Below, one piece after another: positions 1 to 37,999 of a stretch of DNA of 37,999 bases. The translations under genes and the position numbers were made by a program. The notes under the pieces were generated by a model, which was not told the origin of the DNA, ran no database searches, and was given only the letters and a program-made list of their open reading frames with translations. Within the stretch, counting starts at the first letter, position 1. Each line of letters begins with the position of its first letter. Source of the DNA: Acidimicrobiaceae bacterium (GTDB lineage Bacteria; Actinomycetota; Acidimicrobiia; Acidimicrobiales; RAAP-2); contig PLON01000046.1 of assembly GCA_003142095.1 (NCBI GenBank), positions 22,277 through 60,275 of the forward strand, in the 5' to 3' direction.

Positions 1-305
1 CCTCCGTGGAAGTTCGCCCACGTGCCGTCCTCGCGCTGGCGCGAACGGATCCACTTCGCGGACCCGTCAGTCTGCTCTTGAGTGCGAATACCGAGAAACT
101 CGCGCAACAAGAGATCTTCCGCGTCCATGGTGACGTTGGTCTCGAGTTCGCCCTTCCACCAGCCATCTTCGCTCTGCAGGGCCACAAGCGCGTCGACTGC
201 GTTCTTCAGGGAGTTCTTGACGTCACGATCAAAAGACGGCGATGGTGCATTGACGCGGTTGGCTCCGAGATCGTCGAATGGCCCGTGCTGATCGAGCTCG
301 CTCAC
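1..305 (-). CDS. shc: Squalene-hopene cyclase, N-terminal part (cut by window edge)
   Basis: Only the first 101 codons are in the window; the gene runs off the left edge. Shc cyclises squalene to hopene/hopanol at the cytoplasmic membrane. The visible part has the two N-terminal repeats typical of the terpene cyclase alpha-barrel: one reading ALVALQSEDGWWKGELE followed by the TNVTMDAEDLLL segment, and a second QW-like repeat, QREDGTWANFHG. The DXDD catalytic motif lies beyond the window. The start is GTG at 305, which overlaps the TGA stop of the preceding polyprenyl synthase gene as GTGA, so translation is probably coupled. It is the last visible gene of the dxs-hpnC-hpnD-hpnE-polyprenyl synthase-shc series, which strongly supports the call. 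Confidence 0.9.
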   Translation of the reverse strand, partial: MSELDQHGPFDDLGANRVNAPSPSFDRDVKNSLKNAVDALVALQSEDGWWKGELETNVTMDAEDLLLREFLGIRTQEQTDGSAKWIRSRQREDGTWANFHG

Positions 306-1303
306 TGGTCTCTCTCAATCACGTAGCGCGCAATGATTGCCAATTGGGCGCGTGGTTCGCTTGCGAGCGGCGTTCGCTCGAGTGCGTCCAGGGCCATGGC
401 GAGCTCGCGCTCCGCGAGTTCCATGGTCTCGTAACGCGCCCCACACTCGTCGAGCATCACCATGGCTTCAGCGACGTCGGCATCGCTCAGTTCGCCTTCG
501 ACGTCTCCCGTGAAGATGTCAAAGCCTTTCGAGTTGGCAATCGAGATCGGCAGCGTTTTTTTGCGCAGGCGCAAGTCGTTGCCAACCGGTTTGCCGGTGA
601 CCGACGGTTCACCCCAGACGCCGAGCATGTCGTCGATTGCTTGGAAGGCGACACCGAGATGACTGCCGTAGTCCGCCAGTGCGTCGACGACGGCGGCGTC
701 GGCGTCGGCGAGCACCGCACCGATCGACGCGGCGCACGACAAGAGCGCCCCCGTTTTGCCGGCCTCCATGCTCAGGCACTCCTCGACGGTCAACGAAAGC
801 TTGTGTTCGGAGGCGATGTCTTGGGCCTGGCCAATGATCATGGCCTGCGTGGCGTCGGCCAGGCGGTGCGCGGCGGCGACCCGTTCGGCGCTCGGCACTT
901 CGAGCAGCAGTTGGAAGGCGAGGGTCGATAACGCATCGCCCGCAATTAATGCGGGTCCTACGCCAAACTTTGCCCACACGGTCGGGTGGTGGCGTCGTTC
1001 GAGGTCGCCGTCGATGATGTCGTCGTGGATGAGTGAGAAGTTGTGTACGAGTTCGATGGCGAGTGCGCCGACGAGACCGGTCTCTTGGTCCCCACCCGCG
1101 GCGCTCGCGGACAACAACGCCAGACAGGCTCGGACGTACTTGCCTCCGACGAGGAGGTGGTGCTCGATCACGGGACTCAGTTCAGCGCTCAGTCGTTGGG
1201 TGGCGGCCTCAAGAGCGGGCGATACCAGTGATTTCGCTCGCGTCAGTATCTCGAGGGCGGTCATTTCATTCTCTTCGCGCGAGAGTGAGTTGTCCAAAGT
1301 CAC
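302..1303 (-). CDS. Polyprenyl diphosphate synthase (FPP/GGPP synthase type)
   Basis: A trans-isoprenyl diphosphate synthase of 333 residues that condenses IPP with allylic diphosphates. The first Asp-rich motif is DDIID at about residues 94-98, within NFSLIHDDIIDGD; the second is DDMLG near residue 225. A phenylalanine five positions before the first motif suggests a short-chain product (FPP or GGPP) rather than a long quinone chain. Lying between hpnE and shc, it most likely supplies FPP for squalene. The GTG start at 1303 overlaps the hpnE stop (GTGA). An ATG at 1264, 13 codons later and before TALEIL, is a possible alternative start. The family is clear; the exact chain length cannot be read from sequence alone. 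Confidence 0.9.
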   Translation of the reverse strand: MTLDNSLSREENEMTALEILTRAKSLVSPALEAATQRLSAELSPVIEHHLLVGGKYVRACLALLSASAAGGDQETGLVGALAIELVHNFSLIHDDIIDGDLERRHHPTVWAKFGVGPALIAGDALSTLAFQLLLEVPSAERVAAAHRLADATQAMIIGQAQDIASEHKLSLTVEECLSMEAGKTGALLSCAASIGAVLADADAAVVDALADYGSHLGVAFQAIDDMLGVWGEPSVTGKPVGNDLRLRKKTLPISIANSKGFDIFTGDVEGELSDADVAEAMVMLDECGARYETMELAERELAMALDALERTPLASEPRAQLAIIARYVIERDQ

Positions 1304-2658
1304 GATTTCACACTCTCGCGGTTCAAGGGTCCCTTGCTACTTGATCCTGAAAAAAGACTCAGGACCTGCGACGCTGCTTGGCATCCACTGCGCACGGCGC
1401 CTTCCATCGTGGCCGGCCATCCCGTGTCGCACCAGGCGCCGGCCACAAAGACTCCCGGCTCTGGGTTTGTAATCGAGGTACGTAGCGATTCGACGCCCGG
1501 GCCGGCACGAAAGGTTGCCGCGGCCTCGCGCGTTACGACGGCACTCAGCACCTGCGCCTCGCGAGCGAGAGGGAATACGTCGCCGAGGGCCCCCAGAAAG
1601 AGCGGAAGTAGTTCGCTCGAACCCGTCGCAATGTAGGCGTCGGCGGCCGACAGCGAGATGACCAGGCACTGACCGTCGTGAGCGCCCGAGGCATCACTGC
1701 GGTCGAAAACGAACTCGATGGGCGAGTCGACGCACGCAGCCATGACGAGATCCGTTACCTTTCGATCGAAAACGAACTGTATGTTAACGATTGGCGATGT
1801 ACCCAATTCGGTGGCGACATCTGGCCCTACGACTCCGAGGGTCCCCGCCACCCGGGCGGACGTTGCCACAATGACGGCGTCGGCACTCCAGTTCTCTTCG
1901 TCGCCATCGACAGCGAATGAGTTATCTGACACGCGCGTGATCGAGTGTGCCGCCGTGTTGAGGTGCGTGATGACGCCGGACGCGTCGAGGGCGCGAGCGC
2001 CATATTCACCGTGCAACTCAGCGAGCGGCACGGTTGACCAACCCATATCTGCACCGCCGGCGTCACGTAGGAAGCCCACTTGGAAGACCTGCGCGGCGAG
2101 AGCCAGGGACGCGTGGTCGGCGCTGACATTCAGTGTGGGTTGAATGATGAGATTCCAGAGGCGCGCGATCGCCCGAGGTGTTTGACCGTGTTGGCGTAAC
2201 CAGTCGCCAAAGTTGATGTCGTCGAGCGCGGGATCACCGAGTTTCATGCGTGATAGAGCGAGCACGGGACGCAAAAGTCCCAGGCGCTCGCGCACTGACA
2301 GCAGGCGGTAACGAGCCAATGATGCTGCGAGATGGAACGGTGCGGGCAGGTTCGAGCGTCGGATCGATCCGCGTTGTCCGCCAGGCGCGAGAACGGGCAC
2401 ATCGAGGCGCGGCTGTAGGTAGACCTTGTCACTGACACCAAGTCGTTTCAAGAGATCCCGGTACGCGCTGCAACAACCGAGGAAAACGTGTTGGCCATTA
2501 TCGAAAGAAAACCCGTCTCGTTCAATGGACGTCGTCAAGCCACCAAGGTGGGGACGACGTTCGAGCAATGTCACGGTGACACCGGCGTCGGCGAGGGTTA
2601 ACGCTGCGCTGATTCCCGCGAGACCACCTCCAACGACGATGACGCGAGTCTGACTCAC
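1300..2658 (-). CDS. hpnE: Hydroxysqualene dehydroxylase HpnE (squalene-associated FAD enzyme)
   Basis: A flavin-dependent amine-oxidase/phytoene-desaturase fold protein of 452 residues. It opens with a dinucleotide-binding motif, VVGGGLAGISAALTLADAG, followed by LLERRPHLGG. The C-terminus has a second FAD-contact segment, GVFVAGAWCDTGWPATMEGA. In the HpnCDE route, HpnE reduces hydroxysqualene to squalene. The assignment rests on this fold together with two squalene-synthase-like genes directly upstream (hpnC, hpnD) and shc downstream; on fold alone a carotenoid desaturase would also be possible. The GTG start at 2658 overlaps the hpnD stop, and its own stop overlaps the next start, both as GTGA. 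Confidence 0.9.
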   Translation of the reverse strand: MSQTRVIVVGGGLAGISAALTLADAGVTVTLLERRPHLGGLTTSIERDGFSFDNGQHVFLGCCSAYRDLLKRLGVSDKVYLQPRLDVPVLAPGGQRGSIRRSNLPAPFHLAASLARYRLLSVRERLGLLRPVLALSRMKLGDPALDDINFGDWLRQHGQTPRAIARLWNLIIQPTLNVSADHASLALAAQVFQVGFLRDAGGADMGWSTVPLAELHGEYGARALDASGVITHLNTAAHSITRVSDNSFAVDGDEENWSADAVIVATSARVAGTLGVVGPDVATELGTSPIVNIQFVFDRKVTDLVMAACVDSPIEFVFDRSDASGAHDGQCLVISLSAADAYIATGSSELLPLFLGALGDVFPLAREAQVLSAVVTREAAATFRAGPGVESLRTSITNPEPGVFVAGAWCDTGWPATMEGAVRSGCQAASQVLSLFSGSSSKGPLNRESVKS

Positions 2659-3494
2659 GATCGCGCCGCGAGCAGGCTCTGAATCGCCACCGAGAGTTTC
2701 TCAGTAGTCGGAACCGAGACTCGCCCTTGAGTGACCGCGAGGGGATTGCGCTCGATGCGCTGGAGGAGATGCTGGTAGATCCCGGACATCGCCCCGACGC
2801 ACGCCCGTCCTCGTCCGTGCAGCAGCGGCAAGAGTTGGAGACCCTCGGCGAACCACCGATCGGCGCGACCGCACTCAAAGGCGACGAGGCGCGCGATCTC
2901 GCTGTCGGGTCCCGAAAGGTCCGGAGCACAACTCACGCGCTCGGCGTCGGCGCGGGGGAGATACACCCGGCCGAAGGAGCGATCTTCGAGCACGTCACGC
3001 AAGATGTTCGTGAGTTGGAGAGCCACGCCGAGTGAGTCTGCGAGAGGGACAGCAGCGTCAGGGTCGTCCGAGCCAAAAACGGCGAGCGACAGGCGCCCGA
3101 CGGATCCCGCAACGTTGCGGCAGTACTTCACGAGGTCGTCAATGCTCTCGTAGGACGTTCCGTTGACGTCCATTTCGCAGCCGTCAATGATCTCGCCGAA
3201 GCATTCCATCGGCAACGGGTAACGACGGGCCGCGTCGGCGACCGCGGCGAGCACGGGGTCATTGGTCTTGGGGTCGATCGGATTGAGGTCCTTGCGCACG
3301 AGGCTGAGACCGGCCAGTTTCTCTTCAGGTGATGCGTCCCCGTCGCCGATGTCGTCGATCCGCCGCGCCAGGGCGTAAATTGCCGACATCGCCTGGCGCT
3401 CTGGTTTGCGCAAGAGTCGAATGCCGTACGCAAAGTTCTTGGCCTCCCTGCGCGTGACGCCCTCGCACCAGTCGTAGGCCGCTTCGATATTCAC
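2655..3494 (-). CDS. hpnD: Presqualene diphosphate synthase HpnD
   Basis: A squalene/phytoene synthase family protein of 279 residues when started at GTG 3494 (VNIEAAYDWCEGV). An open frame continues upstream, but that extension is Arg-rich, lies inside hpnC and has no family similarity. The first Asp-rich motif is RRIDDIGDGD; the second is NILRDVLEDRSFGRVYLP. Family knowledge: HpnD condenses two FPP to presqualene diphosphate, HpnC converts it to hydroxysqualene and HpnE reduces that. HpnC and HpnD are paralogues; I assign this one as HpnD from its YDWCEGVTRREAKNF N-terminus and its place second in the pair. GTGA overlaps occur at both ends. Confidence 0.9.
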   Translation of the reverse strand: MNIEAAYDWCEGVTRREAKNFAYGIRLLRKPERQAMSAIYALARRIDDIGDGDASPEEKLAGLSLVRKDLNPIDPKTNDPVLAAVADAARRYPLPMECFGEIIDGCEMDVNGTSYESIDDLVKYCRNVAGSVGRLSLAVFGSDDPDAAVPLADSLGVALQLTNILRDVLEDRSFGRVYLPRADAERVSCAPDLSGPDSEIARLVAFECGRADRWFAEGLQLLPLLHGRGRACVGAMSGIYQHLLQRIERNPLAVTQGRVSVPTTEKLSVAIQSLLAARS

Positions 3495-4363
3495 GCGGCC
3501 CTCCGGTACTTCTTGAGAAGCGCGTTCGCCATATGCGTCGCCAGTGATCGTTTGGACGGGCTGCAGTGCATCGCGAGAACGTCGTAGTTCGCATCCTTGA
3601 GAGCGTCGAGAACGGCGAGACCGCCGGCCACGAAGCCTTCGACCGCGAAGCCGGGACGCCACGCCAGGGTGGCCGCGAGGGGTGCGCCCTCAACAAAGAG
3701 TGTCCGGGCACGTTCCGCTTCGAACGCCACAACGTCTCGTAGTGGTCCATTCGCTGAGGCCGCCAGAAGATCATCTTCGTGGCATCCGAAGCGCTCAAGA
3801 TCCTTGAGGGGGAGGTAGATGCGTCCTTGACGCGCGTCTTCTCCTACGTCTTGGAGATGCTCGACTACTTGCAAGGCAATGCAGATCTTGTCGGAGAGCG
3901 CCACGCGTTCGCTGGTCGACGCATGAAAGATCGACAACACGAGATGACCAACGGGTGCCGCAGACAGCATGCAGTAGCCCACGAGGTCATCGAAGCTCTG
4001 ATAGCGACTGATCCGTTGATCGACGCGATTGGCTTCGATGAGTTGTCGAAACGGCTTTGGGCTGAGTTCGAGGTTCTCAATGACTGGCGTGAGACGCTGA
4101 AAGACCGGGTGGATGGCTTCGCCGAGAAATGCGAGGTCGAGCTCGGAGTCGAGGAAGTCCAGTAGAGCCAGTCGATCGCCGGAGGCTTCGTCTCCAATGT
4201 CGTCGGTGAAGCGAGCGAACGCGTAGATCGCCATGAGATTGTTGCGCTCTTCGCGTGGTAGCAGGCGTGACGCAACCGGAAAGTTTTCGTGACGCGCCCG
4301 CGCAGCGACGTGGTCGGTCCCGTTCAGAAAACTGCTTATCGTCTGCGTCAATTTGCTTGACAC
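3491..4363 (-). CDS. hpnC: Hydroxysqualene synthase HpnC
   Basis: A squalene/phytoene synthase family protein, about 290 residues. The N-terminal segment ENFPVASRLLPREERNN is typical of HpnC. The first Asp-rich motif is in FARFTDDIGDEASGD and the second is QDVGEDARQGRIYLP. I chose GTG at 4363 because AGGGAG lies 9 nt upstream; the frame also stays open to a TTG at 4396, which would add 11 residues. The product converts presqualene diphosphate to hydroxysqualene. It is the first gene of the overlapping hpnC-D-E-synthase-shc unit; the 136-nt gap to dxs may hold the unit's own promoter, but I could not pick convincing -35/-10 boxes there. Confidence 0.9.
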   Translation of the reverse strand: MSSKLTQTISSFLNGTDHVAARARHENFPVASRLLPREERNNLMAIYAFARFTDDIGDEASGDRLALLDFLDSELDLAFLGEAIHPVFQRLTPVIENLELSPKPFRQLIEANRVDQRISRYQSFDDLVGYCMLSAAPVGHLVLSIFHASTSERVALSDKICIALQVVEHLQDVGEDARQGRIYLPLKDLERFGCHEDDLLAASANGPLRDVVAFEAERARTLFVEGAPLAATLAWRPGFAVEGFVAGGLAVLDALKDANYDVLAMHCSPSKRSLATHMANALLKKYRRAA

Positions 4364-4499
4364 CAGCGGCGACTCCCTTTGCGCAATTCCAACCAAGGTA
4401 AACCTATCAGCCGCCTTGCAAAGATCATTCGCCGATTGGTGCTGCGACCTGCACCGTTACGCCAGCGTTGACGACTGAAGTAACTGCAGTACGCAGTGA

Positions 4500-6455
4500 T
4501 TACGCGTTCCAAGGAAACGCACTATCGACGCTTAAATACGATCCGCGCGGCGCAGTTGGTAGAACACGAGGAAACTCGGGCTCATCGTTGAGCAGCCGCG
4601 TCAGAGCATTTGACAGTCCCTCAGGATCGAGACCGAGTTCACCGAGCAGCGCGTCGGGTTGATCGTGATCGAGAAAGGCGCGAGGCACGCCAAGGATTCG
4701 CGTCGTGGGTACGGGCACACCGAGGTCTTGGGCGCGCTCTCGAACGGCGGACACCATCAGAGTGCCCGCCCCGCCGTGACGAGTGCCGTCTTCGATGGTG
4801 ATGATGCGCTGGTGCTGTACCGCGTCATCGATCATCGAAGCTTCGGGGGGCAGTACGCGCACGTCGTAGAGGGTGACGCGCGAAGCGTCGTCGCCCATGA
4901 GCGACAGTGCCTCGTAGGCGGCCGGCGCCATTTTCCCGACCGCAAGAACGCAGAGTGAGCCGTCGCCTCGAGTGACTTCGCGCGCGTGCAGACCAACACC
5001 TGTCTTTCCGTCGAAGGGCTTGGGCAGAGTCTTTGGAAAGCGCAAAGCCGTGGGTGAACTCATCGACAGTGCTTCGGCGAGCATGCCGGGAATCTCCTCC
5101 GCGCTTGAAGGCGCGAAGATTGTCATGTTGGGAATCGCAAGGCAGAGTGCCATGTCGAGGAGCCCGTGGTGGCTCGGTCCGTCGTCGCCGGTGATGCCCG
5201 ATCGGTCGAAGACAAACACGACGGGCAGATTCAAAAGTCCCACGTCGAGATTGGCTTGATCGAAGGCGCGCGAGAAGAATGTTGAGTAGAGCGCAATGAC
5301 CGGCTTTAGGCCACCCATCGCCATTCCGGCCGCCGCGGTGACGGCGTGTTGCTCAGCGATGCCGACGTCGAAGAAACGAGTGGGGTAGCGCTGTTGGAAA
5401 GCGGTCAACCCGGTCGGTTCGGCCATGGCGGCGGTAATAGCGACGACACGATCATCCAGATCGGCGAGGGTAATGAGCGAGTTGGCGAAGGCGGCGGTAA
5501 ACGATTCGGACACCGGCTGGTCGTGGTTCACGGCCGGACGCAACTTGTAATCGTGCATCTTCAACTTGTCGGTAGTCGCCGGTTCGTACCCACGACCCTT
5601 TTCGGTGAGAACGTGCACGACGATCGGTCCGTCCCACAGGGATGCGTTACGCAGAGCGGTTTCGACCGATTCAATGTTGTGACCGTCGACGGGCCCGACG
5701 TAGCGCACGCCCAGATCCTCGAAGAAGGTGCCGGGCGTCACCAGTTCACGTACCGCCGACGTGACCCCATGGAGACCGGCCAGTCCCGCGCGTCCGGCGC
5801 GAGGGAGATGCGGCGCGAGGTGACGAACGCCTTCGCGCACCGTGACATAGGTGCGATTCAATCGCAGCGACGTGAGTGACTCCGACAACTTGGAGACGGT
5901 GGGCGCGTAGCTTCGCCCGTTGTCGTTCAAGACTATGACGACGCGTTGATTGGAGTGGCCGAGGTTGTTGAGGGCTTCGTAGGCCATGCCTCCGGTGAGC
6001 GATCCGTCACCGACGACCGCAACCACGTGGCGTTTGCCCCCGTGGCCCGCGAGTTCGCCACGGTGATCAAGGGCGACTGAGAGGCCGTGGGCGTAGGAGA
6101 GTGCCGTAGATGCGTGGCTCGACTCAATCCAGTCGTGCGGACTCTCGGAGCGACTCGGGTACCCCGAGAGGCCTCCGCGCTTGCGAAGGCCGGCGAAGTC
6201 TCGGCGTCGACCGGTCAGCAGTTTGTGGATGTACGCCTGGTGGCCGGTGTCCCAGAGCAGGATGTCCTCGGGGGAGTGGAACACCCGATGAAGGGCAATC
6301 GTCAGTTCGACTACACCCAGGTTTGAACCGAGATGCCCTCCGGTTGACGTCACTGTAGAAATTATGAACTCGCGAATTTCCTGGCTGAGGGCGTCAAGTT
6401 CCTTGTACGAAAGAGGCCGCAGGTCGTCGGGACCCTCAATGGAAGCGAGATTCAC
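4500..6455 (-). CDS. dxs: 1-deoxy-D-xylulose-5-phosphate synthase
   Basis: The first enzyme of the MEP isoprenoid pathway: thiamine-diphosphate-dependent condensation of pyruvate with glyceraldehyde 3-phosphate. The 651 residues show HLGSNLG (about 41-47), GHQAYIHK (about 71-78), the thiamine/metal motif GDGSLTGG (149-156) with NDNG (177-180), and the catalytic Glu in FDVGIAEQHAVTAAAGMA. The transketolase C-terminal domain is complete. The start is GTG at 6455 with only a weak ribosome-binding site, so it is not certain. It lies directly upstream of the hopanoid genes on the same strand. A dxs gene also belongs to the Streptomyces hopanoid cluster, so this copy may be dedicated to hopanoid supply; whether a second dxs exists cannot be seen here. 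Confidence 0.95.
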   Translation of the reverse strand: MNLASIEGPDDLRPLSYKELDALSQEIREFIISTVTSTGGHLGSNLGVVELTIALHRVFHSPEDILLWDTGHQAYIHKLLTGRRRDFAGLRKRGGLSGYPSRSESPHDWIESSHASTALSYAHGLSVALDHRGELAGHGGKRHVVAVVGDGSLTGGMAYEALNNLGHSNQRVVIVLNDNGRSYAPTVSKLSESLTSLRLNRTYVTVREGVRHLAPHLPRAGRAGLAGLHGVTSAVRELVTPGTFFEDLGVRYVGPVDGHNIESVETALRNASLWDGPIVVHVLTEKGRGYEPATTDKLKMHDYKLRPAVNHDQPVSESFTAAFANSLITLADLDDRVVAITAAMAEPTGLTAFQQRYPTRFFDVGIAEQHAVTAAAGMAMGGLKPVIALYSTFFSRAFDQANLDVGLLNLPVVFVFDRSGITGDDGPSHHGLLDMALCLAIPNMTIFAPSSAEEIPGMLAEALSMSSPTALRFPKTLPKPFDGKTGVGLHAREVTRGDGSLCVLAVGKMAPAAYEALSLMGDDASRVTLYDVRVLPPEASMIDDAVQHQRIITIEDGTRHGGAGTLMVSAVRERAQDLGVPVPTTRILGVPRAFLDHDQPDALLGELGLDPEGLSNALTRLLNDEPEFPRVLPTAPRGSYLSVDSAFPWNA

Positions 6456-6509
6456 CTCTGAAGCCTACTGGTGGGGGTTCGAACGGGTCATTTCACTTCG
6501 AAATCGCGA

Positions 6510-7424
6510 TTAGAGAGCGTTGCGGGCCTGGCGCCGCGCGTAGCGCCCGCGGCCCCCGAGCAGATGACGATCAGGGTCGTCGTCGTAGACGCCAACGACC
6601 AGTGACGAGGCACAGAGCCCGACGGCACCCGCGACGAGTACGACGAGTGAAAGAACCTCAAGAGTGACCGCGAGTGCACCGCCGCGCAGCTGCTCGTGAA
6701 AAAGGACGAAGCCGAGAACGATGGAGACAATGGGGTTGGTGAGAATAAGAGCCGACTGTGACACCGCGAGCGATCCGGCTCGAAAAGCGTGTTGCATGAC
6801 GACGAACGACGTCAGACCGATGAGGACGAGGGCGTAGAGCTGCCACGAGACGAGAGCGCCGAGCCACCCCTTCAGCAACACATTCGTGAGCGACTTCGTG
6901 ACGACCGCGAGGAAGGCGAAGCCGACCGACGCACCCGCTCCAAGAAAGAGGGCCCGCCACCAGTCCGGTCCGCGCAGGCCGAGAGCGACGAGACCAAAGG
7001 CCAGCGCGACGATGAAGATGCTCGTGGCGATCCAGCGCGCCGCGGTGGGCACGCCGGTGCCGACGGTGGGCGACGCGACGACCAGGAAGACTGTCAGGCC
7101 GACAGTCGCGGCCAGTGCGGAGACGACGTCGCGGGTGTGCCAGGGCGTCGAGTACCAGAACCACAAAATGAAGACCACGATCAAGAGTTCGCTCACCATG
7201 AGAGGCTGCACTTCCGCGACGGAGCCAAGGTGCAGGGCGATGGACTGCACCAAATAGCCGAGAGTCATTACCGCGAAGCCCACGATCCACACGCGCCGCC
7301 GGATCATTTGACGAATTAAACCACCGTCGTCTCCGACAGCGGAGGTCCCTTCCACCCCGAGACGCTGGCAGACGCTTGACAACGCGTAGAGACACGAAGC
7401 CGTGAGCGCCAAAAAGATGACCAC
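6510..7424 (-). CDS. EamA/DMT-superfamily membrane transporter-like protein
   Basis: A polytopic membrane protein of about 304 residues with about ten hydrophobic segments. The first is LVVIFLALTASCLYALSSV; two similar five-helix halves are likely. The C-terminal tail is basic (RGRYARRQARNAL). The best fit is the drug/metabolite transporter superfamily; the substrate is unknown. The frame stays open to 7493, but that extension has no hydrophobic character. I prefer the GTG at 7424 because an AGG lies 9 nt before it and the first TM helix starts at once. It is downstream of and divergent from the aminotransferase gene, and on the same strand as dxs 54 nt further on, so it may be co-transcribed with the hopanoid block. 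Any hopanoid link is guilt by position only. Confidence 0.75.
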   Translation of the reverse strand: MVIFLALTASCLYALSSVCQRLGVEGTSAVGDDGGLIRQMIRRRVWIVGFAVMTLGYLVQSIALHLGSVAEVQPLMVSELLIVVFILWFWYSTPWHTRDVVSALAATVGLTVFLVVASPTVGTGVPTAARWIATSIFIVALAFGLVALGLRGPDWWRALFLGAGASVGFAFLAVVTKSLTNVLLKGWLGALVSWQLYALVLIGLTSFVVMQHAFRAGSLAVSQSALILTNPIVSIVLGFVLFHEQLRGGALAVTLEVLSLVVLVAGAVGLCASSLVVGVYDDDPDRHLLGGRGRYARRQARNAL

Positions 7425-7529
7425 GAGGGTCAGCCTATGGGGCGAAAAACCCTCGCACCTGGAGCGATGAAGCCCTGCGGTGACCCCGCGCACGCGTCGG
7501 CGTTTAGATTTAAGAGCAGAGGGAGGACT

Positions 7530-8945
7530 ATGTCGTTCAATTTGTCAGAACTTCTCGCTGATCGCGACGGTGAAAATTTCCAACTGCACACCAAGTACCT
7601 GAATCCGCAGATGGCCAAAGTCATAAAGACTCTCGGCTTCGACCGATTTTACGAGCGTGGCGATGGGTGTTACCTCTACGACGAACACGGCACGAGTTAC
7701 CTCGATCTGTTGAGCGGATTTGGTGTGTTCGCCCTCGGTCGCAGTCACCCGGTCGTGCGCGACGCACTACACCAGGCGCTCGACGCGGACTTGCCGAACA
7801 TGGTCCAGATGGACTGCGCCCTCTTACCGGGACTGCTGGCGGAGCAACTCGTCACGAGAAGTCCCGACCAGATTGAGCGCGTGTACTTTTGTAACTCGGG
7901 GGCCGAAGCCGTGGAAGCGTCGATTAAGTTCGCCCGGTCCCACACGGGTCGCCAGCGCATCTGCTACCACGCCCACGCGTACCACGGTCTCACGATGGGG
8001 GCTCTTTCGGTCAACGGATCAAGCGACTTCAAGAAGGGCTTCGGCGAGATGTTGCCGGGAGCGACGGAGATCCCTTTTGGGGACGTGGAGGCTCTACGCA
8101 ACGAAATCCGTCGCGGCGACGTCGCCGCCTTCATCATGGAGCCCATCCAAGGTAAGGGTGTCTATGAACTGGACGGAGAGGTATGGCGGTCCCTCGAAAC
8201 GGCCTGTCACGAAGCCGACGTTCTCTTCATCTGCGACGAAGTGCAAACGGGCATTGGACGAACGGGAAAGTTCTATGCCTTCGAGCACTACGGCCTTCGC
8301 CCTGACATCATCACGGTGTCGAAGGCCCTCTCGGGTGGGTACGTTCCCGTCGGAGCGATGCTCACGAGCGACAAGATCTTTCGCAGCGTGTACAGCTCAA
8401 TGGATCGAGCCATGGTTCACTCGACCACGTTCAAGGGCAACCAACTCGCCATGGTCGCGGGTCTCGCCACACTGTCGGTTTTCGATGATGAAGGCATTGT
8501 CTCGCACGCGGCGGCGATGGGCGATCTCTGGCACAAGAAGTTGGGCCAGCTCAACGACAGCCACGAATACGTGAACGCGGTTCGCGGGCGTGGACAGATG
8601 ATCGGTATCGAATTCGGCGCGCCGACCACACCGGCTCTCAAGCGTCGTTGGCGCGCCGTGGAGGCGACGCGCACCGCAATGTTTACCCAGACCCTCGTCG
8701 TGCCCCTTTTCCAACGACACCGGATCCTGACTCAAGTGGCGGCCGACAACGTAAACATCATCAAACTGCTTCCGGCGCTCATCGCCGGCGAACGAGAGAT
8801 CGACATGTTCGTGGACGCGCTCGACGAGCTACTCAACGACGCCGAAAAAAACAGCGCTTGGATTTTCGGGTTCGGCGTGGCCATGGCGAAGGGCGCGTTC
8901 AAACGGACCCGTTCGTCGGCGAACGCGAGTCCCGCGCAGTCGTGA
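7530..8945 (+). CDS. Class III PLP aminotransferase, HpnO-like candidate
   Basis: A fold-type I PLP enzyme of 471 residues. The PLP phosphate-binding CNSGAEAVEAS is at about 121-131, ICDEVQTGIGRTG holds the cofactor Asp (about 236), and the Schiff-base lysine is in TVSKALSGGYVPVGAM (about 265). A ribosome-binding site GGGAGGA at 7521-7527 sets the ATG at 7530; the open frame upstream is not used. Family knowledge: HpnO is a class III (ornithine-aminotransferase-like) enzyme that makes aminobacteriohopanetriol, and the Streptomyces hopanoid cluster carries a class III aminotransferase next to dxs. Here the gene is about 1 kb from dxs but divergent, so an HpnO role is an inference. An ornithine/acetylornithine-type or diaminobutyrate-type transaminase is the main alternative. 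The C-terminal 45 residues extend past the usual fold end. Confidence 0.75.
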   Translation: MSFNLSELLADRDGENFQLHTKYLNPQMAKVIKTLGFDRFYERGDGCYLYDEHGTSYLDLLSGFGVFALGRSHPVVRDALHQALDADLPNMVQMDCALLPGLLAEQLVTRSPDQIERVYFCNSGAEAVEASIKFARSHTGRQRICYHAHAYHGLTMGALSVNGSSDFKKGFGEMLPGATEIPFGDVEALRNEIRRGDVAAFIMEPIQGKGVYELDGEVWRSLETACHEADVLFICDEVQTGIGRTGKFYAFEHYGLRPDIITVSKALSGGYVPVGAMLTSDKIFRSVYSSMDRAMVHSTTFKGNQLAMVAGLATLSVFDDEGIVSHAAAMGDLWHKKLGQLNDSHEYVNAVRGRGQMIGIEFGAPTTPALKRRWRAVEATRTAMFTQTLVVPLFQRHRILTQVAADNVNIIKLLPALIAGEREIDMFVDALDELLNDAEKNSAWIFGFGVAMAKGAFKRTRSSANASPAQS

Positions 8946-8952
8946 CCCGTTT

Positions 8953-9942
8953 GTGAAGGTTGGCGGAGCGAGCCGCTCAGTACGGTCGAGAACCCGCTGG
9001 GCCCTGTACGGCACTGCGGTCGTGGTGGTTCTCATCGTGGGGCTGCTGATTGTTCTCTTTCGTTCAACTCCGACCGCTGGTTCGGTAGTTCGCATTGTCT
9101 CGACGAAGACGTACGGCGCGGTATTGGTTGTGAAGGGCGGACCGCTGGCCGGGTTCCCGCTTTACGAGTTCAGCGGTGACGTTGGCGGGCGGCTCGGCTG
9201 TGGCACCTCAAAGGCTCGTGGGTACGACCTCGATCCCAACGGAGCGTTGGAGATGACCTGCACTGGACCGATGAGTGACATCCTTCGAAATATCATCTCC
9301 GACGACTGGCCGGCCTTTACGACGAAGGCTCGGCCCATCGCGGGCGCGGGCGTCCAGCAGAAACTGCTCGGGACGAGGTACCGCCGCGGTATTGGCGATC
9401 AGGTCACGTACGCCGGTCACCCTCTCTACCTGTTCGACCCGTCGTCGGCACCTTTTAAACCCCTCGGCGAGGACTACCTCGAAACCGTGAGTCCGCTCGC
9501 TCCGTGGCACGGCTACTGGACGCTCGTGTCGGCGAAAAATGGCGACGCCGATGAGGGGGTGGCCATGATTGAAGCGGGAACTCTGGCGAGCGGCCAGCGC
9601 GTCGTCGACGTCGAAGGTGATCCCAATGTCAACCCGCTTGCGGTAACGGCGTACACCTACAGTGCGGGAGTCTGTTCAGACTCGTGCGCGCCCGAATGGC
9701 TTCCCGTTCTTACGACAGGGACACCTCAGGTTCGAGGGGTGAGTGCCCGAGCGATCGGCGAGAAGCGCCTCGCCGACGGAGCACAGCAAGTGACCTTCGA
9801 TGGAAAGCCGCTCTACGTGTATTGGAAGGAGAAGGTCTCGTTGGCTAAGAGCGGGGCGCTCGTCGCTACGGGCACCGCGGGCAACGGCGACGGGCTTTTC
9901 GGATCGGCTGGGACTTTTTCTGCTGTGCCGCTCGGCTCGTAG
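8953..9942 (+). CDS. Membrane-anchored COG4315 secreted-repeat protein
   Basis: A protein of 329 residues. The basic N-terminus is followed by one strong TM/signal-anchor helix (WALYGTAVVVVLIVGLLIVL, about residues 17-36), with the rest outside the cell. The exterior carries repeated units of the 'secreted repeat of unknown function' type: AGFPLYEFSGD, AGHPLYLFD, and a better-preserved third unit with VTAYTYSAGVCSDSCAPEWLPVL and then FDGKPLYVYW. The family motif (Y-x-F-x-x-D ... C-x3-C-A-x-x-W-x-P) is thus visible in part. There is no lipobox cysteine at the signal end, so I call it an anchored membrane protein, not a lipoprotein. The function of the family is not established. It begins 7 nt after the aminotransferase stop, so the two are likely co-transcribed. 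Confidence 0.75.
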   Translation: MKVGGASRSVRSRTRWALYGTAVVVVLIVGLLIVLFRSTPTAGSVVRIVSTKTYGAVLVVKGGPLAGFPLYEFSGDVGGRLGCGTSKARGYDLDPNGALEMTCTGPMSDILRNIISDDWPAFTTKARPIAGAGVQQKLLGTRYRRGIGDQVTYAGHPLYLFDPSSAPFKPLGEDYLETVSPLAPWHGYWTLVSAKNGDADEGVAMIEAGTLASGQRVVDVEGDPNVNPLAVTAYTYSAGVCSDSCAPEWLPVLTTGTPQVRGVSARAIGEKRLADGAQQVTFDGKPLYVYWKEKVSLAKSGALVATGTAGNGDGLFGSAGTFSAVPLGS

Positions 9943-9945
9943 GAA

Positions 9946-10359
9946 TTACGAGCGAACGAGTTCCACTACGGGAATGACGCGCGTCGTCTTCTCCTGATAT
10001 TCGCCGAAACCCGGGTAACGCTCGGCCTGAACGGCGTAGACGCGATCGCGCTCGGAACGCTCGAGCGGTGTGGCGAGCGCGTTGAACCTGTCGCTGCCGA
10101 GCTCGACGGTCACCTCGGGGTGAGCAAGGAGATTATGGAACCAATCCGGATCCGTGTCGGCACCAGCCTTGGACGCGAACACGTAGAGATGATCGTCGAG
10201 GTTCAGGTACATCATCGGATTGACGCGCTTGGCGCCGCTCTTCGCTCCGGTCGTATGCAGCAAGAGCATCGGCGACCCTTCGAAATTGCCGCCGACCTGA
10301 CCGTCGTGGCTTCGAAACTCCTCAATGATCTTTATGTTCCAGTCGTTGACGTCGCTCAT
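9946..10359 (-). CDS. Deazaflavin (F420)-dependent nitroreductase-family protein (Ddn-like)
   Basis: A 137-residue single-domain protein of the split-barrel Ddn/TIGR00026 family. Diagnostic stretches are NEGS-type FEGSPMLLLHTTGAKSG, VNPMMYLNLDDHLYVFAS and DPDWFHNLLAHPEVTVELG, ending in TRVIPVVELVRS. Members bind the deazaflavin cofactor F420 and reduce quinones, nitro compounds or other hydride acceptors; the substrate here is unknown. I set the start at ATG 10359, with AAAGG 7 nt upstream. The frame is open to 10638, but that extension overlaps the DUF2277 gene and has no family similarity. It converges on the COG4315 gene with only 3 nt between stops. Confidence 0.85.
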   Translation of the reverse strand: MSDVNDWNIKIIEEFRSHDGQVGGNFEGSPMLLLHTTGAKSGAKRVNPMMYLNLDDHLYVFASKAGADTDPDWFHNLLAHPEVTVELGSDRFNALATPLERSERDRVYAVQAERYPGFGEYQEKTTRVIPVVELVRS

Positions 10360-10417
10360 GGTGCGCCTTTCTTCGTATCTCGCTTCAGAGTAGTCATTGC
10401 GCAGTGTCCGATCCCTA

Positions 10418-10429
10418 GACAATGTTGTC
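10418..10429. promoter_or_regulatory. Short inverted repeat in divergent intergenic region
   Basis: The gap between the Ddn-like gene (minus) and the DUF2277 gene (plus) contains GACAATGTTGTC, two 5-bp arms around a TG centre. It could be an operator half-turn palindrome, but it is short and could be chance. No convincing -35/-10 pair was found beside it. Confidence 0.25.
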
Positions 10430-10477
10430 CTGGGTGGGCCCTGGTTGAGCGTCTGGCGAGGTCCTACATGTCTAAGC

Positions 10478-10660
10478 ATGTGTCGAAACATCACGATTTT
10501 GCGCGGCCTTGAGCCCGAGGCGAGCCCCGAGGAGAGACAGGCGGCAGCGGGCCAGTACATACGAAAGGTGAGCGGAGTGACCACGGTGACGCCGCGAACG
10601 AGCGAATCTCTCGAAAAGTCGATCGACGCCCGCGCCACGCGCGAACTTCTCCGCGAGTAA
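10478..10660 (+). CDS. DUF2277 family small protein
   Basis: A 60-residue protein. It begins MCRNITILRGLEPEASPEE, continues QAAAGQYIRKVSGVT and ends with RATRELLRE, which matches the DUF2277 pattern (MCRNI..L..EP.AT.EE...AA.QYVRKVSG.T...ATR.LL). Usual members are about 80-90 residues, so this one is short at the C-terminus but ends in a normal TAA. The function of the family is unknown. The ATG at 10478 is chosen because the MCRNI start is invariant in the family; the ribosome-binding site is poor (GAGG about 15 nt upstream). It ends 54 nt before nadK on the same strand. The opposite strand also has an open frame here, which I regard as a shadow. Confidence 0.7.
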   Translation: MCRNITILRGLEPEASPEERQAAAGQYIRKVSGVTTVTPRTSESLEKSIDARATRELLRE

Positions 10661-10714
10661 CTGATCGGCCTCGGCGCGGGCTTCTTCGACCGTTGTTACT
10701 ACCATTAGGGCGAG

Positions 10715-11522
10715 GTGTCCGTGTCCCAACTTCTTTTTCTCGCTTTTAGCAACCGCCTCGACGCGGTCGAGCTGGCGTACGAAGTCGGTGAGCAACTCGC
10801 CCGAGAAGGGGTGACCTCGTCGCTTCACTTCTTGGACTCGCCGGACGAACCCGACATCGACGCTTCCACCCTGGTCGTGAGCCTCGGGGGAGACGGAACG
10901 TTCTTGAAGGCCACGCGCCTCGCCCACAGCGTCGGCGCGCGTGTGGTTGCGGTCAACCTGGGACAGCTCGGTTTTCTCCTCGACGTGCCGTCGACGGAGA
11001 TCGTCGAGCACATCACGTGGGCCCTCACCAACGACACCGTCTCAGAGCGCCTGGCTCTGCAGATAACCGTCTCGAATACGCCAGGGGAAGAGTTCGCTCT
11101 CAATGAAGTCGTCGTCGAACGCGCGAGTCCGGGACACATGGTCAAGGTGAAGACCTTCGTGGATGAAGAAGAGTTCTTGACGTATTCGGCCGACGGCGTC
11201 ATGGTCTCCACCCCAACGGGTAGCACGGGCTACAACTTTTCGGCGGGCGGCCCGGTGGTTGACGCCTCGCTCGCGGTGATGATTCTCACTCCCGTGGCGC
11301 CGCACTTCACGATTGGACGGTCCATTGTCGTGCCGGTCGACAAGGTGATTCGACTTCTCGTCGATGACAAACCCGCCGTGCTGGTCGCTGACGGCCAGAC
11401 CATCGGAGCCTTGGGACCCGGTGAGTTTATCGAGGTCCGCCAGAGCCCCACCCCCGTGCACGTGGCGGCGACTCGGAGCTTCGACCTTGCGACGCGACTT
11501 CGCCGCAGTCTTCGAGAGGGCC

Positions 11523-11530
<8 letters not shown>
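10715..11530 (+). CDS. nadK: NAD kinase
   Basis: Phosphorylates NAD to NADP in the cytoplasm. The 271 residues show the diagnostic GGDGT motif (about 58-62) in VVSLGGDGTFLKATRLA, then VNLGQLGFLLD, ALNEVVVER, and the glycine-rich region STPTGSTGYNFSAGGPVV with TPVAPH. The start is GTG at 10715, with AGGGCGAG just before it. The N-terminal Rossmann-like part is slightly short and lacks the common VVHPxR opening. Its last 8 nt overlap recN, as in many actinobacteria where nadK-recN are paired. Confidence 0.93.
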
Positions 11531-15354
<3,824 letters not shown>

Positions 15355-15368
<14 letters not shown>

Positions 15369-16257
15369 TGAGGCACTCGATGACTATCTTCAGTGGCTCA
15401 CGATCGAAAAAGGTCGCAGTCGCGCGACGTTAGAGGCGTATCGACGCGACCTCGAGGGGCTCGGAGTCTGGCTGGGAGAGAAGAAGCTCACTCTCAGTCG
15501 CCTTCGCGAGGAGGACCTTGAGGGGTATTTCAACGGACTTCGCGGAACCCGCCAAGCGAGCACTGTGGCGAGGTCGGTCGCGGCGGTGCGTGGATTTCTC
15601 TCCTATCTGTTGGACGAGGGACAGCTCGCACTCGACCCGAGCGCTCGGCTGAAAGGCGGTCGACGCGGCCGGACGTTACCCAAACCTCTCGGCGAGGATG
15701 AGGTTGCGAAGTTGCTCGACGCGATTCCGGCAACGACGGCGGTCGATCTACGCGATTGCGCTCTTTTGGAACTCCTGTACGCCACGGGGGCGCGAGTCAG
15801 CGAAGTTGTGGGCCTGGATCTCTCCGACCTCGACTTCGACGAGGAGTTGATTCTCGTAACGGGAAAAGGTTCGAAGCAGCGCTTGGTGCCGATGGGTGGA
15901 ACCTTGCAACGGGCGCTTCGTGACTACCTCGGCCCCGGGGGTCGGCCCACTCTTCTCGCCGGCCGCAAGAGTCGCCGGGTTTTCTTGAATGCTCGCTCGG
16001 GAGAGCTGACGCGCCAGGGCGTCGATCTGATTGTGCACAAACGTGCTCTGCTCGTCGGAATCGACCGATCGCGTATCTCGGCACACGTTTTTCGCCACAG
16101 CTGCGCCACGCACATGCTCGCGCACGGCGCGGATATTAGGGTGGTACAGGAACTGTTGGGTCACGCGTCAATCGCCACCACGCAGATCTACACCGCGGTG
16201 TCGGTAACGACCCTGCAACGCGAATATCACCACGCACACCCTCGAGCCCACGACTAA
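15355..16257 (+). CDS. xerD: Site-specific tyrosine recombinase XerD
   Basis: Resolves chromosome dimers at dif together with XerC. With the TTG start at 15355 it is 300 residues, the usual XerD length. The N-terminal SAM-like DNA-binding domain begins FDEALDDYLQWLTIEKG. All catalytic residues are present: R147 (TGARVSE), K171 (VTGKGSKQR), H244 and R247 (AHVFRHSCATH), H270 (LLGHASIATTQ) and the nucleophile Y279 (IYTAVS). The start is an inference: no ATG or GTG lies near the family start, and the TTG overlaps the Nudix gene by 14 nt. Single chromosomal position after pyrG-Nudix supports XerD over a phage integrase. Confidence 0.92.
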
Positions 16258-16270
16258 GAGGTAGTTCCCG

Positions 16271-16891
16271 ATGAATCTATGGCTCTGGTTCGTGATCCTG
16301 GTGCCCTCCGTCGTCCTTCACGAGGTCAGTCACGGCTACGTCGCGTACCGTTTTGGCGATCCCACGGCCAAGCAGCAACATCGACTGACCCTCAACCCTC
16401 TGGCGCACATCGACCCCTTCGGTACCGTGCTGATGCCCGCGCTGCTGCTGCTGTCGCATTTTCCCGCCTTTGGGTACGCCAAGCCGGTGCCGGTCAATAT
16501 TGGTCGGCTTCGCAAGCCCCGCCAGCAGGCGCTCTGGGTGGCGCTCGCGGGACCGGCCGTCAACGTGGTTCTCTCCGCGATCGGCTGGGCTATTTGCAAG
16601 ATCGCTCTTGACTCCGGGTACGGCGTCAATTCAGACGTCATCACTTTCGGGGTCTACCTCGGACTAGTGAATCTCATCCTCGCAGCGTTCAACTTGATCC
16701 CTATCCCGCCACTAGACGGTTCGGCGATCATCGAGCGATTCCTCCCCACGAGGAGCCTCGCGAAGTACTACCAACTTCGTGCGCGAGCGTTGCCGATTTT
16801 CTTCATCGCGTTGATTCTTCTTTTCTGGTTCACCAACGTCGCTGATACGTGGATTGGTGACCTGGAGACGTGGTGGCTGCGACTTCTTTAG
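16271..16891 (+). CDS. Site-2-type zinc protease, M50 family membrane protein
   Basis: A 206-residue intramembrane metalloprotease family member with about five TM segments. The zinc motif HEVSHG is at residues 17-22 inside the first helix; the third-ligand region NLIPIPPLDGSAI is present. It lacks a PDZ domain, so it belongs to the small M50B group and not the RseP type. The substrate is unknown. A GAGG ribosome-binding site precedes the ATG. It follows xerD by 13 nt and ends tail-to-tail with trpS, sharing a TTAG in which the two stops overlap. Confidence 0.85.
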   Translation: MNLWLWFVILVPSVVLHEVSHGYVAYRFGDPTAKQQHRLTLNPLAHIDPFGTVLMPALLLLSHFPAFGYAKPVPVNIGRLRKPRQQALWVALAGPAVNVVLSAIGWAICKIALDSGYGVNSDVITFGVYLGLVNLILAAFNLIPIPPLDGSAIIERFLPTRSLAKYYQLRARALPIFFIALILLFWFTNVADTWIGDLETWWLRLL

Positions 16892-17853
16892 AGTCCCATG
16901 GCCTGCGCGGCGCGACGGTATACCGCGCCAGCCTGTTCGCGCGCCTTCTCTGCTCCGCGTTCGGCCACCGCGTGCAGCTCGGCGGGCGATTGGATTAATC
17001 GGTCGTAGCTCTCGCGTAGTGGCGACAGGTTCTCAACCATGAGGTTGGCGAGGTCCGTCTTGAGATCGCCATACCGCGTGTACCGGCTCGCGATGGCGTC
17101 GGGAGTTTCCTTGGCGAAGCTCGCGTAGATCTCGAGCAGGTTGGAGATGCCTGGCTTGGTTTCCCAGTCGTAACGGACGTCGCCATCGGTGTCGGTGACG
17201 GCTTTGGAGATTTTTCGCTTGATGTCACTGGGACTGTCGAAGAGATATATGGTGCCGAGCGGACTCGAGATGGACTTACTCATCTTGCGCGTCGGTTCTT
17301 GGAGATCCATGACCCGCGCCGAAACCTTGGGCTGCACGCCCAAGGGCACGGTGAAGGTGTCACCGAAGCGGTTGTTGAACCGCTCGGCGATGTCTCGGGT
17401 CAGTTCAAGGTGTTGGCGCTGATCGTCGCCGACGGGGACTTCCTCCGTGTCGTAGAGCAAGATATCGGCCGCCATCAGGACGGGGTACGTCAACAGACCA
17501 ACGCGGTAGCCCTCCTGGCGCGCGGACTTTTCTTTGAAGGCCACCATGCGCGAGAGTTCGCCGTACGTGGCGACGCACTCGAGCAGCCAGTTCAACTGGG
17601 CGTGGTAGGGGACTTGGCTTTGGATGAAAATGGTGCAGACCTCGGGGTCGAGCCCCGCGGCCAGGTACGTCGCCAGCAGATCGGTCGTGTTTTTGCGCAG
17701 CATCTCGGGCGAGATCTGCAGGGTCAAGGCGTGAAGATCCACCACGCAGTAGTGCGCGTCGGCGCTCTGAACTTCCACCCACTGGCGTAGCGCGCCGAGA
17801 TAGTTGCCGAGATGCAGCGTGCCCGAGGGTTGCATGCCAGAAAGTATCTTCAT
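16888..17853 (-). CDS. trpS: Tryptophanyl-tRNA synthetase
   Basis: A class Ic synthetase that charges tRNA-Trp. The 321 residues have the HIGH-equivalent in PSGTLHLGNYLGA (about 9-21) and the KMSKS loop at 190-194, with the product-binding region YPVLMAADILLY and VPVGDDQRQHLE between them. The ATG at 17853 lies 38 nt from the divergent scpA start. It converges on the M50 gene with a 4-nt overlap. In mycobacteria trpS is not at this place, so its position between xerD and scpA is a local rearrangement. Confidence 0.96.
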   Translation of the reverse strand: MKILSGMQPSGTLHLGNYLGALRQWVEVQSADAHYCVVDLHALTLQISPEMLRKNTTDLLATYLAAGLDPEVCTIFIQSQVPYHAQLNWLLECVATYGELSRMVAFKEKSARQEGYRVGLLTYPVLMAADILLYDTEEVPVGDDQRQHLELTRDIAERFNNRFGDTFTVPLGVQPKVSARVMDLQEPTRKMSKSISSPLGTIYLFDSPSDIKRKISKAVTDTDGDVRYDWETKPGISNLLEIYASFAKETPDAIASRYTRYGDLKTDLANLMVENLSPLRESYDRLIQSPAELHAVAERGAEKAREQAGAVYRRAAQAMGL

Positions 17854-17891
17854 CGTTCAATCGTAGATGAGACACCCGGTAGGGTTGATGA

Positions 17892-18668
17892 GTGACCTTC
17901 GTCGTGACGACGCCGTCCTTTAGCGGCCCGGTAGAACTTTTACTGCAGCTGATTTCGAGTCACGACGTCGACATTCTGGACGTTCCTCTCGCGCCGCTGG
18001 TCGATGCGTTCGTGGCGACAATGCGAGACGACGCGGTCAACTTGGACATTGACGAACTTTCTGAGTTTCTCCTGATCGGGGCCGTTCTCTTAGAGATGAA
18101 GAGCCACCGACTGTTGCCCGGGCGTGACAGCGGTGAAATCGATGAGGAGTTCGTGGGCTGGGAAGAGCGCGACGTGCTCTTAGCGCGGCTCTTGGAACTA
18201 CGAACGTATGCGGCCCTCGCTGACGCCTTCGTGTCGCTCTTCGAGCGCGCGAGTCGCGCGTACCCGCGACTGCGCGGGGTCAACGATGGATTCGTCGTGC
18301 AGCCACCAGATCTCTTGGCGGGTGTCACGACGGCGCAACTGGCGCTGGCGTATCTGCGCGGCATCGAAGAAAAGCCGGTACCCGTCGTTCGGCTGCACCA
18401 CGTCACCGTCGACGCCGTCACGGTCGCCGAAACGGTCGCCACGCTTGCTCAACGACTTCCGACCATGGGCCGATTCTCGTTCCGTCAGTTGACCGAAGCG
18501 CTCGCCACGCGCATCGAAGTTATCGTGCATTTTTTGGCCCTCCTGGAACTGTGCAAGCTCGGACACGTGACCCTCGGCCAGGGTGCAACCTTTGGTGAAG
18601 TGCAGATCGAATGGCTCGACTCGAGCTCGAGACTCGATTTTGGGGGAGTGGACAGTTATGAGGGATGA
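17892..18668 (+). CDS. scpA: Segregation and condensation protein A
   Basis: The kleisin subunit of the Smc-ScpAB condensin complex. The 258 residues begin with the family signature FSGPVELLLQLISSHDVDILDVPLAPL and contain LSEFLLIGAVLLEMKSHRLLP, the N-terminal helical domain that contacts Smc. The C-terminal winged-helix domain (RFSFRQLTEAL to VTLGQ) binds the other Smc head. The start is GTG at 17892, preceded by GTAGGG. The gene overlaps scpB by 11 nt. The parA gene that often precedes scpA in actinobacteria is absent; trpS and the M50 gene stand there instead. Confidence 0.93.
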   Translation: MTFVVTTPSFSGPVELLLQLISSHDVDILDVPLAPLVDAFVATMRDDAVNLDIDELSEFLLIGAVLLEMKSHRLLPGRDSGEIDEEFVGWEERDVLLARLLELRTYAALADAFVSLFERASRAYPRLRGVNDGFVVQPPDLLAGVTTAQLALAYLRGIEEKPVPVVRLHHVTVDAVTVAETVATLAQRLPTMGRFSFRQLTEALATRIEVIVHFLALLELCKLGHVTLGQGATFGEVQIEWLDSSSRLDFGGVDSYEG

Positions 18669-19245
18669 ACTATCACTCGAGCAGAAACTCGAAGCGATGT
18701 TGACCGTGGCCCTAGAGCCCATTTCCGCGGAGGAACTCGCCGACGTCGTTGACGCGGACGCTGCCGCGGTCACTGAGTCGCTCCGCGCGCTGCGCGACGA
18801 GTTCCTCAAGCAGCGTCGCGGGTTTCAAGTCGTGGAGCTCGCGAGCGGCTGGGTCATGCAGTCGTCGCCCGACGTGGCGACCTGGGTGACGAAGTTCGCG
18901 AACCGCGATGTTTCGCATCGCCTGAGTTCGGCGGCTCTCGAATCGCTCGCGATCATTGCGTACCGACAACCGGTTTCACGCGCTCAGATTACGGCGCTGC
19001 GTGGGGTAAACGTGGACGGTGTAGTGCGTTTGTTGGAACAACGCGGCTACATCGAAGAACAAGGACGCGCGCCGGGACCCGGTCAGCCAATCTTGTACGG
19101 GACGACGGAACTCTTCCTCGATCGAATGGGACTCGCGACGTTAGACGATCTGCCGCCGATCGAAGAGTTCATGCCACCGATCGAAACCGCCAACGCCTTG
19201 GCCGACGAGATGGCCGCCCGTTTCGATGACTCCGAGGTGTCGTAG
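18658..19245 (+). CDS. scpB: Segregation and condensation protein B
   Basis: The winged-helix partner of ScpA in condensin. It is 195 residues from the ATG at 18658, which overlaps the end of scpA; GGGGAG lies about 10 nt upstream. Family segments are EAMLTVALEPISAEELADVV, SSAALESLAIIAYRQPVSRAQI and the ALRGVNVDGVVRLLEQRGYIEE helix-wing, followed by PILYGTTELFLDRMGLATLDDLPP. The tail is short and acidic. Confidence 0.94.
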   Translation: MRDELSLEQKLEAMLTVALEPISAEELADVVDADAAAVTESLRALRDEFLKQRRGFQVVELASGWVMQSSPDVATWVTKFANRDVSHRLSSAALESLAIIAYRQPVSRAQITALRGVNVDGVVRLLEQRGYIEEQGRAPGPGQPILYGTTELFLDRMGLATLDDLPPIEEFMPPIETANALADEMAARFDDSEVS

Positions 19246-19986
19246 TTGGACGAGGGCGAGCGACTCCAAAAGACGCTCGCGCGCGCCGGCTACGGATCGC
19301 GACGAGCCTGCGAGATTTTGATCGTCGAAGGTCGCGTGACGATCGACGGACGAGTGGCGGAACTGGGTAATCGAGTTCAGCCCGAGATCAGCGTCATCTG
19401 CGTCGACGGTGCAATGGCCCCCACCTCACAGAGTAAGGTCTACTTTCTTCTCAACAAGCCCGACGGCGTGGTCACTACGGCGTCCGATCCCCAGGGACGA
19501 ACCACCGTGTTGGATCTCGTCGAATCGCCCGTGCGGATATTTCCCGTGGGACGCCTTGACATGAATACCGAGGGCCTACTGATCTTGACCAACGATGGGC
19601 GCCTGGCGCACTTGCTGACCCACCCGAGTTCGGGAATCGCGAAGGAGTATCTGGTTCGCGTCGAAGGTGATCCTTCGCCGGGTGCGCTTCGGCGCCTTCG
19701 TGAAGGAGTCGAGCTCGATGACGGTGTCACGGCGGTCGCCCAGGTGTCACGCGTGAGTGAGGGACTGTTACGCATTGTCATCCACGAGGGCCGAAATCGC
19801 CAGGTTCGACGCATGTGTGCCGCGGTCGGTCATGAAGTGACTCGTCTCGTGCGTACACGCATTGGTCCCCTCCAAGACGCAACACTGTCACCGGGCTCGT
19901 ATCGTCAGCTATCGCTGAACGAAGTGCGGCGATTGATGGAGGCGGTTGGGATGACCGAGGAGCTGGCCTCTACGATGCCTTCATGA
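19246..19986 (+). CDS. rRNA large-subunit pseudouridine synthase, RluB/RsuA family
   Basis: A 246-residue protein with an N-terminal S4 RNA-binding domain (RLQKTLARAGYGSRRACE ... VEGRVTIDG) and an RsuA/RluB-type catalytic domain with the nucleophile Asp in VGRLDMNTEGLLILTNDG and the later HEGRNRQVRRMCAAVGH. By family and by its scpAB-rluB-cmk-der context it probably modifies 23S rRNA. The start is TTG at 19246, immediately after the scpB stop and 9 nt after a GAGG; there is no better start nearby. Confidence 0.92.
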   Translation: MDEGERLQKTLARAGYGSRRACEILIVEGRVTIDGRVAELGNRVQPEISVICVDGAMAPTSQSKVYFLLNKPDGVVTTASDPQGRTTVLDLVESPVRIFPVGRLDMNTEGLLILTNDGRLAHLLTHPSSGIAKEYLVRVEGDPSPGALRRLREGVELDDGVTAVAQVSRVSEGLLRIVIHEGRNRQVRRMCAAVGHEVTRLVRTRIGPLQDATLSPGSYRQLSLNEVRRLMEAVGMTEELASTMPS

Positions 19987-20354
19987 GTTTTGCCATGGTG
20001 CGAGGACTACGAGGCGCGTCAACGTGCGAGGAGAACACGCCCGAAGAGATCAATGAAGTGACCCAAGAGCTACTCCTCGAGATGCTCGAACGAAATGGCA
20101 TCAACCACGATGACGTGATCAGCGTGCTCTTCACCACGACCCCCGACCTCACGGCCGCCTTTCCGGCCACCGCCGCACGTGGGGTGGGTTTCGGCGATGT
20201 GCCGCTGCTTTGTGCGAGCGAAATTAAGGTTCCCGGCGCCATGGCGCTCACCGTGAGAGTACTGATGCACGCGTATAGCGAGCGAGCCCGCGACGAACTT
20301 CGACACGTGTACCTGCGAAAAGCTCCCTCGTTGCGCGATGACCTCCCCGAATAG
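19983..20354 (+). CDS. aroH: Chorismate mutase, AroH (trimeric) type
   Basis: A monofunctional chorismate mutase of the Bacillus AroH fold, 123 residues, converting chorismate to prephenate. The active-site Arg is in MVRGLRGAST; the central CASEIKVPGAMALTVRVLMH provides the Cys/Glu/Arg set and the C-terminus HVYLRKAPSLRDDL matches the family end. It overlaps rluB as ATGA and tyrA by 17 nt. With tyrA directly downstream it supplies prephenate for tyrosine synthesis. Confidence 0.93.
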   Translation: MSFAMVRGLRGASTCEENTPEEINEVTQELLLEMLERNGINHDDVISVLFTTTPDLTAAFPATAARGVGFGDVPLLCASEIKVPGAMALTVRVLMHAYSERARDELRHVYLRKAPSLRDDLPE

Positions 20355-21408
20355 TCGTCGCGCTCACCTGGTGGGTCTTGGTCTCATCGGTTCGTCGATC
20401 GCCCTCGCGCTGCGAGACGTTGGATGGTCCGTCACCGGCGTCGACAACGACCCTGCCGTTGAGAAAGCGGCCCGTGCGGCCAACGTCGTCGACGGTCCCG
20501 AGTACGACGATGATGTTGCTCTCGTGGTGATCGCAACGCCGGCCGGAGCCGTTGCGAAAGCAGCAGGCGAAATACTTCACGGCTCGAGGAACGAACGTCT
20601 CATTGTCACCGATGTTGCCGGAGTGAAAGGTTCCATCGTCCGCGAAGTGAGCGACCCACGCTTTCTTGCTGGTCACCCCATGGCCGGATCGGAGTTACGC
20701 GGCCTCGCCGGCGCCCGCGCCGATCTCTTTCAAGGATGCACCTGGGTCCTCACGCCGACGTCGGCGACAAAACCCGAGACGTACACCACGCTGCACGGAG
20801 TTCTGCGCGAGCTGGGGGCCAACGTCGTCGCCGTGGACGCTGACGACCACGATCGACTCGTCGCCGTGGCGAGCCACGTTCCTCACCTTCTCGCGGGCGC
20901 TCTGATGAACGAAGCGACCCGCGTCGCCGAGCAAGACGCGGTGCTCTTGCAGTTGGCGGCCGGAGGTTTTCGTGACATGACGAGAGTCGCCGCGGGTGAT
21001 CCGAGCATCTGGCCCGACGTCCTGTTCGAGAACCGCGAGGCGATCGGCCAGTCGCTATCGGCGCTCGAAGATCGTCTAAAGAGTCTGCGCGAAGCACTCA
21101 ACACAGACGATCACGTCGCGATCGCCTCGGACCTAGCCCAGGCGGCCTCTGCGCGTCGACAACTCCCCGGGCGAGCCCTCAGCTCCGAGAACCTCGCATA
21201 CCTGCGTGTGGCCGTGAGCGACCAACCCGGCGTTCTCGCGGCCGTCACCATGGCGGCGTCGGAGATGCTGGTCAACATTTACGACATCGAGATCGCTCAC
21301 GGTATTGAAGGCTCGAGCGGTACGCTGCTGCTCGCCATTGACGCCCGCCTCGCTGACACGTTTAGCCTCGTCCTCGCCGAACGAGGATTTCAGGTCGGCC
21401 GCGAATGA
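20338..21408 (+). CDS. tyrA: Prephenate dehydrogenase
   Basis: A 356-residue enzyme that oxidatively decarboxylates prephenate to 4-hydroxyphenylpyruvate. It has an N-terminal Rossmann domain (LVGLGLIGSSIALALRDVGW), DVAGVKGSIV, the substrate-binding GHPMAGSE and the helical dimerisation domain. The C-terminus has a regulatory ACT domain beginning LRVAVSDQPGVLAAVT, which in relatives senses aromatic amino acids, so feedback control by tyrosine or phenylalanine is likely. It overlaps aroH by 17 nt and aroA by 4 nt (ATGA). Confidence 0.94.
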   Translation: MTSPNSRRAHLVGLGLIGSSIALALRDVGWSVTGVDNDPAVEKAARAANVVDGPEYDDDVALVVIATPAGAVAKAAGEILHGSRNERLIVTDVAGVKGSIVREVSDPRFLAGHPMAGSELRGLAGARADLFQGCTWVLTPTSATKPETYTTLHGVLRELGANVVAVDADDHDRLVAVASHVPHLLAGALMNEATRVAEQDAVLLQLAAGGFRDMTRVAAGDPSIWPDVLFENREAIGQSLSALEDRLKSLREALNTDDHVAIASDLAQAASARRQLPGRALSSENLAYLRVAVSDQPGVLAAVTMAASEMLVNIYDIEIAHGIEGSSGTLLLAIDARLADTFSLVLAERGFQVGRE

Positions 21409-22688
21409 ACGACGTCGAACGGGTCACGCACGCAGCACAACTTCGAGGTTCGCTACGCGTTCCCGGGGATAAAAGCACGTCTCACCGTGCGATCATGCTG
21501 AGCGCCCTCGCCGGTGGCGAGAGCTCCATTACTGGGCTGTCGCCGGGTGAGGACGTCGCGGCCACCAGCACAGTCGTGGAACTGCTCGGGGCGACTCGTC
21601 GTGACAGCGACGGAGTTGTATACATCACGGGTCCCGAAGACGGCCTACGTCCGAGTGAACAAGAGCTCGACTGCGGCAATTCAGGCACCTCGATGCGATT
21701 GCTCTGCGGCCTTGTTGCTTCAATTCCTGGTCGTCATCAGCTGGTGGGTGACGCGTCGCTCTCGCGACGACCCATGGATCGTGTGGCGATTCCTCTGGGT
21801 CTGATGGGCGTGGATCTACAGGGACACGGCATCACCTCGACGGCGCCGCTCACGATCACGAGTCCATTGAAGTTGCAGGCGCTCGACTATCACGTGCCCG
21901 TCGCAAGCGCCCAGGTGAAGTCGGCCATTCTTTTGGCCGCGCTCTTCGCGAACGGCGAAACACGAGTGCGTGAGGACGTGCGTACGCGCAGAACCACGGA
22001 AGATATGTTGCAGAGCGCGGGAGTCGATGTGCGCAGCGACGACGTAGGCGACGGCCGGGTCGTTACTCTGCGGCCCGCTCGCCCGACGCGGCACAACTGG
22101 CACGTGCCCGGTGATCCGTCCCAGGCGGCGTTCTTCGCCGTTCTCGGCGCGATTCACCCCGACGCGACCCTCGAAGTGTTAAGCGTCGAAGCGTCCATCG
22201 AACGCGTTGGTTTTGTCGGGGTGCTCGAGCGCATGGGGGCCGACGTGCGCCTCGATGAGCGCGACACGTTCCACGTTCTACACTCACGGAGTTCGTCGCT
22301 CGTCGGTACCGAGATTCACGCTCACGACGTACCGTCGTTGGACGAAGTACCAGTCTTAACCGTGGCCGCGTGCGCGGCGAACGGAGTCAGCGCTTTTCGT
22401 TCCATGGGGGAGCTTCGTCACAAGGAGTCCGACCGATTCGCCGGCTCCATGGCTCTCGCGATGAGTCTTGGGTGTCGAGTCTGGTCCGACGGTGACGACT
22501 TCTTCGTTGAGGGACTTGGTTCGGCCGAGCGATTCCTCGCGTTCAACTTCCACGGAGGATTGGATCATCGAATGGTGATGGCAGGCGCGGTTGCGGGGTG
22601 CGCAGGAAATGGCGCGACGATCGAAGGTGCCGCCACGGTGGCGTCCAGCTATCCTCATTTTTTCCGCGACCTAGTATTGTTGCAATGA
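21405..22688 (+). CDS. aroA: 3-phosphoshikimate 1-carboxyvinyltransferase (EPSP synthase)
   Basis: Transfers enolpyruvyl from PEP to shikimate 3-phosphate in the shikimate pathway. The 427 residues contain VPGDKSTSHRAIMLSALA, DCGNSGTSMRL, SLSRRPMDRVAIPL, VASAQVKSAILLAAL, DVPSLDEVPVL and LRHKESDRF. Both halves of the inside-out barrel are complete. The GDKS, SAQxK and RPMxR segments resemble the Bacillus-type sequences more than the E. coli type. Adjacent tyrA and cmk (tyrA-aroA-cmk) is a common bacterial arrangement. Confidence 0.95.
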   Translation: MNDVERVTHAAQLRGSLRVPGDKSTSHRAIMLSALAGGESSITGLSPGEDVAATSTVVELLGATRRDSDGVVYITGPEDGLRPSEQELDCGNSGTSMRLLCGLVASIPGRHQLVGDASLSRRPMDRVAIPLGLMGVDLQGHGITSTAPLTITSPLKLQALDYHVPVASAQVKSAILLAALFANGETRVREDVRTRRTTEDMLQSAGVDVRSDDVGDGRVVTLRPARPTRHNWHVPGDPSQAAFFAVLGAIHPDATLEVLSVEASIERVGFVGVLERMGADVRLDERDTFHVLHSRSSSLVGTEIHAHDVPSLDEVPVLTVAACAANGVSAFRSMGELRHKESDRFAGSMALAMSLGCRVWSDGDDFFVEGLGSAERFLAFNFHGGLDHRMVMAGAVAGCAGNGATIEGAATVASSYPHFFRDLVLLQ

Positions 22689-23314
22689 GCAGCCAGGTCA
22701 TCGCGATTGACGGGCCGGCCGGATCGGGAAAATCAAGCGTTGCGCGGGCGCTCGCTGCGACTCTGGGCTGGTCGTTTCTCGATACGGGAGCCATGTATCG
22801 AGCGGTGACCGGAGAAGCGCTGCGCGCGGGCGTCGATCTCTTCGACGAAGAGGCCGTGGGAGCGTTCGCGAGCGACGTGACGATTGTCACGCTTCCGCGC
22901 GTCAGCGTCAACGGACGAGACGTCCACGATGAACTTCGTTCCGACGAAGTGAACCACGCGGTGTCCATTGTGGCGGCCAATCCACTGGTGCGCGCCGAGA
23001 TGGTTCGCCGTCAGCGCGACTTTGCGGCGGGTCAGCCCGTGGGAACAGTCGTGGAAGGTCGCGACATTACGACGGTGGTGTTTCCCAACGCGACGGTCAA
23101 GGTCTATCTGACCGCGTCGTTGGAAGAACGAGCGAGACGCCGTAACGATGAGACTGAGGCGTCGGTGAATCGCCGCGACGTCGCCGACACCACGCGGGAG
23201 GCGTCGCCTTTGCGGCGAGCAGACGATGCCCTCGTGCTAGACACGACGGGGCGAAGTGTGCACGACGTCGTCGAGGAGATTACGCAATGCCTGAAGCTTC
23301 GGACCTCGTCCTAA
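22685..23314 (+). CDS. cmk: Cytidylate kinase
   Basis: Phosphorylates CMP and dCMP. It is 209 residues from the ATG at 22685, which overlaps the aroA stop as ATGA; the frame upstream is inside aroA and not used. It has the P-loop AIDGPAGSGKSSVARALA, then FLDTGAMYRAVT, VVEGRDITTVVFP and the LID-like YLTASLEERARRRNDE. Its last 28 nt overlap plsC. Confidence 0.95.
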   Translation: MSSQVIAIDGPAGSGKSSVARALAATLGWSFLDTGAMYRAVTGEALRAGVDLFDEEAVGAFASDVTIVTLPRVSVNGRDVHDELRSDEVNHAVSIVAANPLVRAEMVRRQRDFAAGQPVGTVVEGRDITTVVFPNATVKVYLTASLEERARRRNDETEASVNRRDVADTTREASPLRRADDALVLDTTGRSVHDVVEEITQCLKLRTSS

Positions 23315-23955
23315 ATCCGCACAAGACCCTTACCTACCACATCTGTGCGGGGATTGTGCGTGGTCTCGCGAGGATCTTCTTTCGCCCGACGGTCGTTGGA
23401 GCAGACAACATTCCTCTGACGGGACCGGTACTCATTGCCCCGATCCACCGTTCCAATGTGGACTTCGCCTTCAGCTTGTTCATCTCGCCGCGCAAGATCT
23501 TCTTCATGGCGAAAGACGGCGTGTTCCATCCGGCCATCGTCGGCGCACTGCTTATCCGCCTGGGCGCATTTCCCGTCAACCGCAACAGCGCCGACCGAGA
23601 ATCGATGCGTCTCTCCGAAGAGGTTCTTAGGCGTGGACAGGCGCTCCTACTGTTTCCCGAAGGTACGCGTAAGTCGGGCACCTCTGTTGAGGCGTTGCAC
23701 GACGGCGTCGTCTTCATCGCGGCGAGAACCGGAGCGAAGATCGTGCCCGTCGGAATTGCCGGTAGCGAACGGGCTATGCCCGTCGGAGCGAAGATCCCGA
23801 GGTTCACGAAGATTCAGATCGTGGTCGGAAAACCCATCGATCCGCCCGCCAACGAGGGGCGCGTCTCACGTTCTCAGATTACGGAAAAAACGGAAGAACT
23901 GCGCCAGGAGTTAGAAGCGGTCTACGCCGAAAGTCGCCGACGCCTCGGGAACTAA
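23287..23955 (+). CDS. 1-acyl-glycerol-3-phosphate acyltransferase (PlsC family)
   Basis: A 222-residue membrane-associated acyltransferase for phospholipid synthesis. The catalytic HX4D is H54-D59 (IHRSNVDF) and the glycerol-phosphate-binding motif FPEGTR is at 123-128. An N-terminal amphipathic/hydrophobic helix (YHICAGIVRGLARIFF) may attach it to the membrane. The cmk-plsC order is common in bacteria. It ends with a 4-nt tail-to-tail overlap (CTAA) with the GT2 gene on the other strand. Confidence 0.9.
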   Translation: MPEASDLVLNPHKTLTYHICAGIVRGLARIFFRPTVVGADNIPLTGPVLIAPIHRSNVDFAFSLFISPRKIFFMAKDGVFHPAIVGALLIRLGAFPVNRNSADRESMRLSEEVLRRGQALLLFPEGTRKSGTSVEALHDGVVFIAARTGAKIVPVGIAGSERAMPVGAKIPRFTKIQIVVGKPIDPPANEGRVSRSQITEKTEELRQELEAVYAESRRRLGN

Positions 23956-24752
23956 CGTTCGCGCCACCACGTGCCAAAGACGACGCGGGCGTAGCGAAAC
24001 CCGAAGAGCCAGTTCTTGCCCTTCTTGGTGGTACCCGAGGCCCTCGGGTACCAGACGGTTGGTACTTCGCTGGCCCGCCATCCGCGCTTGAGCGACGTAA
24101 TCAGTAGTTCCGCAGTTTGGTACTGCTCTTGCGTGAGTCGGTCCACCACGTCGGCCAACATGGTCACGCGCAGCGCGCGGTATCCCGTCGAGGTGTCCGT
24201 CAAGTTCGCCCCGGTCATCCGGTTCATGACAAAAGAAAAGAAGTGCACCCCGGTCTTACGCACGACGTCGGTGGTCTTGTCCTCACCGAGCACGCGACTC
24301 GCGACGACGAAGTCAGCCTGGTCGGCGATGAGGGGTGCAAGAAGGTTCGAGATTTCCTGCGGGTCATTCTGGCCGTCAGCGTCGAGCGTCACGACGTACT
24401 TCACGCCGTGTTCGACGCAGTAGCGATACGTGACCTGTAGCGCCACGCCGTGGCCGAGATTGACGGGAAACTCAAAGACCTTGACGCCGGGAAACGATCG
24501 CGCGATCTCCGCGGTCTGGTCGGTGCCGCCGTCAACGACCACGAAGGTTGTGTACGGCCTGCCGGCGACGGTGCCGGGCATCTTTTTCAAGACGTCGCCG
24601 ATGTTGCCCTCTTCTTCGTACGCGCAGATCGACGCCACGATGTCCTCCGGGACGAAGTCGGGGTAGTCGGCATCAAAGCGAGCACGGGCCTGCGCAATGG
24701 CGAAGTCGCGTAACCGCGCGATGCGCCGCTTTTCGAGGTCCTCGTTCGACAT
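23952..24752 (-). CDS. Family 2 glycosyltransferase (polyprenyl-phosphate sugar synthase-like)
   Basis: A 266-residue soluble GT-A enzyme. It has SICAYEEEGNIGDVLKKMP, TTFVVVDGGTDQTAE, the DxD-type metal site in VTLDADGQNDPQEI and a later acceptor region with MNRMTGANLTDTSTGYRALR. This resembles dolichyl/polyprenyl-phosphate mannose or glucose synthases without C-terminal TM helices; the exact sugar is unknown. The ATG at 24752 follows AAGGAG with good spacing; a TTG one codon earlier is in frame. It is last in the ispH-HD-GT2 series and starts 8 nt after the HD gene stop. Confidence 0.82.
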   Translation of the reverse strand: MSNEDLEKRRIARLRDFAIAQARARFDADYPDFVPEDIVASICAYEEEGNIGDVLKKMPGTVAGRPYTTFVVVDGGTDQTAEIARSFPGVKVFEFPVNLGHGVALQVTYRYCVEHGVKYVVTLDADGQNDPQEISNLLAPLIADQADFVVASRVLGEDKTTDVVRKTGVHFFSFVMNRMTGANLTDTSTGYRALRVTMLADVVDRLTQEQYQTAELLITSLKRGWRASEVPTVWYPRASGTTKKGKNWLFGFRYARVVFGTWWRER

Positions 24753-24760
24753 CAATCTCC

Positions 24761-25306
24761 TTAAATCGAGTGGGCTTGGGAAAACACCTGAACCACCATC
24801 GGTTCAAAGTGCTCCAACGTTTCAACCGGGTAGTCCGGATCAAACGCCTTTTGGTCCCACTGGTCGGCGAAACGCTCGGCCAGTTGGTACCACGGTTGGC
24901 CGCGGTGTTGATCGCGCAGATTCGGATCCATTCCGATGTGCTCGTAGTAGTAGCGACCTTGGAAGTCTTGGTGGTACGCGACCATGCAGTAGACATCGTG
25001 GCGAACGTAGGACTTCAGGATCTCGGCCGCGATTTTCGGGTGATTCGGTACGGAGATCAGCTTGCCCACGTCGTGCAGAAGTGAAGCCACAATGACCTCT
25101 TCGTCGGCCCCGTCGCGCTCGGCGCGGGTCGCGGTCTGCAGAGCGTGCTGCATCTGATCAATGGAGAAACCATCGCTAATGGTTGAAAGTCCCCTCACCA
25201 TGTCGAGGAGCTGGCGCGCAACCCGGGGCTGGGCCTCAATCGTTCGTTCGACGATCTCCATCCACTGCTCGCGCGTGGAGACGTCCATGCTGAGAAACGA
25301 AGTCAC
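24761..25306 (-). CDS. HD-domain protein, possible diiron oxygenase (PhnZ/TmpB-like)
   Basis: A 181-residue protein with the HD signature: H54 (MQHALQTAT), H78-D79 (SLLHDVGK), H89 (VPNHPKI), H112 (VAYHQDFQ) and D151 (DQWDQKAFDPDY). The set H, HD, H, H, D and the C-terminal YPVETLEHFEPM remind me of the HD oxygenase group (PhnZ, TmpB, myo-inositol oxygenase) more than of plain phosphohydrolases. This is recollection of family patterns, not a search result, and a metal-dependent phosphohydrolase is the alternative. The start is GTG at 25306; an ATG at 25288 is possible and neither has a strong ribosome-binding site. It lies between ispH (36 nt upstream) and GT2 (8 nt downstream). Confidence 0.7.
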   Translation of the reverse strand: MTSFLSMDVSTREQWMEIVERTIEAQPRVARQLLDMVRGLSTISDGFSIDQMQHALQTATRAERDGADEEVIVASLLHDVGKLISVPNHPKIAAEILKSYVRHDVYCMVAYHQDFQGRYYYEHIGMDPNLRDQHRGQPWYQLAERFADQWDQKAFDPDYPVETLEHFEPMVVQVFSQAHSI

Positions 25307-25342
25307 CGAGCGAGTCTACTAGCGGCCTTTGGCGCTTCGCGA

Positions 25343-26371
25343 TTACGCCGAGATCACTTCTGCGGCGGTGAAATCGCGATCGGCCTGTCCGTCGAAGTTC
25401 GTCGTGACGGGCGTCGCGAAGACGACGTCCACAAGAGCCGTCAGGGCCTTCAATATCTCGCGCAACTCAGGCGGGGGAGGGAAGTACTCGTCTTCGATGG
25501 TGACCGAGAAGACCGTGATGCCGTCCTTGGGCGTGAGGTACGCCAGCACTTCGTTGACGAGAACTTCAGGCGCGGACGCTCCGGCGGTCACGGCAACGAT
25601 TCCCGAGAGATCATCGGGCAGCTCGTCTGCTCCGTTGACGCGCAACACGCGCGGACAGCCTTCGGCTTCGGCCACGTGGGTGAGGGCCACCGTATTGGAC
25701 GAGTTCGCTGATCCGATCACGATCACGGCGTCGGCCTCTGGGGCGATCTGGCGCAGGGCCGCTTGGCGATTGGTAGTCGCGAAACAGAGGTCACTACGAT
25801 TCGGCATCCAGATATCGGGGAAGACGACTTCGGCGTACTCGCGTAGGTCCTGCCACTCGTCGAGGCTGAGCGTCGTCTGGCTGAGCAGCGCTACCGGACC
25901 CTTGTGATCAATAAGGGCGTCTATATCGGCACGCGACTGCACGAGGTGCACCGCCTCGGGGGCGACCGCCATTGTGCCAACCGCTTCCTCGTGATCTTCG
26001 TGTCCCACGTAGAGCACCGTGTAGCCCTTGTTGGCCCGCACTTTCAGCTCGTGGTGCACCTTCGTCACGAGGGGACATACGGCGTCGATGACTGTTCCAC
26101 CGGTTCGCCGGGCGGCGTCGACGACCTCGGGGGGCGATCCGTGGGCACTCAGCATGATGGGCGCTCCCGAGGGAACGATGGTGACATCGTCGATAAAGAT
26201 GACACCCACGGACTTGAAGTGATCGACCACAAACTGGTTGTGCACGATCTCGTGGTAGCAGTACACCGGAGGTTCGAAGACGCGCGTCATCCAATCGAGC
26301 GCTTTAATTGCCTTTTCGACACCGGCGCAAAAGCCCCGCGGGGCTGCCAGCACAACCTTGTCAACCGTCAC
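25343..26371 (-). CDS. ispH: 4-hydroxy-3-methylbut-2-enyl diphosphate reductase
   Basis: The last MEP pathway enzyme: a [4Fe-4S] protein producing IPP and DMAPP. The three cluster cysteines are C15 (APRGFCAGVEKA), C99 (DAVCPLVTKVHHE) and C196 (SDLCFATTNRQ). Other conserved parts are HEIVHN, SAHGSPPEV, GHEDHEEAVGT and SANSSNTVAL. The start is GTG at 26371 with GGAG just upstream; the divergent DUF512 gene starts 48 nt away, so both promoters must share this short gap. It heads the ispH-HD-GT2 unit. Confidence 0.96.
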   Translation of the reverse strand: MTVDKVVLAAPRGFCAGVEKAIKALDWMTRVFEPPVYCYHEIVHNQFVVDHFKSVGVIFIDDVTIVPSGAPIMLSAHGSPPEVVDAARRTGGTVIDAVCPLVTKVHHELKVRANKGYTVLYVGHEDHEEAVGTMAVAPEAVHLVQSRADIDALIDHKGPVALLSQTTLSLDEWQDLREYAEVVFPDIWMPNRSDLCFATTNRQAALRQIAPEADAVIVIGSANSSNTVALTHVAEAEGCPRVLRVNGADELPDDLSGIVAVTAGASAPEVLVNEVLAYLTPKDGITVFSVTIEDEYFPPPPELREILKALTALVDVVFATPVTTNFDGQADRDFTAAEVISA

Positions 26372-26419
26372 GGCTCCAGCCTAGTAACCCAACTTTGCTG
26401 TAGTCCCTAGGCTAGAGAG

Positions 26420-27796
26420 GTGTCCGGGGCCCGTATTTCCTCTATCTCAGCGGGTTCGCCGGCTTCGAGCGTCGATCTCGCGGTGGGCGACGAACTGGTA
26501 AGCGTCAATGGGGTGGCCCCGACGGACATCATCGAGTATCAACAGTTGATTGACGGAAGTCTCGTTACGCTCGTGGTGCGTCGCGACGCCGAAGATCTCT
26601 CGCGCAAGGTGACCATCTCCAAAGACGAAGGTCAGCCCCTCGGTCTCAGCATCGATTCCGCGGTTTTCGACCGGATTCGCACCTGCGACAACCACTGCAC
26701 GTTCTGCTTCATCTATCAACTGCCCAAGGGCATGCGCCGGTCGCTCTACGTCAAAGACGACGACTTTCGCCTTTCCTTTTTGTACGGCAACTACACCACC
26801 CTAACTCGTTTCACTGAATTCGACCTCGAACGCATCCTCGATGAAGGACTGTCGCCGCTCTACGTGTCCATCCACTCGACGAACCCGCACTTGCGCGCCG
26901 ACATGCTGCGCAATCCTCGCGGCGCCACGAGTCTGCGTTGGCTGCGCGAACTGCTGCGTGCCGGCGTGGAAGTTCACGGGCAAGTGGTCGTGTGCCCTGG
27001 TGTGAATGACGGCGCCGAGCTGGAACGCACGCTCTACGACGTCATGTCGCTCTACCCCGAGCTAGCGTCAGTGGCACTCGTGCCCGTCGGCATCAGCGAT
27101 TTCACGAACGAAGAGTCGATGCGAGCGCACGAACCCGGTGAAGCTCGCCACGTCGTGGCATTGGCCGAACGTTTTCAACGCCTCACGCGAGAACTACTGG
27201 GTCGGGCCAAGGTCTTTGCCAGCGACGAGTTCTACATCGTCGCTGGGATCGATCCGCCCGGCACCGAAAGCTTCGAGAGCCTCGACGAGGCGGAAAACGG
27301 CGTGGGACTCGTCGCGGCCTTCGCTGAAAGCTTTCGCGAGGGAACGGCCATGACCAAATTGGGTTCGGGCTTCTTTCAGTCCGTCGACGGGGCCCCGGCC
27401 ATGGGGTACCGCGCACCGAGAACACTCGAGGATCGCGACGCCGCTGGCGATGACGTCACCGTCTTCACGGGTGAATACGCCGCGCCGATCCTGCGTCGAC
27501 TCTTCGACGAGCAGGGATTTGGCGACGTCGAGGTGAAGGCCGTGAAGAATCGGTATTTCGGCGGCAACATCAAGGTCGCCGGACTCATGACGGGTCTCGA
27601 TCTGCGCTCGGCGCTGAGTGACGTCGACCAGTCAACTCTCTGTCTCGTCCCTGACGTCTGTCTCTCTGAGGGCCGCTTTCTGGACGGTCTGACGCTGGAT
27701 GACCTGCCGCGGTCGGTCATGACAGTACCAACGACGGGTCACGATCTGCGCTCCACCCTGGAACGTGTGCGGGCCCGAGGATTGAGTCGAGCGTGA
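26420..27796 (+). CDS. PDZ-like / radical SAM / DUF512 protein
   Basis: A 458-residue three-part protein: an N-terminal PDZ-like segment (ISSISAGSPASSVDLAVGDELVSVNG, residues 6-31), a radical SAM core with the cluster motif C89-x3-C93-x2-C96 (RTCDNHCTFCF), and a C-terminal DUF512 domain from about residue 250. The PDZ-radical SAM-DUF512 architecture next to der is widely conserved, which suggests a link to ribosome assembly or RNA modification, but I know of no established reaction. The C-terminal part ends with VPTTGHDLRSTLERVRARG. The GTG start at 26420 follows a GAGAG; the stop overlaps der as GTGA. Confidence 0.85.
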   Translation: MSGARISSISAGSPASSVDLAVGDELVSVNGVAPTDIIEYQQLIDGSLVTLVVRRDAEDLSRKVTISKDEGQPLGLSIDSAVFDRIRTCDNHCTFCFIYQLPKGMRRSLYVKDDDFRLSFLYGNYTTLTRFTEFDLERILDEGLSPLYVSIHSTNPHLRADMLRNPRGATSLRWLRELLRAGVEVHGQVVVCPGVNDGAELERTLYDVMSLYPELASVALVPVGISDFTNEESMRAHEPGEARHVVALAERFQRLTRELLGRAKVFASDEFYIVAGIDPPGTESFESLDEAENGVGLVAAFAESFREGTAMTKLGSGFFQSVDGAPAMGYRAPRTLEDRDAAGDDVTVFTGEYAAPILRRLFDEQGFGDVEVKAVKNRYFGGNIKVAGLMTGLDLRSALSDVDQSTLCLVPDVCLSEGRFLDGLTLDDLPRSVMTVPTTGHDLRSTLERVRARGLSRA

Positions 27797-29082
27797 AGAA
27801 ACCCCAAGTCGTCGTGGTCGGACGACCCAACGTCGGAAAAAGCTCGCTGGTGAATCGCCTCGCGGGACGTCGGGTGGCCGTCGTGGAAGAGCAGCGCGGC
27901 GTGACTCGCGACCGCAAAGCTGTTGAGGTTGAATGGCGAGGCGTGACCTTCGACGTCGTTGACACGGGCGGCTGGCTCGCCGCCGGAGACACGCTCGAGG
28001 ACAAGGTGTCCCAGCAGGCCGAGGCCGCTCTGAAGAGTGCCGATCTCGTGTTACTCGTGGTGGACGCCGCGACAGGTCCCGTCGAAGAAGACTCGACGGC
28101 GGCCCGGTGGGTGCGCCTCTCGAAACGTCCGGTTCTTCTCGTCGTAAACAAGGTCGACGACCAGCAACACGAAGCGTCCAGCTGGGAGTTCCTCTCGCTC
28201 GGTGTCGGTGATCCGTTCATGGTGAGCGCCCAGCACGGGCGCGGCGCCGGAGACCTGTTGGACCGCATCGTCGACGACCTCGGTGATCAGACCGTCGAAG
28301 AAAAGGACGAGGACGCCGATGGCGCCCTGCGCGTCGCCATTGTGGGACGACCCAACGTCGGAAAGTCCACCTTGTTCAATCAGCTCATTGGCGAGGAGCG
28401 CAGCGTCGTGCACGACATGCCGGGCACGACGCGCGACGCCATTGACACGGTCGTCGACACCAGCGCCGGGCTCATTCGCTTCATCGACACGGCCGGCATG
28501 CGTAAACGCGCTCGCACCGAAGCGGGCCTTGAGACCTATTCGGTTTTGCGGAGCCTCGACGCGCTCGACCGCGCGGACATCGCCATTCTCGTCATTGACG
28601 CCACGGAAGGCGCGACGGGGCAAGACCAACGCCTCGCTGAACGTATTTCGGCGTCGGGCTGTCCGGCCATCGTGATTCTCAACAAATGGGAGCTCGTGTT
28701 GCCCGACGAACGCGATGCCATTCTCGCGAGCGTGGGGGACAAGCTGGCCTTTCTCGGCGACGCGCCCGTACTGAAAACAACTGCACTGTCGGGCAAAGGG
28801 GTGCACCGGCTCTGGCCCGCACTCTCAACCGCGGCACTCGACTACGCCAAACGTGTTCCTACGGGGGCTCTCAATCGCGCCATTCGCGACCTGCAGATTA
28901 AGCAGCCCGCTCCGACCGGCAAGATCCGTTACGCCGTTCAAGGTGCCAGCGAGCCTCCCACGTTCACTCTCTTCGTCGCTGGCCGTTTGCCGTCGACCTA
29001 CTTGCGCTACGTCGAACGAAGTTTGCGTGAAAAATTCGAACTGGGCGCGTCACCGATTCGAGTCCGCGTCCGAGTCGAGTAG
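27793..29082 (+). CDS. der: Ribosome assembly GTPase Der (EngA)
   Basis: A double GTPase needed for 50S subunit maturation. The 429 residues contain two G domains in tandem: G1 motif GRPNVGKSSLVN at about 9-20 with VDTGGW and VNKVD, then GRPNVGKSTLFN at about 187-198 with IDTAGMRKRAR and LNKWE. The C-terminal KH-like domain is complete (IRYAVQGASEPPTFTLFVAGR). The acidic linker (EEKDEDAD) between domains is normal. The GTG start overlaps the DUF512 stop; the stop shares one base with the next small gene. Confidence 0.96.
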   Translation: MKKPQVVVVGRPNVGKSSLVNRLAGRRVAVVEEQRGVTRDRKAVEVEWRGVTFDVVDTGGWLAAGDTLEDKVSQQAEAALKSADLVLLVVDAATGPVEEDSTAARWVRLSKRPVLLVVNKVDDQQHEASSWEFLSLGVGDPFMVSAQHGRGAGDLLDRIVDDLGDQTVEEKDEDADGALRVAIVGRPNVGKSTLFNQLIGEERSVVHDMPGTTRDAIDTVVDTSAGLIRFIDTAGMRKRARTEAGLETYSVLRSLDALDRADIAILVIDATEGATGQDQRLAERISASGCPAIVILNKWELVLPDERDAILASVGDKLAFLGDAPVLKTTALSGKGVHRLWPALSTAALDYAKRVPTGALNRAIRDLQIKQPAPTGKIRYAVQGASEPPTFTLFVAGRLPSTYLRYVERSLREKFELGASPIRVRVRVE

Positions 29083-29264
29083 TGGCGAACTGGTGTGAGG
29101 TCTGCGATCGCCCCGAAGAGAGCGACGTCTGCGACGTCTGTGGCGCAAAGGTCGTCGAAACGAAACGCGAACCGGTCCCGTGGCGCTGGCGATTCTTCGC
29201 CGTCGTGTCGGTCATCTACGTCGGGTGGCGTATCTATCAGTTAATTTCGTGGATAGCCCATTAG
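29082..29264 (+). CDS. Small zinc-ribbon / single-TM protein
   Basis: A 60-residue protein I cannot name. Residues 5-20 carry two CxxC knuckles, C5-C8 (WCEVCDR) and C17-C20 (DVCDVCGAK), typical of a zinc ribbon. A basic linker leads to one hydrophobic helix, FFAVVSVIYVGWRIYQLISW (about 38-57). The expected topology has the zinc knuckle in the cytoplasm. It starts at GTG 29082, sharing its G with the der TAG stop, and ends 10 nt before the carbonic-anhydrase-like gene. Overlap, the tidy domain layout and the codon pattern argue that it is real, although no family is recognised. Confidence 0.65.
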   Translation: MANWCEVCDRPEESDVCDVCGAKVVETKREPVPWRWRFFAVVSVIYVGWRIYQLISWIAH

Positions 29265-29274
29265 GAGGACCGTC

Positions 29275-29790
29275 GTGCCCATCTACGCCCTTGGTGACCG
29301 AGTACCCCAAATTCACGAAGACGCTTACGTCCACCCCGACGCCGTCGTGATCGGTGACGTGCGCATTGGCGCCGACTCGTCGATCTGGCCCGGGGCCGTG
29401 TTGCGCGGCGACTACGGAACGATCATCATCGGTGCACGCACGTCGATCCAAGACGGCACAGTTGTCCACGCGGTCGACGAATTCCCCACGGTGATCGGCG
29501 ACGACTGCGTGATCGGGCATCTCGCACATTTGGAGGGCTGCGTCATTCACGACCGAGCCCTCGTGGGTAGCGGCTCCATTGTGTTGCACGAAGCCCACGT
29601 GCACAGCGGCGCCACCGTCGGGGCGGGCGCTGTCGTGCGCAATCGCACCGAAGTTCCCGCGAACGCGATGGCGCTCGGAGTTCCAGCGGTCATGAAGCTC
29701 GATTCGTGCAACGAGGAGGTCGCCGTAGCATCTGCGGCACTGTACGCCTCCAACGCTCGCCGCTACAAGGACGAGTTGAGACGGCTTTAG
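29275..29790 (+). CDS. Gamma-carbonic-anhydrase-like left-handed beta-helix protein
   Basis: A 171-residue hexapeptide-repeat protein. It has the fold's start (PDAVVIGDVRIGADSSIWPGAVLRGD) and SIQDGTVVH, with H65 and H82 as two of the usual three zinc ligands. The usual third ligand (GHxxxxHG) reads GHLAHLEG: Glu is at the canonical position, with a His two residues earlier. Carbonic anhydrase activity is therefore uncertain, and an acyltransferase-like or ferripyochelin-binding-protein-like role is possible. A strong AGGAGG at 29263-29268 sets the GTG start at 29275. It ends tail-to-tail with trpD (TTAG overlap). Confidence 0.82.
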   Translation: MPIYALGDRVPQIHEDAYVHPDAVVIGDVRIGADSSIWPGAVLRGDYGTIIIGARTSIQDGTVVHAVDEFPTVIGDDCVIGHLAHLEGCVIHDRALVGSGSIVLHEAHVHSGATVGAGAVVRNRTEVPANAMALGVPAVMKLDSCNEEVAVASAALYASNARRYKDELRRL

Positions 29791-30800
29791 GCGTTCGAGG
29801 TGGCGACGAGTCGCTCTAAAGCATTCGCGGCTCGTCCATCGAGAACGCTCATGCTCGCGAGTTCGAAACCGTCGCGAAGGTTCGTCACACGCTCGGCCAG
29901 CAGTAAAGCCAGGGCCGCGTTTGCGCACACCGTGTCAAAGATCGGGCCACGTACTCCTTCCAGAAAAGCCCGGGTGAAGGCAACGTTCTCCACTACGTCA
30001 CCACCGCGTATGTCCGCCACGCTGTGACGTAGCCCGAGTTCCGTTCCCGCATCGATGCGTTGCCGAGAGCGTCCCATCGTCGATACGAATTCGAGCGTTG
30101 ATGGCGCGCCGAGGGAGAGTTCGTCCAGGCCGTCGTCGGCACTAACGAGGATGGCGCTACGTGTTCCGCGTTGGTGGAGAACCTCCGCCATCTTGTCGAG
30201 AAGCGCCAGTGGTGCAACGCCAATGAGCGAGCGTTGCACGAGGGCGGGATTGGCGAGTGGTCCGAGCACGTTAAAGATGGTGCGAAAGCCGAGCGCCCGT
30301 CGAATCGGTACGAGATTGCCGAGAGCGGGATGGAAGATCGGAGCGAACATGAAACCAACACCGGCCTCTCGAACACAGGCCCTCACTACATCCGCCGGCG
30401 TGTCGAGCCGCACGCCCAGCGCTTCGAGAAGGTCCGCTGATCCGACCGACGATGAGGCCGCCCGATTGCCGTGCTTCGCCACCGGCACTCCACATCCCGC
30501 CACGACGAAGGCGGCCATTGTGGACACGTTGACCGTGTGGAGCTGGTCGCCGCCGGTGCCGACGATGTCAATGGCTTCGTCGCTAATGAAGAATGTCGTC
30601 GCACAGGCGATCATCGCGTCGATAAAGCCGGTCATCTCGTCGGACGTCTCGCCCTTCATGGTGATAGCAGTCAAAAAGCTGGCGATGAGCACGCTCTCAA
30701 CTCGCCCGTCAAGAATCGCTCGCAAAGCGTTCGCGGCGTCGTCACGTTCGAGGTCCGTGCCACGGACGAGAGGATTCAACACATCCTGCGCGAAGTTCAC
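29787..30800 (-). CDS. trpD: Anthranilate phosphoribosyltransferase
   Basis: The second step of tryptophan synthesis: transfers phosphoribosyl to anthranilate. The 337 residues have the GTGGD motif in DIVGTGGDQLHTVNVSTMAA, then CGVPVAKHGNRAASSSVGSADLLEALG and FNVLGPLANPA. The start is GTG at 30800. It is alone on the minus strand, divergent from trpC-F-B-A across an 86-nt gap. I found no leader peptide rich in Trp codons, T-box or attenuator hairpin in that gap. Confidence 0.95.
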   Translation of the reverse strand: MNFAQDVLNPLVRGTDLERDDAANALRAILDGRVESVLIASFLTAITMKGETSDEMTGFIDAMIACATTFFISDEAIDIVGTGGDQLHTVNVSTMAAFVVAGCGVPVAKHGNRAASSSVGSADLLEALGVRLDTPADVVRACVREAGVGFMFAPIFHPALGNLVPIRRALGFRTIFNVLGPLANPALVQRSLIGVAPLALLDKMAEVLHQRGTRSAILVSADDGLDELSLGAPSTLEFVSTMGRSRQRIDAGTELGLRHSVADIRGGDVVENVAFTRAFLEGVRGPIFDTVCANAALALLLAERVTNLRDGFELASMSVLDGRAANALERLVATSNA

Positions 30801-30886
30801 TGTTTAGTTCGTCACGAAACCGTGCGTGGGCATAGCGACACGATACTCGTGGCGACTGGCGCGCTCTCCACAACTACGATTCTGAG

Positions 30887-31684
30887 ATGGCGACCACGTA
30901 CCTCGACACGATTTTGGAATCTCATCGACGCCGTGCGGCGCGCGACCAAAGAGACTGGGAAGTACGAGTCGACGAAGTTCGCTACGACGGCCCCTCGTTC
31001 GTCCTTGTCCTACGCCAAGGTTCATCCCCCTTCATTAAGGTGATCGCCGAGGTCAAGCGCCGCTCGCCGTCGAAGGGACTCTTGGCGGCGGACCTTGACG
31101 TGGCGGAGCTCGCGGGGATCTACCGCGACGCGGGTGCCAGTGCCGTCTCAGTCCTCACTGATCGCGAGTTCTTCGAGGGTTCGATGGACGATCTGCTTCT
31201 CGCGCGGCGCACGGTGGCGCTGCCCGTGCTTCGTAAAGACTTCACCGTCAGTGAGAACGACGTCCTCGACGCCGTCGAAGCCGGAGCCAGCGCGGTGCTC
31301 TTAATTGTCGCCGCCCTGAGTGATCAGGAACTGACCTCATTCCTGGAGCTCAGTGACCGGTGTGGGGTCGACGCCCTGGTCGAAGTGCATGACACGGACG
31401 AGGCTCAGCGCGCCGTTGACGCCGGCGCGCGCATCATTGGTGTCAACCAACGAAACCTTCGAACCTTTGACGTGGATCCCGAACACGCGGCGTCCGTCAT
31501 TGCGGCGCTGCCACGCGACTGTCTCACAGTGTGTGAGTCGGGACTGACGACCGTCGAGGACGTGGAGCGCGCCGCTCAAGCTGGCTTTGACGCCGTTCTC
31601 GTCGGGGAAGCCTTCGTAACGGCTTCTGACCCGAGCGCTCTCGTAAAAGCGTTTGCCTTGGTGCCAAGTGGGCAACGTGCGTGA
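30887..31684 (+). CDS. trpC: Indole-3-glycerol-phosphate synthase
   Basis: A TIM-barrel enzyme of 265 residues converting CdRP to indoleglycerol phosphate. It shows VIAEVKRRSPSKG, SVLTDREFFEGS, LPVLRKDF, GVNQRNLRTF and the phosphate-binding CESGLTT, with the catalytic Lys/Glu set in the first and third motifs. The start is ATG 30887. It is the first gene of the plus-strand trp unit and overlaps trpF. Confidence 0.95.
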   Translation: MATTYLDTILESHRRRAARDQRDWEVRVDEVRYDGPSFVLVLRQGSSPFIKVIAEVKRRSPSKGLLAADLDVAELAGIYRDAGASAVSVLTDREFFEGSMDDLLLARRTVALPVLRKDFTVSENDVLDAVEAGASAVLLIVAALSDQELTSFLELSDRCGVDALVEVHDTDEAQRAVDAGARIIGVNQRNLRTFDVDPEHAASVIAALPRDCLTVCESGLTTVEDVERAAQAGFDAVLVGEAFVTASDPSALVKAFALVPSGQRA

Positions 31685-32315
31685 TCAGTGGTCACGTGGC
31701 TACGTCAAGATCTGTGGCGTCACGTCAATCGCGGACGCTGGCGCCGCAGTGGACGCTGGCGCTGACGCCCTCGGACTGATCTTCGCCACGTCCACCCGCA
31801 GAGTGACGACTGACCAAGCCAAAGAGATTCTTAAGGCGACGCGAGGCTCGCTCTTGCGCTGCGGAGTGTTTCGTGAGAACAGTGATGACGACATCATTGA
31901 GCACGTACGTTCCCTCGACCTCGACGTGGTGCAGCTACATGGACCCCTCAGCGATCAGCTTCTCGCCGCCCTGAAAGAGTGCCCCCTACGGGTGGTGAAG
32001 GCTCTCGACATCGAAAGCGACGAGTTCGAATCATTCGATGAGAACGGCGTCGACGCCGTCTTGATCGACGGGCCCCGTCCAGGATCGGGGATCGCTCACT
32101 CCTGGAATCGATTGTCATCTCGCTCGTTCAACGTTCCGGTTATCGCGGCGGGTGGTATCGCAGCGACGAACGTCGCGGACGTCGTAGCTGCGACCCACGT
32201 CTGGGGAGTCGACTGCGCCAGTGGTGTCGAAACGAGCCCCGGGGTCAAAGACGTCGGACTTGTCATGGATTTCGTGGCACGCGCACGGAGCGCCTGGGCG
32301 CATGCCGAGGGATGA
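31677..32315 (+). CDS. trpF: Phosphoribosylanthranilate isomerase
   Basis: A TIM-barrel isomerase of about 212 residues. The general-base Cys is in YVKICGVTS near the N-terminus; [20 protein letters not shown] and the phosphate-binding [16 protein letters not shown] follow. Three starts are possible in frame (TTG 31653, GTG 31668, GTG 31677); I use GTG 31677 because it leaves the usual short leader before YVKICG and overlaps trpC by 8 nt. Confidence 0.93.
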
Positions 32316-32316
32316 C

Positions 32317-33498
32317 GTGTCAAACATTGGCGTGATGGGAGATCCCGACGAGCGTGGACACTTCGGAGACTTCGGAGGGCGATTCGTTCCTGAGGCGTTG
32401 ATGCCAGCGTGCCTCGAACTCGAGGAGGCCTTTCGTGACGCGTGGGCTGACCCCTCGTTCATTAACGAGTACCGCACGACTCTGTCGCAGTTTGTGGGTC
32501 GCCCCACTCCGGTGACGCCATTACCGCGACTATCAGAGAAGCTCGGACTTCGTCTCTATGCGAAGCGCGAAGACCTCGCCCATACGGGATCGCACAAGAT
32601 CAACAACGTGGTCGGCCAGACCCTGTTGACGCGGCGTATGGGTAAGACGCGCATCATCGCCGAAACGGGAGCCGGCCAGCACGGCGTTGCAACCGCAACC
32701 GGCGCCGCTCGACTCGGACTCGCGTGCACGGTGTTCATGGGTGAAGTCGACACCGTGCGCCAAGAGCTCAACGTCTTTCGGATGGAACTGCTCGGCGCTC
32801 GCGTCGTCCCTGTGACATCGGGCTCAAGAACCCTGAAAGACGCCGTCAATGAGGCCATGCGCGAGTGGGTGACCTGCGTCGCCGATACGCACTACTGCAT
32901 TGGTTCGGTTATGGGACCTCATCCCTTTCCCTGGATGGTTCGCGAATTTCAGAGCATCATCGGCATCGAGGCCGCGGCGCAACTCGAGGAACTCGGCGCC
33001 GGTACGCCGGACCTCGTGGTGGCGTGTGTGGGCGGAGGATCCAACGCCGCCGGCATCTTTGCGGGTTTTGCGAACAGTGATGCGCGCCTCATCGGCGTCG
33101 AAGCGGCCGGCGGCGCCGCCGTCGCGAGTGGGTCGCCCGGAGTCCTTCACGGCATGCGTTCGCTGCTGTTGCAAGACGAGTTCGGACAGATCGAAGAGGC
33201 CCACTCCATGTCCGCCGGACTTGACTATCCGGGAATTGGACCCGAGCACGCGTATTTGGCCGACTCTGGTCGCGCCGAGTACTTCGCCGTCGGCGACGAA
33301 GAAGTTCTCGACGCCTTCTCGTTGCTCAGTGAGAGTGAAGGGATAATCCCCGCGCTGGAGACAGCTCACGCTCTCGCGTGGATCACCCGCGAAGTGGGCG
33401 CACTCATTCCGCGCGGCGCGACCGTGCTGCTAAACCTTTCAGGGCGCGGTGATAAGGACGTGGCTCAGGTTCGCCAGCTTCTCAAAGGTGAGTCGTGA
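32317..33498 (+). CDS. trpB: Tryptophan synthase beta chain
   Basis: The PLP subunit that joins indole and serine. The 393 residues contain [15 protein letters not shown], the PLP lysine in [23 protein letters not shown], the phosphate-binding CVGGGSNA and [10 protein letters not shown]. The C-terminal substrate region is complete. I set the start at GTG 32317, 4 nt after GAGGGA; an ATG at 32302, overlapping trpF, is an alternative adding five residues. The stop overlaps trpA as GTGA, fitting the 1:1 subunit ratio. Confidence 0.95.
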
Positions 33499-34277
33499 AG
33501 TCTCTCGAGGTGACGCTTCGCGCGGTGCGCGAAAACGGACGAAAAGCCCTGGTGCCGTATTTCGTCGCCGGCGCCACGCCCGACTGGGTCCGCCACGTCG
33601 AGGCGGCCGCCCTCGGTGGCGCGGACGCCATTGAGATCGGGATTCCTTTTTCCGATCCGATGATGGACGGGGTGGTTATTCAAGAGGCGGGTCTGCGAGC
33701 TCTTCAGGCCGGCACGACCTTCGAGTCGATCGGCCGCCAACTCACCTCGATTGACACCGAGGTTCCACTTATCGCGATGACGTATTACAACATCTTCTTG
33801 CATTACGGACTCGCGCGCAGTGCCGGGCGCTTGCACGAATTCGGACTGTCGGGCGCCATAGTGCCAGATCTATCGCTCGAGGAGTCCGACGAATGGAGGA
33901 CGTCGTGCGGCGAACACGATATTGCGACCATCTTTCTGGTGGCACCCTCAACACCCGCTGAACGAATCAAGGAAGTCGCGCGACGCAGTGAAGGGTTCCT
34001 GTACGCGTCGGCACGGATGGCGGTAACTGGGGCAAGTAGTGACCAAGGTGACGGAGCGAGGGTCGTGGCGAACGTGCGTGAGGCGAGTGACCTTCCCGTA
34101 TACGTCGGCATTGGCATTACGACCCCGGAACAGGCCGCCACGACGGCCGCCGTGAGCGACGGGGTCATTGTTGGTTCGGCCCTCGTGAAGGTCATTCTCA
34201 ACGGGGCCAGTGTCCACGACGTCGAAAACTTCGTGCGGTCTTTCCGTGACGCCATCGATACAACTTTTGAAGTCTGA
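33495..34277 (+). CDS. trpA: Tryptophan synthase alpha chain
   Basis: A TIM-barrel subunit of 260 residues that cleaves indoleglycerol phosphate. It has [25 protein letters not shown] with the catalytic Glu and Asp positions, [18 protein letters not shown] and the loop [15 protein letters not shown]. Two motifs differ from the common form: MMDG replaces xADG and the loop Gly of GVTG is Ala, both close to the active site. Otherwise complete; the GTG start is coupled to the trpB stop. Confidence 0.93.
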
Positions 34278-34327
34278 GAAGGTTTCTTCGCAACAACGTC
34301 GCGTGAATTACCTGACTTTGCACGGGT

Positions 34328-34375
34328 TTTCACAGGATTGACCCACTTTCTTGTGAAAGGTGTCACATAATTGAC
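34328..34375 (+). repeat. Imperfect 15-bp direct repeat, 33-bp period, upstream of the permease
   Basis: Two copies, TTTCACAGGATTGAC (34328-34342) and TGTCACATAATTGAC (34361-34375), match at 12 of 15 positions. The start-to-start distance is 33 bp, close to three helical turns. Each copy joins a TCACA half-site to a TTGAC box, so the element may set two protein sites beside -35-like boxes. The first copy lacks a good TGTGA partner (TGCAC six bases upstream). Confidence 0.5.
34352..34367 (+). promoter_or_regulatory. CRP/GlxR-type operator (TGTGA-N6-TCACA)
   Basis: The sequence TGTGAAAGGTGTCACA is a perfect match to the TGTGA-N6-TCACA palindrome bound by Crp-family regulators, including actinobacterial GlxR/Crp. 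It lies about 104 bp before the ATG of the acetate-family permease and 3 nt before a TTGACG box at 34371-34376. cAMP-dependent control of the permease is inferred; no Crp gene is in the window. Confidence 0.6.
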
Positions 34376-34470
34376 GAAAATAGTCCAACAAGGCTGGTCC
34401 GCGGTGGTGTTTAATCATTACGGGTCTCCATCGCGGAGGCTGCATGTGATCTTTAATTAGGGGGAATTAG

Positions 34471-35040
34471 ATGCCTGAAGAAAGAGTTGCGGATCCCGGT
34501 CCCTTAGGACTGGCTGGATTCGCTATGACGACTTTCGCACTTAGCAGTTGGAACGCCGGAATATGGCATGGAGCGGGTCTCGAAGCAGCGTTGGCACTGG
34601 CCTTCTTCTACGGAGGACTCGCGCAGATGCTGGCCGGTATGTGGGAGTTTGTACGCAAGAACACCTTCGCGGCACTCGCCTTCACGTCATACGGTGCGTT
34701 CTGGCTGTCATTTTATGCCCTTATTAAGTTCGGTCTTCCCGGCGGCGGTTCGGATACCGTTCCGATCTTCCTCTTGGGATGGACGATCTTCACCCTGTAC
34801 ATGACTTTGGCGGCTACCAAGACGAACAACGCGATTCTGAGCGTGTTCGTCTTGCTGTCAATTACGTTCATCCTTCTCACCGTCGGCAACTGGGGGACAA
34901 CCCACTCGTTTACCGACATCGTGAAGGCTGGCGGATACGTCGGATTCGCCACGGCAGCGGCGGCGTGGTACGCGTCGGCAGCCGGGGTAGTGAACGCCAC
35001 GCACGGCAAGGTTGTACTACCGGTGGGTCCACGAGGCTAA
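34471..35040 (+). CDS. Acetate/succinate-family permease (GPR1/FUN34/YaaH, SatP-like)
   Basis: A 189-residue membrane protein of the acetate uptake transporter family with six predicted helices. The N-terminal signature is DPGPLGLAGFAMTTFALSSW, corresponding to the NPAPLGL motif, followed by ALAFFYGGLAQMLAGMWEF. It probably imports acetate or succinate with protons. The ribosome-binding site AGGGGG at 34459-34464 is 6 nt before the ATG. The 193-nt upstream gap after trpA holds the CRP-type site and the direct repeat. Two hairpins follow, then the broken acs gene. Confidence 0.88.
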   Translation: MPEERVADPGPLGLAGFAMTTFALSSWNAGIWHGAGLEAALALAFFYGGLAQMLAGMWEFVRKNTFAALAFTSYGAFWLSFYALIKFGLPGGGSDTVPIFLLGWTIFTLYMTLAATKTNNAILSVFVLLSITFILLTVGNWGTTHSFTDIVKAGGYVGFATAAAAWYASAAGVVNATHGKVVLPVGPRG

Positions 35041-35053
35041 CGTAGAGGTCACT

Positions 35054-35067
35054 GGTGGCTTGCCACC
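35054..35067. repeat. Small inverted repeat after the permease gene
   Basis: GGTGGC and GCCACC (6-bp arms) surround a TT, effectively a 5-bp stem with a 4-nt loop, starting 13 nt after the permease stop. It has no U-tract, so it is weak terminator evidence on its own. Confidence 0.35.
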
Positions 35068-35077
35068 GGACCCAACC

Positions 35078-35117
35078 GCCAACAGCGTCCGTGCCACGAG
35101 GTACGGACGCTGTTGGC
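35078..35117 (+). terminator. Strong 15-bp hairpin, likely transcription terminator
   Basis: GCCAACAGCGTCCGT (35078-35092) pairs perfectly with ACGGACGCTGTTGGC (35103-35117) around a 10-nt loop. It sits 37 nt after the permease stop and about 100 nt before the acs start. No T-run follows, as is common for actinobacterial terminators. It may work in both directions, or act as an RNA-processing or mRNA-stability element. Confidence 0.6.
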
Positions 35118-35216
35118 ATCTACGCGACAGTGAGAAGTACTCTCAACGTCAGTCGCGTGGATAGACCACAGAACTGATTCATTAATTTACATTCAACGCT
35201 TGTAGTGGGGTACGTC

Positions 35217-36327
35217 ATGAGTGAAGCAAAGTTAGAAGCGTGGCTAGACGAAACGCGCAGTTTTCTGCCGAGTGAAGAGTTCGCGAAGCAAGCGAAACGC
35301 TGATCCTCTCGCGTACTGGCGCACTCAAGCCGACCGTCTCATCTGGACGAAGGCACCGACGAAGACACTCGAGTGGGATCTGCCCATTGCGAAGTGGTTC
35401 AGCGATGGCATGCTCAACGCGTCGTACAACTGTGACGACCGACACGTGGAAGCCGGCAAGGGCGACAAGGTGGCGTATCACTGGACCGCCGACGCCGAAG
35501 GCGAGTCTCGGACCATCACGTACGCAGAGCTCCAGAAAATGGTGGCGAAGGCCGCGAACGCTTTGAGCGAACTCGGCGTGAAGTCCGGCGATCGCGTCGC
35601 CGCGTACATGCCGATGATCCCCGAGGCCGTCGTCACGATGCTCGACATTGTGCGACTCGGCTCGGTGCACTCGGTCATCTTTGCGGGCTTCTCGGCGGAG
35701 TCTCTCTCCAGTCGAATTCTTGACTCCGACTGTCAGATCGTCGTGACCGCAGACGGCGCGTTCCGTCGTGGCGTCGCGAGCCCGCTCAAGCCCGCCGTCG
35801 ACGAGGCGCTCAAGAGTTGTCCGAACGTCCGCTCCGTTCTCGTGGTGCGACGTACTCGCGGTGACGTCGAATGGACCGAAGGACGCGACCACTGGTGGCA
35901 CGACTTGGTCGACAGCCAAAAGGACACGCACGCCCACGAATCCTTCGACGCCGAACACACCATGCTCATCATGTACACCTCGGGCACGACCGCGAAGCCC
36001 AAGGGCATCTTTCACACGACCGGCGGATGCCTCACTCAGGCTGCGACCACGTACTACAACATCTTCGACATCAAACCCGACACGGATGTCTGTTGGAGGG
36101 CCGCGGACATTCGCTGGATCACTGGTCACAGTTACATCGTCTACGGCCCGTTGATTAACGGCGCCACGACGGTGCTGCCGAAGACTCGTTCGGGCAAGAT
36201 CATGCGTCCACTGTTACGCGACGTGACGGAGAACCGTCCCCTCGGTGACGTCACGACCTTGATGGACCCCACGGTCGTGAACTCCATTGGGGCGTTAATG
36301 ACGGAGAGCTCCGCGGACGAAGAGTAA
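35217..36327 (+). pseudogene. acs: Acetyl-CoA synthetase, frameshifted and internally deleted
   Basis: An Acs-type start, ATG 35217 (MSEAKLEAWLDETRSFLP ... EEFAKQAKR), meets a TGA at 35301-35303. The rest of the protein is in another frame, from about 35293: NADPLAYWRTQADRLIW, then WDLPIAKWF and SYNCDDRHV. Removing one A of GCGAAACGCTGAT would restore FAKQANADPLAYW. The AMP-binding loop is kept (YTSGTTAKPKG). At ITGHSYIVYGPLINGATTVL the frame jumps straight to PKTRSGKIMRPLLRD, the C-terminal acetylation-site motif, so about 270 residues are missing, including WWQTETGG and the hinge. The end is normal (TAA-type stop at 36325-36327). The family is about 650 residues; this cannot be an active synthetase as read. 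Real decay and assembly collapse are both possible. Confidence 0.85.
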
Positions 36328-36337
36328 AGCTCGTCGT

Positions 36338-37750
36338 TTAAGAATCGAAGCCGAGGTTCAAGAGATTTAGGAGTCGCAGCCACAGGTTGCGTCGACCGCC
36401 ATTCTCGTCGGCCTTTTCGATGGAGCGTTGCGTGAGGCGGATGAATAGCCAACGAAAGGGTTCAGGCGGGAACGGCATCGGTTTTTTTCGCACCATGGTG
36501 AGGGTCGTACGCTCGGTTGTTTTACCGTCGAGGAGGTCCAGCATCACGGCCGCGCCGAAACGGGTCGAGGCGACGCCGAGTCCGGTGTACCCCATAACGT
36601 AGGCGGCCTTGCCGCCGTAGGCCATGCCCCAGAACGGGGAAAAGCGAGTGCACGTATCAATGGCCCCGCCCCACGCGTGGGTGAACTTTATCCCCGATAG
36701 TTGCGGGAACGTCGTAAGAAAGTGACCGGCCAGTTTGGCGTAGGTTTCGGCGTTGAACTCGAAGTCGCGCCGTCCCTTGCCGCGGAACTTGTAGACGGTA
36801 TCGTAACCACCCCAGAGGATTGAGTTGTCTTTGGTGAGTCGGTAGTAGTGAAATTGATTGCCGGCGTCGGCGACGCCCTCTCGACCACTCCAGCCAATGC
36901 TCGCCATCTGTTCGTCGCTGAGTGGCTCGGTGACGAGTGCGTAGTCGTACACCGCGGCGACGTAGCGACGAGTCTGACGGATGAGTGATGGAAAGACGTT
37001 CGTCGCGAGTGCCACCTTCGCTGCAGTGACTGCGCCATAGGGAGTATGAACCCGAACTCCATGTTCGACGTCTTCGAGCCACTCAACCTTGGAGTTCTCG
37101 AAGATACGCACGCCGAGCGATTGACAGGCTCGCTCTAATCCCCAGACCAATCGGGCGGGATCGACGAGTGCCGTGCCGTCAATGTCAAAGAGTGCCCCTT
37201 CGTACGAGGGGGAGTGGATGCGAGCCTGCAGTTGTTCCTTATTCAGGACTTCGACGTGGTCACCCATGTCGTTACGTAGCCGAGCTTCTTCCACCATGCC
37301 TTCAAACTGCCAAGGCGCGACGGCCACGCGCAGTTCTCCGGTTCGCTCCCAGTCGCACTCGATGCCGTAGCGTTTCACGGTGGCCTCAATTTCGTCGAGA
37401 TTCTCGCGAGCGAGGCGCTCGATAACCGGCATTTCGTGAGCAAATCGGTTCATGCCGTTATTGAATCCGTGCGTAAGCGACGCGCTACAGAATCCGCCGT
37501 TGCGTCCCGAGGCGCCCGCGCCCGTTTCGTACTGCTCGACGATGATCACTTCACGAGAGGGATCTTGCTCCTTCGCCAGGAGTGCGGTCCACAGCCCCGT
37601 GTATCCGCCGCCGACAATGCAAAGGTCAGCGCCGAGATCACCAATAAGTGCTGGGTGTGGTAGCGGTTCGAGCGGATCGGAGTCAAGCCACCACAGTTCG
37701 GGCTGCACTTCGGCGAGGTGGCGTAGCACGAAGGTGTCCTTCTTCTCCAT
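36338..37750 (-). CDS. FAD-dependent amine/amino-acid oxidoreductase (DAO, PuuB-like)
   Basis: A 470-residue DAO-family flavoprotein. After a conserved leader (QPELWWLDSD) comes the Rossmann FAD motif CIVGGGYTGLWTALLAKE, then the covalent-site-like AGASGRNGGFCSASLTHG. The C-terminus has KFTHAWGGAIDTCTRFSPFWG and YVMGYTGLGVASTRFGAAV. This pattern is closest to gamma-glutamylputrescine oxidase-like or glycine/sarcosine oxidase-like proteins; the substrate is unknown. I set the start at ATG 37750 (MEKKDTFVLRHL). The frame is open to 37957, but that extension has low-complexity, non-family sequence. It converges on the acs remnant with a 10-nt gap. Confidence 0.82.
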   Translation of the reverse strand: MEKKDTFVLRHLAEVQPELWWLDSDPLEPLPHPALIGDLGADLCIVGGGYTGLWTALLAKEQDPSREVIIVEQYETGAGASGRNGGFCSASLTHGFNNGMNRFAHEMPVIERLARENLDEIEATVKRYGIECDWERTGELRVAVAPWQFEGMVEEARLRNDMGDHVEVLNKEQLQARIHSPSYEGALFDIDGTALVDPARLVWGLERACQSLGVRIFENSKVEWLEDVEHGVRVHTPYGAVTAAKVALATNVFPSLIRQTRRYVAAVYDYALVTEPLSDEQMASIGWSGREGVADAGNQFHYYRLTKDNSILWGGYDTVYKFRGKGRRDFEFNAETYAKLAGHFLTTFPQLSGIKFTHAWGGAIDTCTRFSPFWGMAYGGKAAYVMGYTGLGVASTRFGAAVMLDLLDGKTTERTTLTMVRKKPMPFPPEPFRWLFIRLTQRSIEKADENGGRRNLWLRLLNLLNLGFDS

Positions 37751-37755
37751 GTTGT

Positions 37756-37770
37756 CCAGCCGGTGGCTGG
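37756..37770. promoter_or_regulatory. Inverted repeat just upstream of the FAD oxidoreductase start
   Basis: CCAGCC (37756-37761) and GGCTGG (37765-37770) surround GGT. It lies in the 5' leader directly before the ATG at 37750, where it could hinder the ribosome or bind a regulator. The arms are short and the evidence is weak. Confidence 0.3.
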
Positions 37771-37792
37771 AATCACCCTCTCTAGGTACGAC

Positions 37793-37812
37793 GTCTTCGC
37801 GAGTCTTCGCGA
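37793..37812 (+). repeat. Tandem 10-bp direct repeat
   Basis: GTCTTCGCGA occurs twice head to tail. The 10-bp period is close to one helical turn, so it could be a tandem protein site in the upstream region of the FAD oxidoreductase gene, or a slippage product. Confidence 0.4.
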
Positions 37813-37815
37813 ATT

Positions 37816-37832
37816 CCGGGGTTTCGCCCCGG
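37816..37832. repeat. GC-rich hairpin in the FAD oxidoreductase leader
   Basis: CCGGGG (37816-37821) and CCCCGG (37827-37832) pair around TTTCG. It follows the tandem repeat by 3 nt. It could be an attenuator-like stem in the minus-strand leader or part of a regulatory site; no U-tract is seen. Confidence 0.35.
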
Positions 37833-37930
37833 CCGGTCGTGTCAATTCTACTGGCGCCCTTTGCATCCTCGCGGTTCTCGTCGAGTACTTCTGCAACCCT
37901 CAGGCGCCGGGCTGCGTCGCGGGGTGTCAT

Positions 37931-37961
37931 AAAATAGACCAATCCCCCCCGTAACACTCAA
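37931..37961 (-). promoter_or_regulatory. Possible minus-strand promoter for the FAD oxidoreductase
   Basis: Read on the minus strand, TTGAGT (37956-37961) is followed after 17 nt by TCTATT (37933-37938), overlapping TATTTT at 37931-37936. This would give a leader of about 175 nt containing the hairpins and tandem repeat above. The spacing is good but the boxes are only partial matches. Confidence 0.3.
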
Positions 37962-37999
37962 TGAAAGAACCGTATATTCAGGGACTCCTCGGGTTCCCG

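Follow-up and report, generated by a model that had tools for sequence, protein, structure and literature searches.

Most HD proteins are hydrolases. Oxygenases with this domain are few: a 2020 review counts only three, namely MIOX, PhnZ and TmpB (PMC8177086), and later work adds variants of PhnZ (PMC10574752). As described in the review, HD-domain diiron oxygenases present their ligands in the order H...HD...H...H...D and use a mixed-valent Fe(II)/Fe(III) cofactor for a four-electron oxidation, while HD phosphohydrolases have a conserved arginine three residues ahead of the first histidine; the same H..HD..H..H..D set is also described there for hydrolases such as YqeK, with two extra histidines (PMC8177086).

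In the window, by which we mean the whole stretch of 37,999 nucleotides that was analysed, the initial annotation had proposed a three-gene row in which ispH precedes a gene for an HD protein and one for a GT2 glycosyltransferase, with gaps of 36 and 8 nt. The open reading frame coordinates bear this out, and the features are as follows:

25343-26371, minus strand: ispH (4-hydroxy-3-methylbut-2-enyl diphosphate reductase), open reading frame of 342 aa, LYTB match 7.4e-76
25313-25318, minus strand: TAGACT, a -10-like box that occupies -12 to -7 relative to the start codon of HD
24761-25306, minus strand: HD protein, open reading frame of 181 aa with a GTG start, predicted PhnZ/TmpB fold, K82 clade
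23952-24755, minus strand: GT2 glycosyltransferase, open reading frame of 267 aa, Pfam Glycos_transf_2 match 6.7e-20

The gap between HD and GT2 is 8 nt with the GT2 ATG at 24752 and 5 nt with the TTG at 24755. The ispH product exceeds the cut-off of TIGR00216 (249.2 bits, cut-off 187.85), and GT2 resembles polyprenyl-phosphate-sugar synthases by its family matches (PpgS 1.2e-22 and AglJ 3.7e-20, both under the cut-offs). No tRNAs were found in the whole window, nor any Rfam matches across 23800-26500. GT2 had no match among defence-system models, and a weak match of the HD protein to Cas10 (0.0009) was put down to the common HD domain.

The metal ligands proposed for the HD protein (H54, H78, D79, H89, H112 and D151) proved to be correctly placed; they follow the order of the diiron oxygenases and are invariant in 20/20 aligned orthologues and in 116/116 rows of a wider-family alignment, in which L141, L142 and L151 duplicate other rows. 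For the scan-derived rows, some of this invariance is built in, since the peptide patterns behind 70-odd of the 116 already specify the HD pair, LQTAT together with the first histidine, and either K or D at residue 82; H89, H112, D151 and Q116 are absent from those patterns.

The predicted structure of the HD protein (pLDDT 94.7) has VIA Z values of 18.4 with PhnZ, 17.7 with TmpB, and 12.2 and 11.3 with the two MIOX entries, while the highest value among the remaining HD proteins is 8.8, and this ranking above the plain hydrolases supports an oxygenase-type protein. MIOX owes its place to VIA Z only: in Foldseek, all 10 PDB matches at E <=0.001 are PhnZ or TmpB, and MIOX (0.27) comes behind several plain HD proteins (0.07-0.09). 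The best structural matches are, in any case, PhnZ and TmpB and not plain phosphohydrolases. Sequence comparison also retrieves PhnZ (7.2e-9) and TmpB (8.4e-5) from the PDB, and generic HD is the best Pfam match (7.9e-6). The matches to TIGR03276 Phn-HD (residues 46-112, 1.6e-14, 53.9 bits vs a cut-off of 214.6) and to the TmpB profile (2.8e-8, 33.7 vs 300) are real, though below the curated cut-offs, as is that to the HMP dioxygenase profile (28.5 vs 300); the MIOX family PF05153 reaches 23.1 bits vs a cut-off of 25, over residues 46-86 only. A likeness of the C-terminal region to PhnZ and TmpB had also been claimed, which does not hold by sequence alone (2.6 bits vs PhnZ) but reappears for PhnZ in the fold alignment, where model residues 25-178 lie on PhnZ 4-188 and span that region. 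Alignment and model together support the view that the HD protein carries the ligand set and fold of HD diiron oxygenases.

PhnZ (2-amino-1-hydroxyethylphosphonate oxygenase; PDB 4n6w, 4n71, 4mlm, 4mln) aligns with an rmsd of 2.9-3.0 across 153 residues at 26% identity, and it shares with the HD protein Q51, Q57 and the six ligands, which are comparably spaced over the first half. The HD protein nevertheless has F47 instead of the glutamate of the YxxE substrate loop that PhnZ and TmpB have ahead of the first histidine, and it differs from the PhnZ-like relatives in Q116, where they have a fixed lysine, and in K82, where they mostly have H. Position 47 is E in 20/20 PhnZ-like rows vs F or Y in 116/116 wider-family rows, and position 116 is K in the same 20/20 vs Q in the same 116/116. 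TmpB (PDB 6npa) has the ligand set in common with the HD protein, from which it is separated by these same substrate-site differences and by the fact that no TmpA-type partner adjoins the gene. MIOX (PDB 2huo, 2ibn) is alike in its fold core and aligns at H-x-x-Q-T-A and HD-x-G-K, K82 falling on a lysine of MIOX in a sequence match that is not significant (E 0.91). Its PDB chains have 241-258 residues, vs 181 aa for the HD protein, in which just 10 residues separate D79 from H89 where MIOX has a much longer stretch.

In a tree that leaves out five rows (L141, L142, L151, L160 and Phn_L184), the HD protein sits in its own K82 clade, which is separate from the Phn-HD-like proteins and the sister of which is a wide D82 clade. 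Support for the K clade is 93/78, under the star threshold, and the split between K and D was partly shaped by the scan patterns. Records of the two clades come from Actinomycetota, Proteobacteria, SAR11 and SAR86. Judging by titles and the beginnings of abstracts in the open-licence literature, we recognised no publication on either clade, which is no proof of absence.

We consider it moderately probable that the HD protein is a diiron-type HD oxygenase with the PhnZ fold, belonging to the K82 clade and acting without a partner as an accessory, probably catabolic enzyme on a substrate other than an aminophosphonate. Such an enzyme would bind iron and would most likely use O2 to cut the C-C (or another C-X) bond beside the hydroxyl of a small hydroxylated metabolite and, by analogy with MIOX, would probably need no dedicated hydroxylase partner. 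The first alternative, which we regard as unlikely, is a two-metal HD phosphohydrolase whose substrate would be a nucleotide or phosphoester and whose oxygenase-like shape would stem from common descent. It draws on the generic Pfam match, on the presence of the ligand set in hydrolases, and on R51 in 83/83 rows of the sister D clade, which makes a hydrolase ancestry possible. In the K clade, however, the phosphohydrolase arginine is replaced by Q51 in 33/33 rows (11/20 PhnZ-like rows also have Q), the structural ranking puts PhnZ, TmpB and MIOX above all hydrolases, and some D-clade relatives are paired with hydroxylases. Taken as observations, Q51 counts for an oxygenase, and R51 in the D clade and the Foldseek rank of MIOX count against one.

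The hydroxylases in question are confined to the D clade (10/79 loci), where TauD makes up 6/135 and PhyH 4/135 of the adjacent genes in a tally that covers 135 of 145; 9/10 share the strand of HD, from which they are -18 to 147 nt away. Compared with distant neighbours, the fairer control, the association has a p value of 0.018, or 0.10 if two more of each lay beyond the matches listed; the p value of 0.001 obtained with other models is biased because these were seeded from genes adjoining HD. PhyH presence does not track that of HD: full-length HD is found in 9/14 PhyH genomes and not in the other 5.

PhnZ and TmpB are the closest characterised relatives, and one could propose that the HD protein cleaves phosphonates as they do, though divergent, but we find this improbable. 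The HD protein is not a PhnZ or a TmpB, since the YxxE glutamate and the lysine fixed in PhnZ-like proteins are both replaced, in 116/116 rows, and since two further PhnZ-like HD proteins are encoded at phosphonate loci of this genome, so that the phosphonate role is already filled. Those two also score below the TIGR03276 cut-off (193.2 and 141.4 vs 214.6), and we dropped a phosphonate function by the name of that model. The partner hydroxylase (PhnY or TmpA) that might have been expected was found neither among the flanking open reading frames searched nor, as PhyH (PhnY-type), in the genome at 1e-10, and the one TauD, located elsewhere, resembles taurine dioxygenase. One result leans toward phosphonates: in genome G204, a phosphonate-binding-like protein is encoded 28 nt downstream of a K-clade HD gene (Pfam 6.1e-19; TIGR01098 2.6e-10 and PhnD 6.1e-8, both below cut-off).

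Similarly improbable is that the HD protein acts with IspH and GT2 in isoprenoid or polyprenyl-glycolipid metabolism: the order ispH-HD-GT2 is found in 29/29 genus loci with full-length HD, and ispH lies upstream of HD in 14/22 K-clade loci outside the genus, but GT2 adjoins ispH without HD in 43 genus loci and in G044, from another family, 20/22 of the outside loci have no GT2 and 8/22 no ispH beside HD, the ispH-HD spacing there ranges from about 20 to 1,814 nt, the tyrA-aroA-cmk-plsC-ispH-radical SAM-der block is a long housekeeping gene order conserved in its own right, and the -10-like box stands between ispH and HD. The lipid or phosphonate step that the initial annotation had drawn from this pairing is accordingly weak, as GT2 stays where HD is lost, the HD-GT2 pair is mostly missing outside the genus, and the PhnZ-like residues are replaced. 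Our best guess is that the adjacency reflects an old gene order and a common HD-GT2 transcript and not one pathway; co-transcription with ispH was dropped as proof of a common pathway. The neighbours of HD do not reveal its substrate. Three genomes of one family have a K-clade HD gene flanked on one side by a sugar-acid-dehydratase-like enolase and on the other by a deaminase-like amidohydrolase, and the fullest of these loci also has a sugar-type ABC transporter; this arrangement counts in favour of the main reading.

More speculatively, and with considerable doubt, the K82 clade might be an Acidimicrobiia HD oxygenase of a new kind, working without a partner, which would combine a scaffold the size of PhnZ with C-C cleavage of the MIOX type to open a substrate resembling a polyol, cyclitol or sugar acid. 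If so, the K82 and D82 clades would at least double the known HD-oxygenase chemistry, and the substrate of the D82 proteins (Proteobacteria, SAR11, SAR86) would in part first be hydroxylated by TauD/PhyH enzymes. Both clades combine the same ligands and fold with other substrate-site residues and are direct candidates for new reactions; the D-clade operons with hydroxylases, such as the Halomonas and Roseovarius pairs (L084, L100), offer concrete starting points, and the K82 clade is a separate, unstudied branch near rare oxygen-using bond-cutting enzymes.

The short gaps had been taken to favour co-transcription of all three genes, which stands for HD and GT2 but is weakened for ispH and HD by the -10-like box that is conserved within the 36 nt between them. 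This box occurs in the same register in 22/25 genus upstream regions (2.1 expected); a sigma-70 promoter scan of the region found 0 sites (0.5 expected), so that the box is identified by comparison across genomes. Its position suggests a separate leaderless transcript, on which HD and GT2 would be carried together. Where HD is kept it is under purifying selection (dN/dS 0.03-0.12 in six computable pairs), and it has been lost repeatedly across the genus: full-length HD is found in 29/74 loci, and the others include loci with scars of the loss, analysed with single-base shuffles and related genomes and leaving out three gaps <60 nt. Genome size is unlinked to HD among genus members (means of 2.01 Mb with and 2.09 Mb without, p 0.33, from rounded sizes). 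The repeated losses have left open frames in front of GT2, a natural record of decay under a putative leaderless promoter.

The open reading frames of the window confirmed ispH, the HD protein and a GT2 as neighbouring minus-strand genes:

23952-24755, minus strand, GT2, confirmed by Pfam and NCBIfam
24761-25306, minus strand, HD protein of 181 aa, with all six ligand residues named in the initial annotation (H54, H78, D79, H89, H112 and D151)
25343-26371, minus strand, ispH, confirmed by Pfam and NCBIfam

The nearest models of the GT2 are polyprenyl-phosphate or dolichyl-phosphate sugar synthases, each scoring below its cut-off, and the trio is flanked by plsC and by the gene of a DUF512-type radical SAM protein, which is oriented divergently from ispH. 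Some 2 kb to the left of the window (G000:C63:19246-20097) there is another IspH-like frame, which shares 44% identity with the window's ispH.

The proposal that the HD protein is of the oxygenase type is supported as far as its fold and ligands go. Its AlphaFold2 model, with 20 orthologues as input, has a mean pLDDT of 94.7, and all 10 PDB chains found by Foldseek at 0.001 or better belong to PhnZ (seven) or TmpB (three). Overlaid with VIA-align, PhnZ (Z 18.4), TmpB (17.7) and MIOX (12.2 and 11.3) all scored above the best other HD protein (8.8); the likeness to MIOX rests on these Z-scores, because its Foldseek E-value (0.27) is worse than those of some plain HD proteins. Fold and ligand set together favour a predicted place for the HD protein in the oxygenase branch, with a putative two-metal site.

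We aligned 116 family rows with 20 PhnZ-like rows of the same order. The ligands are invariant in all 116 family rows, which divide into a K clade that includes the window's protein (Q51 and K82, 33 rows) and a D clade (R51 and D82, 83 rows). Every family row has F or Y at position 47 and Q at position 116; E47 and K116 are each found in 20/20 PhnZ-like rows. In a tree of 131 rows, the PhnZ-like, D and K proteins formed three distinct groups (support 100/99, 95/91 and 93/78, respectively), with the D clade spread over many phyla and the K clade found in Acidimicrobiia records and one Gemmatimonadaceae record. Two rows titled Bifidobacterium breve, both metagenome bins (L064 and L067), cluster with Acidimicrobiia, and L064 shares the ispH gene order of Acidimicrobiia relatives; these labels look wrong. 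The review PMC8177086 describes a YxxE loop as characteristic of PhnZ and TmpB, and assigns an arginine ahead of the first histidine to phosphohydrolases as their typical feature; the K clade lacks both, whereas the D clade has the arginine. One of the MIOX lysines aligns with the K-clade lysine.

An ispH match was found in 76 of 80 genus genomes, and we inspected the locus in 74. Of these 74 loci, 29 have a full-length HD gene, always in the order ispH-HD-GT2. Outside the genus, a GT2 follows HD in 2 of 22 distinct K-clade loci. A same-strand ispH lies upstream in 14 of these 22, at about 20 to 1,814 nt (two of the eight others had only 1.5-kb flanks). Plain inherited gene order can explain the ispH-HD adjacency, because the surroundings (tyrA-aroA-cmk-plsC, then ispH, radical SAM and der) are conserved. 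The proposed lipid-related step is unsupported by this context. In G044, a genome of another family, a GT2 lies by ispH and HD is absent.

A phosphonate role would fit G204, a relative's genome in which the gene after a K-clade HD gene, on the same strand, encodes a phosphonate-binding-like protein, but the context in the window's genome does not support it. There, TIGR03276 matches two other HD proteins, at 193.2 and 141.4 bits (cut-off 214.6), and these PhnZ-like proteins, G000:C34 (L319) and G000:C41 (L196), both lie in phosphonate loci. One locus has PhnE, PhnC and PhnM above cut-offs and PhnL- and PhnK-like genes below them; the other has a phosphonatase-like hydrolase nearby (205.1 against a cut-off of 218.9). 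No PhyH was found in this genome at 1e-10, and its single TauD is nearest to taurine dioxygenase. In five relatives (G005, G006, G016, G017 and G027), PhyH genes lie, by coordinates, directly beside PhnZ-like genes. The HD protein beside ispH is probably not this genome's phosphonate enzyme.

Intact HD pairs gave dN/dS values of 0.03, 0.03, 0.03, 0.07, 0.09 and 0.12, and two further, saturated pairs gave pN/pS of 0.12 and 0.17. HD remnants gave dN/dS values of 0.54 and 0.69 against their nearest intact relatives, where the GT2 had a pN/pS of 0.09; against more distant relatives, they gave 0.16, 0.17 and 0.20, with pN/pS of 0.19 and 0.33 in two saturated pairs.

Among the 45 loci without a full-length HD gene, BLAST found HD pieces in six (G005, G007, G023, G361, G365 and G381), and in G357 HD is near full-length with the frame broken in both HD and GT2, probably through an assembly fault. 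Of these 45 loci, 43 have a GT2 next to ispH; of the other two, one has only a contig-end GT2 piece and one lacks GT2 in the fetched stretch. On an ispH and GT2 tree of 68 rows, HD switches between present and absent at least 15 times, with starred branches forcing 9 of the changes, and losses are more likely than gains because scars remain. These scars (L028, L029, L285, L286, L311 and others) have often stayed open as frames that stop 5-14 nt short of GT2. Of 40 HD-less gaps, 27 contain an open frame that begins close to the former HD start and extends almost to GT2, where shuffles predict 10.2. We infer that an open frame into GT2 brings some benefit, translational coupling perhaps. This frame is exactly 35 aa long in six genomes (G025, G030, G009, G368, G360 and G392; loci L050, L051, L052, L302, L303 and L305), with its length conserved but little sequence in common.

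Upstream of HD, TANNNT occurs in 22 of 25 full-length genus regions (2.1 in shuffles), with T at -7 in 25/25 and A at -11 in 24/25; this set covers 25 of the 29 loci, as two starts were unrecognised and two regions too short. The window has TAGACT at 25313-25318 in the same register. Judged from sequence, the box is spaced as it would be for a putative leaderless transcript with its 5' end at the HD start codon. A general promoter scan of the region found no complete sigma-70 site. In several relatives that lack HD, a -10-like box persists ahead of GT2.

Our Pfam survey covered 135 of the 145 genes adjoining D-clade HD genes, and these included six TauD, four PhyH, eight class II aldolase and four Mpo1-like genes. 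Neither TauD nor PhyH was among the 25 families listed, down to a minimum of two members, for 140 genes at least three places away, where our own models gave one of each (p 0.018 for enrichment; worst case 0.10). Therefore, hydroxylase pairing with D-clade HD is real in some lineages and not general. The adjoining gene is on the same strand for TauD in L084, L087, L094, L124 and L156 and for PhyH in L069, L092, L100 and L114, and such pairs of HD and alpha-ketoglutarate hydroxylase genes are candidates for new two-step oxidation pathways. The K clade showed no pairing of the TauD or PhyH type. Three genomes of one family (f7) have the K-clade HD gene flanked by genes for a deaminase-like amidohydrolase and for an enolase-superfamily member that is closest to sugar-acid dehydratases, a setting suggestive of small-molecule catabolism. 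In Pseudomonas (L093, L103, L104 and L130), a gene for an Mpo1-like protein (2-hydroxy fatty acid dioxygenase) adjoins the D-clade HD gene.
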